Source of the DNA: Promethearchaeota archaeon
GTDB lineage: Archaea > Asgardarchaeota > Thorarchaeia > Thorarchaeales > Thorarchaeaceae
Assembly: GCA_014728035.1 (NCBI GenBank)
Contig: WJMJ01000028.1
Location: 1 to 39,409 of the forward strand
DNA length: 39,409 bases
Reading direction: 5' to 3'
Shown: piece by piece, positions 1-39,409 of the stretch
Numbering within the stretch: position 1 is the stretch's first letter
Layout: each line of letters starts with the position of its first letter
Position numbers and translations under genes: made by a program
Notes under the pieces: generated by a model
Told to the model about the DNA's origin: nothing
What the model saw: the letters and a program-made list of their open reading frames with translations, nothing else
Database searches by the model: none

Positions 1-260
1 CCAGAATAGATATAGATTGAACCAGTGTCTTTTAAAACCCGATGTGCCTGTTTAATCCATTCCATACTGAACTTATAATAATCATCAGGTGCTTCTTGAT
101 AACCACCAACAACAAACTTCGACTTTCGAGCGTAGTTTCCCTTGTTCTTGCCATCGAAGCCCAACCCAAAGGGAGGGTCAGCGATAATGAGGTCTATACT
201 CTCATCATCGATATCTTTCTTCATTCCATTGATACAATCGTCATAATATACCTGTAACAT
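1..260 (-). CDS. DNA methyltransferase (N6-adenine/N4-cytosine type), partial
   Basis: The gene starts at an ATG at 258-260 and runs off the left edge of the window, leaving about 86 residues. The N-terminus reads as MLQVYYDDCINGMKKD, followed by IDLIIADPPFGLGF. The DPPF tetrapeptide is the catalytic motif IV of amino-methyltransferases of the N6_N4_Mtase (DNA_methylase) family, which transfer a methyl group from S-adenosylmethionine to A-N6 or C-N4. Having motif IV near the N-terminus and the SAM motif later suggests the beta-class order, but the rest is missing. Its ATG overlaps the stop codon of the upstream nuclease gene (TGATG), so the two are translationally coupled. Likely role: marking viral DNA against host or viral nucleases. 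The family call is firm; the target base is unknown. Confidence 0.85.
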   Translation of the reverse strand, partial: MLQVYYDDCINGMKKDIDDESIDLIIADPPFGLGFDGKNKGNYARKSKFVVGGYQEAPDDYYKFSMEWIKQAHRVLKDTGSIYIYS

Positions 261-1207
261 CAGTTCTCCTCCAGATCAACATGCACTATTCCATCATGGT
301 CATAGACCACCCTATCAGGACAGTTGTTCTGATACGCACAGAACATACATCGACCTTTGAGTCCTAGTCTGAAGTTTCGATGATTCAGTGTACGAAACTT
401 AGGTTCCTTCAGAATGTCCAATGCTTCTAAAAAAGCTGATGTATCAACCGGATATTTGTATAACTCGTATCCAATCTCGTTGTTTGGTCGTTTGAACAGA
501 CCACTCCAACACTCATGATTGATAGGGTATTTTCCGTTCTCACTAGCCTTATCAAAATTACCAGTGACTTCAGCCATGTGATGATAGGTTGATAATTGCT
601 CTGGGTGGCTGGCCTGTTTTCGAATACTATACTTCCAGTCCATCAGTGTCACAACCCACTGGCTCTTACATTCACAGAGTGGATCATTTGGTACATGATG
701 AGCACATTCATGGAAATAACCATCATCTGCTACCTGTCCCTTCAGCCAGACTCGACCGATAAGATCAGCGGTACCAGCTACAGCCATACCTGTTCCCATG
801 AAATCATCTACGAACATGGTCTGTTCTATCAATATTGGGTCCAGACCTGGGACTCGCTCTTCGTCATTAAAATAGTATAATGAACGATAGAACTGAAGGA
901 ACCCTTCGAATCCTTCATTAGCTGGCATGATAAGTCGTTCTTGAATCTGTCCAGCCTCTTCCCATCTCTTTATGATCTTCTCGGCACTCGGTCCCCAATT
1001 TATTGGTGGTGGTAGAGCATAACCCTTTGCTTCACATAAAAACTTCTCAATCTTCCAATGAACAAGTGAACCTGGTAATGTTATAGCGTTACCAACAAGG
1101 CTCTTCTCTGTTCCATGTCTTATATTCCACGCAACTGCCTCGCACTCACGCCCACCAATGACACCTGTTACCCTATAATAGTCTTTCCCATCTCGTCTAT
1201 ATGCCAT
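260..1207 (-). CDS. Cas4/RecB-like PD-(D/E)XK nuclease with C-terminal cysteine cluster
   Basis: A 315-residue protein. The centre carries the PD-(D/E)XK nuclease signature: GTADLIG (first Asp), then TLMDWKYS (the D-x-K core), then QLSTY (QxxxY). These are the three motifs of the RecB/Cas4 nuclease family (PDDEXK_1). Near the C-terminus, RCMFCAYQNNCP supplies three Cys. With another Cys elsewhere (for example C53LCEAKG, or the CAHH/CEC cluster in the middle) these could hold a 4Fe-4S cluster, as in Cas4 and AddB. Expected activity is metal-dependent single-strand DNA exonuclease acting in recombination or end processing. There is no cas gene nearby, so a role in viral DNA replication or repair is more likely than CRISPR adaptation. 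It is coupled to the methyltransferase downstream (TGATG overlap) and follows the HTH gene directly. Confidence 0.8.
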   Translation of the reverse strand: MAYRRDGKDYYRVTGVIGGRECEAVAWNIRHGTEKSLVGNAITLPGSLVHWKIEKFLCEAKGYALPPPINWGPSAEKIIKRWEEAGQIQERLIMPANEGFEGFLQFYRSLYYFNDEERVPGLDPILIEQTMFVDDFMGTGMAVAGTADLIGRVWLKGQVADDGYFHECAHHVPNDPLCECKSQWVVTLMDWKYSIRKQASHPEQLSTYHHMAEVTGNFDKASENGKYPINHECWSGLFKRPNNEIGYELYKYPVDTSAFLEALDILKEPKFRTLNHRNFRLGLKGRCMFCAYQNNCPDRVVYDHDGIVHVDLEEN

Positions 1208-1507
1208 CTACTCATTCACCGACCAGAGATATTTACGTCTTCCACGTTGTCCTTCTGGACGTGGTTGCTTTGTCATTGTTATACGTAGATGTTCTGGGCA
1301 TTCATCAGTTGCCATCCAACGTAACTTTGGTTGGATTGTATCATATGATATACTCAATGATTCTGCAATGGTGTTAGTGTCAAATCTTCGTGGTGAACGT
1401 TCGGATAACCAATCATATAGAATCTCTTCATATTCCCGTAAAATAAGATTACCTTTGTCATCCTGAATATATAATCGTCCGCCTTTTCGTATTAATTCTT
1501 GTGTCAT
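1208..1507 (-). CDS. Small winged-helix-like protein
   Basis: A 99-residue protein that I do not recognise at family level. The segment NTIAESLSISYDTIQPKLRWM (about residues 45-65) has the spacing of a helix-turn-helix. The basic stretch after it (PRPEGQRGRRKYLWSV) would suit the wing and a DNA contact. The start overlaps the stop of the upstream Cys-rich gene by 4 bases, and the nuclease gene starts directly after its stop, so it belongs to the same operon. It may be a small DNA-binding regulator or an accessory of the nuclease. The gene call is good; the function is only inferred. Confidence 0.55.
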   Translation of the reverse strand: MTQELIRKGGRLYIQDDKGNLILREYEEILYDWLSERSPRRFDTNTIAESLSISYDTIQPKLRWMATDECPEHLRITMTKQPRPEGQRGRRKYLWSVNE

Positions 1508-1872
1508 ATTATTCGTCGCCCCATAATTTTCTGATGGTAGAGGGGAGCGCCCTCTAACTCATAGCCAGGACAACCTTCATTCTTTTCCATCGAACGACCG
1601 ACACTACAATTCTCAAAATGTTTCTTCATCCAGAACTTACGTTCTTGTGAGGTAGTTGCTTTACTTGCTCGTTTACAACGACACATATCCCGTGAACTAC
1701 CAGGGATAATCTGATGGTGACGACAATTGTTACCATCACATAATCCCATTGAGGACATCTGTTCATTATAATGTCTGACAAGATCACGAAACTGCCGAAC
1801 AGTCTCTTCTTGTCTAGCAGCCGTTATATCTGGAAGGTTTCGTAATGTTCGTTTATGGCGTCTGGCTGACAT
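1504..1872 (-). CDS. Cysteine-rich hypothetical protein
   Basis: A 122-residue protein of unknown function. The N-terminal third is basic and helical. The rest holds several Cys and His (GLCDGNNCRHHQ, DMCRCKR, FENCSVG, GCPGYE), which suggests zinc or iron-sulfur binding. It is the first gene of an operon: a TATA-like tttaaaag at 1895-1902 (plus-strand letters) lies 26 bases ahead of its ATG, so the mRNA would be leaderless or nearly so. The following HTH gene overlaps its stop codon by four bases. It could be a nucleic-acid-binding partner of the nuclease and methyltransferase downstream. Confidence 0.55.
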   Translation of the reverse strand: MSARRHKRTLRNLPDITAARQEETVRQFRDLVRHYNEQMSSMGLCDGNNCRHHQIIPGSSRDMCRCKRASKATTSQERKFWMKKHFENCSVGRSMEKNEGCPGYELEGAPLYHQKIMGRRII

Positions 1873-1894
1873 AATATCATTATATATCGAATGG

Positions 1895-1902
1895 TTTAAA
1901 AG
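1895..1902 (-). promoter_or_regulatory. TATA box for the nuclease/methyltransferase operon
   Basis: On the minus strand this reads CTTTTAAA, preceded by an A-rich tract. Its centre is 26 bases upstream of the ATG at 1872, which is the archaeal TATA-to-start spacing and implies a leaderless transcript. It lies just past the stop of the ribonucleotide reductase gene and so starts a separate transcription unit. Confidence 0.5.
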
Positions 1903-1920
1903 TTTTTTGTAAAGCCAATT

Positions 1921-4900
1921 TTAACCAACTACACATACTGATGTACCACAGTCTTTACACGTCATACAACCCTCTTTATGGTCGATATTAACTGAACCAC
2001 AGTTCTCACATGTAACATCCGATAGAAATGCGTCACGGAAACAACCATCTCTAAATATTGTCATCCCCTTACAACCGGTCACAAATCCCTGAATGATGAT
2101 AGACTTTACATCTTCAATCGTGGCCTCGTTTGGCATGTTGATGGTCTTTGATATCGACATTTCAACATGTTCTTGTACAGTTACCTGCATTCGAACATGG
2201 TCTTGCGGTGATATCTCACTGGCTGTGATAAATACATTATATTTCTCTGGTAGTTTGCCCTCTTTAACCAAGGTTCGAGGGGTCTTTCCAGTTGAAATCA
2301 TCTCACTCAATATATCTTCTAATCCATCTTCTTCTAATTGTTTCTTGAAACTCTGAGCAACAACAATCGCTGGTGGTTTACCTTCTCTGTTCATCTGATA
2401 TGCCATACTGAAGAACGGTTCTATACCAGAACTAACACCAGCAATGAATGAGATTGATCCTGTTGGAGCAATAGATGTTATGGTTCCATTTCTTCGTGGT
2501 AATCCATCACCAGTCTGCCATGCTGGGTAAATTCCATCTATATCTTTGAGTCTTATACTCTCGTTCAATCCTGTTGACTGAAGATATGATATTATCTCAC
2601 GGGTTACCTTGATAGCCTCATCACTTCCATATGTGATCCCCATCATCGCTAATACATCAGCGAGTCCCATCATACCAAGACCTATCTTTCTTGTTTCTTT
2701 TGCAGCTCGTTCCATCTGTGGTAATGGATAGTTATTCTTATCGATGATAGAGTTAAGCAGTTGAACTAATGTTCTGATGGTCTTTGATAGTTTCATATAA
2801 TCTATCACCCATCTATCATTCGTTTTCTTTATATGTTCCATCAGGTTTACAGAGGCTAGACAACAACTCTCCCAATAATATAATCCAGTTTCACCACAGT
2901 TTCGTATAATAACACCAGTTTGTCGTGTAGTTGATTCGAGATTTGTCACAACTGCATAATTATTATATCTTGGAACTGTTAAATTGAATACATCTTGTTT
3001 ACCAATATATTCAATTGATAATACTTTACGGTCATCTTGTTCATCAAAATTACAATGCTGTGAAATAATATCACTATCACGATTATAATATTCTGCAATC
3101 ATTTTATGTTCTGGTAACCATCGTTGTTCTCTCTCGTTTGTACTAACTGCCCAATATTTTGTTGATTTTCTTTTTGGTGAATATTCGCAGCGATTAAATG
3201 GCATGAGAGAATCACCTTTGTTTAACTTGTCAACTCTCACATACTCACCAGTTCTAAGCATCATTCTGTGGTTTGCTGTAACATCTAAAGATGAACCATC
3301 ATTAAATGTCACTCTATAGACTTCAATATCATATCCAGTCTTTCTTGGGGCAACAGCCGTTTCAACTACAATTCGTTCGCCATTGAATGAATAGACGGGT
3401 ACTTGTTTACCATCTTCAGCTAACTCTCTTATAGGAACTTGTCCTCTACCATCTGCAACAGCAATAAGTGTATCACCAGTAATACATGGATTTACACCTT
3501 GAATGTTTCCCATCGATGGAGTGGTGTTGCCACGTTGAATAGTATCCCAATATAATACACCTGGTTCTCCATTTGTCCACATCGACTTTGTTATCCTATG
3601 AAATAGATCATTGGCGGACATTGCTGGTCTATCAGCCTCAATCATTGGATCATAAGCCGGAAATGGTCTGCCGTTTCTTGGATTTATGAATACAATCTCA
3701 GCATTACGTTCTAACTTATCAAAGAACTCATCTGTTAATCCAATACTGATATTAAATGTGGATAGTTCTCCATCAACATCCTTTGCATGTAACCAGCGAA
3801 GAACATCGGGATGGTCATATTTTAAGATACCTATATTAGCCGCACGTCGTTTTCCACCCTGTTTTATCACTTGTCCAACCACATCAAACATCCTAAGAAA
3901 ACTAACAGTACCAGAAGAGGTTCCACCGGTCTTTTGAATGATATCTCCAGTTGGTCGTAGTTTAGAGAAGTTCATGCCGGTATTGTGTACAGCAATAAAA
4001 GACGAACTACCAGCAAGATAATTCTCATATTTATCAACAGTGAAGTCATAAAACGATTTTTCTTCTTTGATATGTTCTATCTTCTTTATCTTCGTTTTTC
4101 TACTGATTGTGAACCTTTCACCACGATGTTGTTTTACCGTTGGAAATAACTTTGTCATTGATGTTGGGAATGTAACTTCTGCCCATGTTCCTCTGATTTC
4201 ATTATCGGACTCTAGGTTATTACGTTCTCGTATGGTACTATTCACCCCAATCAACGATAAATGTCTCGATATACATTCAGCCATTTCTCTATTCTTAGTT
4301 GAAATACCACTTTTTCCATTACCGATATACCCGTCTGAATCAATTAATCCAGCAATGAACGCAAACGGATTTGGACATAAGAAACCAAGTGGTGGTATTT
4401 GTTTAGATTGAGTAATATCAGAGTTTAGATTAATTACACGTTTGAAAAATCTTTGTGCTTCAGAATTTGCATTACCATGTTTACTATCTACTACACATGT
4501 AATCTGAACACATGACAGACCTCTATCATCAGTATATAGATTACCAGATGAACCTGTATATCGCATGAAAATAGATTGTACTCGTTCTAACATGTCTTTC
4601 TTTTTATCATAAAATCTCAATCTAACTCCCTGTTTTCCTTCATCGATACTTCCATTTCCAAGAAAATATCCATACAACCACCAGAAATCTGGTTCATCAT
4701 TTATAAATAATCTATCAAATATTGATGGCGTCAAGATATAATCATTCTTACTTAATTCATCTGCTCGTTTTTCTATTATCTTGTTAAACGTTAAACTATT
4801 ATTTTTTCTCCATACTAGAAACTTATGCCAAGGTGTTACTTCTATCATACCATGATTACCAAAATGAACACGATAATATTCATCTTGTTTAAATCTCCAT

Positions 4901-5373
4901 AGGTGTGTTACTGTTCCGTGAGTAAATGTACTAGAATGTTTGTCGAATGAAAATACGGTGAAAGGAGTACATTCGTATGGTTGTTCATCTTCAGGAATAT
5001 CATTAAAAGTAGGTATGTTTTCAATTGGAATGAAACCAAATTCATGTGTTGGTATAATAGTACCAGATGCACAACATCCGCCACCATGTTTTTGAATGAT
5101 TGCGGTTGACTTTACAGCCTCCATTATTCCTTCCAAATCATCAGGAAGAGGAACAAGATTACAGGCTGATAAATAACCCGATTCTAGTCCACTGTTCATC
5201 AGTGTGGGACTATTTGGTAGTCCTCTACAGTTTACTAATACGTCATAATAATCTTTGAACTGTTCAGGTGTGTCAGCATGAAAGTCTGCTACACGACAGC
5301 ACATCTTTTCCCAATCCTCGCCTGGTTGGAAGTATCGTTCTTTTAAGAAATCTTCTGCTATATGATTAACCAT
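1921..5373 (-). CDS. nrdJ: Class II (adenosylcobalamin-dependent) ribonucleotide reductase with two inteins
   Basis: The precursor is 1150 residues. Removing inteins at residues 100-464 and 630-825 leaves an enzyme of about 589 residues that reduces ribonucleotides to deoxyribonucleotides using a cobalamin-generated thiyl radical. Extein motifs visible: GLPNSPTLMNSG, GGG/TGMNFSKLRPTGD (split by intein 1), KQGGKRRAANIGIL, and NP/CGETG (split by intein 2), where the Cys and Glu are the radical-site residues. SCCLASVNL follows. The C-terminus CENCG...GCMTCKDCGTSVC is the zinc-ribbon/redox tail typical of NrdJ (TIGR02504-type). No small-subunit gene (nrdB) or activase (nrdG) is present, which fits class II. 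A GGAG Shine-Dalgarno lies about 10 bases ahead of the ATG. It follows thyX on the same strand with a 72-bp gap containing an inverted repeat, and probably supplies dNTPs for viral replication. Confidence 0.93.
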   Translation of the reverse strand: MVNHIAEDFLKERYFQPGEDWEKMCCRVADFHADTPEQFKDYYDVLVNCRGLPNSPTLMNSGLESGYLSACNLVPLPDDLEGIMEAVKSTAIIQKHGGGCCASGTIIPTHEFGFIPIENIPTFNDIPEDEQPYECTPFTVFSFDKHSSTFTHGTVTHLWRFKQDEYYRVHFGNHGMIEVTPWHKFLVWRKNNSLTFNKIIEKRADELSKNDYILTPSIFDRLFINDEPDFWWLYGYFLGNGSIDEGKQGVRLRFYDKKKDMLERVQSIFMRYTGSSGNLYTDDRGLSCVQITCVVDSKHGNANSEAQRFFKRVINLNSDITQSKQIPPLGFLCPNPFAFIAGLIDSDGYIGNGKSGISTKNREMAECISRHLSLIGVNSTIRERNNLESDNEIRGTWAEVTFPTSMTKLFPTVKQHRGERFTISRKTKIKKIEHIKEEKSFYDFTVDKYENYLAGSSSFIAVHNTGMNFSKLRPTGDIIQKTGGTSSGTVSFLRMFDVVGQVIKQGGKRRAANIGILKYDHPDVLRWLHAKDVDGELSTFNISIGLTDEFFDKLERNAEIVFINPRNGRPFPAYDPMIEADRPAMSANDLFHRITKSMWTNGEPGVLYWDTIQRGNTTPSMGNIQGVNPCITGDTLIAVADGRGQVPIRELAEDGKQVPVYSFNGERIVVETAVAPRKTGYDIEVYRVTFNDGSSLDVTANHRMMLRTGEYVRVDKLNKGDSLMPFNRCEYSPKRKSTKYWAVSTNEREQRWLPEHKMIAEYYNRDSDIISQHCNFDEQDDRKVLSIEYIGKQDVFNLTVPRYNNYAVVTNLESTTRQTGVIIRNCGETGLYYWESCCLASVNLMEHIKKTNDRWVIDYMKLSKTIRTLVQLLNSIIDKNNYPLPQMERAAKETRKIGLGMMGLADVLAMMGITYGSDEAIKVTREIISYLQSTGLNESIRLKDIDGIYPAWQTGDGLPRRNGTITSIAPTGSISFIAGVSSGIEPFFSMAYQMNREGKPPAIVVAQSFKKQLEEDGLEDILSEMISTGKTPRTLVKEGKLPEKYNVFITASEISPQDHVRMQVTVQEHVEMSISKTINMPNEATIEDVKSIIIQGFVTGCKGMTIFRDGCFRDAFLSDVTCENCGSVNIDHKEGCMTCKDCGTSVCVVG
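2899..3486 (-). other. NrdJ intein 2 (mini-intein with degenerate HNH remnant)
   Basis: Residues 630-825 of the precursor (196 residues). It starts with Cys (CITGDTLIAVADG, block A) and ends GVIIRN before Cys+1 of the extein CGETG. The block B-like TANHRMML and the C-terminal region DVFNLTVPRYNNYAV are present. The insertion is exactly before the catalytic Cys of the NPCGE motif. There are no LAGLIDADG blocks. The middle holds LPEHKMIAEYYNRDSDI and ISQHCNFDEQ, which resemble eroded pieces of an HNH endonuclease. The penultimate residue is Arg rather than His. Boundaries were placed by rejoining NPC-GE and checking the reading frame. Confidence 0.85.
3982..5076 (-). other. NrdJ intein 1 with LAGLIDADG homing endonuclease
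   Basis: Residues 100-464 (365 residues). It begins CCASGTIIPTHE (Cys1, Thr6 as in block A) and ends SFIAVHN followed by Thr+1. Rejoining gives GGG-TGMNFSKLRP, which matches the usual class II RNR sequence; this decides which of the two adjacent Cys is residue 1. Two LAGLIDADG motifs are present: LYGYFLGNGSI and FIAGLIDSDGYI. Block B is TPWHKFL and block F is SFYDFTVDKYENYLAG. It should be splicing-competent and probably nuclease-active. Confidence 0.9.
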
Positions 5374-5405
5374 TGTAAATTACTCCGTTGTTTCATGTGT
5401 ATGAA

Positions 5406-5431
5406 AGTGAGTAATTGAAAGCTTACTCACT
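5406..5431. promoter_or_regulatory. 9-bp inverted repeat between thyX and nrdJ
   Basis: AGTGAGTAA at 5406-5414 pairs perfectly with TTACTCACT at 5423-5431 across an 8-nt loop. On the minus strand it lies after the thyX stop and before nrdJ, with a weak TATA-like CTTTTTAG at about 5435-5442 just upstream. It could be the thyX terminator, a leader hairpin of nrdJ, or an operator for a dNTP-responsive regulator. There is no long T-run after the stem, so operator or leader is somewhat more likely. Confidence 0.5.
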
Positions 5432-5445
5432 CACACTAAAAAGTA

Positions 5446-6126
5446 TTATGTATCTACCAAGTCTCGTCTATGTAATAATCGAACAACTGCTAGGTCTTTG
5501 AACAAGAAACCAAATCCCTTATGATATAATATCTTATACATCTGACGTGCCATCTCCTGTATCTCAAAATCTGCATGAGAATGAAGCCTTTGTTCAAAAA
5601 GATTTCGTAGCGACCGCGCGTTTATTGTCATACGTAGTCCTGTACGAAATCCTGATGGAACTATACGACGAGCAACGTCAACAGGATATCCTTTATCCAA
5701 CCATTTATGATAGAGGTTGATTATCGTATTCATATCTTGTTTCCATTCCTTCATGTCTTCAGGATCATTACTGATGTGAGGCGGAATTACCAATGAAGAT
5801 TGAGGATTGAAATCTCGTTCAATCCGCATGGTCTTTTGTGTGTACGAGGCTATCCTATGACGAACCAGTTGATGGGATGTTACCCGTGAAGTACTGATAA
5901 CAAAACTAAATACAAAATGCTCTATCACGCTGGTATGTCCCATACCAATCCATTTTTGTATCTTGCGTTTTGCTTCTCCGAACGTGATATCTGAGGTTTT
6001 ATCCATGTACATATCACTATCAAATCTAGTGTTAAGAACATCATTGACCACTCCTATTGTTATATCACGTACATCAGGATTGAATCCCCTTGCAAGTGCG
6101 ACTGATACATAACTCCTATCTTCCAT
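5446..6126 (-). CDS. thyX: Flavin-dependent thymidylate synthase ThyX
   Basis: ThyX methylates dUMP to dTMP using methylenetetrahydrofolate, NADPH and FAD. The signature RHRIASYTQKTMR (RHR-x7-S class, with Thr in place of the last Ser) is clear. So are GHTSVIEHFVFSF upstream (FAD/substrate region) and the C-terminal NARSLRNLFEQRLHSHADFEIQEMA. The frame is open from an ATG at 6171, but I prefer the ATG at 6124-6126 (protein MEDRSYVSVALARGF..., 226 residues). Family homology begins there and the longer start would overlap the upstream gene by 56 bases instead of 11. It forms a dTTP/dNTP supply module with nrdJ and the distant dUTPase. Confidence 0.93.
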   Translation of the reverse strand: MEDRSYVSVALARGFNPDVRDITIGVVNDVLNTRFDSDMYMDKTSDITFGEAKRKIQKWIGMGHTSVIEHFVFSFVISTSRVTSHQLVRHRIASYTQKTMRIERDFNPQSSLVIPPHISNDPEDMKEWKQDMNTIINLYHKWLDKGYPVDVARRIVPSGFRTGLRMTINARSLRNLFEQRLHSHADFEIQEMARQMYKILYHKGFGFLFKDLAVVRLLHRRDLVDT

Positions 6127-6499
6127 AGTATTCACACTCTTCGGTTTCTTGACCACGAATAATAGCAGCACCGCAATTGAAACAGAACATCCCTTCAGTG
6201 TATTTTCTTGGATTACCTATGATTGGTATCCATCGTTCAGTAGCCATTGATATTATCATTGGTACCATTTTCATGAAATATGATTCTACCTCCTTCATCA
6301 CTCTCTTGAGTAATATCTGTTCATTCAATGATGATCGTAGTGAGGTATCTGACTTTTTTACTATCATTGACTCTTCATGAAATATTGTTGGTACTGGCGT
6401 TCTCCATTGGTAACTCTTTTGTGGAAGAGGTATATCACTTGTTGATCCAGAAGCTGGAATATAACTAGGATTGAACGTTACGTAATTATAGCCCGTCAT
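6116..6499 (-). CDS. Hypothetical protein with C-terminal zinc knuckle
   Basis: A 127-residue protein of unknown function. The N-terminal half is Pro/Ser-rich and probably flexible (TFNPSYIPASGSTSDIPLPQ). A helical centre follows (SLNEQILLKRVMKEVESYFMKMV), and the C-terminus carries MFCFNCGAAIIRG and EECEYYGR, giving a CxxC pair plus a later Cys that may bind zinc. The stop overlaps the thyX start by 11 bases and a GAAGTGAT Shine-Dalgarno-like sequence precedes its ATG. It is co-transcribed with thyX and the helicase. Confidence 0.6.
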   Translation of the reverse strand: MTGYNYVTFNPSYIPASGSTSDIPLPQKSYQWRTPVPTIFHEESMIVKKSDTSLRSSLNEQILLKRVMKEVESYFMKMVPMIISMATERWIPIIGNPRKYTEGMFCFNCGAAIIRGQETEECEYYGR

Positions 6500-6503
6500 G
6501 ATA

Positions 6504-6722
6504 TCACTTCTTTATGATTGCAAATGTGCCATCTTGTTTGATGATATAGTGTGTCTGTACCTCTTTCAATATAGCACCATATTCTTTTCCTGATACCTCT
6601 GAATACACGGTCATGTGTATTGTATCATCTTCTACATCCACCACAAATCGTCTATATGTACTTCTAGCACCAGCTTGTGCTAACAATAGACCATATGTGT
6701 ATAGTTGTTTTTTGTTTATCAT
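6504..6722 (-). CDS. Small hypothetical protein
   Basis: A 72-residue protein with no recognised family. The sequence alternates like a small beta-rich fold (RFVVDVEDDTIHMTVYSEVSG, THYIIKQDGTFAIIKK). It starts 7 bases after the helicase stop and is preceded by AAGGTGAT, a good Shine-Dalgarno sequence. It is part of the minus-strand helicase-thyX operon. Codon use is like its neighbours. Confidence 0.55.
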   Translation of the reverse strand: MINKKQLYTYGLLLAQAGARSTYRRFVVDVEDDTIHMTVYSEVSGKEYGAILKEVQTHYIIKQDGTFAIIKK

Positions 6723-6728
6723 TTTTTA

Positions 6729-8231
6729 TCACCTTAAATATGGGGTCTGTGATGTATCAACCTCAAACCCATGTTTCATCCATGTCGTCTTTCGACTTAT
6801 AGCATGGTCGGTCAGATATTTTCCTCTGTCCGCAAAGTCAAATATCTTACAGTCAACCTTTCCATCCTCTGGTCGCATGGCACGACCAACTTTTTGTAAT
6901 GTCTGAATAGCACTCTTACCACCATCACCAATGACCAATGCGTCGAGTCCCTTAAAGTCGAATCCTTCGCCGATTATACCCTCAGTACTGATAAGGGTCA
7001 TAAGGTCACGTTGTTTGAAACGTTTTAGGAGTTCATCCCGTTCATCATGAGTACCATGTACAAACTCAACCTCGTGGGTCGCGTCAGAAGAGGCCATATT
7101 TAACAGCTCTTCTCCATGATCTATCCTATCAACGAATATAAGGGTACTCCTTCCCTCTGCAAACATATCATTAGCGATGTTGATTATCTTTCTGTTTCGT
7201 TCACGATTATATACTATACCCATCTGATACATATCTTGCCATCTATCACCACTACTTGATGGTATAGACTTGACAGGAATGAACGTTATACGAGGATCAA
7301 TGAGCCAACCATTCTCTATGAGTGGTGCCTTTTTGATATCATGGATGATATCACCATATGCACCGATTGTTTTGATGTTCTCTCCATCCTCACGCATTAG
7401 AGGGGTTGCTGAGAACCCAATACGATAGTAAGCGTCTATCTTCATACTTGTATTATATGAGGTATTAGTACTACCATGATGACACTCGTCTTCTATCAAC
7501 ATTCCCCATCCATATGAACGATGTATATCCATCAGTTCGTTCCAATCCTTTGGGCGTTTCATAATACTTGCCAAGGATTGGGTGGTGGTGATGGTGATGA
7601 GAGAAGGTTCATATTTTCCATCTCCGATCATTCCGATATCATTTGGATGAATATTGATGGTGTTGGTTATCTCTCTATACATCTGCTTCATCAATACAAT
7701 CCGTGGAACCTTGATGAGGGTGGTGGTCTTCAGGCGACCAATCAATAGAGCAATCATCACTGTCTTACCGCTAGCGGTTGGTGATTTTATGATACCTCTA
7801 CCATTCTTTAGAATGGCTTGAATTGCTTCTTCTTGGTATTCTCGTGCTTCTCGTTTTGGTGACCAGTCAACATCTTGAAGAACAGGTGGTCTTGTACGCT
7901 CATTCTCTATGATTATCTCTTCTCCTCGTACACGTAGTAATGATAGGTAGGTTGATGTACAGCCTGTTGGAATCCACAGACTCTCTCCAAATTTTCTTCC
8001 GATAAACTTCTTCCCATCCCAACGTAACGCACGACACCATTCACAGGAACACGTTGCTGATGATGATTGGCAGACCCGCCTCTCTTTTCTTAGCCTTTCC
8101 ATCCATTTGTTTCGTCTTATCTCCCAATTCTTCATCGTAAAACTTGCGACCTCTTCAGCATAATCTAACATCGAAGGGTCATCTGAGTATATCTTTGTCC
8201 ATATATTTTGAATGATAAGTGTCGTTGTCAT
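6729..8231 (-). CDS. SF2 DNA helicase (UvsW/XPB-like)
   Basis: A 500-residue ATP-dependent helicase. Motif I is SPTASGKT (residues 150-157), motif II DECH (248-251), motif III SAT (274-276) and motif VI QKVGRAMRP, with TEGIIGEGFDFKGLD as motif V. Layout and length resemble phage T4 UvsW and archaeal XPB-type enzymes that remodel recombination and fork intermediates. The first 110 residues are unusual: a Cys cluster (C54, C61, C63, C66) that may bind zinc, then a basic beta-rich region probably contacting DNA. The start overlaps the upstream small gene by 4 bases. It is probably used in replication restart or recombination with the Sak4-like ATPase and SSB. Confidence 0.88.
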   Translation of the reverse strand: MTTTLIIQNIWTKIYSDDPSMLDYAEEVASFTMKNWEIRRNKWMERLRKERRVCQSSSATCSCEWCRALRWDGKKFIGRKFGESLWIPTGCTSTYLSLLRVRGEEIIIENERTRPPVLQDVDWSPKREAREYQEEAIQAILKNGRGIIKSPTASGKTVMIALLIGRLKTTTLIKVPRIVLMKQMYREITNTINIHPNDIGMIGDGKYEPSLITITTTQSLASIMKRPKDWNELMDIHRSYGWGMLIEDECHHGSTNTSYNTSMKIDAYYRIGFSATPLMREDGENIKTIGAYGDIIHDIKKAPLIENGWLIDPRITFIPVKSIPSSSGDRWQDMYQMGIVYNRERNRKIINIANDMFAEGRSTLIFVDRIDHGEELLNMASSDATHEVEFVHGTHDERDELLKRFKQRDLMTLISTEGIIGEGFDFKGLDALVIGDGGKSAIQTLQKVGRAMRPEDGKVDCKIFDFADRGKYLTDHAISRKTTWMKHGFEVDTSQTPYLR

Positions 8232-8458
8232 ACTTCTTTTACACTTTCCTTCACAATCTTTATCTCATCGATACGTTCTTTATATTCAATGATATAACCA
8301 TTATCATTCTTTTCTTCATCATATTTATTCAGTTCAAGTAAATCTTGTATCAATTGCAATACCTCTTCAAGTGATAAATCGTTAACATTATCTCTATACG
8401 CACCATATGTAAACGATTCTGGGTTCCAATGAACTGAATATCTCACTACACGTATCAT
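8228..8458 (-). CDS. Small hypothetical protein
   Basis: About 76 residues, beginning MIRVVRYSVHWNPESF, acidic and helical after residue 30 (LSLEEVLQLIQDLLELNKYDEE). The frame is open further upstream to 8572, but a TATA-like TTTAAATA on the minus strand (8491-8498) lies inside that extension. I therefore place the start at the ATG at 8456-8458, with a leader of about 10 bases. It is the first gene of the helicase operon and overlaps the helicase start by 4 bases. Function unknown. Confidence 0.5.
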   Translation of the reverse strand: MIRVVRYSVHWNPESFTYGAYRDNVNDLSLEEVLQLIQDLLELNKYDEEKNDNGYIIEYKERIDEIKIVKESVKEV

Positions 8459-8591
8459 ATTTTTCTCACACCAAAACTTTACATCAAATCTATTTAAACA
8501 TGTTGTTATTACATTACCAAATAACACCCCAAAACGACAAACTTTTATATGTTTAGTACTTGTCAAATACACCTAACTAGAGGTAAAAACA
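8459..8591. promoter_or_regulatory. Divergent promoter region
   Basis: The region separates the minus-strand helicase operon from the plus-strand packaging block. Minus-strand TATA: TTTAAATA at 8491-8498. Plus-strand TATA: acttttata at 8541-8549, about 45 bases ahead of the actin-like gene. Purine-rich AGAGGT at 8579-8584 could act as its ribosome binding site. No other structure seen. Confidence 0.5.
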
Positions 8592-9692
8592 ATGTTTGAT
8601 GACCCAGACATACCACATCATCCTAAGATTTTCGGTGTAAAAATCGGTAGTAAGTATACTGTTATCACTGATGGTGAAACAATCAGAAAGGAAGTAACAG
8701 TTATTCGCCGACGCCCCGTTGATCTCAAAGGTAACTATGAATATAATTTTAGTCGTCAGGCTGAGGGATGGAGCGATAGTCTATACCCCCTTAAACAGGG
8801 AGTTCCCCGTAATGACTCATTGATGTCAATTGCGGAGTCTATCAAACTAACATCTGCTTATACAGAATGGTTATTACAAGACATTCCAGACAAAGCAGGT
8901 GTCGTTGTATGCCTTCCACTCATTCGAGACCATGAAGGACTTAGCGCTCTCAAGACGGCAATCAGGCAATCCACTCCAGCTGAAAAAGGACTTCAGTTCT
9001 TTTCTGAAGCATGGGGTGCAGCATTAGGAACACTTCCAATCAGAGAGGCTGTTGGTACAAATGTATTAACAATGAACTTTGGTAGCTCAACTGTTGAGGT
9101 AACAATGCACGCCTCGAAGGTGTTAGTAGAATCAAATGTATATACATTTGGTGGAAGTGAGATTGATCGCAGACTTATCAATGCCATTGAACAATCCCAT
9201 CGAGGAACCAAGGCAACCGAGTCTGACGCACGAGCAATCAAAGAACAATATAGTTGGACAGAGAACAATGACGTTCCAGCAACCCTATCGAAAGAAGGGG
9301 CAAAACATGAACTTGTTATAGCTGGTGATATCATTCGACCAATCGTATCAAATGCTATCGATCATCTTGTTCATCTTATCAGAACTCAGTTCCTGCGTTC
9401 CGCTGAGATGAGTGATCCAGAAGCAGTTGGTTCATTACAAGGTTCTGGTAGAGGATATCTAGTTCTATGTGGTGGTATGGTCAACATGCCAGGTTTCGCA
9501 AAAGAACTATATGATAGACTCATCGAGATTGGAGCCATAAATGAATCAGTGATACTTGCAGTTCCAGAGGATGGTGTTATTGCACCAGCGATTGGAGCAT
9601 GGAAGGTTGGACAGGTTCTTGAAGACGCAAGACAAGAACGAAATGTTGATTCTTGGGACCGTATGGTCGATGAATCAGTAGATACAGAGTGA
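8592..9692 (+). CDS. Actin-like (MreB/ParM-type) protein with altered nucleotide motifs
   Basis: A 366-residue protein matching the actin/MreB fold in order. Residues 138-152 SEAWGAALGTLPIRE correspond to the MreB SEPMAAAIG...EA segment. VLTMNFGSSTVEVTM (158-172) is the phosphate-2 strand-loop, GGSEIDRRLINAI (188-200) the following helix, and YLVLCGGMVNMPGF (about 296-309) the adenosine motif. Both phosphate-loop aspartates are replaced: the N-terminal DxG position reads VKIGS (Lys17) and phosphate-2 reads NFGSS (Asn162). Filaments may therefore form without normal ATP hydrolysis. It is the first gene of the packaging block and is coupled to a coiled-coil gene, as plasmid/phage actins often are to an adaptor. 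Possible roles: genome segregation, positioning of replication, or a virion scaffold. Confidence 0.75.
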   Translation: MFDDPDIPHHPKIFGVKIGSKYTVITDGETIRKEVTVIRRRPVDLKGNYEYNFSRQAEGWSDSLYPLKQGVPRNDSLMSIAESIKLTSAYTEWLLQDIPDKAGVVVCLPLIRDHEGLSALKTAIRQSTPAEKGLQFFSEAWGAALGTLPIREAVGTNVLTMNFGSSTVEVTMHASKVLVESNVYTFGGSEIDRRLINAIEQSHRGTKATESDARAIKEQYSWTENNDVPATLSKEGAKHELVIAGDIIRPIVSNAIDHLVHLIRTQFLRSAEMSDPEAVGSLQGSGRGYLVLCGGMVNMPGFAKELYDRLIEIGAINESVILAVPEDGVIAPAIGAWKVGQVLEDARQERNVDSWDRMVDESVDTE

Positions 9693-9697
9693 TTAAC

Positions 9698-9982
9698 ATG
9701 ACAGAAACAGAAATACAAAAACTACAGACTGAGATTAAAGAACTGAAACAAGAGATTAGTGAGGCAAAGGGAGACATGTTTTCCTTTACCAAAGAAATCA
9801 CTAAACTACAAAACCAGATTCAAGAGATAACCAAATATCTCAACTTTCATACACATCCATTCATAATGGAATCTGGCATTGGCCGTTATCGAGAAGACTT
9901 ACTCGAAGAAGCCATTAAACAACAACAACAACGACAACAACAACAACGTCCTCAACCTACGCCAGAGAACGCGGAGGAATAA
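9698..9982 (+). CDS. Coiled-coil protein with poly-Gln tail
   Basis: About 94 residues. Residues 1-45 form a continuous heptad coiled coil (TEIQKLQTEIKELKQEI...ITKLQNQIQEITKYL). The C-terminus is a run of Gln broken by Arg, then Pro/Glu-rich. A GTG at 9689 overlapping the actin-like stop is an alternative start. It is directly coupled to the actin-like gene, so it may be a filament-binding partner or adaptor. No enzyme signature. Confidence 0.6.
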   Translation: MTETEIQKLQTEIKELKQEISEAKGDMFSFTKEITKLQNQIQEITKYLNFHTHPFIMESGIGRYREDLLEEAIKQQQQRQQQQRPQPTPENAEE

Positions 9983-9985
9983 TCA

Positions 9986-10486
9986 ATGAGGACGTTTTTT
10001 GAGGTTATCTCGACTGTTAACCGTTGGTTACGTCAACGATATTCCTCTACGTCCTCAACACCACGTATATTCTGGAATCAGATAATGGTGGTACTTGGTA
10101 TCATCATGTTGAAACAGGAGAACATCGCTCCTACACTAGGGAACCTAGAACGATATACTCCTGTTCCAAAATCATCTATCTATCGAACACTTAAGGTGTT
10201 AGAAGAAGAATCTATCCTGATTCAGAAAGAAGACAAATCATATGGATTCTATGGTGAAGTGCCACAAGATATATTAGAACTTTCCACAAATAGAACACCT
10301 GTAGAACTAGGTGGACTTGTTGAAGAGATTGAATCTGCTATGAAAAAACAGATGAAACAAATGCTTCAAACTCTACCTCTACAACAAGACCAAATCGAAC
10401 AGGTGTCGAAACGCATTGATACCATCAAACCCGAGAAGAAGGAACTTGATGCCTTATCGAGCCTCGTTGGAGATGGTTTCATGTGA
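9986..10486 (+). CDS. Winged-helix protein
   Basis: A 166-residue protein. Residues 25-90 fit a winged helix: a hydrophobic first helix (FWNQIMVVLGIIMLKQ), then LGNLERYTPVPKSSIYRTLKVLEEESILIQKEDKSYGFY, where SSIYRTLKVLEEE is the recognition helix as in PadR/MarR-like proteins. The C-terminal third is helical (VEEIESAMKKQMKQML). A strong GGAGG precedes the ATG. It sits ahead of the terminase genes, so it may be a regulator of late genes or a DNA-recognition component of packaging. Confidence 0.6.
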   Translation: MRTFFEVISTVNRWLRQRYSSTSSTPRIFWNQIMVVLGIIMLKQENIAPTLGNLERYTPVPKSSIYRTLKVLEEESILIQKEDKSYGFYGEVPQDILELSTNRTPVELGGLVEEIESAMKKQMKQMLQTLPLQQDQIEQVSKRIDTIKPEKKELDALSSLVGDGFM

Positions 10487-10498
10487 GGCACTACAGTT

Positions 10499-11464
10499 AT
10501 GGAATCACACCACGTGGAATTCATTGGACACGACGGACAGACATACCACTACGACACACGTATCAGAGATGATAGTGTAGCTGGTCATCCAGTTAAGATG
10601 ACCAGTTTTCACTCCGTCGTTGATCCACATTGGAGTACATCATACCTACTTTTAGTACAACAGGCAGAACGAGAGGCTCGACATGAGATATGTGGAGCAG
10701 AGACCCAGAAAGGTTCTCCTTGTAAACAATATCCATTAAAATTAGAAGATGAACCGTATCCAGATGAGATTGGTCGTTGTAGTAGACATAGACCTTCAAT
10801 GAAAAAAGAAGAACCTTCTTCACCACCACCAACTTCTATCGCCTTATCTCCGTCTCGTTCTCCACCACCAGCACCAACTGACTCTCGACTTGCTGACACC
10901 CTGATGGATATAGCAGACGAGCATTTCTTCTTACGTTGTCAGGCATGTATCAACAGGGTACAATGTGATGAGAGGGGAGGAGCCAACGATATATGCATGA
11001 AGGAAAAACGTCTCTTCCAACAGTTGTTGGTGGAGATGATAGAGACATATGACTTGGAAGATGTGGCTGATTATTTCACATCAGTGAGTGTAGTAGACAC
11101 GATGATAAAAATAATCAGAACAAGTGCATATGAGGGTCAGTACGGAATCATTGAGTCCATAAACTCCGGTAATGCGCAATATAACATCCATCTGAAGAAA
11201 CTATTGAACAGCACCCTTAAACTACTTGGTGTTGATAGAAAGACCAGAATCAGTGTGAGACATAAGAGCGGTAAGGTCGAGATGTTCTCAGGTAGTATTG
11301 CAAAGGCTCTAGCCTCAGCAAAGATCACAGACGCTGAGGTTATAGACGCGACCAAACAGATGGAAAAGGATATCAAAATGGAAGAACCAAAGGGAACCAG
11401 AAAGGGCCCAGCTGTTGGTATCCATGGTAAAATTATAAAGGATGATGAACCTATTGAGTCCTAA
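10499..11464 (+). CDS. Probable small terminase subunit (TerS-like)
   Basis: A 321-residue protein whose end overlaps the large terminase start by 23 bases, the usual place for TerS. Residues 63-98 form a zinc-binding unit, CGAETQKGSPC...GRCSRHRP (C65, C75, C94, H97), of the CGAxTxxGxPC type that I associate with phage packaging-region proteins. A Pro/Ser-rich linker (101-128) follows. A helical C-terminal domain with a second Cys group (FFLRCQACINRVQCDERGG) and a basic tail complete it. TerS recognises viral DNA and loads TerL. The assignment rests on position and the zinc motif, not on full-length recognition. Confidence 0.5.
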   Translation: MESHHVEFIGHDGQTYHYDTRIRDDSVAGHPVKMTSFHSVVDPHWSTSYLLLVQQAEREARHEICGAETQKGSPCKQYPLKLEDEPYPDEIGRCSRHRPSMKKEEPSSPPPTSIALSPSRSPPPAPTDSRLADTLMDIADEHFFLRCQACINRVQCDERGGANDICMKEKRLFQQLLVEMIETYDLEDVADYFTSVSVVDTMIKIIRTSAYEGQYGIIESINSGNAQYNIHLKKLLNSTLKLLGVDRKTRISVRHKSGKVEMFSGSIAKALASAKITDAEVIDATKQMEKDIKMEEPKGTRKGPAVGIHGKIIKDDEPIES

Positions 11465-14165
11465 GAAGAAGAAAAAAAAATTAGAAGAGAATATAGAGCT
11501 GACGGCAGAGCTCATCGCTCGGGTGAAGAGAGACCCTGTTGCGTTTGCTCGTATATTCTGTAAATTTTATCCTCATTGGTACCAAGTCAAGATTCTTCGT
11601 GATATGTCAAAAAATATCGCGATACGGATGGGAAGACAGATGGGTAAGACAGCTGCCACTGCAATCAAGGCACTGTGGTATGCATTCACCCGTCCTGAAG
11701 CTTCAACACCACAGGAACAGGTGACCATTGTAATCATCGCTCCATCCCAACGACAGAGTAAAATCATGTATAATCAAATCAGGTCTTATATTCATGCTAA
11801 CCCTATACTTGAGGCAAGTGTCATCAAGAGTACACAACAGACAATCAAACTTGATAATAATTCTGTGATATACAACTTTCCAGTAGGCGACTCTGCTGAA
11901 AAGGTACGAGGATTCTCAATCAATCTACTCATCGTTGACGAGGCCGCATTTATCAAGCAGAGAATCTTCACTGCTATCCTACCTTCACTAGCTGGAACGA
12001 ATGGAAGTCTTATTCTCATCGGAACGCCTGCCTCGCGAACAGGCCTATTTTACCAAGCGTTCTATCCAGGTAAAGACGGTAGTGGTGTAAAGTTACGATT
12101 CAGTACTCATTGGTATCCATATTCTGACGCTTTAGATGTACAACGTGTTGATAAAAACGGTGTACCATTGTTTGATAAAGATGGTAATCCTATAACACAA
12201 TTATCGCGTGACTGGATTGAATATCAATACACAAGTATGAGTAAGGGAGAGTTTGCCCAAGAGTTCGAGGCAAAGTTTGTTGATGAGAGTCTGGGATACT
12301 TCACACGAGAAGACCTTATTGCTAATGTTGAAGACTATTCAATGGAACATGTACATGATGGTGAGAGTGTATATGCTATGGGTGTTGACTTTGCTAAATA
12401 TCATGACTCCTATGTAGCACTGGTCATCAAACGAGACATAAATGGTATCACTAGGGTTGTATATACTCTAGAGGCACGAAATAGAAACTATTCTGAGACC
12501 GTACCATTGACCATCAAGATTGCAAAACGATTCAGATGTCGTTATGTATTCTGTGATAGTACCGGTGTCGGTGAACCAAATGCTGAAATCATAGAGAAGG
12601 AACTAAAGGGTATATCAATTGTCAAATCAGTCAATATGAGTAGTCTTCAGAAACAGATAGATATGTATTCCAATCTTCAACGAATGTTTGGTGAAGGGGT
12701 ATTGAAGATACCAGCTTCGAATCGTGAACTCATCAGTCAGTTGTCGTTGGTGATGAGAACAATAACACCAAGTGGACGGGTAAAGATTGAAGCAGCAGAA
12801 GGACAACATGACGACTTTTGTTTTGATGGTTCAACAAAGGTTCAAACAACAAACGGATATATAGATATTAGTAAGATCAAAAAAGGTGATATAGTATTAA
12901 CATCGTCTGGTCATAAAAAGGTTATCAATACGTCAGAACGCGAGATTAATGAACTTGTCTATAGAGTGAAAGTAAAGGGAAGACCAACATTTACTTGTAC
13001 AAAAAATCACCCCTTTAAGACAGTTGATGGTGATTTTGATATAATTGATAACCTTCAATACTTGCGAAAGGATTTTATTAAACTTAATGAACGAAGATTC
13101 ATTGATTTGGCTGAAATCCAATATGATGAAGGAAAACACGGGTCAAGCAAGATTATAGTAAATGAAGATACTATCTCTTATATGAATGGTAGATTAACGA
13201 CACTACCAAGATATATACAACTTGACTATGATTTTGGGTTTATCATCGGAGCATATCTAGCAGAAGGAAGCATTGGTGCACATGACATACAATTCACATT
13301 GAATAAAACTGATGACCCCTTAATAGAAATAATAAAAGAAAAATTCAAGAATGTGTTTGGTTGTGAATTGAGCTATATCGAACATGATAATAATTCTTGT
13401 AATCTATACAAGAGTTCATTGATATTAAGAAAATTATTCAAAACATTAATACCAGGAATTTCATCATCAAAGAGGATACACCCACTACTATTCTCAAATA
13501 AGGATTTCCTACGTGGATTAATTGAAGCCTACTATAAGGGCGATGGTTGTATTATTAATAATGGAAGAGGATTTTCTGTTTCAACAAATAGTTTGAATCT
13601 TGCATATCAAATTACTGATATATTGAACCTATTTGGTATTTATGGTAATATTCACACTTCACATAGAAAAGGAAAGTCAATGAATCTTCATGAACATAAA
13701 TATACCCATAATCATAACTTACACCAGATACGTATTTCAGGTTCATGGTATGTCAATAAGTTTATTGATTTATTTTGGAATGAATATGAACATATATCAG
13801 ATAATAAATTTCATTATTGTAAAGAGAAATGGTATGATGATTTCGTACTTATTCCATTCAAGAAGAATGAAATAGAATATATCGGTTCTGTATATAACTT
13901 ATATATTGATGACGTGAATGAATTCTCAATTGGTTCAGCTACTGTACATAATTGTGACGCATTAGCCTTAGCATGTATGATGACTGTAAATAATCCCAAT
14001 CCTCCAAAGACATTAGCTACATCAGTAAAGAGTGTTTTCTCTAAGAAAACACATAGGCATACCGCAACCACACCACAGAGAAGAAGACAACAGACACCAT
14101 ATAGACAAGTAGCAGTGTTCGATGAGAGAGGACGAATAATAGGAACTAGAACAGAACAACGGTGA
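11442..14165 (+). CDS. terL: Terminase large subunit with intein
   Basis: The precursor is 907 residues and the spliced protein about 529. It is the ATP-driven DNA packaging motor and nuclease of tailed viruses. ATPase: GRQMGKT (64-70, Walker A), LLIVDEAAF (162-170, Walker B with Glu167) and LIGTPAS (coupling motif). RNase H-like nuclease: GVDFAKYHDS, FCDSTGVGE and HDDF/CDALALA, giving the Asp triad. The intein splits the third nuclease motif. The N-terminus carries a poly-Lys stretch (PKKKKKK). Start ATG 11442 lies in the end of the TerS-like gene after AAGGATG, so the two are translationally coupled. The C-terminal 40 residues are basic and low-complexity. Its presence identifies the replicon as a head-tail virus or provirus. 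Confidence 0.92.
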   Translation: MMNLLSPKKKKKKLEENIELTAELIARVKRDPVAFARIFCKFYPHWYQVKILRDMSKNIAIRMGRQMGKTAATAIKALWYAFTRPEASTPQEQVTIVIIAPSQRQSKIMYNQIRSYIHANPILEASVIKSTQQTIKLDNNSVIYNFPVGDSAEKVRGFSINLLIVDEAAFIKQRIFTAILPSLAGTNGSLILIGTPASRTGLFYQAFYPGKDGSGVKLRFSTHWYPYSDALDVQRVDKNGVPLFDKDGNPITQLSRDWIEYQYTSMSKGEFAQEFEAKFVDESLGYFTREDLIANVEDYSMEHVHDGESVYAMGVDFAKYHDSYVALVIKRDINGITRVVYTLEARNRNYSETVPLTIKIAKRFRCRYVFCDSTGVGEPNAEIIEKELKGISIVKSVNMSSLQKQIDMYSNLQRMFGEGVLKIPASNRELISQLSLVMRTITPSGRVKIEAAEGQHDDFCFDGSTKVQTTNGYIDISKIKKGDIVLTSSGHKKVINTSEREINELVYRVKVKGRPTFTCTKNHPFKTVDGDFDIIDNLQYLRKDFIKLNERRFIDLAEIQYDEGKHGSSKIIVNEDTISYMNGRLTTLPRYIQLDYDFGFIIGAYLAEGSIGAHDIQFTLNKTDDPLIEIIKEKFKNVFGCELSYIEHDNNSCNLYKSSLILRKLFKTLIPGISSSKRIHPLLFSNKDFLRGLIEAYYKGDGCIINNGRGFSVSTNSLNLAYQITDILNLFGIYGNIHTSHRKGKSMNLHEHKYTHNHNLHQIRISGSWYVNKFIDLFWNEYEHISDNKFHYCKEKWYDDFVLIPFKKNEIEYIGSVYNLYIDDVNEFSIGSATVHNCDALALACMMTVNNPNPPKTLATSVKSVFSKKTHRHTATTPQRRRQQTPYRQVAVFDERGRIIGTRTEQR
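12819..13952 (+). other. TerL intein with LAGLIDADG endonuclease
   Basis: Precursor residues 460-837 (378 residues). It begins CFDGSTKVQTTNGYIDI and ends SIGSATVHN before Cys+1. Block B is CTKNHPF. The endonuclease blocks are FIIGAYLAEGSI and LRGLIEAYYKGDG. Rejoined exteins read GQHDDF-CDALALA, restoring the conserved metal-binding Asp motif of the terminase nuclease. Boundaries are in frame at both ends. Confidence 0.92.
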
Positions 14166-14169
14166 TCGG

Positions 14170-14877
14170 ATGAAAACGTATTCTTCTATAACCGCTAGTA
14201 GAGATACCATGTTATTTCAGCGTATATTACTACGGTTTATGTTATTGATTATGATTATATTAACTATATTGATATGGTTTCATTATACAGAAGTAGGAGA
14301 TATTCCACTTACTATTGTTATCATCACTGTTATTCCACCATCACTCTATAGTTTTGTACGAATTATAAATTATAGTAAACGGGAGATAATCAACTTATTA
14401 TCACCTTCAGGAAGTAGAAAGATATTCAAAACATTATCTACATTCATGTCTCATCCTGTTGAACTGATTATCATTCCTGCCTACATTGCAGCAGTGTTGT
14501 ATCTATACCTATCATCAACAGGAATCGCTTTCTATACAAGTACAACAATCATCGTTGCTGTTATATATGCTACACAGATATTACCACTCATGATTAAAAG
14601 AGAACTTCATATACGAGCCTCAAAACGAGCATTAAATTATGTTCGTGATGAAATAAAGACCACCAGAATCATCTTATTCAATGATACTTTCTCAGAGGAG
14701 GATAAAGATTTAGCATTATCAAGACATATTGCTGCTGAGGAATTGATGAGTGTTCATAGTGATTATCTTATATATTCAACTGGTATAAGCGGAACATTCA
14801 TAATGATTGCACGTCTTATACTACCCGTGTTCACAGGAATAGGTGGTCAGATAATACAACCTATGTTGGGTGGATGA
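14170..14877 (+). CDS. Multi-spanning membrane protein
   Basis: A 235-residue protein with about five hydrophobic segments, near residues 19-38, 46-66, 98-115, 121-141 and 203-226. Between the fourth and fifth lies a charged cytoplasmic-type loop (KRELHIRASKRALNYVRDEIKTTR and FSEEDKDLALSRHIAAEE). No family recognised; the loop arrangement is only loosely like GspF/TadC-type membrane platforms. It starts 4 bases after the terL stop with GGTGATC ahead, and the ParA-like gene begins 3 bases after it. The pair may form a membrane-ATPase unit. Confidence 0.6.
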   Translation: MKTYSSITASRDTMLFQRILLRFMLLIMIILTILIWFHYTEVGDIPLTIVIITVIPPSLYSFVRIINYSKREIINLLSPSGSRKIFKTLSTFMSHPVELIIIPAYIAAVLYLYLSSTGIAFYTSTTIIVAVIYATQILPLMIKRELHIRASKRALNYVRDEIKTTRIILFNDTFSEEDKDLALSRHIAAEELMSVHSDYLIYSTGISGTFIMIARLILPVFTGIGGQIIQPMLGG

Positions 14878-14880
14878 AAA

Positions 14881-15891
14881 ATGCCCATTCATGTTCTAAC
14901 AAGTTATAAAGGTGGTACCGGTAAAACAAGCATCGCCTTAGCAATCGCAATATATTGTATTGAAAATAACATCAATTTCACACTTATTGATACAAATCCT
15001 CAGAACTCTAACATTGCTGAAGATATATTCTTCTACTTTCATGTTGATCATGTTACGAGTGATGTACCTTGGATTTTCAAACAAAAGACAGTATATACAT
15101 TATCACCAGACAGTAGTTCAATATTTACTATTATCGATGGAACGAACTGTGACCCATATTCGGTCGTAGATTATTTACAACGGAGTTCTGATGATCCTAA
15201 TCACGTCTATGTGATTGACACAAATGTGCATATCAGAAGCTGTCCAGAACAATTATTATCACAAGACGCTATTCACAATACATATGTATGGTTTTTATGG
15301 GGATGGTCAAGTCCTCGTTTAGATCATCAACTTCATTCTATATTAGAGGCATCTAAACGGATAGAACAGACTTGGCCAAAGTCTCAAGTTATCCATGTAT
15401 TTAATCTATATGACTTTTATACATCAGGGTTACAATTATTTGGTTTTAGGAAAGCAAGTACAACATTAAGACCACTCAAGAAGGTATTAAAAAGACTTGA
15501 TAAGAAGGTAAAACGGTTTACTGAGTCTAAATGCAAGCCAACATATATTGATTATGATTTCTTATCTATCATCATGAAAGAATTACATGGTACATTAGTA
15601 CGTTTTGTCTCAGATGATTCATCATTACAAGAGTTACCAATTTTGTGGGGAACTCATCTCATGGATATAATGGAGAGAACCAAACGAGACTATCCTTATA
15701 ATATCTTATTGATTCCTACATTCTTTAGAGAGTTAACTATGTCTGTTGATAGATTAATAATGTCCGCGCCAAGAAGATTTGATACGATACATCAATTGAT
15801 TAAACCGATGGCGGATTATATTAACGTATTTTTATGCAACTTAGCAAGTTGTAGTGATATACGATTTGCAAGAGATCATTATCTATCATAG
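14881..15891 (+). CDS. ParA/MinD-like P-loop ATPase
   Basis: A 336-residue protein. The N-terminus MPIHVLTSYKGGTGKTSIAL carries the deviant Walker A of the ParA/MinD (SIMIBI) class with signature Lys10 and the P-loop Lys at 15. LIDTNPQNSN is the Walker A' strand that contacts the switch. HVYVIDTNVHIRSC supplies the later switch-like Asp. The C-terminal half is unlike standard ParA and has a Lys-rich segment (LRPLKKVLKRLDKKVKRF). ParA proteins position DNA or complexes on the nucleoid or membrane. The adjacent membrane protein and the upstream actin-like protein suggest a positioning or segregation role. No ParB-like gene seen. Confidence 0.75.
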   Translation: MPIHVLTSYKGGTGKTSIALAIAIYCIENNINFTLIDTNPQNSNIAEDIFFYFHVDHVTSDVPWIFKQKTVYTLSPDSSSIFTIIDGTNCDPYSVVDYLQRSSDDPNHVYVIDTNVHIRSCPEQLLSQDAIHNTYVWFLWGWSSPRLDHQLHSILEASKRIEQTWPKSQVIHVFNLYDFYTSGLQLFGFRKASTTLRPLKKVLKRLDKKVKRFTESKCKPTYIDYDFLSIIMKELHGTLVRFVSDDSSLQELPILWGTHLMDIMERTKRDYPYNILLIPTFFRELTMSVDRLIMSAPRRFDTIHQLIKPMADYINVFLCNLASCSDIRFARDHYLS

Positions 15892-15902
15892 TTCCGTCGG
15901 TG

Positions 15903-15963
15903 TATTTAAATTGGATTAGTACGATGTCCTAGTGCAGATGTTCCACTAAACCTGGACATTCGA
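15903..15963 (+). promoter_or_regulatory. TATA box and structured 5' leader of the acidic-protein gene
   Basis: TATTTAAAT at 15903-15911 predicts a transcript start near 15930. From 15924 the sequence folds: ATGTCC (15924-15929) pairs with GGACAT (15954-15959), and TAGTG (15930-15934) with CACTA (15944-15948), leaving a 9-nt loop and a 5-nt bulge. The hairpin is at the very 5' end of a leader of about 90 nt. It could stabilise the mRNA, regulate it, or be a small RNA in its own right. Confidence 0.5.
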
Positions 15964-16024
15964 TACACGTCTAGCATTGGAAGGTGACAGTACGACCTAT
16001 AGACTAGCTGTTTTAGAGGGTCAA

Positions 16025-16663
16025 ATGGGTCGAGCAGGTACCGAAATCGGTCTGCGACGTACATACACACTCAATCGACGTGAAGAAGAAGATCAAGAAG
16101 ATGTAGTTGAATCAGAACCAATAGAGGAGCCAGAAGAAGTGGCTGAAGAAACAACTACACCTGTTAAAGAAGAATCAATAACTGAAACCCCTCCTACCGA
16201 ATCAACTCCTACTGAAGAAGTTGTTGCTGAGGAGACCGTCGAGACCCCAAAAGAAGAAGAGGTGAAAACTGAAGAACCTGAACCAGAGCCAGAACCCGAA
16301 CCCGAACCTGAGCCAGAGGTTGAAATGGTTGTAGAAGAACCAAAACCAGAAAAAGAGATTCTGGAACCTTCTCTAAAGTTAACCTTTGACCCAGAACCTC
16401 CAGTCTATGTTGAACAATTTCAACAGGTCATTGGAGAGATACATGGTCTTGAGCCAAGTGGTTCTATTTATATTACTGTTGAGAAAAGTACTTCAGACGA
16501 AAATGGTTGGATTTTATGGACAGAGAGACAAGCGAAGTTCAGCGGTGAAAGAACATCTGCCTACGCTTCAATCTCATCTTCTTGGTCTTCTATCTCTTCC
16601 ATTTCTTCCATATCATCAAATTCGTCCAATAATGAATCTCTGAAAGTATCATCTTCATCATAG
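16025..16663 (+). CDS. Acidic Glu/Pro-rich protein
   Basis: About 212 residues, starting MGRAGTEIGLRRTYTL at the ATG at 16025-16027, which is preceded by AGAGGG. A TTG at 15977 is a poorer alternative. Residues 20-115 are almost entirely Glu, Pro, Thr and Val with an EP dipeptide run (EPEPEPEPEPEP), an extended acidic spacer. A small folded part (SLKLTFDPEPPVYVEQFQQVIGEIHGLEPSGSIYITVEKS) follows, then a Ser-rich tail. That tail (from 16561) is antisense to the acidic C-terminus of the convergent gene. Function unknown; possibly a virion or DNA-mimic protein. Confidence 0.55.
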   Translation: MGRAGTEIGLRRTYTLNRREEEDQEDVVESEPIEEPEEVAEETTTPVKEESITETPPTESTPTEEVVAEETVETPKEEEVKTEEPEPEPEPEPEPEPEVEMVVEEPKPEKEILEPSLKLTFDPEPPVYVEQFQQVIGEIHGLEPSGSIYITVEKSTSDENGWILWTERQAKFSGERTSAYASISSSWSSISSISSISSNSSNNESLKVSSSS

Positions 16664-17022
16664 ATATCATCTTTATCTAATGAACCATCAAGCTCAACCG
16701 CAATGTCTTGTTCTGCACCAATGAATCGTCTATGCATTTCACCATATTTACATTCACAATGTCTAACACGAGTGATACGTCCTCGTATTGCATCAACTGT
16801 GTAAAAAGTAATGGTTACTGATTTCATGCATTTATTACATATATATCTTGCTTGAAGTCGATGTGGAAGAACCACGATAGCAGGCCTGCCATTTATATCA
16901 GGCCAAAAAATCTCTCGTAGTCCCTCTTGTATCGCTTTCCATGATACTTCTGTTTGTTTTCCTGGTGGTTGGACATCGATTAAGTCTATCCGAGGATAGT
17001 CTATATCATTCCCTTCAGCCAT
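16561..17022 (-). CDS. Zinc-finger protein with acidic tail
   Basis: A 153-residue protein. The middle has ARYICNKCMKSVTITFYTVD and VRHCECKYGEMH, a four-Cys treble-clef or ribbon-like unit. The C-terminal 45 residues are almost all Asp/Glu. The start overlaps the end of the Sak4-like ATPase gene by 22 bases, so it belongs to the recombination operon (SSB, ATPase, this gene). Acidic tails of this sort occur on SSB-interacting or DNA-mimicking proteins. It may be a recombination mediator, but no family is recognised. The last 103 bases overlap the convergent plus-strand gene. Confidence 0.6.
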   Translation of the reverse strand: MAEGNDIDYPRIDLIDVQPPGKQTEVSWKAIQEGLREIFWPDINGRPAIVVLPHRLQARYICNKCMKSVTITFYTVDAIRGRITRVRHCECKYGEMHRRFIGAEQDIAVELDGSLDKDDIYDEDDTFRDSLLDEFDDMEEMEEIEDQEDEIEA

Positions 17023-17861
17023 GCAACCACCTTTGAAGGAGTTGGGTCTTTAATCACCGGTACATCATTTCTGCCAGACTTATGCTTTGTGATTTTTCCA
17101 TATCTCGCAAGAGCCTTCTTAGGTTGACCAAACTCGTCTAGAACATATGAACGTTGTTCATCCATAACATGCTCTTCACGCTTTGTAAGATAAATAATAC
17201 ACGTGGCCTCAAAGTCTAACATTGACTTCCATTCAGGGTCTTCTTTCCCTTTTACAGCCTTCCAACGGGGTTTACCAGTCTGTGGATCAAGTACCTCTTC
17301 ACCACCTTGTCTTGCACGCCCCAACCAGATGACATCGGTTGGCCACATTGCTGTGTATCGAATGAGCTGTTGAAAGATTCTCTTCGGTTCACTATATGCA
17401 AGCTGAGCCATACGTTTCAATCGTTCATCTGTCTCTCGTGCCTCCATGACTTCCCACATCAATTTTCTGTAGATTTGACTAGCAGTATCCATGATGAAGA
17501 ATGTGTCTTTCAATATATCACGATGATTAAAATGAATATCAATGACCTTATCAACAATATAATAAGCTAGAGCTGCGTCAAGTGCGCTCTTCTTCTCAGT
17601 TGGGTCGAGTTCAAGCGCTTTTGCGGTTATGTCATCCCAATCATCATCAGTGGGAAGAACAGTTGTACGTTCTTCGACCTCTGGAAATCTTTTCAACACT
17701 GAGTACAGATTCGACTTTGGTTCCAGATTGAATACCAATACCTTTTTGTCGGGTTTTAGTTTCGTTGCTGATAACGCAAAGTGGGTCTTACCTGTGCTGC
17801 TAGAACCCCAGACAGCCCATTTGATTAAATCATCCATTTCTGAGTATTTTTGTCCTATCAT
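17001..17861 (-). CDS. RecA-like ATPase (Sak4-type recombinase)
   Basis: A 286-residue single-domain RecA-fold ATPase. Walker A is GSSSTGKT (19-26). Walker B is TFFIMDTAS (about 121-129). A probable sensor-type segment is DVIWLGRARQGGEE. Size and order resemble the phage AAA_24/Sak4 family, Rad51-like ATPases that promote single-strand annealing together with their own SSB. The gene directly follows a probable SSB gene, the arrangement seen for Sak4. A GGGAG sequence precedes the ATG. It could alternatively be a different phage NTP-binding protein, but context favours recombination. Confidence 0.75.
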   Translation of the reverse strand: MIGQKYSEMDDLIKWAVWGSSSTGKTHFALSATKLKPDKKVLVFNLEPKSNLYSVLKRFPEVEERTTVLPTDDDWDDITAKALELDPTEKKSALDAALAYYIVDKVIDIHFNHRDILKDTFFIMDTASQIYRKLMWEVMEARETDERLKRMAQLAYSEPKRIFQQLIRYTAMWPTDVIWLGRARQGGEEVLDPQTGKPRWKAVKGKEDPEWKSMLDFEATCIIYLTKREEHVMDEQRSYVLDEFGQPKKALARYGKITKHKSGRNDVPVIKDPTPSKVVAWLKGMI

Positions 17862-17900
17862 CTTATCTCACTCCCTAGTTGGGAGGGGGAATTAATCCCC

Positions 17901-19694
17901 CTAACATTCATGTGATAATACCTCGTCTTCGGGTAGTACCTTACCACATTTACCACAGGTAACACCAGTAGTAGATGGTGATGGAACAGAGCTTGTTACT
18001 GAAGCAACCTGATCAATCACTTCTTTTGGGGCAGAACCCTTTTGCTTGGCCAGTCCGTCAGTCTGTGACTGTGGACTAGGTTGTGCCTGTGGTTGTGCCT
18101 GTGATGTCTGTGTCGTTGGTGTTTGTGTTACGGTTGTTGTTGGTGCCTGTGGAGTAGACACTTTTCGTCCGCTTCTCTCCTTCTCCATAAACGCCTCAAC
18201 GATTGGTCGTTGATGTGGTTCTTGGAACTGTGGAGGAAGTATTCCCTTGAATGAAGAACTCATCATCGCATCATATGAGGTATCAACACCCATTGCGTCG
18301 AACACAGTATTGATTGCAGATGTCAATTTCCCAAAACCACCATCAGTAGCATCTTGTGGACTAGGCTGAGTGGTAGGTTGTGGCTTCGGTTGACTCTGAG
18401 GTTGGGTCTCGGCCTTAGTAGTTGGAGTTGGAGTTGGAGTTGGAGTTGGAGTTGGAGTCTGAGAGGTATCACTAGCAACAGCACTCTTGGGAGTGTATCC
18501 TTCAGGTGCGTCAGTTGCAGTGACCGTTGGTGATGGTGATGGTGCTTTCTTACCTTCAACACCAGCAGGTACTGAACCAATAAAGGTTGCATCTATTCCG
18601 TACCAAACACTCTCTTCACCTTGGAACTCATTCTCACGAACGCTGATAATAGTACCAGCTACAACAACTTCAAGACCACGCCACATATCTGTTAGCTCGG
18701 CCCATCCATCCTTAGCACCACCAGCTGGTGCTGCGGCTGCATTTCGTAATAAAAGATCAGCATCGGAAATCATGATTTTATGGTCACCGAACTTGGTTCT
18801 CTGCATCTGAACAGATACACGATTTCCGGTGATGTTATCCTCGTTATATAGCGTCAGCTTCAAGACATACTGTTCTGTGTTAGAACCATCAGCCTTTGTC
18901 TGAATAAGAGGTTCACCGATACCATCTGGGGCCTGCTTGTACCGCATTTTAGGGATAGGATGTCCCTGTGCATCTGTTCTGATACTTCCATTCTCATCTA
19001 TCTCATAGACAGGATTCCCATATGAATCAGTCTGAGGAACTAGTTCATCAGTGTCAACCCATCGTTCAACAGGCATTACTGCTCCAATCTTCCCTCGTAA
19101 TAGTACTGGTTCATATTTATCCTCGGGTGTCAACATATCAATATCCACAGCTCTCTCAGCTAAGAATTTTTTGATTTCAGATTCAGGTAATGGTGTAGCA
19201 TTTATAATCATCTTACCATCAAAACTGATTCCCTTCTTACCACTCTTATATGTGAACTCTTTTTCTGCTACCTTTACGGTTACTCTCTGAAAAGAGGGAG
19301 CGGGAATAGCAGAACCACTAGGACCAATATTATGACCCCAACCTGAAAAAGCACGAACCTCGCCTTCATCGGTAACGATAAGATGATTCTGTCCTCTTAC
19401 CTGTTCAATAGGAGTTGTGAACTTTTTGATATCTCTACCACCAACCATTACACCGGTCCAATCATCGAGTGAATCAATCTTCTTTTGTGCTTTGGCTCGA
19501 TTTGCGAAAAACCGTTTTAAGGTTGATAGTTTATATTCTCGTTTCTTAGGATCATGATACACTGGACGTACCAAATCCTCTGTGACGTACTTTGCAAGGT
19601 CTGAAGGAACCATTGATTTAACTATGTTCGTAGCCTCTTCTATGGTATCATAGTCCTTGAGATGTACGGTATGATAAAAGTTGTCTTCTGACAT
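17901..19694 (-). CDS. Probable ssDNA-binding protein (RPA-like), with zinc finger
   Basis: A 597-residue protein. The first 370 residues contain beta-rich segments compatible with OB folds (VLLRGKIGAVMPVERW...; EQYVLKLTLYNEDNITGNRVSV; GLEVVVAGTIISVRENEF). About 200 low-complexity residues rich in Thr, Pro, Gln and Ser follow, including a (TP)n run. The C-terminus is CGKCGKVLPEDEVLSHEC, a CxxC...HxxC zinc finger. RPA-like proteins protect single-stranded DNA, and a flexible linker ending in an interaction module is typical of SSBs. It is the first gene of the operon with the Sak4-like ATPase. The OB-fold reading is inferred from sequence texture, not a diagnostic motif. Confidence 0.55.
   Translation of the reverse strand: MSEDNFYHTVHLKDYDTIEEATNIVKSMVPSDLAKYVTEDLVRPVYHDPKKREYKLSTLKRFFANRAKAQKKIDSLDDWTGVMVGGRDIKKFTTPIEQVRGQNHLIVTDEGEVRAFSGWGHNIGPSGSAIPAPSFQRVTVKVAEKEFTYKSGKKGISFDGKMIINATPLPESEIKKFLAERAVDIDMLTPEDKYEPVLLRGKIGAVMPVERWVDTDELVPQTDSYGNPVYEIDENGSIRTDAQGHPIPKMRYKQAPDGIGEPLIQTKADGSNTEQYVLKLTLYNEDNITGNRVSVQMQRTKFGDHKIMISDADLLLRNAAAAPAGGAKDGWAELTDMWRGLEVVVAGTIISVRENEFQGEESVWYGIDATFIGSVPAGVEGKKAPSPSPTVTATDAPEGYTPKSAVASDTSQTPTPTPTPTPTPTTKAETQPQSQPKPQPTTQPSPQDATDGGFGKLTSAINTVFDAMGVDTSYDAMMSSSFKGILPPQFQEPHQRPIVEAFMEKERSGRKVSTPQAPTTTVTQTPTTQTSQAQPQAQPSPQSQTDGLAKQKGSAPKEVIDQVASVTSSVPSPSTTGVTCGKCGKVLPEDEVLSHEC
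18421..18456. repeat. Hexanucleotide tandem repeat (GTTGGA)x6
   Basis: Six exact copies of GTTGGA in the plus-strand reading, encoding the (Thr-Pro)n linker of the SSB-like protein on the minus strand. Copy number changes by slippage would alter linker length by two residues without breaking the frame. Confidence 0.85.
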
Positions 19695-19897
19695 TTTTAC
19701 ATCACTTACATTATTACATTATTACACTATTACACTCAACATTAGTATGTCAGGTCTAAGTGTATCAATAAATCAGTACCAAATACTTAAAAAGTTTTTT
19801 CTCGGACAAAAAAAGTGGCGGTTTAAATAATGAGTATGACAAAACCCTTAAAACCATAAACCACTAGATAACATACTCAGACAACGGAGTACTGCAT
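19695..19897. promoter_or_regulatory. Divergent promoter between SSB-like and primase-helicase genes; candidate origin
   Basis: A 203-bp AT-rich region between replication genes facing apart. Visible elements are four tandem 8-mers (19706-19737), an A/T-rich tract (19787-19817), the plus-strand TATA gtttaaata (19821-19829), and an 8-bp inverted repeat TGAGTATG/CATACTCA (19831-19838 and 19872-19879). The Shine-Dalgarno cggag (19885-19889) precedes the primase-helicase ATG. The combination of short iterons, AT-rich DNA and a flanking primase gene fits a replication origin, but a plain divergent control region is equally possible. Confidence 0.45.
19706..19737. repeat. Four tandem 8-bp repeats (TTACATTA x2, TTACACTA, TTACACTC)
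   Basis: Contiguous direct repeats, two exact and two with single-base changes, starting 12 bases upstream of the SSB-like ATG. They could be iterons or binding sites for a regulator of the SSB operon. Confidence 0.7.
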
Positions 19898-22800
19898 ATG
19901 AACATCAACATTTTCTCTACATTCGAAAGCGTAAACTATCAATGGATGAAAGACGCCGATTCATATGCTAATGAACGTAGTGGAAAATGGGGATGGTATG
20001 GAAGTATTCGAGATGTCTCGTATTCACTACCATTTCATCGAACATTAATGGGTGTTGACCATACATATTTTATTCTTGATCTTGATCCTGAGTTGATAAC
20101 ATATGAGGAAGACCCTTCATATCTGAAAAAATATGAACCAACTCGTTATCGAGAGATATTAATCCGTGGAATGATTGAGATTGTACATGAATTTCTTGAG
20201 GATATTAAACCTCATGAGTTCTTTGCGAAATTGAGTGGAACTGGAATACATCTCATTCAACGTGTTGATGAACGGATAGATAAACGCAGGTTCAAAACGG
20301 TTATCAGAGAGATATGTAAACCATGTTCACAACATCTTGTTGAAGACCACGTATGTAATGAACATTGTGACGGATGGAATTTCTCACAACAATATAATAG
20401 AACCCAACATAAATGGATAAAAAATAAAGACCAATGGTCTCGTTATTTTACAACTTCGACAGGTACTGTTATTCAAGTAAATATAGACCTCAGTATATTC
20501 AGTTCACGTAGACACCTCATTCGATGGACATATTCCATTAATAAGAAGATTCCTCAAATGCCTAATTATTCAATCCCGATAGATTTTTGGGACGCTGATT
20601 GGGTATTAGAACACATGACATTACGAGGATTAACAAAACATCCTCCTCATTACTATGAAATTCCATCGTTCAGCTTTGACCATGCATTGATGGATGAAGA
20701 GACATTACATTCTTCATCACCAAAACAAAAAGACTCAAGTTACTATCGACAAGACAGAGACCTCTCATATCATATCGAAGTTCCTGATGTAGACGCCGAG
20801 TTAACACAAGACCAATTACGAAAGATAAAAGACATGAAAGACGTATTAACTGGTGATATAGCAGAAACCGCTCCATGTATTGTAGAGCATTATAATCGTA
20901 GTACCACCTTGGCAGCTCAATTCTGGCCACGGGTAGTACTTGTTAGGTATTTATCATCAAAAGGATATTCTCCTAGTGATATCGCACTGTTCATTCGTTT
21001 TCATATCAATGATGATGATGATAATCTTCCGCATAACCAAGAAAAATTGTTCACCGGTGTGAAAGAAGCATATGGTTCACTTGATGATCCAGACATGGTA
21101 CCTGGGTGTAAGAAAATGCGTGAACATGAATTCTTCGGTGTCATAAATGACCCAAATCTATGTGAATTATGTGGGAGAAGATATCCTACCTCTACTCATC
21201 GTGACCTCCAAGGAGTAAAAGAAGAGAAAGATGATGGATTTAACGAGATTATGCGTCTTGCTAGAAATATTCTATTAGGTGGTGAATCATCGGTCATCAA
21301 AAAGACAACACGAGCTGGTGTTACCACTTCAATCATTGCTATGGCTAAACTAGTAGGCAAACGTCTGTTGGTCGTCACGCCAACAAATCGTATCGGTGAG
21401 ACCACCATTCCCAATGCTCTTAAGATTGCAAAGGAGACCCTTGGTATAGATATCAGAGGAGCGATGTTTGCAGCTAATAAAAAAGCATGTCTGAAACTCG
21501 TACTGATTGATAAGACACTACGTCATCGTCGAAAGGTTGAACCTAATTGGGGAAATAATCCAGATAAACTTGCATATGACCATTTACATTATCAGACACG
21601 TCCGAGGTGCGAAGACTGTATATTCAGTCAAGAATATTTTGACACATTACGATACCATGAAAATGATCCCTCTAGCTTTCCCGTTCCTATCCTTCATTCT
21701 GAAGTATATAATTGGTTTCCAAGTAAAGACGAGAAAGATATTGATGGAAAATGTGCTTATACCACCATAAAGGCATGGTTAAGCGAGATAGATGTGATGT
21801 TCACCACATATTCTAAACTTAATGCTCTCATGGTTAATGATACAGAAGACGCACAGATGTTAAGTGACGCTATTGCCAAACATTTTGATGTTATATTGTT
21901 AGACGAAGTAAGCTATCTCACGAATCAATCACCCCTTATCGTTCCTATCATTCAGAAGCGTGCACATTTTCGACCACACACATCAATCAAAAAGTATAGT
22001 ATCGATATATTCGAAGATATAGAGAACGAGACAGATAGGATGAGTACCATATTACCAACTTCTACCACCACCACCGCCGTTCGAATCCTCTCAGACTTTA
22101 AACGCTCGCAGATACATCTTAGACAACAACCACCCGTTGATAGATACACCAAGATAAAGATAAACAAACCTGGTAGTATCATAGACAAGAGTGACTATGA
22201 TGAGATACAGACCAAGTTCACTGCATTTCATGGTCTCATCGAACATGCAGCCAAGGAACATAACATACATCTTGAAAAATCAGAAGACCTGTTTCATCTG
22301 CTCCATACACCAAGGTGGATTGAGGTCTCATTACCAACAAAGTTTCATCCGATTGATGTGTCTCTCATTGCAGAACCTGACGTGTCATTACTACGTAGAT
22401 TCATTAGACATTTCCATGATGATAGAAGACAGGTACTTGTCACTGACGCCACCCTACCATACGTGGACATATCAAAGTTCCTTGGTATAGACCTCGTAGA
22501 CCAGATGGTTGGTGACCCACGAGGAACGAACGATCATCAGTTGGTGGTGGCGGATAGTAGACGAATATCGGTGCTTGATTTATTCTTCGGTGGCAACGCA
22601 CAACGCTATCAAGAAGAATTAGAAGATTATATCAATATGATATGTAAAGAACACGGAGCAGATAATGTTATCATAGTCACACCTAACAAATGGACCTATT
22701 ATAATATCTATAATCGAATGGTTGATGGAAAGATTCCAACATGTGATATGACATGGTACAGGTCTGATAGAACCGTAGGTGTTGAATGTGATAAACGAGT

Positions 22801-23431
22801 GATGATTTGTATCACTTCTCCTCATCCTCCTCATGGCGCACATGATTGGTTGGCTGCATGGTATCATGAACAAGGATTACTTCGTGAAGAAGAGGTCGAA
22901 GAATTGGGAAAACATCTATCTAACAATTCCGCCAAGGCATCATTTTACCAGACCATTGGTCGTGCTAAAGACCCAGCATGTAAGGATAGAAGTGTTGTAT
23001 ATGCATTTGGAATAAAAGGAAGTCGTGATCTCATTGATTCTACTAACCTAGGAGTTGGTGATCTTATGATGTTTGAACCGGATATATCAATCCCTCATAT
23101 CACCATGACATCAAGAGAATTTGCTCATACTGATATAATACCAAAGATTGGAAGGGCATGGATTGACGCTCGGATAAAATTAAACATAATAGAATTAAGA
23201 CTATTTAGTAAAGTTTATGAATATGGAAGCTTTAATACTACACAGACTAAAAAACTGTTGGCGATATACTCCCGAGAAGAAATCGAGGAGGCTATTGCAA
23301 AGAGAATCCAAGAATCTGGACATGCGGTGTTTAAACAATTCGACATTGAGATAGAACCTGTATTCAACCCGCCTAATGGACCTTGGTCATATAAGTTACG
23401 GAGAATAAACGATGGTCCGATATCTAGTTGA
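19898..23431 (+). CDS. Fused PriS-PriL primase and XPD-like Fe-S helicase
   Basis: An 1177-residue protein. (1) Residues 1-260 are an archaeo-eukaryotic (PriS) primase: FILDLDPE (catalytic D61, D63), SGTGIH (113-118), VNIDLSIFSSRRHLIRW (192-210), with a zinc knuckle C140, C143, C153, C157. (2) Residues 320-430 match the PriL C-terminal Fe-S domain: C327, C404, C422, C425 with the helical PRVVLVRYLSSKGYSPSDIALF segment between. (3) Residues 445-1120 are an SF2 helicase of XPD/DinG style: a Fe-S-type insert with C531, C571, C574, C619, then DEVS (669-672), TDAT (849-852) and QTIGRAKD (1018-1025). The P-loop is unusual: KKTTRAGVTTS, without GKT. It is probably the replicative primase-helicase. 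A CGGAG Shine-Dalgarno lies ahead of the ATG, and its end overlaps polB by 20 bases. Confidence 0.82.
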   Translation: MNINIFSTFESVNYQWMKDADSYANERSGKWGWYGSIRDVSYSLPFHRTLMGVDHTYFILDLDPELITYEEDPSYLKKYEPTRYREILIRGMIEIVHEFLEDIKPHEFFAKLSGTGIHLIQRVDERIDKRRFKTVIREICKPCSQHLVEDHVCNEHCDGWNFSQQYNRTQHKWIKNKDQWSRYFTTSTGTVIQVNIDLSIFSSRRHLIRWTYSINKKIPQMPNYSIPIDFWDADWVLEHMTLRGLTKHPPHYYEIPSFSFDHALMDEETLHSSSPKQKDSSYYRQDRDLSYHIEVPDVDAELTQDQLRKIKDMKDVLTGDIAETAPCIVEHYNRSTTLAAQFWPRVVLVRYLSSKGYSPSDIALFIRFHINDDDDNLPHNQEKLFTGVKEAYGSLDDPDMVPGCKKMREHEFFGVINDPNLCELCGRRYPTSTHRDLQGVKEEKDDGFNEIMRLARNILLGGESSVIKKTTRAGVTTSIIAMAKLVGKRLLVVTPTNRIGETTIPNALKIAKETLGIDIRGAMFAANKKACLKLVLIDKTLRHRRKVEPNWGNNPDKLAYDHLHYQTRPRCEDCIFSQEYFDTLRYHENDPSSFPVPILHSEVYNWFPSKDEKDIDGKCAYTTIKAWLSEIDVMFTTYSKLNALMVNDTEDAQMLSDAIAKHFDVILLDEVSYLTNQSPLIVPIIQKRAHFRPHTSIKKYSIDIFEDIENETDRMSTILPTSTTTTAVRILSDFKRSQIHLRQQPPVDRYTKIKINKPGSIIDKSDYDEIQTKFTAFHGLIEHAAKEHNIHLEKSEDLFHLLHTPRWIEVSLPTKFHPIDVSLIAEPDVSLLRRFIRHFHDDRRQVLVTDATLPYVDISKFLGIDLVDQMVGDPRGTNDHQLVVADSRRISVLDLFFGGNAQRYQEELEDYINMICKEHGADNVIIVTPNKWTYYNIYNRMVDGKIPTCDMTWYRSDRTVGVECDKRVMICITSPHPPHGAHDWLAAWYHEQGLLREEEVEELGKHLSNNSAKASFYQTIGRAKDPACKDRSVVYAFGIKGSRDLIDSTNLGVGDLMMFEPDISIPHITMTSREFAHTDIIPKIGRAWIDARIKLNIIELRLFSKVYEYGSFNTTQTKKLLAIYSREEIEEAIAKRIQESGHAVFKQFDIEIEPVFNPPNGPWSYKLRRINDGPISS

Positions 23432-26400
23432 TGTCAAATACAATAGAGAAACTGATAATCCAATCTATATATTTTTTGATGAGGAGACCCAGACATTTGA
23501 TGAGTTAGTTATACCGCGTGAAGACTCGTTTTCATATTTCCTCCAGACTGGAATGAGTATTCAAGAGGTTCGTACGATTTTTGAATCAACTGATCCAGAG
23601 GCTATTGAATGTATAGAAAGCCTCGAATATGTGGTTAAGTTCAACCTATTCAAAGAGCGATGGGAACGTGTGGTTAAAGTAAACATGTTAACAGCATGGG
23701 ATGTAAAAAAACATAGATTTGATACATGCCATGAAGGATATATCAGACGTACCACTCGTCACATGCTAGATAAACGCTGGTACATGGGAATGCAGTATGA
23801 TTCGATAAATCAACTAAATGTTCCAAAAATCGAAACAAGATATATAACCAAATTGGTCAATAAAGGATACCCAGAAGATTTAGTCAAACAATTATTGAAT
23901 ATGATGTTCACTCCGACTCCAAGGATTTCAACAATGTCTTTTGATATTGAGACAGAAACACATGGTACTATACATCCGAACCCAATGTATGCTGCAACAC
24001 CAATCATCTCAGCTGCATTCAAGTTTCATGATATTCATGGTAATGAAGAACCAGGTCTCGTATATATACTTCATAACAAACTACGACAATTAGACAGACT
24101 TGATCCTAGTAAACCGCTTAATGAGCTTCTTACGAGTGGAAAAGTGAAAATGGTTGTATTTGAGACTGAATATGAATTAATCAATGCGATATTAGAAAAA
24201 ATCAAAGACCCACAATATCCCATGTTATTAACATATTTTGGTGAGGGATTCGACCTACCATATCTATTCAATCGAGCTATCAACTTAGGAATCAATAAGT
24301 TTCGAATCCCTTATACTGCATGGCGTGGTATTGATAGAGGATACATGGCACAAGGAACACCTTGGCGGGTAAAGATGAAGGAAAAAATGCATATTGATAT
24401 GCAACAATTCTTTGCACAGCCAACGGTTAAAAATTATGTCTTCAAAGGAAAATATAGTAGATTAGGTCTCGGAGATGTAGGTGAAGCACTACTCGGACGA
24501 ACAAAGATAGAATATGATGGTTCAATCAATGATATGTCCATCGGAGAACTAGCATATTATAACTATATAGACGCTGACCTGACATTAGAACTCATGAAGA
24601 TGGGTGGTTTTCTATCACTTCGTATCATATTCATGTTCATGAAGTTAGGAAGACAGGGATATTATGAAGCAGCTCATCGAGCAATCGGACATAAGATTCT
24701 CAACTTCATTCAAGGATACCTAACCGAACGAGGAATATTGATACCAAACAGAGATGATCTTAGTTTGGTCGGAACTGTTCATAGTAAAGCCGATATCAAG
24801 GGAAAAGGATACAAGGGTGCTATTGTTATTGATTATGTAAAGGGTGTACATGATAAGGTCCAGTCTTTGGATTTCAGTTCATTGTACCCGTCTGTAATGA
24901 AATCAGAGAATCTATCATTCGATACGGTTAATTGTAGCCATCCAGAATGTGAGGATAATAAAGTACCCGAGCTACCACATCACGTATGTACAAAGAAAAT
25001 GGGTATCCTTCCGATGTTAATCGGATGTATCAAAGATATAAGATTAACTATGTTTAAACCATGGCGTTCTGATACATCCAGAACAGAAGAAGAACGAGCA
25101 ACATTTAAAGCAGTTGAGCAAGGTATTAAAGTGTATGTTAACGCTTGTCTTCCATATGGTGAAGAAGTTATCACAAAGGATAAAGATGGTATAATAAGAA
25201 AAGAAAAAATAATTGATTTGTTTTCTTCTTGGAGAGAAAAGAAAATATTATCAATCAGGAATGATAGGGATGATGATTCCTTTGGTTCTCCTATATTTAC
25301 AGATATACTTGGTATTATGGATTCAGGTGAATCAGAAATCATCGAAATCCGACTTAGTGATGGAAGGAGTATAAGATGTACTGATAATCATGTGTTCCCG
25401 AAGAGCCTACCAAAACATACTAAGAGAGCGGGTTATCATGAGGCAAAGCAAGAGTTCAGTATAAAAGAGGTAGAGGCTTCAGAGCTTAAAAAAGATGATG
25501 AAATATTTGTCTTAAATAAAACACCATTAACAGAGAAATCACCAGATTATCTCTTCATTCCTGATATCATTCAAGGACATGATATTGGTATAGGAATATC
25601 TCGTCGTGATTTCAAAAAACATGCATATAAAAGACAACAGAGTGGTATATCAGATCAACTCATCAATTTATTCTCAATGAAAGGTACATATTCCAAGACA
25701 ACAAAACGATATAAACTAATTTGGAATGAACTTACTGAACAAGAAAGAGATATCATTAGAGAACATTATAATAGAGTTCAAATTAAAATAAACCCAAGTG
25801 GTCCTGGTTATTGGAGTGATTCATATATAGATATAATAGATGATTTCATTAAATTACTTGGCTGGTATATTGCTGAAGGTGGAATCGGGACTAATTCGAA
25901 TAGAATAACCATAACCCAATATGAAGACACATCAAAAGAAAATGTCGATAGAATAAAACAGGTTCTAAAACACATCGGTATTAAATATTCATACCTTCAA
26001 CATAAACAATTCAACATCTATTCGAAGGTATATGTAGCATTATTCAAAACATTATGTGGGGAGGGTGCTTATAATAAACGTATTCCAATATTCATACTTA
26101 ATAAAGAACGAGCAAAGATATTACTTGATTCATATTGGAGAGGCGATGGAAATACAACAACCAATGGTAGTAGAAGATATTCAACAGTGAGTAAAGACCT
26201 AGCATATGATATTCTAACTCTATTAGGGTCAATAGGTAGAATGGCATCAATACAACATGATGATATATATAGAGTCGTTGAAACAACGGGAAGACATTAT
26301 ACAAGAACCTATAGGGGCAAAGTTGAATTCAATGGTACAGTACCTGTTAGGATCAAATCAATAACAAGAAAAAGAATTGAATCTGTTATTGATATAGAGA

Positions 26401-28400
26401 CAGGAAACGGTTGGTTCGTTACAACAAATGGTATTGTGGTACATAATAGCTATGGTGTTTTTGCTCATCAAGGTTTTGGATTAAGTTGTAAACCGGTGGC
26501 GGAAAGTATAACAGCATTCGCAAGAGATAAGACCACTAGACTCGTTATTGAGGCTGAACGATTACGCGGTACAGACTTACTTGAGATTGCAAGACAATAT
26601 GGTTATTCAAAAGAAGAAGCATTAAAGGTGCTAGAATTCATGGAACCAGTCCACCGTGTTACGTACGGAGGGGATAGTGTTCCACGAGACACACCAGTCA
26701 CGATACGTAGAAATGAAATGGTTGAAATAATTCCAATCGAGGATTTATTTTATGCACGTAAATATGGTGCAAGTAAATCAAGACGAAAAATCAAAGACAT
26801 AGAAATATGGACTGATGATGGTTGGTCAGAAATTGTATATGCTTATAGACATAAAGTAAAGAAATACGGTTATAGAATCTTAACGGATAAGAGCTATGTT
26901 GAAGTCACAGAAGACCATTCATTAGTTATCAATGGTAAAGAAGTTTCACCAACATCATTAAACGTTGGTGATTATATTGAAGAATATAGACCAACATTAT
27001 TAGAAATAATTGATGTTCCATATGAACTCGCTTGGACTCTTGGGTTTTATGCTGCTGATGGAACAATGGGTACTTATGATACAAAGAGTGGTATAAAACG
27101 ACAGTGGAGGCTAGCAAATCAAGAAGAATCGTATCTTATTAGAGCACAAAAAGCATTACAATCTATTGGATTTCAAACAACAATTATTTATGCTTCTGAT
27201 GGGATGAAATATCTATCAGCGAAGGATAATTTTGAACGGTTCATACAATATTTCTCTATATGCCAAAGTAGAGATGGAGATAAGATTGTACCTTCAATTA
27301 TTCTAAATGGTACAAAAGAAACAAAACAAGCCTTCTTAGAAGGATATCTGAGTGGAGATGGACATATAACTAAATCAGGGAAAATCTCATTCGGTTCAAT
27401 TGATTTTTCATTATTGTCTGGACTATGCTTAATTCTTGAAAACCAAAATAAAGACTATACATTATACACATACCCCAACAAACCAAACTTTATTAAAGTT
27501 GAGATAAGAAGTAATCGACCTATAAAAAGAGAACCAATGAAAATAATATCTATAGAAAAATTTCTTATTGATGATGATGTATTTGACCTCGAAACTAAAA
27601 GACATTGTTTTACTGGTGGCATTGGTGGTGTTTGGTTAAAAAACACCGACAGTGGTCATTTTCGCGGATTAACTAAAGAAGAACAAGACTATCTTGTTAA
27701 TTTCTCAGAAGAAGAACTAAAGGTGCCGTTAGAACCTGAAGAAAAGACACCAATCGTGTTGTTTTATAAGAAGAAAAATTATATTAAAGTGACTGAGAAA
27801 GGACGAGTGATAGTCAAAGGAATGTTAGGTAAGAAACGTAATACTCCTAATATTGCAGTGCGTTGTTTTGATGAGTTCAAGGAGTTACTTAAGAAGACTG
27901 CACTTGGTGAGATTCGCCTAGAAGATGTACGTGAGAAGACCATAGACACCATTCGAAGATATTATGATATGATTTGGCACGCAGAAGGAGAAATCGAAGA
28001 TTATGTATTCGAGGTGCGTATGACCAAACCAATCTCTGCATATGGACATGTAACACAACATGTAAAGGCTGCTAAAAAACTCGCTGAGCACATCCGTTCT
28101 CAATCAACTGCATTACGAACAGTTAATGATGACGCTATCGTTCCCGCAGGAAGCTTCATAAAGTATATCAAACATGCGAAGGGAACTCCAAAACGAATGA
28201 AAAAAGGGAAACGTTCATCCGGTGTAAAATGTGAACCCATTCCATTGGAGATGGCAACCCCAAAAGACATCAGTCCTATATACTATCACGACAATCTTTT
28301 GAGTGTCATGGGTCAAGTGATGGAAGCCCTTAATATTGATGAAGAAGAGGTAATCACACCAGACCCGAACCAACCACAGTTAACTGAGTTTATGGAGTAA
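23412..28400 (+). CDS. polB: Family B DNA polymerase with two inteins
   Basis: The precursor is 1662 residues and the spliced enzyme about 905. Exonuclease motifs: SFDIETE (Exo I), TYFGEGFDLPYL (Exo II), YNYIDADLTLEL (Exo III). Polymerase motifs: LDFSSLYPSVM (motif A), KVYVNA/SYGVFAHQGFGL (motif B, split by intein 1) and VTYGGD/TDSGHF (motif C, split by intein 2). Motif C reads YGGDTDS, with one Gly more than the usual YGDTDS. The last residues, PDPNQPQLTEFME, contain QPQLTEF, resembling a PCNA-interacting (PIP) box. It is the replicative polymerase of the virus, translationally coupled to the primase-helicase. No PCNA gene is seen here, so the host clamp may be used. Confidence 0.95.
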   Translation: MVRYLVDVKYNRETDNPIYIFFDEETQTFDELVIPREDSFSYFLQTGMSIQEVRTIFESTDPEAIECIESLEYVVKFNLFKERWERVVKVNMLTAWDVKKHRFDTCHEGYIRRTTRHMLDKRWYMGMQYDSINQLNVPKIETRYITKLVNKGYPEDLVKQLLNMMFTPTPRISTMSFDIETETHGTIHPNPMYAATPIISAAFKFHDIHGNEEPGLVYILHNKLRQLDRLDPSKPLNELLTSGKVKMVVFETEYELINAILEKIKDPQYPMLLTYFGEGFDLPYLFNRAINLGINKFRIPYTAWRGIDRGYMAQGTPWRVKMKEKMHIDMQQFFAQPTVKNYVFKGKYSRLGLGDVGEALLGRTKIEYDGSINDMSIGELAYYNYIDADLTLELMKMGGFLSLRIIFMFMKLGRQGYYEAAHRAIGHKILNFIQGYLTERGILIPNRDDLSLVGTVHSKADIKGKGYKGAIVIDYVKGVHDKVQSLDFSSLYPSVMKSENLSFDTVNCSHPECEDNKVPELPHHVCTKKMGILPMLIGCIKDIRLTMFKPWRSDTSRTEEERATFKAVEQGIKVYVNACLPYGEEVITKDKDGIIRKEKIIDLFSSWREKKILSIRNDRDDDSFGSPIFTDILGIMDSGESEIIEIRLSDGRSIRCTDNHVFPKSLPKHTKRAGYHEAKQEFSIKEVEASELKKDDEIFVLNKTPLTEKSPDYLFIPDIIQGHDIGIGISRRDFKKHAYKRQQSGISDQLINLFSMKGTYSKTTKRYKLIWNELTEQERDIIREHYNRVQIKINPSGPGYWSDSYIDIIDDFIKLLGWYIAEGGIGTNSNRITITQYEDTSKENVDRIKQVLKHIGIKYSYLQHKQFNIYSKVYVALFKTLCGEGAYNKRIPIFILNKERAKILLDSYWRGDGNTTTNGSRRYSTVSKDLAYDILTLLGSIGRMASIQHDDIYRVVETTGRHYTRTYRGKVEFNGTVPVRIKSITRKRIESVIDIETGNGWFVTTNGIVVHNSYGVFAHQGFGLSCKPVAESITAFARDKTTRLVIEAERLRGTDLLEIARQYGYSKEEALKVLEFMEPVHRVTYGGDSVPRDTPVTIRRNEMVEIIPIEDLFYARKYGASKSRRKIKDIEIWTDDGWSEIVYAYRHKVKKYGYRILTDKSYVEVTEDHSLVINGKEVSPTSLNVGDYIEEYRPTLLEIIDVPYELAWTLGFYAADGTMGTYDTKSGIKRQWRLANQEESYLIRAQKALQSIGFQTTIIYASDGMKYLSAKDNFERFIQYFSICQSRDGDKIVPSIILNGTKETKQAFLEGYLSGDGHITKSGKISFGSIDFSLLSGLCLILENQNKDYTLYTYPNKPNFIKVEIRSNRPIKREPMKIISIEKFLIDDDVFDLETKRHCFTGGIGGVWLKNTDSGHFRGLTKEEQDYLVNFSEEELKVPLEPEEKTPIVLFYKKKNYIKVTEKGRVIVKGMLGKKRNTPNIAVRCFDEFKELLKKTALGEIRLEDVREKTIDTIRRYYDMIWHAEGEIEDYVFEVRMTKPISAYGHVTQHVKAAKKLAEHIRSQSTALRTVNDDAIVPAGSFIKYIKHAKGTPKRMKKGKRSSGVKCEPIPLEMATPKDISPIYYHDNLLSVMGQVMEALNIDEEEVITPDPNQPQLTEFME
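25146..26447 (+). other. PolB intein 1 (motif B site), LAGLIDADG
   Basis: Precursor residues 579-1012 (434 residues). It begins CLPYGEEVITKDKDG and ends TTNGIVVHN before Ser+1 of SYGVFAH. Block B is CTDNHVFP. Endonuclease motifs are LLGWYIAEGGIG and LLDSYWRGDGN. Rejoining gives KVYVNA-SYG, polymerase motif B (Kx7YG). In frame at both junctions. Confidence 0.92.
26676..27644 (+). other. PolB intein 2 (motif C site), LAGLIDADG
   Basis: Precursor residues 1089-1411 (323 residues). It begins with Ser1 (SVPRDTPVTIRRNEMV), like other inteins at the polymerase YxDTD site such as Tli pol-2, and is followed by Thr+1 (TDSGHF). Endonuclease motifs are LGFYAADGTMG and LEGYLSGDGHI; block B is VTEDHSLV. 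The C-terminus is GGVWLKN, so the penultimate His is replaced by Lys. Rejoining restores YGGDTDS. Confidence 0.9.
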
Positions 28401-28411
28401 TCTTTATATTA

Positions 28412-28419
28412 TTTATAAT
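28412..28419 (+). promoter_or_regulatory. TATA box for the small zinc-protein genes
   Basis: TTTATAAT centred about 28 bases ahead of the ATG at 28444, immediately after the polB stop. It implies a separate, nearly leaderless transcript for the three small genes that follow. Confidence 0.45.
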
Positions 28420-28443
28420 AATACAATAGAACAGGTTATAACC

Positions 28444-28752
28444 ATGACAGGTAAACAACTCTACACAGATGATGATACATCTAATAACGTATCAACATGT
28501 AAAGGTACTATTACTACAGGTTCTGATTGGTGGACTATTTATGATTCAAAATCATCTAAAATCACCTTTGGTGAACCATATTATTCAACTGGTGGCTCTT
28601 GCGGTATGTATGTATATTCGAATGATTTTGAGGAACGTGTAGAAAAAATAGAAGTATTGATTAAGTCCTTAGAGAAACGTATCTCAGTGATTGAACAGAA
28701 CATGCTTAGTTTAATCACAAAAATCGATATGTTATCTAAGGTGAAAGAGTAA
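28444..28752 (+). CDS. Small hypothetical protein with C-terminal coiled coil
   Basis: A 102-residue protein. The first 60 residues are polar and Gly/Ser/Thr-rich. Residues 62-100 form a clean heptad coiled coil (EERVEKIEVLIKSLEKRISVIEQNMLSLITKIDMLSKVKE), probably for oligomerisation. The next gene begins in its stop codon (TAATG). No family recognised. Confidence 0.6.
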   Translation: MTGKQLYTDDDTSNNVSTCKGTITTGSDWWTIYDSKSSKITFGEPYYSTGGSCGMYVYSNDFEERVEKIEVLIKSLEKRISVIEQNMLSLITKIDMLSKVKE

Positions 28753-28961
28753 TGTCTTGCAATCATTGTAATGCAACTACTGAAATCAGAAAAATAACTG
28801 TTCCAATCGAACGCAAAGGAAAGATTGTGAACTTTCGAAAAGTACAGGTATGTCCAAGATGTATAGAAAAATATTATCCTGAACATGCTATGGAACCACG
28901 ATCAAAAATGTATAAAGCAATGATTAGAGGAAAAGAAACATATATACGAGGACGAACATGA
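28752..28961 (+). CDS. Small zinc-ribbon protein
   Basis: A 69-residue protein with MSCNHCNATTE near the start and VCPRCIEKYY at about residues 33-42. This is a CxxC...CxxC zinc ribbon with a basic C-terminal tail (MIRGKETYIRGRT). It is probably a nucleic-acid-binding or transcription-related small protein. Start and stop overlap its neighbours (TAATG before, ATGATG after), so translation is coupled through the three-gene set. Confidence 0.6.
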   Translation: MSCNHCNATTEIRKITVPIERKGKIVNFRKVQVCPRCIEKYYPEHAMEPRSKMYKAMIRGKETYIRGRT

Positions 28962-29110
28962 TGAATTGCCCAAACTGTGGAACGAAACTACAAAAAGTTG
29001 TTATATTTGAAGAAAAAGTGGTTCAATGTCCTGTCTGTGAATACAAACAGAACGAACCAACACTTCAAGAGTCTGTTGTCATTGATAAGATATTAGAAGA
29101 AACGACCTGA
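28958..29110 (+). CDS. 50-residue zinc-ribbon protein
   Basis: A short gene starting at ATG 28958 (or 28961) inside the stop of the previous gene. It encodes MMNCPNCGTKLQKVVIF then VVQCPVCEYKQNE and an acidic tail ending DKILEETT. Two CxxC pairs 20 residues apart are the classic zinc-ribbon spacing, as in TFIIB/TFS-like or small archaeal regulators. A strong intrinsic-type terminator follows 7 bases after the stop. Its end overlaps the convergent minus-strand gene by 18 bases. Confidence 0.7.
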   Translation: MMNCPNCGTKLQKVVIFEEKVVQCPVCEYKQNEPTLQESVVIDKILEETT

Positions 29111-29383
29111 AGTCTTTAGAAGGTTCTCAAACGAACCTTCTTTTTCATCAACGTAGTCTGCTACTTCCCCCATTTGTTCTTTAAGAGAGATACGTGATTT
29201 CCGTAGTTCAGGAATAGCTTCATCAAGATATTCTAACACGCCATTAAGTATATTAATACGCTGAGAGTGTGAAGCTTCACGAGCCTCTTTTAGATGAGTT
29301 TTTATCCTGATAAAATCTAATTCTAATGTCTTTCGTAATCGATAGAAATCAACAACAAGTTGAGTATATTGCTGTCGTAACAT
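29093..29383 (-). CDS. Small coiled-coil protein
   Basis: About 96 residues from ATG 29383 (MLRQQYTQLVVDFYRL...), or from the adjacent GTG at 29386. The frame is open to 29488, but that part overlaps the conserved dUTPase C-terminus. It is nearly all helix with heptads (LRKTLELDFIRIKTHLKEA; LEYLDEAIPELRKSRISLKEQM). The start lies about 14 bases after the dUTPase stop, so it is co-transcribed. No function recognised. Confidence 0.6.
   Translation of the reverse strand: MLRQQYTQLVVDFYRLRKTLELDFIRIKTHLKEAREASHSQRINILNGVLEYLDEAIPELRKSRISLKEQMGEVADYVDEKEGSFENLLKTSGRFF
29118..29145 (+). terminator. Intrinsic-type terminator
   Basis: AGAAGGTTC (29118-29126) pairs perfectly with GAACCTTCT (29133-29141) over a 6-nt loop, followed by a T-run (29141-29145). 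It ends the plus-strand polB/zinc-protein block and lies within the 3' coding end of the convergent gene. Confidence 0.75.
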
Positions 29384-29396
29384 CACTAATCTTTTA

Positions 29397-29867
29397 CTAA
29401 TATCCGGTGCTTCCGAATCCTTTTGCTCCTCGTTCTGTTTCGTCAAGTTGTACCACCTCAAAAATTCGTGTGTCATGAACTCGTTCAATCTTCATTTGTG
29501 CTATACGATCACCAACAGATATTGAATACTGTTTACCTGAATGATTGATCAAAATTACTTTGATATTCCCACGATAACCAGCATCGATAGTTCCAGGGGT
29601 GTTAAGAACAGTAATACCATGTCTAACAGCGAGACCACTTCTAGGTCTAATAGTTGCTTCTGTTCCAATTGGAATCTCCATCTGAATACCGGTCTCGATT
29701 CCTATGAACTCTCCTGGCTTCAATACTAATGATTCACATGAATATAAATCAAAACATGCGTCATCTTCATGTTTCTTCTCAGGTAGTTGTGCAGAAGGAT
29801 GTACTCGTTTGAATTTCACTATAATTGAATCATTTTGTTGTACTGTCTGTGTCTTATTCGTCGTCAA
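29397..29867 (-). CDS. dut: dUTP diphosphatase (trimeric dUTPase)
   Basis: 156 residues. It hydrolyses dUTP to dUMP and pyrophosphate, keeping uracil out of DNA and feeding ThyX. All five motifs are visible in order: DDACFDLYS (1), IRPRSGLAVRHG (2), NTPGTIDAGYRGNIKVILINHS (3, with catalytic Asp), GDRIAQMKI (4) and the C-terminal Gly-rich arm RGAKGFGSTGY (5). The length is normal for the trimeric family. It overlaps the upstream gene by 14 bases and the coiled-coil gene follows directly. Confidence 0.95.
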   Translation of the reverse strand: MTTNKTQTVQQNDSIIVKFKRVHPSAQLPEKKHEDDACFDLYSCESLVLKPGEFIGIETGIQMEIPIGTEATIRPRSGLAVRHGITVLNTPGTIDAGYRGNIKVILINHSGKQYSISVGDRIAQMKIERVHDTRIFEVVQLDETERGAKGFGSTGY

Positions 29868-30561
29868 TTTGTATGACTCCCTCGATGTATTCCATTACTT
29901 GTAATGGTTTACGAATCGCATATACCCGTGCGACACGCTTCCTATTATGTTTTGTCCTAGAACCAACAGTTCCCCACATCTCTGCGGTTCCTCTTAATTT
30001 CTTCAATCCACGAGGAATCTTTTCAGAATCGATATCTTGAACACCAAAACGTTCACTCATCAATCGTATCAATGCACCCTCCACAGATTTGATACTCTTG
30101 ATATTGCATTCACGAACAATCTGTTTCGATATCGTTCGCAGGTTGATGAGGCAACCATTCTTCCCGCTTAATTTTAGACGATGATGTATGATACGCAGCA
30201 CATGCGCCCATAATAATTCATCATTTATCTCATATTTAATAACTTGTCCCTTTCGGACGATAATCCTTCCTATTATATTATTTCCACTAGAGTCTTGTTC
30301 TAAGACGATGAATGGAAGTTGTGTTACTACATCACTATCATCTTGAAAACTCTCATTATATACTTGTACTTCTTCACGTTGTTCAAATGGAATCTCCGTA
30401 TCATCTGTTGTCTGACAATCATAGTTATCATAGTCTTCGTTTGATACTTCCATTGCTGTCATTTCTTGAATACTCAGGTTTTCATAAAAATTATGTTCTT
30501 TTTTGGGCACGTCAGCACCACCATGATTATAGACACTCCATAATAATTTACTCTTTAGCAA
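29854..30561 (-). CDS. Hypothetical protein, possible DNA-binding
   Basis: About 235 residues, family unknown. The N-terminal third is acidic and probably disordered (NEDYDNYDCQTTDDTEIPFEQREEVQ). The C-terminal half looks like a winged-helix arrangement (LLWAHVLRIIHHRLKL..., INLRTISKQIVRECNIKSIKSVEGALIRLMSERFG), followed by a basic tail (GSRTKHNRKRVARVYAIRK). The start is uncertain. A TATA at 30581-30588 (minus TTTAAAAG) predicts a transcript start near 30558, so the ATG at 30597 is excluded. Candidates are the TTG at 30561 or the ATGs at 30462 and 30453. It is the first gene of the dUTPase operon and possibly its regulator. Confidence 0.55.
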   Translation of the reverse strand: MLKSKLLWSVYNHGGADVPKKEHNFYENLSIQEMTAMEVSNEDYDNYDCQTTDDTEIPFEQREEVQVYNESFQDDSDVVTQLPFIVLEQDSSGNNIIGRIIVRKGQVIKYEINDELLWAHVLRIIHHRLKLSGKNGCLINLRTISKQIVRECNIKSIKSVEGALIRLMSERFGVQDIDSEKIPRGLKKLRGTAEMWGTVGSRTKHNRKRVARVYAIRKPLQVMEYIEGVIQIDDE

Positions 30562-30580
30562 TTTATTGACATAAACCAAA

Positions 30581-30610
30581 CTTTTAAATGTTATCACTCG
30601 GTATTATAAT
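30581..30610. promoter_or_regulatory. Divergent TATA boxes
   Basis: Minus-strand TATA TTTAAAAG at 30581-30588 serves the dUTPase operon. Plus-strand TATA attataat at 30603-30610 lies 26 bases ahead of the ATG at 30633, giving a leaderless or short-leader mRNA for the small-gene chain. Confidence 0.5.
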
Positions 30611-30632
30611 AAAATTGTATGAAGGGAAAAAT

Positions 30633-30803
30633 ATGGTTGAAATGTCATCAGACCATCCATTACGGGTAATACATGATACACTTGCGGAGATAAGCACGGA
30701 ACTACACCGATTATCGATAAAATTAATCGAAGTAAGAGAACAGTTACATATCATAGATGAATTACAACGTAGGATAGATGAATATACAGAATCTGAGGAA
30801 TGA
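30633..30803 (+). CDS. Small coiled-coil protein
   Basis: 56 residues from the ATG at 30633 (MVEMSSDHPLRV...), chosen because the plus-strand TATA lies 26 bases upstream; the frame is open to 30588. It is helical throughout with heptads (LAEISTELHRLSIKLIEVREQLHIIDELQRRIDEY), so probably a dimeric coiled coil. It ends ESEE with the stop inside TGAGGAATGA, which couples it to the next gene. Confidence 0.55.
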   Translation: MVEMSSDHPLRVIHDTLAEISTELHRLSIKLIEVREQLHIIDELQRRIDEYTESEE

Positions 30804-31237
30804 CTATGAAAGAAGTAGAAAAAAGAAATAAAAAAGAACACGAGTTTAGAGTGGACATAATGCTTCAAGATGAAATGCTGTCAAAAGAAGCACGAGAGCG
30901 ATACAATGACGATAGATTTGATGAAGAAGAACCAGAAGGATATTGGTTCGTAGAAGATATGTATATAGACAGTTTTGATGTTATCGACAAAAAGATACAG
31001 ATATTCTTCTGTAAAAAAGGAGAACAAGACGAATTATCTCCTCTTTTTGTAGCAGTTGAATTCGATATATATATACTGCTCAGATTATTATCAAAAATAA
31101 ATTATGATACTGATAATCTAATAAAAACACTTGTTGAACAAAAATCAGTAGATATGAAACATGAAGACCTCATGAGGGCATTTCAAACGTTAACTTCTGC
31201 TATTAATGGTTTGAAACTCAAGGAGGCTGAGGAATGA
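30800..31237 (+). CDS. Acidic hypothetical protein
   Basis: 145 residues, family unknown. It is charged and acidic in the first half (NDDRFDEEEPEGYWFVEDMYIDSFDVIDKKIQIFFCKKGEQD), with a helical C-terminal half. It starts in the stop codon of the previous gene (ATGA) with GAGG just upstream, and ends LKEAEE where the same TGAGGAATGA element starts the next gene. Codon use is AT-rich like the genome at large. Confidence 0.55.
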   Translation: MTMKEVEKRNKKEHEFRVDIMLQDEMLSKEARERYNDDRFDEEEPEGYWFVEDMYIDSFDVIDKKIQIFFCKKGEQDELSPLFVAVEFDIYILLRLLSKINYDTDNLIKTLVEQKSVDMKHEDLMRAFQTLTSAINGLKLKEAEE

Positions 31238-31434
31238 GTTTGTTCAACATTAAGGTGGCGGGCGACTGCAAATATTATCTTCCTGATGCGGTGAGAGAAA
31301 ACACTCTTACGGGCCACTCTGAAATGTTCAGTGGATGCGAAGTGTATAACCCCGTTGCGCTGTGCGGTGTGAATTGTTGTTCTTTACCCCCATCACACTG
31401 CCCTGGATGGAAATTGAATGAGGCTGAGGAATGA
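31234..31434 (+). CDS. Small cysteine-rich protein
   Basis: 66 residues with six Cys (GDCKYYL, FSGCEVY, ALCGVNCCSLPPSHCPGW), probably a metal-binding miniprotein. It is visibly richer in G+C (about 48% over 31261-31380 by hand count) than the next gene (about 33% over 31741-31800), which suggests a foreign origin. It is translationally coupled at both ends through TGAGGAATGA. Confidence 0.6.
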   Translation: MSLFNIKVAGDCKYYLPDAVRENTLTGHSEMFSGCEVYNPVALCGVNCCSLPPSHCPGWKLNEAEE

Positions 31435-31583
31435 GCGAGTACACGGACCCTCTACATATGATTGAGTCGGTCTTTGATAACGATTGTCAGGCATGTGAAG
31501 AAAAGATGAGCCGGCCACTAGACACATGCCGAAAATGTAGCTTATGGTATGTTAGGAAAAAACGAATGGATGTTGAGGAATGA
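31431..31583 (+). CDS. 50-residue zinc-finger protein
   Basis: A short gene starting at ATG 31431 in the stop of the previous gene. It encodes NDCQACEEKMSRPL and DTCRKCSLWYVRKKR, a CxxC...CxxC finger with a basic tail, ending MDVEE. The stop again lies in TGAGGAATGA. It shares the higher G+C of the gene before it. Possibly nucleic-acid binding. Confidence 0.65.
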   Translation: MSEYTDPLHMIESVFDNDCQACEEKMSRPLDTCRKCSLWYVRKKRMDVEE

Positions 31584-31617
31584 AAGCCGAATAAAAGTTC
31601 AGAATGGTGTCGAAGAG

Positions 31618-31932
31618 ATGAGTGATATGCAAAGAAAGATTACAGCATTGGTTGAGAACATCATGTTGATGTTACACAGTGGAGAACTTGGTCATCTAGT
31701 TACTAGCACTGATTTTGATAATAGACTTGATATAAAACGTGCATTTGATTATGTTCGTATTATTTTACAAGGAGGTTCACCAGATATGGGATATAGATCA
31801 AAACTCAGAGAATATATTTTCATGATAATTTCAAATGAGATAACAAAGGCTCGTCTGTATCATGATTATTCAACAGAAGACTTATTTACTGCTGTTGGAT
31901 TATTGAAAAAGAAACTTATGTGGTGGGATTAG
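31618..31932 (+). CDS. Helical hypothetical protein
   Basis: About 104 residues from ATG 31618 (MSDMQRKITALVENIML...), preceded by GAAGAG. The frame is open to 31549 with other ATGs at 31549 and 31570, but those overlap the zinc-finger gene. It is mostly helical and no family is recognised. The upstream TGAGGAATGA would instead start a 4-codon peptide (MKAE) ending 24 bases before this ATG, which may be a relic or a coupling leader. Confidence 0.5.
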   Translation: MSDMQRKITALVENIMLMLHSGELGHLVTSTDFDNRLDIKRAFDYVRIILQGGSPDMGYRSKLREYIFMIISNEITKARLYHDYSTEDLFTAVGLLKKKLMWWD

Positions 31933-31934
31933 AA

Positions 31935-32183
31935 ATGAAAAAATGGAAAAAAGCAAGGAAGAAACCAGTATTAGTAGAGTTCAGAGAAGTGGAATTTGAT
32001 GAGCATGGTGTTGAAACCTTAGAGGGATATAAACCATGCAATAAGGACGAACATTTTATTATTCGTGGAGTTGAAGGAGAAGTCTATCCTATTAAAAAAA
32101 GTATTTTCTTTAAGACTTATATAATTGAAGATGATATTGTTCATATAATTGAAGATGATATTGATGAGGATGAACGAGATTGA
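31935..32183 (+). CDS. Phage-type small protein of the KKPV-E(F/A)...YxIKG...Y family
   Basis: About 82 residues from ATG 31935 (MKKWKKARKKPVLVEFREV). The pattern RKKPVLVEFREVEF, then EHFIIRGVEGEVYPIKKSIFFKTYIIE, matches a small protein common in tailed phages (KKPVxVEA...GDYIIKGVxGEFYPCKPDIFxKTY). Its function is not established. The C-terminus has a short internal repeat, IIEDDIVHIIEDDIDEDE. It starts 2 bases after the previous stop. A GTG at 31920 is a less likely start. Confidence 0.7.
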   Translation: MKKWKKARKKPVLVEFREVEFDEHGVETLEGYKPCNKDEHFIIRGVEGEVYPIKKSIFFKTYIIEDDIVHIIEDDIDEDERD

Positions 32184-33196
32184 ATAAGATACGAATTGGT
32201 GACCTATACTGTGGAATGGGGGGATGGGCAACAGGAACCAAACTGAGTAACCATCATCATTATGAGTCATTAAAAACGATATGGGCCGTGGATGTATGGG
32301 ATAAAGCTATTGATACATACAAAGCTAATCATGATTCTGTTCATACCTATACTACAGATATTCTAGATTTACATCCAAGTGATATGGAACCAGTAGATAT
32401 ATTGGTCGGAAGTCCACCTTGCCCCGAATTCTCAAATGCTAAGCAAGCTCAAGAGAGGGATATAGAGAAAGGTATGGAACTTGTTAATAAATTCTTTGAA
32501 TTTGTAGATTACATCAAACCCAGATTCTGGGCAATGGAGAATGTACGCACCTTTAAACGATATATGAAATATATTAAGTTATTACCTGAAGATACACAGA
32601 TGTTTATCATGCGTGGTAATGATTATTTAACACCACAACGACGATATCGTTGTATATTGACTAATATCAGTAAAATACCTGATAAAAGACCAACAAAAAG
32701 AACACTAGGTGATGTTATATCAACATTACCAGTTCCAGGAAAAACAGAACCTCCGTTTTTTAATCCTATCTATATCGATAGACTCGGAGACTATTATTCA
32801 CCAAAAATTAATGATAGTAAGAATTTAACTCATCATGATCTTTATCCTGTGAAAGAAAAACATCTTGATAAGATATATAGAAAAAAGATGAAGAACCCCA
32901 ATGCTGGATGTGTTCCATGTCCTGACCCATTAGATAGACCAGCAAGAACCATATGCGCAAAACCTTCTACAACTGGTCGAGAAGTCATAATCATAAAAGA
33001 TGAACGATTAGAATATCCATATCGATATTTATCATTACGCGAACAAGCTTGTCTTCAAGGATTTCCTGTAGGATATATACTACCTTTACAAGGAAAAACA
33101 GTTAATCAGATTTTAATTGGTAATGCATTCCCACCACCAATGGCTGCCAGTCTTTTCGAACAGATGAAAGAAGACATGAAGATTGATATGAAATAA
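32180..33196 (+). CDS. DNA (cytosine-5) methyltransferase
   Basis: 338 residues. It transfers a methyl group to cytosine C5. Motif I is LYCGMGGWATG, motif IV VGSPPCPEF with catalytic Cys81, motif VI MENVRTF, motif VIII LTPQRRYRCI, and motif X QILIGNAFPPPMA near the end. A target-recognition region lies between motif VIII and the late motifs. It starts at TTG (32180), overlapping the previous stop (ATTGA), so it is coupled to the small-gene chain. It is a stand-alone enzyme with no restriction endonuclease visible beside it, so probably protective. Confidence 0.92.
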   Translation: MNKIRIGDLYCGMGGWATGTKLSNHHHYESLKTIWAVDVWDKAIDTYKANHDSVHTYTTDILDLHPSDMEPVDILVGSPPCPEFSNAKQAQERDIEKGMELVNKFFEFVDYIKPRFWAMENVRTFKRYMKYIKLLPEDTQMFIMRGNDYLTPQRRYRCILTNISKIPDKRPTKRTLGDVISTLPVPGKTEPPFFNPIYIDRLGDYYSPKINDSKNLTHHDLYPVKEKHLDKIYRKKMKNPNAGCVPCPDPLDRPARTICAKPSTTGREVIIIKDERLEYPYRYLSLREQACLQGFPVGYILPLQGKTVNQILIGNAFPPPMAASLFEQMKEDMKIDMK

Positions 33197-33291
33197 TATA
33201 GTATATTCATAATTCGAAACATTAAAAAGGGAATTAGTATTATATACTATTAGTTGAGATTTGATTCATTGGTTTCAGCTCCGTTGTTACC

Positions 33292-33317
33292 GAACAGGGG
33301 GATTTTTTCCTCTGTTC
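33292..33317. terminator. Hairpin between convergent genes (bidirectional terminator candidate)
   Basis: GAACAGGGG (33292-33300) pairs with CCTCTGTTC (33309-33317), with one G-U pair and the loop GATTTTTT. It lies between the end of the cytosine methyltransferase gene (plus) and the end of the exonuclease gene (minus). The 33197-33291 stretch before it is AT-rich with no other gene. Confidence 0.5.
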
Positions 33318-33328
33318 CCCTACTAATA

Positions 33329-34132
33329 TCATGTGTTCTGCCGTACGGCTATATTTTTCAATCGACTAACAATAAATGGTAACATCCAGACATCGTTCTC
33401 ATTATAAGCAAATACATTAGGATCTAACGGCTCTCGAAATATTGCATGTCGTTCATAATGTTCTGCACATTCCTTACCATCCATATAATCATCACGAGCC
33501 TCTAATGACATGTCATATCCAAGAAACCGTGCCATTGTCTTAAGCTTTCTATTCTTTGTTGGTAGATAATATGATTTACGAAGCTCATAACATATATCTT
33601 GTTCAGGCTGAGTAAATATTGAATGTTCCATCAGACCATTCCTTGCACATGCATTTTGGGTCACCCTTACATCAAACCCGTTACATGAATAATACATGAG
33701 CGGTCTTCCTGGTCTCACTGATAAAAATTCATCGAATCGCTGTAACATATAATATTCATCGTTCCATGAATCAGCAAAGAAACTGTAAAACTTCTTCTCC
33801 TTGGCATCCACAACACCGATAAGCCAAATCTTGCTCCATTTTAAATCAGTCTCAATATCAAACCATAATGGATAACCAGGTAACCATCTCGGGTCTCGAC
33901 GTTTTATGACCAGATGGGAACAGTATTGTGCTGTATGAATGATGTTCACCATCATATCATGTGATATACCAAGCGACCTAGCAATAGCAATAGGATTCTC
34001 TGCTTCAATGATTGATCCAATCGTAGTATAACCTTTATCATGTAGTCGTTGTACTGCGGAACGAGTGATTCCACCTTTATCACTCTCAAGTAGAGTGAAT
34101 ATAGAATCCTCGCACGCCATCTTGATTGTCAT
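33329..34132 (-). CDS. DEDD-type 3'-5' exonuclease (RNase_H_2-like) with N-terminal HhH
   Basis: 267 residues. The N-terminus (about 22-58, ITRSAVQRLHDKGYTTIGSI then ARSLGIS) is a helix-hairpin-helix-like nucleic-acid-binding unit. The exonuclease motifs are WFDIETD (Exo I, Asp and Glu), YYSCNGFDV (Exo II Asp) and YNENDVWML (Exo III Asp), as in the predicted RNase H-fold exonucleases of the YprB/RNase_H_2 group. The substrate may be RNA or DNA. It lies directly downstream of the Ro60 gene on the same strand, 80 bp away, with a terminator-like hairpin and its own TATA (minus TTTATATTA, 34154-34162) between them. Given what Ro60 does in bacteria, a partner exonuclease is an attractive reading. 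Confidence 0.75.
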   Translation of the reverse strand: MTIKMACEDSIFTLLESDKGGITRSAVQRLHDKGYTTIGSIIEAENPIAIARSLGISHDMMVNIIHTAQYCSHLVIKRRDPRWLPGYPLWFDIETDLKWSKIWLIGVVDAKEKKFYSFFADSWNDEYYMLQRFDEFLSVRPGRPLMYYSCNGFDVRVTQNACARNGLMEHSIFTQPEQDICYELRKSYYLPTKNRKLKTMARFLGYDMSLEARDDYMDGKECAEHYERHAIFREPLDPNVFAYNENDVWMLPFIVSRLKNIAVRQNT

Positions 34133-34185
34133 GTATTTAAAAATAATATATTATAATATAAATTCTACGTTTTCTTAAAAATGAA

Positions 34186-34204
34186 GGTGTGGCTAAGCCA
34201 CACC
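34186..34204 (-). terminator. 8-bp perfect hairpin after the Ro60 gene
   Basis: GGTGTGGC (34186-34193) and GCCACACC (34197-34204) around a TAA loop. On the minus strand the stem is followed by TTCATTTTTAAG, a T-rich tail. It sits 8 bases past the Ro60 stop and is a good intrinsic-type terminator for the Ro60 mRNA. Confidence 0.7.
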
Positions 34205-34212
34205 AATGTAGA

Positions 34213-35808
34213 TTATTCTTTATTCAAGACATAATCAATATAATCAAGGACAGAATTATTCCATCCAAAGATTTGAATGATATCATATTCTTCTCGAACG
34301 TCTTCAGGAAACGGTTGTGAATCATATGAATCTATTCGGATTAAAATAGCTTTGGCCATCGGGAACTTACGTTTGTAGGTCTTCCACCAACCTAACCATC
34401 CATCACCAAATTCGATGGTATCGGTAATCCAAATCAGTGTATCGAATTGTAATCGGTTCCACCGTTTTGGTCTCTTGGTACCTCGTACTGCCAAACTACG
34501 ATTATATCCATGAGCACTTTGTCCATCTATATGTCCGTTCAACATATATTTTAATGGTAGTTCCATAAATGTTCCACCACCACCAGTTCTCTTCACCGCT
34601 TCAGTCATTGAAATGATTGAATCATTCTTTGGTGGAGCAGTGTATAGTGATGTTGACCATGGAAAGATATCCGATTCTTCAATCCCTTTGTATAGTACGA
34701 CACCAAATAACGCAGCGATGTCGATATATGCTAGTGAACTTTTATTGAAGTTCAGTGTCATTGAACCTGATACGTCTGGACAGACTGCTACTCGCCCCCA
34801 ATTAGTGAAATCATACTTTGGTAGGAATTCTTCCATGACACTCGCAAGACCATTTCGAAATCTTGTGCTAGTGATTTGTTGAAAGGCTTGAAACACCCTG
34901 AAAGGAAATACCTTCGCCTTTAACAGGTTCTCAGCACTGATTCGACCATCTTTTCCTAACAAGAAATCATAGACTTCATCGTCCTTATCAAGATCATGAC
35001 GTTCGAATGTTGCTAGATGTCTTAACAATGCAAATACCCCCATCTGTCTCATCATTATCTTCCATAGTTCGGGAGATTTTGGGAGCATTGATAGTACAGA
35101 ATAATCTAGTCTCCCTTTCTTGATAAGTCGTTCAACATTATCAAGATCAGTAGGATCAATCTGTTTTATCTCTTCAAACGCCTGAAGTTTCTCAAGTTCA
35201 GGTGGAATCTCATATTCTTCATCCTTCCATTTATTATCATACTTACGCATGAGATATTGAATGATTTTGAATGAAGTATCATCAATGTCTTCTTCTGAAG
35301 GTCTTGATACTCTGATACCTCGTACAACCTCGTTACCATACTTAATGGCATAAAACTCACTCAGTTTTACCTTTAACCATTCTTTGATGGCTCGTTTGAT
35401 TCCACGACCAAATCCTCTACCTCGTGCCTGTCTTGCGTCCATAAAATCTGATAAATCGTTACCAGTTCTGATAACATCATTAAAGATACGTTGAGCAGTT
35501 TTAATGTCTTTCTCAGATAGAATAGTTAGTGCAAGGATAGGCATAGTTCGCATGAATCCATCGTTTCGAGCAATGGGAACCCATTTCTCAAGTAAATCAA
35601 CCGGTGCACGTTCTAACAACTCAACGGCTTCTCTAGTCATCTCATGTTTACCTGCATAATAAACCTTCTCTAATCTCCCTGTATGAAGTAATTGAATCAG
35701 TCTATCTTCATCATTCATCTTCCATGCTGGGAAATTTTGCTTGTTCTTAGTATCAGCCGTTGCATAGGTAGCAGGACTGATATCTAGTTCTTTAAATTTC
35801 TTTGGCAT
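34213..35808 (-). CDS. rsr: Ro60/Rsr orthologue (TROVE + VWA), Y-RNA-binding protein
   Basis: 531 residues, the usual Ro60 length (about 538). Residues 25-330 are the TROVE HEAT-repeat ring: RLIQLLHTGRLEKVYYAGKHEMTRE (36-60) is the signature opening, and ARGRGFGRGIKRAIKEWL (128-145) the conserved basic segment. Residues 337-531 are the VWA domain with an intact MIDAS: DVSGS (D345, S347, S349), GGGGTFMELPL (Thr413) and WITDTIE. Ro60 proteins bind Y RNAs and the ends of misfolded or structured RNAs. In Deinococcus, Rsr with a Y RNA guides exonucleases. A GAGGTGA Shine-Dalgarno precedes the ATG. A structured RNA gene (35831-35952) ends about 25 bases upstream on the same strand, a second copy lies at 36560-36712, and a DEDD exonuclease gene follows. 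The orthology is strong; the role here is inferred. Confidence 0.93.
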   Translation of the reverse strand: MPKKFKELDISPATYATADTKNKQNFPAWKMNDEDRLIQLLHTGRLEKVYYAGKHEMTREAVELLERAPVDLLEKWVPIARNDGFMRTMPILALTILSEKDIKTAQRIFNDVIRTGNDLSDFMDARQARGRGFGRGIKRAIKEWLKVKLSEFYAIKYGNEVVRGIRVSRPSEEDIDDTSFKIIQYLMRKYDNKWKDEEYEIPPELEKLQAFEEIKQIDPTDLDNVERLIKKGRLDYSVLSMLPKSPELWKIMMRQMGVFALLRHLATFERHDLDKDDEVYDFLLGKDGRISAENLLKAKVFPFRVFQAFQQITSTRFRNGLASVMEEFLPKYDFTNWGRVAVCPDVSGSMTLNFNKSSLAYIDIAALFGVVLYKGIEESDIFPWSTSLYTAPPKNDSIISMTEAVKRTGGGGTFMELPLKYMLNGHIDGQSAHGYNRSLAVRGTKRPKRWNRLQFDTLIWITDTIEFGDGWLGWWKTYKRKFPMAKAILIRIDSYDSQPFPEDVREEYDIIQIFGWNNSVLDYIDYVLNKE

Positions 35809-35830
35809 TTATGTCACCTCACGCCCACGT

Positions 35831-35952
35831 CAAAATAAGTATCTTCTAGGATAGATATATTGACGGGGATTTAGGGGTTGTATGGTAGTAAATATCGGAT
35901 CTCCCGACGAGTGTTACGTACACGAAGTAACCATACAATGGACCCCGACAAT
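35831..35952 (-). ncRNA. Candidate Y RNA 1 (structured RNA beside Ro60)
   Basis: Predicted RNA of about 120 nt. Ends pair: AUUGUCGGGG (35952-35943) with CCCCGUCAAU (35868-35859), one mismatch. After an internal loop a second stem forms, UUGUAUGGU (35938-35930) with ACCAUACAA (35886-35878), 9 bp. Inside are small hairpins: GUGU/ACAC (35911-35923 region) and UCGG/CCGA (35896-35908 region). The 15-nt motif GUAUGGUUACUUCGU (35936-35922) is identical in RNA 2. A TATA (35972-35979) lies about 26 bases ahead of the first paired base. A 3' hairpin UAUCU/AGAUA (35840-35857) followed by UUAUUUU gives a terminator. End-paired stem, internal loop, second stem and variable inner domain is the Y RNA plan. 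Alternative: a regulatory leader of the Ro60 mRNA. Confidence 0.7.
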
Positions 35953-35971
35953 TATTATAGTATCTCAAACC

Positions 35972-35989
35972 CTTATATATTTTTTGTTA
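35972..35989 (-). promoter_or_regulatory. Promoter of structured RNA 1
   Basis: Minus strand reads TAACAAAAAATATATAAG. It matches the RNA 2 promoter at 16 of 18 positions and lies the same distance (about 20-22 nt) from the first base of the RNA structure. The A-rich part would be the BRE region and TATATAAG the TATA box. Confidence 0.65.
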
Positions 35990-35998
35990 TAGAAAACT

Positions 35999-36454
35999 TT
36001 ACACCTTGAGGGCGTCTCCAACACTCATAGTGATTTCAAAATTATCAAGTAATTTGACTATCTTATCCACCTTCTTTTGAATACCATTGATTCTCTTCTC
36101 AATCTCACTGAATTTATATTCAAGGGTATCCTTTTTAGCTAACCAATCAGGATGAAGATTACTAAGAAGATCATATATTTCAGTTGGTTGTGGAACATAT
36201 CGCTTAGCGAACTCTTTATCAACGATATCTTTATACAACTCACCAGTATCCCAGATTGATATATTATCAATGGTAATAGAGAAAAAATCGATGAGTTCAC
36301 TTGTCTTACGTCTCTGTACGAACCTTGTTACTGCATCTATGATATCATCTTTCTCTTTTTTCTTTATATCATAACTAACAGATTTAGGCATATCAAGATA
36401 ATCTGCTACCTTTCTCAAAACTTCTTCATGGCTATTAAATTCATATTCAGTCAT
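35999..36454 (-). CDS. Unknown protein flanked by the two structured RNAs
   Basis: About 151 residues from ATG 36454 (MTEYEFNSHEEVLRKVADYL...); a GTG at 36466 is the alternative start. It is mostly helical. The C-terminal 50 residues form a coiled coil (YKFSEIEKRINGIQKKVDKIVKLLDNF). No family recognised. It has its own TATA (minus TTATAAAG, about 36489-36496), overlapping a short palindrome at 36478-36488. It sits between structured RNA 2 and RNA 1, upstream of Ro60, on the same strand, so it may belong to the Ro60 ribonucleoprotein system. Confidence 0.6.
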   Translation of the reverse strand: MTEYEFNSHEEVLRKVADYLDMPKSVSYDIKKKEKDDIIDAVTRFVQRRKTSELIDFFSITIDNISIWDTGELYKDIVDKEFAKRYVPQPTEIYDLLSNLHPDWLAKKDTLEYKFSEIEKRINGIQKKVDKIVKLLDNFEITMSVGDALKV

Positions 36455-36477
36455 CTTCGGAATCACTTCCTAATCAC

Positions 36478-36488
36478 ATCACTGTGAT
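36478..36488. promoter_or_regulatory. 11-bp palindrome at the promoter of the unknown gene
   Basis: ATCACTGTGAT, a perfect 5-bp inverted repeat around T, lies directly downstream of the minus-strand TATA and is followed by two more ATCAC half-sites (36462-36476). It is positioned like a repressor operator. Confidence 0.5.
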
Positions 36489-36559
36489 ATCTTTATAAGA
36501 ACCAGAATGAATATAATATTTCTGATATGATACAAAAAAGGTGAAGAACAGACGATGAC

Positions 36560-36712
36560 AAAAAAATATCTCTCCAGTCGTATTATTATTATCGCCTGAT
36601 ATCTCGAAATAAGTTTTACGTCCGTTCTTCAATGATGATACAGAGGATTAGATTCGTATGGGCTTATATTCCATTTCATTAGACGAAGTAACCATACGGA
36701 AGACCTCTGTAT
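36560..36712 (-). ncRNA. Candidate Y RNA 2
   Basis: Predicted RNA of about 150 nt. Outer stem AUACAGAGG (36712-36704) pairs perfectly with CCUCUGUAU (36646-36638). After an asymmetric internal loop, CGUAUGG (36698-36692) pairs with CCAUACG (36661-36655). It carries the same 15-nt motif GUAUGGUUACUUCGU (36697-36683) at the same place as RNA 1, although the outer stems have different sequences, so the pairing is conserved by compensatory change. The TATA (36735-36742) places the transcript start on the first base of the outer stem. A 3' hairpin CAGGCG/CGACUG (36598-36574) and U7 (36566-36560) make a terminator. No open reading frame of note lies in it. Confidence 0.7.
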
Positions 36713-36734
36713 ATAATCATATGTAAACCAAAGT

Positions 36735-36752
36735 CTTATAAAGTTTTTGTTA
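36735..36752 (-). promoter_or_regulatory. Promoter of structured RNA 2
   Basis: Minus strand reads TAACAAAAACTTTATAAG, matching the RNA 1 promoter at 16 of 18 positions. It overlaps a 17-bp palindrome, TTTTTGTT-A-AACAAAAA (36744-36760), lying between this promoter and the divergent SLOG gene, a plausible operator shared by both. Confidence 0.65.
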
Positions 36753-36778
36753 AACAAAAATATAGATAAGGAGTATAT

Positions 36779-37240
36779 ATGATGAAGATTGGAATTATTG
36801 GAAGTCGAAGATACCGAAATAAAACCTTTGTAAAAAGGGTCATAAACCTATTACCATCTGATACAAGAGTCATATCAGGAGGGTGTGATGGTGTAGATAC
36901 ATGGGCAGTACAATACGCGAAAAAATTAGGTCTCAAGACACATGAATTCATCCCAGAATTTCAGTCCCGTGAGGCGTTTTTCAGCAGAAACAGACTCATC
37001 GCCATCAACACCGATGTTCTTATCGCCTTCATACCGCTTGGACAGATGAGAAGCGGAGCGTGGAATACCATCAACTATCAACGAGAATTCAAGAAACCCT
37101 ATGTTGTCTTTGATGAACATGGTGATACATGGGATAGGGAATGGAAAACAAAGACCTTGATAAAACTCATAAACATCCATGAACAATGGACTCAAATCCA
37201 ACAGAAGATACATAAGGAATCTCGACGTATTACATCATGA
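36779..37240 (+). CDS. SLOG/DUF2493 (YpsA-like) Rossmann protein
   Basis: 153 residues. It opens MKIGIIGSRRYRNKTFVKRVI and continues RVISGGCDGVDTWAVQYAKKLGL. GSR near the N-terminus and SGGxxGVD are the nucleotide-binding signatures of the DUF2493/YspA-SLOG family (LOG/DprA-related), which are thought to bind nucleotide-derived ligands. The remainder (DVLIAFIPLGQMRSGAWNTIN) is the second half of the fold. A strong AAGGAG precedes the start; ATG 36782 gives the more typical N-terminus. Substrate and pathway are unknown. It is transcribed away from structured RNA 2. Confidence 0.75.
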   Translation: MMKIGIIGSRRYRNKTFVKRVINLLPSDTRVISGGCDGVDTWAVQYAKKLGLKTHEFIPEFQSREAFFSRNRLIAINTDVLIAFIPLGQMRSGAWNTINYQREFKKPYVVFDEHGDTWDREWKTKTLIKLINIHEQWTQIQQKIHKESRRITS

Positions 37241-37687
37241 TTACTTTGTCATACTCATTAGATCATCGTATAATTCTCTAATTTCATTATTCTCAATCAA
37301 CCATCGTTGAGACGCATGACCTACTATCATTCCATTATCCTGCATAAGGTATAAGACGAAATACTCTGAGAAATTCGGTCCGTCTTGAGGGTTTTTCTTT
37401 GGTTCATCTGAGGCTTTTATAAGGAATCTTACATCATATCCCTTATAATCTATGAACCTATCATGACGATTTTCAACTCTAATTTTACTGATTCTTACAC
37501 GCTTTCCATTATTAACATGTTCTTTCAACGTCCTCATAAAATCTCTAACATTTACATATGTATAGACGTTTAGTTCGAAGAACCTATCAACATATGATAT
37601 ACGATTCGTGGGAACGTTGCCTCTGTTTATAACAATAGCAAATGGTGTCATCATATCGATGATTTTTCGGTCGTTTAATTCTGTCAT
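37241..37687 (-). CDS. Hypothetical protein
   Basis: 148 residues, family unknown. It is mixed alpha/beta with a basic middle (VNNGKRVRISKIRVENRHDRFIDYKGYDVRF). The ATG at 37687 is 26 bases after a minus-strand TATA-like ATATTTTTATG, implying leaderless translation. Its stop is adjacent to that of the convergent SLOG gene. No motif to suggest a function. Confidence 0.6.
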   Translation of the reverse strand: MTELNDRKIIDMMTPFAIVINRGNVPTNRISYVDRFFELNVYTYVNVRDFMRTLKEHVNNGKRVRISKIRVENRHDRFIDYKGYDVRFLIKASDEPKKNPQDGPNFSEYFVLYLMQDNGMIVGHASQRWLIENNEIRELYDDLMSMTK

Positions 37688-37708
37688 ATGGATAAATTAC
37701 TGTCTAAA

Positions 37709-37753
37709 CATAAAAATATTATTATTAATACTATAGATAGGTATATTTTTATG
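37709..37753. promoter_or_regulatory. Divergent promoter with 11-bp inverted TATA elements
   Basis: CATAAAAATAT (37709-37719) and its exact reverse complement ATATTTTTATG (37743-37753) face outward. Each sits about 26-30 bases from the start codon of one flanking gene (37687 minus, 37776 plus). They look like a mirrored pair of archaeal promoters. Confidence 0.6.
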
Positions 37754-37775
37754 TATAATATCTCACATATTCTAT

Positions 37776-38219
37776 ATGACATACGACACTGCTAAGACCA
37801 TAACAGGACCACCTGGTCCATGTATCGATTGCCATACAAAAGACTCATACACTGATTATGTTGTTGTTCTTGACAGAATGACTGGTCCCTTCTGTAGAAG
37901 CTGCCTTCCAACAAACAAGATAAACGAAGTGATAACAGAAGCAGCATTACATATGATTGACCAGTTTGATTCATATCGTAACAAACGTGACCGACACAAT
38001 TATTATGGATTTGACACCAGTCAATTAGTACGGATAATGGAGATAGGAGTAAATGGATTTGTTGAAGAGTTCAATAAACAGAGAGACATAACAAGATTCC
38101 CAAATCCTATCAGTATAGATTTTGATAGATTAAAATTAATATCATATGATTTTCCAGTGATAGTCGAACTCATAAATGAAGATGATAGAGATGATGACAA
38201 AGAACGAATTTCTGAATAA
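37776..38219 (+). CDS. Hypothetical protein with N-terminal zinc finger
   Basis: 147 residues. GPCIDCHTKDSY and GPFCRSCLPTNK (residues 14-48) form a CxxC...CxxC zinc finger. The rest is helical and acidic towards the end (INEDDRDDDKERISE). It is probably leaderless, with the ATG about 26 bases after the TATA element at 37743-37753. No family recognised. Confidence 0.6.
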   Translation: MTYDTAKTITGPPGPCIDCHTKDSYTDYVVVLDRMTGPFCRSCLPTNKINEVITEAALHMIDQFDSYRNKRDRHNYYGFDTSQLVRIMEIGVNGFVEEFNKQRDITRFPNPISIDFDRLKLISYDFPVIVELINEDDRDDDKERISE

Positions 38220-38388
38220 TATAGAACAGTTCATGGAAAAATACTTAGATATACCATTATTATCATATCATCATGAGATATTATGGAAGGTCTATTGTGA
38301 TAAAGTAAACGTAAATGAAATAACATGGGGCCGTATGAGAGAATCGAACTCTCAACCAGTGGACCACAACCACTTATTTTCCCATTAA
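38194..38388 (+). CDS. Small hypothetical protein running into the tRNA-His gene (antisense)
   Basis: About 64 residues from ATG 38194 (MTKNEFLNNIEQFMEKYLDIPLLSYHHEILWKVY...). It overlaps the end of the previous gene. The first 45 residues look like a normal helical protein. The last 20 are encoded antisense to tRNA-His, so the true gene either ends in the tRNA or is a remnant cut by insertion of the tRNA cluster. Confidence is limited. Confidence 0.35.
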   Translation: MTKNEFLNNIEQFMEKYLDIPLLSYHHEILWKVYCDKVNVNEITWGRMRESNSQPVDHNHLFSH

Positions 38389-38400
38389 ACTAATACGGCC
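38329..38400 (-). tRNA. tRNA-His (GTG)
   Basis: Acceptor GGCCGTA/TACGGCC. Anticodon arm GTGG-TTGTGGT-CCAC with anticodon GTG. T-arm GAGAG-TTCGATT-CTCTC. The base after the acceptor is C, the discriminator expected for His (C73). G-1 is not encoded in the position before the acceptor (T there), and CCA is not fully encoded. Confidence 0.9.
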
Positions 38401-38405
38401 ATGGT

Positions 38406-38490
38406 TGGCGCTACCGGCAAGTCTCGATCTTGCATACCCGAAGGTATCAGCTTAGCAGACTGACGTTTTTGCCAATTCAACCACGGTAGC
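38406..38490 (-). tRNA. tRNA-Ser (GCT), CCA encoded
   Basis: Type II tRNA. Acceptor GCTACCG/CGGTAGC, discriminator G, CCA encoded (38408-38406). Anticodon arm TCAGT-CTGCTAA-GCTGA (anticodon GCT). Long variable arm TACC-TTCG-GGTA. The T-loop is ATCGAGA, with A instead of T at position 54. Its 5' end abuts the HNH stop codon. Confidence 0.9.
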
Positions 38491-38889
38491 TTATATTATT
38501 TTACTGCTATCATACTCGCCATAGTGGATTGCACGATGACAGTTAGAGCATACACATGCACACTTATCAATCTCTGCTAATATACGTTCTTTTGAATATC
38601 TGGCTCGTACCATCCCACTCACCGTGAGGTTTTTGTTATGACGTTTGTGTCCATCTTTATGATGGAAATCAAGAACATACCATCTATCCTCTCCACACAG
38701 TTCACAAGATTTTGTTTGTTTCAGATCAACGTACCATTGCATCAATGTGTGTCGTTTCTCTCGTCGTTTAGCTCGTAAGGCCTCAAGCTCCTCCTCTGAG
38801 AGACTTGCTCTCTTTCTCCTAGCCCATAAGCGTTGATATTCTCGTTGTTTCTCTGGATTCTTATATGGAATGGTTCGACACCCATCAAT
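38491..38889 (-). CDS. HNH homing-type endonuclease inside the tRNA array; 5' start uncertain
   Basis: The C-terminal 84 residues (ATG 38745) form a compact HNH nuclease: SCELCGEDRWYVLDFHHKDGH, then CACVCSNCHRAIHYGE, with two CxxC pairs and the HHKDG catalytic motif. The same frame remains open upstream to 38889. There it encodes a typical basic leader (CRTIPYKNPEKQREYQRLW..., then SLSEEELEALRAKRREKRHTL) but has no ATG or GTG; the first in-frame codons after the predicted transcript start are ATT GAT GGG TGT. Either a non-AUG start is used, or the 5' end is degraded and only the short form is made. A TATA (minus TTTAAATA, about 38905-38912) precedes it. Confidence 0.7.
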   Translation of the reverse strand: MDGCRTIPYKNPEKQREYQRLWARRKRASLSEEELEALRAKRREKRHTLMQWYVDLKQTKSCELCGEDRWYVLDFHHKDGHKRHNKNLTVSGMVRARYSKERILAEIDKCACVCSNCHRAIHYGEYDSSKII

Positions 38890-38932
38890 CCAGAGAGTTG
38901 AACATTATTTAAACACTTCGGCCTATGAAGAA

Positions 38933-39036
38933 TGGCGCCCTCGCGGGGAATCCCGTAAAGGATGAACACATCCTCTATATCGAACCCCGACCATCTGGGT
39001 GACAACCAGATATCGTTACCAATTGACTACGAGGGC
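38933..39036 (-). tRNA. tRNA-Asp (GTC) with 29-nt intron in the T-loop
   Basis: Acceptor GCCCTCG/CGAGGGC, discriminator G, CCA encoded. Anticodon arm ATCTGG-TTGTCAC-CCAGAT (anticodon GTC). The T-arm is interrupted. GGGG-TTCG-ATA-TAGAGGATG...CATCCTTTA-CGGG-ATT-CCCC forms a bulge-helix-bulge: 3-nt bulges ATA and ATT on opposite strands, a 4-bp central helix TTCG/CGGG, an outer T-stem GGGG/CCCC and a 9-bp inner helix. Cutting inside the bulges removes 38950-38978 and restores a normal T-loop, TTCGATT. The site is canonical position 59/60. Confidence 0.92.
38950..38978 (-). other. Archaeal-type tRNA intron (position 59/60)
   Basis: A 29-nt intron defined by a complete bulge-helix-bulge motif, to be removed by the archaeal tRNA splicing endonuclease. 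The inner helix has 9 bp with a 4-nt loop TGTT. T-loop introns are a feature of archaeal tRNA genes and support an archaeal host. Confidence 0.85.
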
Positions 39037-39039
39037 ATA

Positions 39040-39130
39040 TGGCGCCACCGACACGATTCGAACGTGCATGTCATGTTTCAGACGACGGTTTTCAAGACCG
39101 CTGGGATAGCCAATTCCCCGACACGGTGGC
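39040..39130 (-). tRNA. tRNA-Ser (TGA), CCA encoded
   Basis: Type II tRNA with acceptor GCCACCG/CGGTGGC, discriminator G and CCA. Anticodon arm GCGGT-CTTGAAA-ACCGT (anticodon TGA). Long variable arm, and T-arm with a normal loop TTCGAAT. It lies 3 nt upstream of tRNA-Asp. Confidence 0.9.
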
Positions 39131-39135
39131 ATATA

Positions 39136-39212
39136 TGGAGCAGAGGGTCGGACTCGAACCGACACATCACAGGTCAACAGCCTGTTCGTCTGACCGATTA
39201 GCGTACCTCTGC
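39136..39212 (-). tRNA. tRNA-Asn (GTT), CCA encoded
   Basis: Acceptor GCAGAGG/CCTCTGC with CCA. Anticodon arm ACAGG-CTGTTGA-CCTGT (anticodon GTT). T-arm GTCGG-TTCGAGT-CCGAC. The discriminator is T. It is separated from the next tRNA by 5 nt. Confidence 0.92.
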
Positions 39213-39213
39213 A

Positions 39214-39289
39214 TGGAACCTCTGGTGGGAGTTGCACCCACTTACTTTTCCTTACAAGGGAAACGCATTTCTCCATATGCTTCAGAGGC
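39214..39289 (-). tRNA. tRNA-Thr (TGT), CCA encoded
   Basis: Acceptor GCCTCTG/CAGAGGT (a G-U first pair), CCA encoded. Anticodon arm TTTCC-CTTGTAA-GGAAA (anticodon TGT). D-arm GCAT-ATGGAGAA-ATGC. The T-loop is TGCAACT, with G at position 55 instead of the usual T. One base separates its CCA from tRNA-Asn. Confidence 0.88.
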
Positions 39290-39290
39290 A

Positions 39291-39366
39291 TGGAGCTGAA
39301 GATGAGACTTGCACTCATTATCCCCACCTTACCAAGGTGGTGCATGTCTATATATGCTCCTTCAGC
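39291..39366 (-). tRNA. tRNA-Thr (GGT), CCA encoded
   Basis: Acceptor GCTGAAG/CTTCAGC with CCA. Anticodon arm CCACC-TTGGTAA-GGTGG (anticodon GGT). The T-loop is TGCAAGT (G55). The D-loop ATATAGAC lacks the GG pair that normally docks with the T-loop. One base separates it from tRNA-Thr(TGT). The remaining 43 bases to the window end show no complete gene. Confidence 0.88.
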
Positions 39367-39409
39367 AATGAAAGTCAGTCGCATCATCATCAAACCAATC
39401 TTCTGAGAG

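Follow-up and report, generated by a model that had tools for sequence, protein, structure and literature searches.

Y RNAs are known in animals and in some bacteria, and the locus described here raises the question of whether a virus binned with an archaeon encodes both a Ro60 protein and Y RNAs of its own. In the window, by which we mean the whole stretch of DNA analysed (an entire contig of 39,409 bases), a ro60 gene lies next to two RNA elements, RNA1 and RNA2, and the reading that we hold with good confidence is that the protein and the RNAs are the predicted parts of a virus-encoded Ro60-Y RNA particle that would steer RNA to decay or storage. The features on which the argument draws are the following (the E-values of the RNAs come from a short calibration and are rough).

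11442-14165: large terminase subunit (TerL) with an intein-like insert, as expected of Caudoviricetes
33329..34132, minus strand: RNase H-fold protein, next gene downstream of ro60 (PF13482, E 6e-18)
34213..35808, minus strand: Ro60 homologue of 531 aa, TROVE ring and vWA domain, MIDAS intact
35828..35864, minus strand: hairpin ahead of the ro60 start that overlaps the RNA1 end (z -4.4)
about 35859..35952, minus strand: RNA1, Y RNA core (24.1 bits, E 0.0034)
35972..35988, minus strand: promoter-like module of RNA1, AACAAAAAATATATAAG, TATA-box-like
35999..36466, minus strand: 155-aa ORF between RNA1 and RNA2, orphan
36535..36637, minus strand: region after RNA2, with 13-base arms at 36542-36554 and 36619-36631
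36638..36712, minus strand: RNA2, Y RNA core (21.2 bits, E 0.014)
36735..36751, minus strand: promoter-like module of RNA2, AACAAAAACTTTATAAG, TATA-box-like

The contig and its Ro60 gene

The gene content of the contig, which includes a large terminase, ribonucleotide reductase, ThyX, a DNA polymerase, a helicase, a dUTPase and a C5-methylase, as well as six tRNA genes in all (five from each of ARAGORN and Rfam), identifies it as a tailed-virus genome or a piece of one. The source bin is of Asgard type (completeness 97.9%, contamination 8.5%), and by this binning an Asgard archaeon is the putative host. Thirteen relatives of the terminase were found on other contigs (84-64% identity), and one of these carries the name of an archaeal MAG protein. 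Ro60 was not found in any of the ten records of terminase-related viruses that were searched (10 of the 80 loci fetched, the records perhaps being fragments), and is therefore accessory at best among these viruses.

The 531-residue minus-strand protein is Ro60. In agreement with the original prediction of a full-length orthologue with an intact MIDAS, the TROVE ring is followed by the vWA domain over the full chain, the predicted fold matches that of solved Ro60s across the chain, and the residues of the MIDAS pattern DxSxS...T...D (D345, S347, S349, T413 and D463) are all invariant. The closest relatives are 47-43% identical, the two at 47% and 43% being encoded on metagenome contigs. From a scan of genome contigs the best 80 of 584 relatives were kept; an initial scan of viral contigs with the window Ro60 as the single query gave no match. 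Of the residues K170, R174 and H187, which we take to be those of Xenopus Ro60 important for Y RNA binding, one of three is kept, with K170 corresponding to the invariant K156, R174 to E160 and H187 falling in a gap.

Two RNA elements beside ro60

Both RNAs lie close to ro60 and on its strand, share an identical 15-mer (GUAUGGUUACUUCGU; exact match over GTATGGTTACTTCGT), and follow a single plan of outer stem, asymmetric internal loop (4-5 by 8-10 bases) and second helix. In RNA1, the outer stem (AUUGUCGGGG/CCCCGUCAAU, with a single U-U mismatch) leads through the loop to helix 2 (UUGUAUGGU/ACCAUACAA), the motif UUACUUCGU and two small hairpins inside, and in RNA2 the outer stem AUACAGAGG/CCUCUGUAU and its loop are followed by helix 2 (CGUAUGG/CCAUACG) and the same motif. 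Pairing in the common structure amounts to 90.6% of cells, with two-sided changes in 4 of 16 pairs of these two sequences, and falls to 30-50% when the partner is shifted by one to three columns; 25 of 500 shuffles pair equally well, a count that derives from two sequences only.

Within this common structure both RNAs show the features that had been described for each (ends that pair, an internal loop, a second stem and a variable inner domain), but the trimmed core of RNA1 alone folds otherwise. Whereas RNA2 folds more stably than all 200 of its shuffles (z -4.4), RNA1 trimmed to 35862-35949 adopts a fold that is not Y-like and uses the inner CCCC (z -1.6, equalled in 12 of 200 shuffles). Between the limits originally proposed for RNA1, 35832-35952, its minimum-energy fold is Y-like, and this fold is lost in longer stretches, in which the 3' strand pairs with the downstream hairpin.

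Each RNA is preceded by a promoter-like module, AACAAAAA-N(3)-TATAAG, which occurs only twice in the window and ends 25 and 27 bases ahead of GRGGTC, and the 36-base regions upstream of the two RNAs agree at 78%. Of the claim that each RNA has its own promoter, the shared module is observed, and its identity as an archaeal TATA promoter is what we presume. The terminator hairpins that had also been claimed fare unequally. After RNA2, the two 13-base arms enclose a loop with a T7 run, a T-rich stretch comes next, and the region is a possible 3' end of the RNA2 transcript; for RNA1 the case is weak, as the hairpin at 35828..35864 has no T-run, lies by the ro60 start and competes for the 3' strand of the outer stem. 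This hairpin may serve in processing, in termination or as a leader.

The last of these roles leads to a different account of the locus, in which the structures are cis-acting 5' leaders and Ro60 binds a Y-like stem in its own mRNA, and in that of the 155-aa ORF, to regulate it, with no free Y RNA being made. We regard this as unlikely, although a same-strand ORF does follow each structure, and RNA1 in particular keeps the account in play because it ends about 50 nt before the ro60 start codon and has a stem whose 3' strand can refold into the hairpin ending near that start. RNA2, on the other hand, lies 171 nt from the next ORF and has its own stem and T-runs after it.

The core at other Ro60 loci

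Predicted RNAs with this core recur beside ro60, and on its strand, in Freyarchaeota, Chloroflexota, rumen bacteria and other viruses. The plan common to the related loci, upstream of ro60, consists of GRGGU, a short loop, helix 2, the motif and the inner domain, after which come the strand that closes helix 2, a longer loop and the strand that closes the outer stem, with the motif taking the form (U)UACUUCG, UUCAACG or CUACAUCG and the inner domain often including tRNA-like sequence. A strict descriptor of this core, whose motifs (ACTTCG among them) were picked after the window had been seen, gave 46 matches on the Ro60 strand and one on the other within 1.5 kb of the gene, in 29 of 98 loci, as compared with 12 and 3 beyond 1.5 kb. 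In the window it matched RNA1 and RNA2 and nothing else.

As the motifs had been picked in knowledge of the window, a covariance model (R1) was also built from 24 RNAs near Ro60 in other genomes, none from the window; these RNAs were picked with the same motifs and by pairing, so that R1 is not fully independent. With filters off, R1 ranked RNA1 first and RNA2 second in the 39.4-kb window, the third match scoring 13.4 bits, and RNA1 did not come up at E<=0.1 when the filters were left at their defaults. Across 49 loci (the 30 best genome loci, L044, 16 viral and 2 Asgard loci), R1 gave 45 matches at E<=0.05, all 45 on the Ro60 strand, in 24 of the 49 loci; 24 of the matches lie outside the training set, some of them near-duplicates. 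Another 49 genome loci at greater distance, covering 580 kb and searched with default filters, yielded one weak match (13.9 bits, E 7.9). This comparison provides the strongest evidence for the reading, and the two structured minus-strand RNA elements beside ro60 are themselves confirmed as observed.

The 24 training rows are 95.5% paired and contain 112 two-sided changes as opposed to 36.5 when shuffled, counts that are biased in favour of the structure, since pairing was a criterion in the choice of rows. They derive from 35 RNAs near Ro60, two of them from the window, which were reduced to 28 non-window rows by removal of four identical copies and of L083 10203; L023, L006 4157, L008 4961 and L016 1702 were then omitted from R1. 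Poorly fitting RNAs (L051, L058, L021, L008 4821, L027 5748, L029 and L004 706) had been set aside earlier. The rows were required to have a GRGG anchor and 22-24 bases to the motif end, excluding, for example, L005, L010 248 and L027 5441 (span 25), and the fixed span is consequently in part a selection effect. The ACATCG class is not included in R1, which finds none of its members, and alignments of full RNAs or untrimmed ends, which were out of 3' register, were not used for the model.

In the 4.33-Mb assembly the pattern GRGGT..GTTACTTCG matched only at the RNA1 and RNA2 sites, a count that proves nothing by itself given that a reversed control pattern also matched twice. R1 returned nothing from the whole genome of the bin, though RNA1 and RNA2 are present there, and this empty answer therefore carries no weight. 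A pattern scan of viral contigs for the core of the window gave no match.

These comparisons bear on the accounts of the locus. That the elements are chance or DNA-level repeats, such as promoter or replication elements unrelated to Ro60, is disfavoured and in our estimate highly improbable: a promoter-like repeat is indeed shared along with the core, and the shuffle count for the two sequences is in keeping with this idea, but R1, built from non-window RNAs, places them first and second, and two descriptor matches were reached in only 2 of 400 simulated windows (mean 0.08 matches). In favour of the Y RNA reading, RNA1 lies on the same side of ro60 as the RNAs of relatives, which end 18-1194 nt from the gene (median 137 nt in 23 loci, with start codons assigned by script). 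As regards the leader account, the core elsewhere occurs in several copies per locus, as far as 1.2 kb away from ro60 and in many cases attached to tRNA-like sequence, an arrangement that fits RNA genes rather than leaders. Since the predicted stems and motif match those of RNAs predicted near the Ro60 genes of other microbes, it is likely that the virus forms a Ro60-Y RNA particle of its own, which during infection would sort RNA or break it down.

Known Y RNAs and the predicted particle

Neither the vertebrate nor the YrlA type of Y RNA accommodates RNA1 and RNA2. Rfam reported no Y RNA in the window at the gathering threshold, chance matches but no Y RNA in the RNA region at E<=10, and nothing but tRNAs in sets of 14 and 4 related loci. 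The vertebrate type has one bulged C facing a bulge of three bases (PMC4726728), as against the loop of 4-5 by 8-10 bases in the window, and the tRNA-like domain of the YrlA type was not detected in RNA1 or RNA2 by ARAGORN or Rfam. The two RNAs are accordingly best placed as putative new members of the Ro60-Y RNA kind that belong to neither subtype.

The Ro60 orthologues studied bind the lower stem of Y RNA on the outside of the ring, and in Deinococcus it is a Y RNA that links Ro60 with PNPase (PMC4726728, PMC7790460). By analogy, RNA1 and RNA2 would be transcribed and bound by Ro60, each of them contacting the outside of the ring through its outer stem, internal loop, helix 2 and UUACUUCG motif; the variable inner domain, left free, would probably gate the ring hole or tether a nuclease, and in infected cells the particle would hand over structured or damaged RNA for decay or storage. 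One core with different inner domains suggests that one Ro60 serves two tasks or partners.

The predicted particle resembles the Deinococcus radiodurans Rsr-Y RNA-PNPase complex (RYPER) in combining a Ro60 orthologue with a Y RNA and in dividing the RNA into a stem for Ro60 and a remainder free for the nuclease. Unlike RYPER, the locus has TATA-like modules and, among the window ORFs scanned, no PNPase; adjacent to ro60 is the RNase H-fold gene, possibly in a comparable role. Its product includes the segments FDIETD, NGFD and YNEND, which resemble what we take to be DEDD-exonuclease motifs. A sequence search of this protein against the PDB gave no informative match, and PADLOC returned nothing but weak DEDDh and ShosA matches. 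The gene is the nearest candidate nuclease partner of Ro60. The 155-aa ORF had no homologue beyond itself and one weak PHROG match (E 4e-4) to a family of unknown function. Of the dedicated RNP that had been proposed from Ro60, the two RNAs and the neighbouring genes, the first two components are supported by the sequence, whereas the neighbours would join it by presumption, one ORF being an orphan and the RNase H-fold gene linked by adjacency. A bolder version, tentative and on balance doubtful, is a two-headed RNA-decay machine in which interchangeable Y RNAs tether the adjacent DEDD-type nuclease and which would act on host or damaged RNA in the infected Asgard archaeon. Such a machine would be what RYPER is in bacteria, and would indicate that archaeal lineages close to the eukaryote root already had Ro60-Y RNA particles.

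Like the Salmonella rsr-yrlBA-rtcBA operon, the window has Ro60 and two Y RNAs in one locus, but the ORFs scanned include no RtcB, RtcA or RtcR. A decoy role has been proposed for YrlA (PMC7790460), and the window RNAs might likewise act mainly as decoys or tRNA protectors against host anticodon nucleases, with Ro60 merely stabilising them. The six tRNA genes of the window, which lie 2.5-3.6 kb from ro60, and the tRNAs near Ro60 in Gordonia phage Neville and in Halogranum tailed virus 1 (HGTV-1) would fit such a role, but RNA1 and RNA2 have no detectable tRNA-like domain and we consider it quite unlikely.

Virus-encoded Ro60 homologues also occur in Thermus phage phiLo (9l5y), Gordonia phages and Myxococcus phage Mx1, at only 21-28% identity to the window Ro60 (tblastn), and searches with R1 up to 3 kb from the Mx1 and Neville Ro60 matches brought up no convincing RNA. 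The statement that no such system was described for an archaeal virus holds for the RNAs, no report of Y RNA in archaea or archaeal viruses having been found in the open-licence literature, but not for the protein, as a TROVE/Ro60 gene is already present in HGTV-1 (gp129, annotated 'RNA-binding protein, TROVE domain') and TROVE proteins are mentioned for Borgs (PMC11208441, PMC9605863), as they are for some of the jumbo phages (PMC7824862). The available text on HGTV-1 and the Borgs makes no mention of Y RNA, and R1 gave no convincing match near gp129 (best 15.2 bits, on the opposite strand). Judged by these literature searches, the window would be the first archaeal-virus Ro60-Y RNA system with Y RNA evidence.

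Close parallels are Freyarchaeota locus L002 (Ro60 40% identical, GUUACUUCG shared) and viral contig L082 (39% identical), both of which have two upstream Y-like RNAs and belong to the R1 training set, and which differ from the window in that L002 lies on a 342-kb archaeal MAG contig and L082 has the motif form UUCAACG. R1 also detects Y cores with Ro60 on viral contig L083, in addition to L082, and the descriptor alone does so on L084 and L085. Together, the window and the Freyarchaeota locus provide sequence evidence that Y RNAs occur in archaea and in a virus that was binned with archaea, and the core of GRGGU, helix 2 and UUACUUCG or UUCAACG (span mostly 22-24 bases) constitutes a search model for RNAs of this kind, which Rfam misses. 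A phage Ro60 structure is available (9l5y), and the Ro60-Y RNA contact predicted for the window lends itself to a direct test, as it involves a single 531-aa protein and two RNAs shorter than 100 bases.

Circularly permuted Y-like modules near Ro60

In Herpetosiphon and its relatives, and also in Sigynarchaeota, the vicinity of the Ro60 gene contains circularly permuted Y-like modules, in which the helix 2 return strand and then CCUC precede a short closed loop, after which come GAGGUG, helix 2 and the motif, in this order. A script built on motifs picked by eye gave 20 matches near Ro60 on the Ro60 strand versus 0 on the opposite strand; in our judgement about 14 of the 20 are real, the remainder overlapping ordinary Y cores or resembling chance matches.

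Positions of permuted Y-like modules in fetched Ro60 loci
L015: 4518, 5123, 5844
L018: 4827, 5053, 5393, 5686, 5850
L025: 5782
L044: 5325, 5737, 5882
L099: 949, 1313

Part of these modules lie within tRNA-like genes, as in L025, where the segment 5703-5810, a tRNA according to Rfam, contains the module at 5782.

tRNA genes in a viral contig and in the window

On a 315-kb viral contig (L083), tRNA genes come after Ro60, and Y-like cores lie between and beyond these tRNA genes (10203-10347 and 11175-11243). The window has six tRNA genes, two of which were each detected by a single tool, one by ARAGORN and the other by Rfam:

39040-39130, (-), tRNA gene
39217-39289, (-), tRNA gene

Other genes of the window

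Divergent from RNA2, the second predicted Y RNA of the window, is a SLOG/DprA-YspA-like gene (36779-37240, (+)); Myxococcus phage Mx1 likewise has a YspA-like SLOG gene (L109, 1583-2341), 0.6 kb upstream of its Ro60. Intein-type inserts with a LAGLIDADG domain are found in the ribonucleotide reductase (1921-5373, (-)) and the large terminase (11442-14165, (+)), and 8592-9692 (+) of the window, itself a viral contig, codes for an actin-family protein (Salactin PF25229, E 6e-27; MreB, 3e-9).
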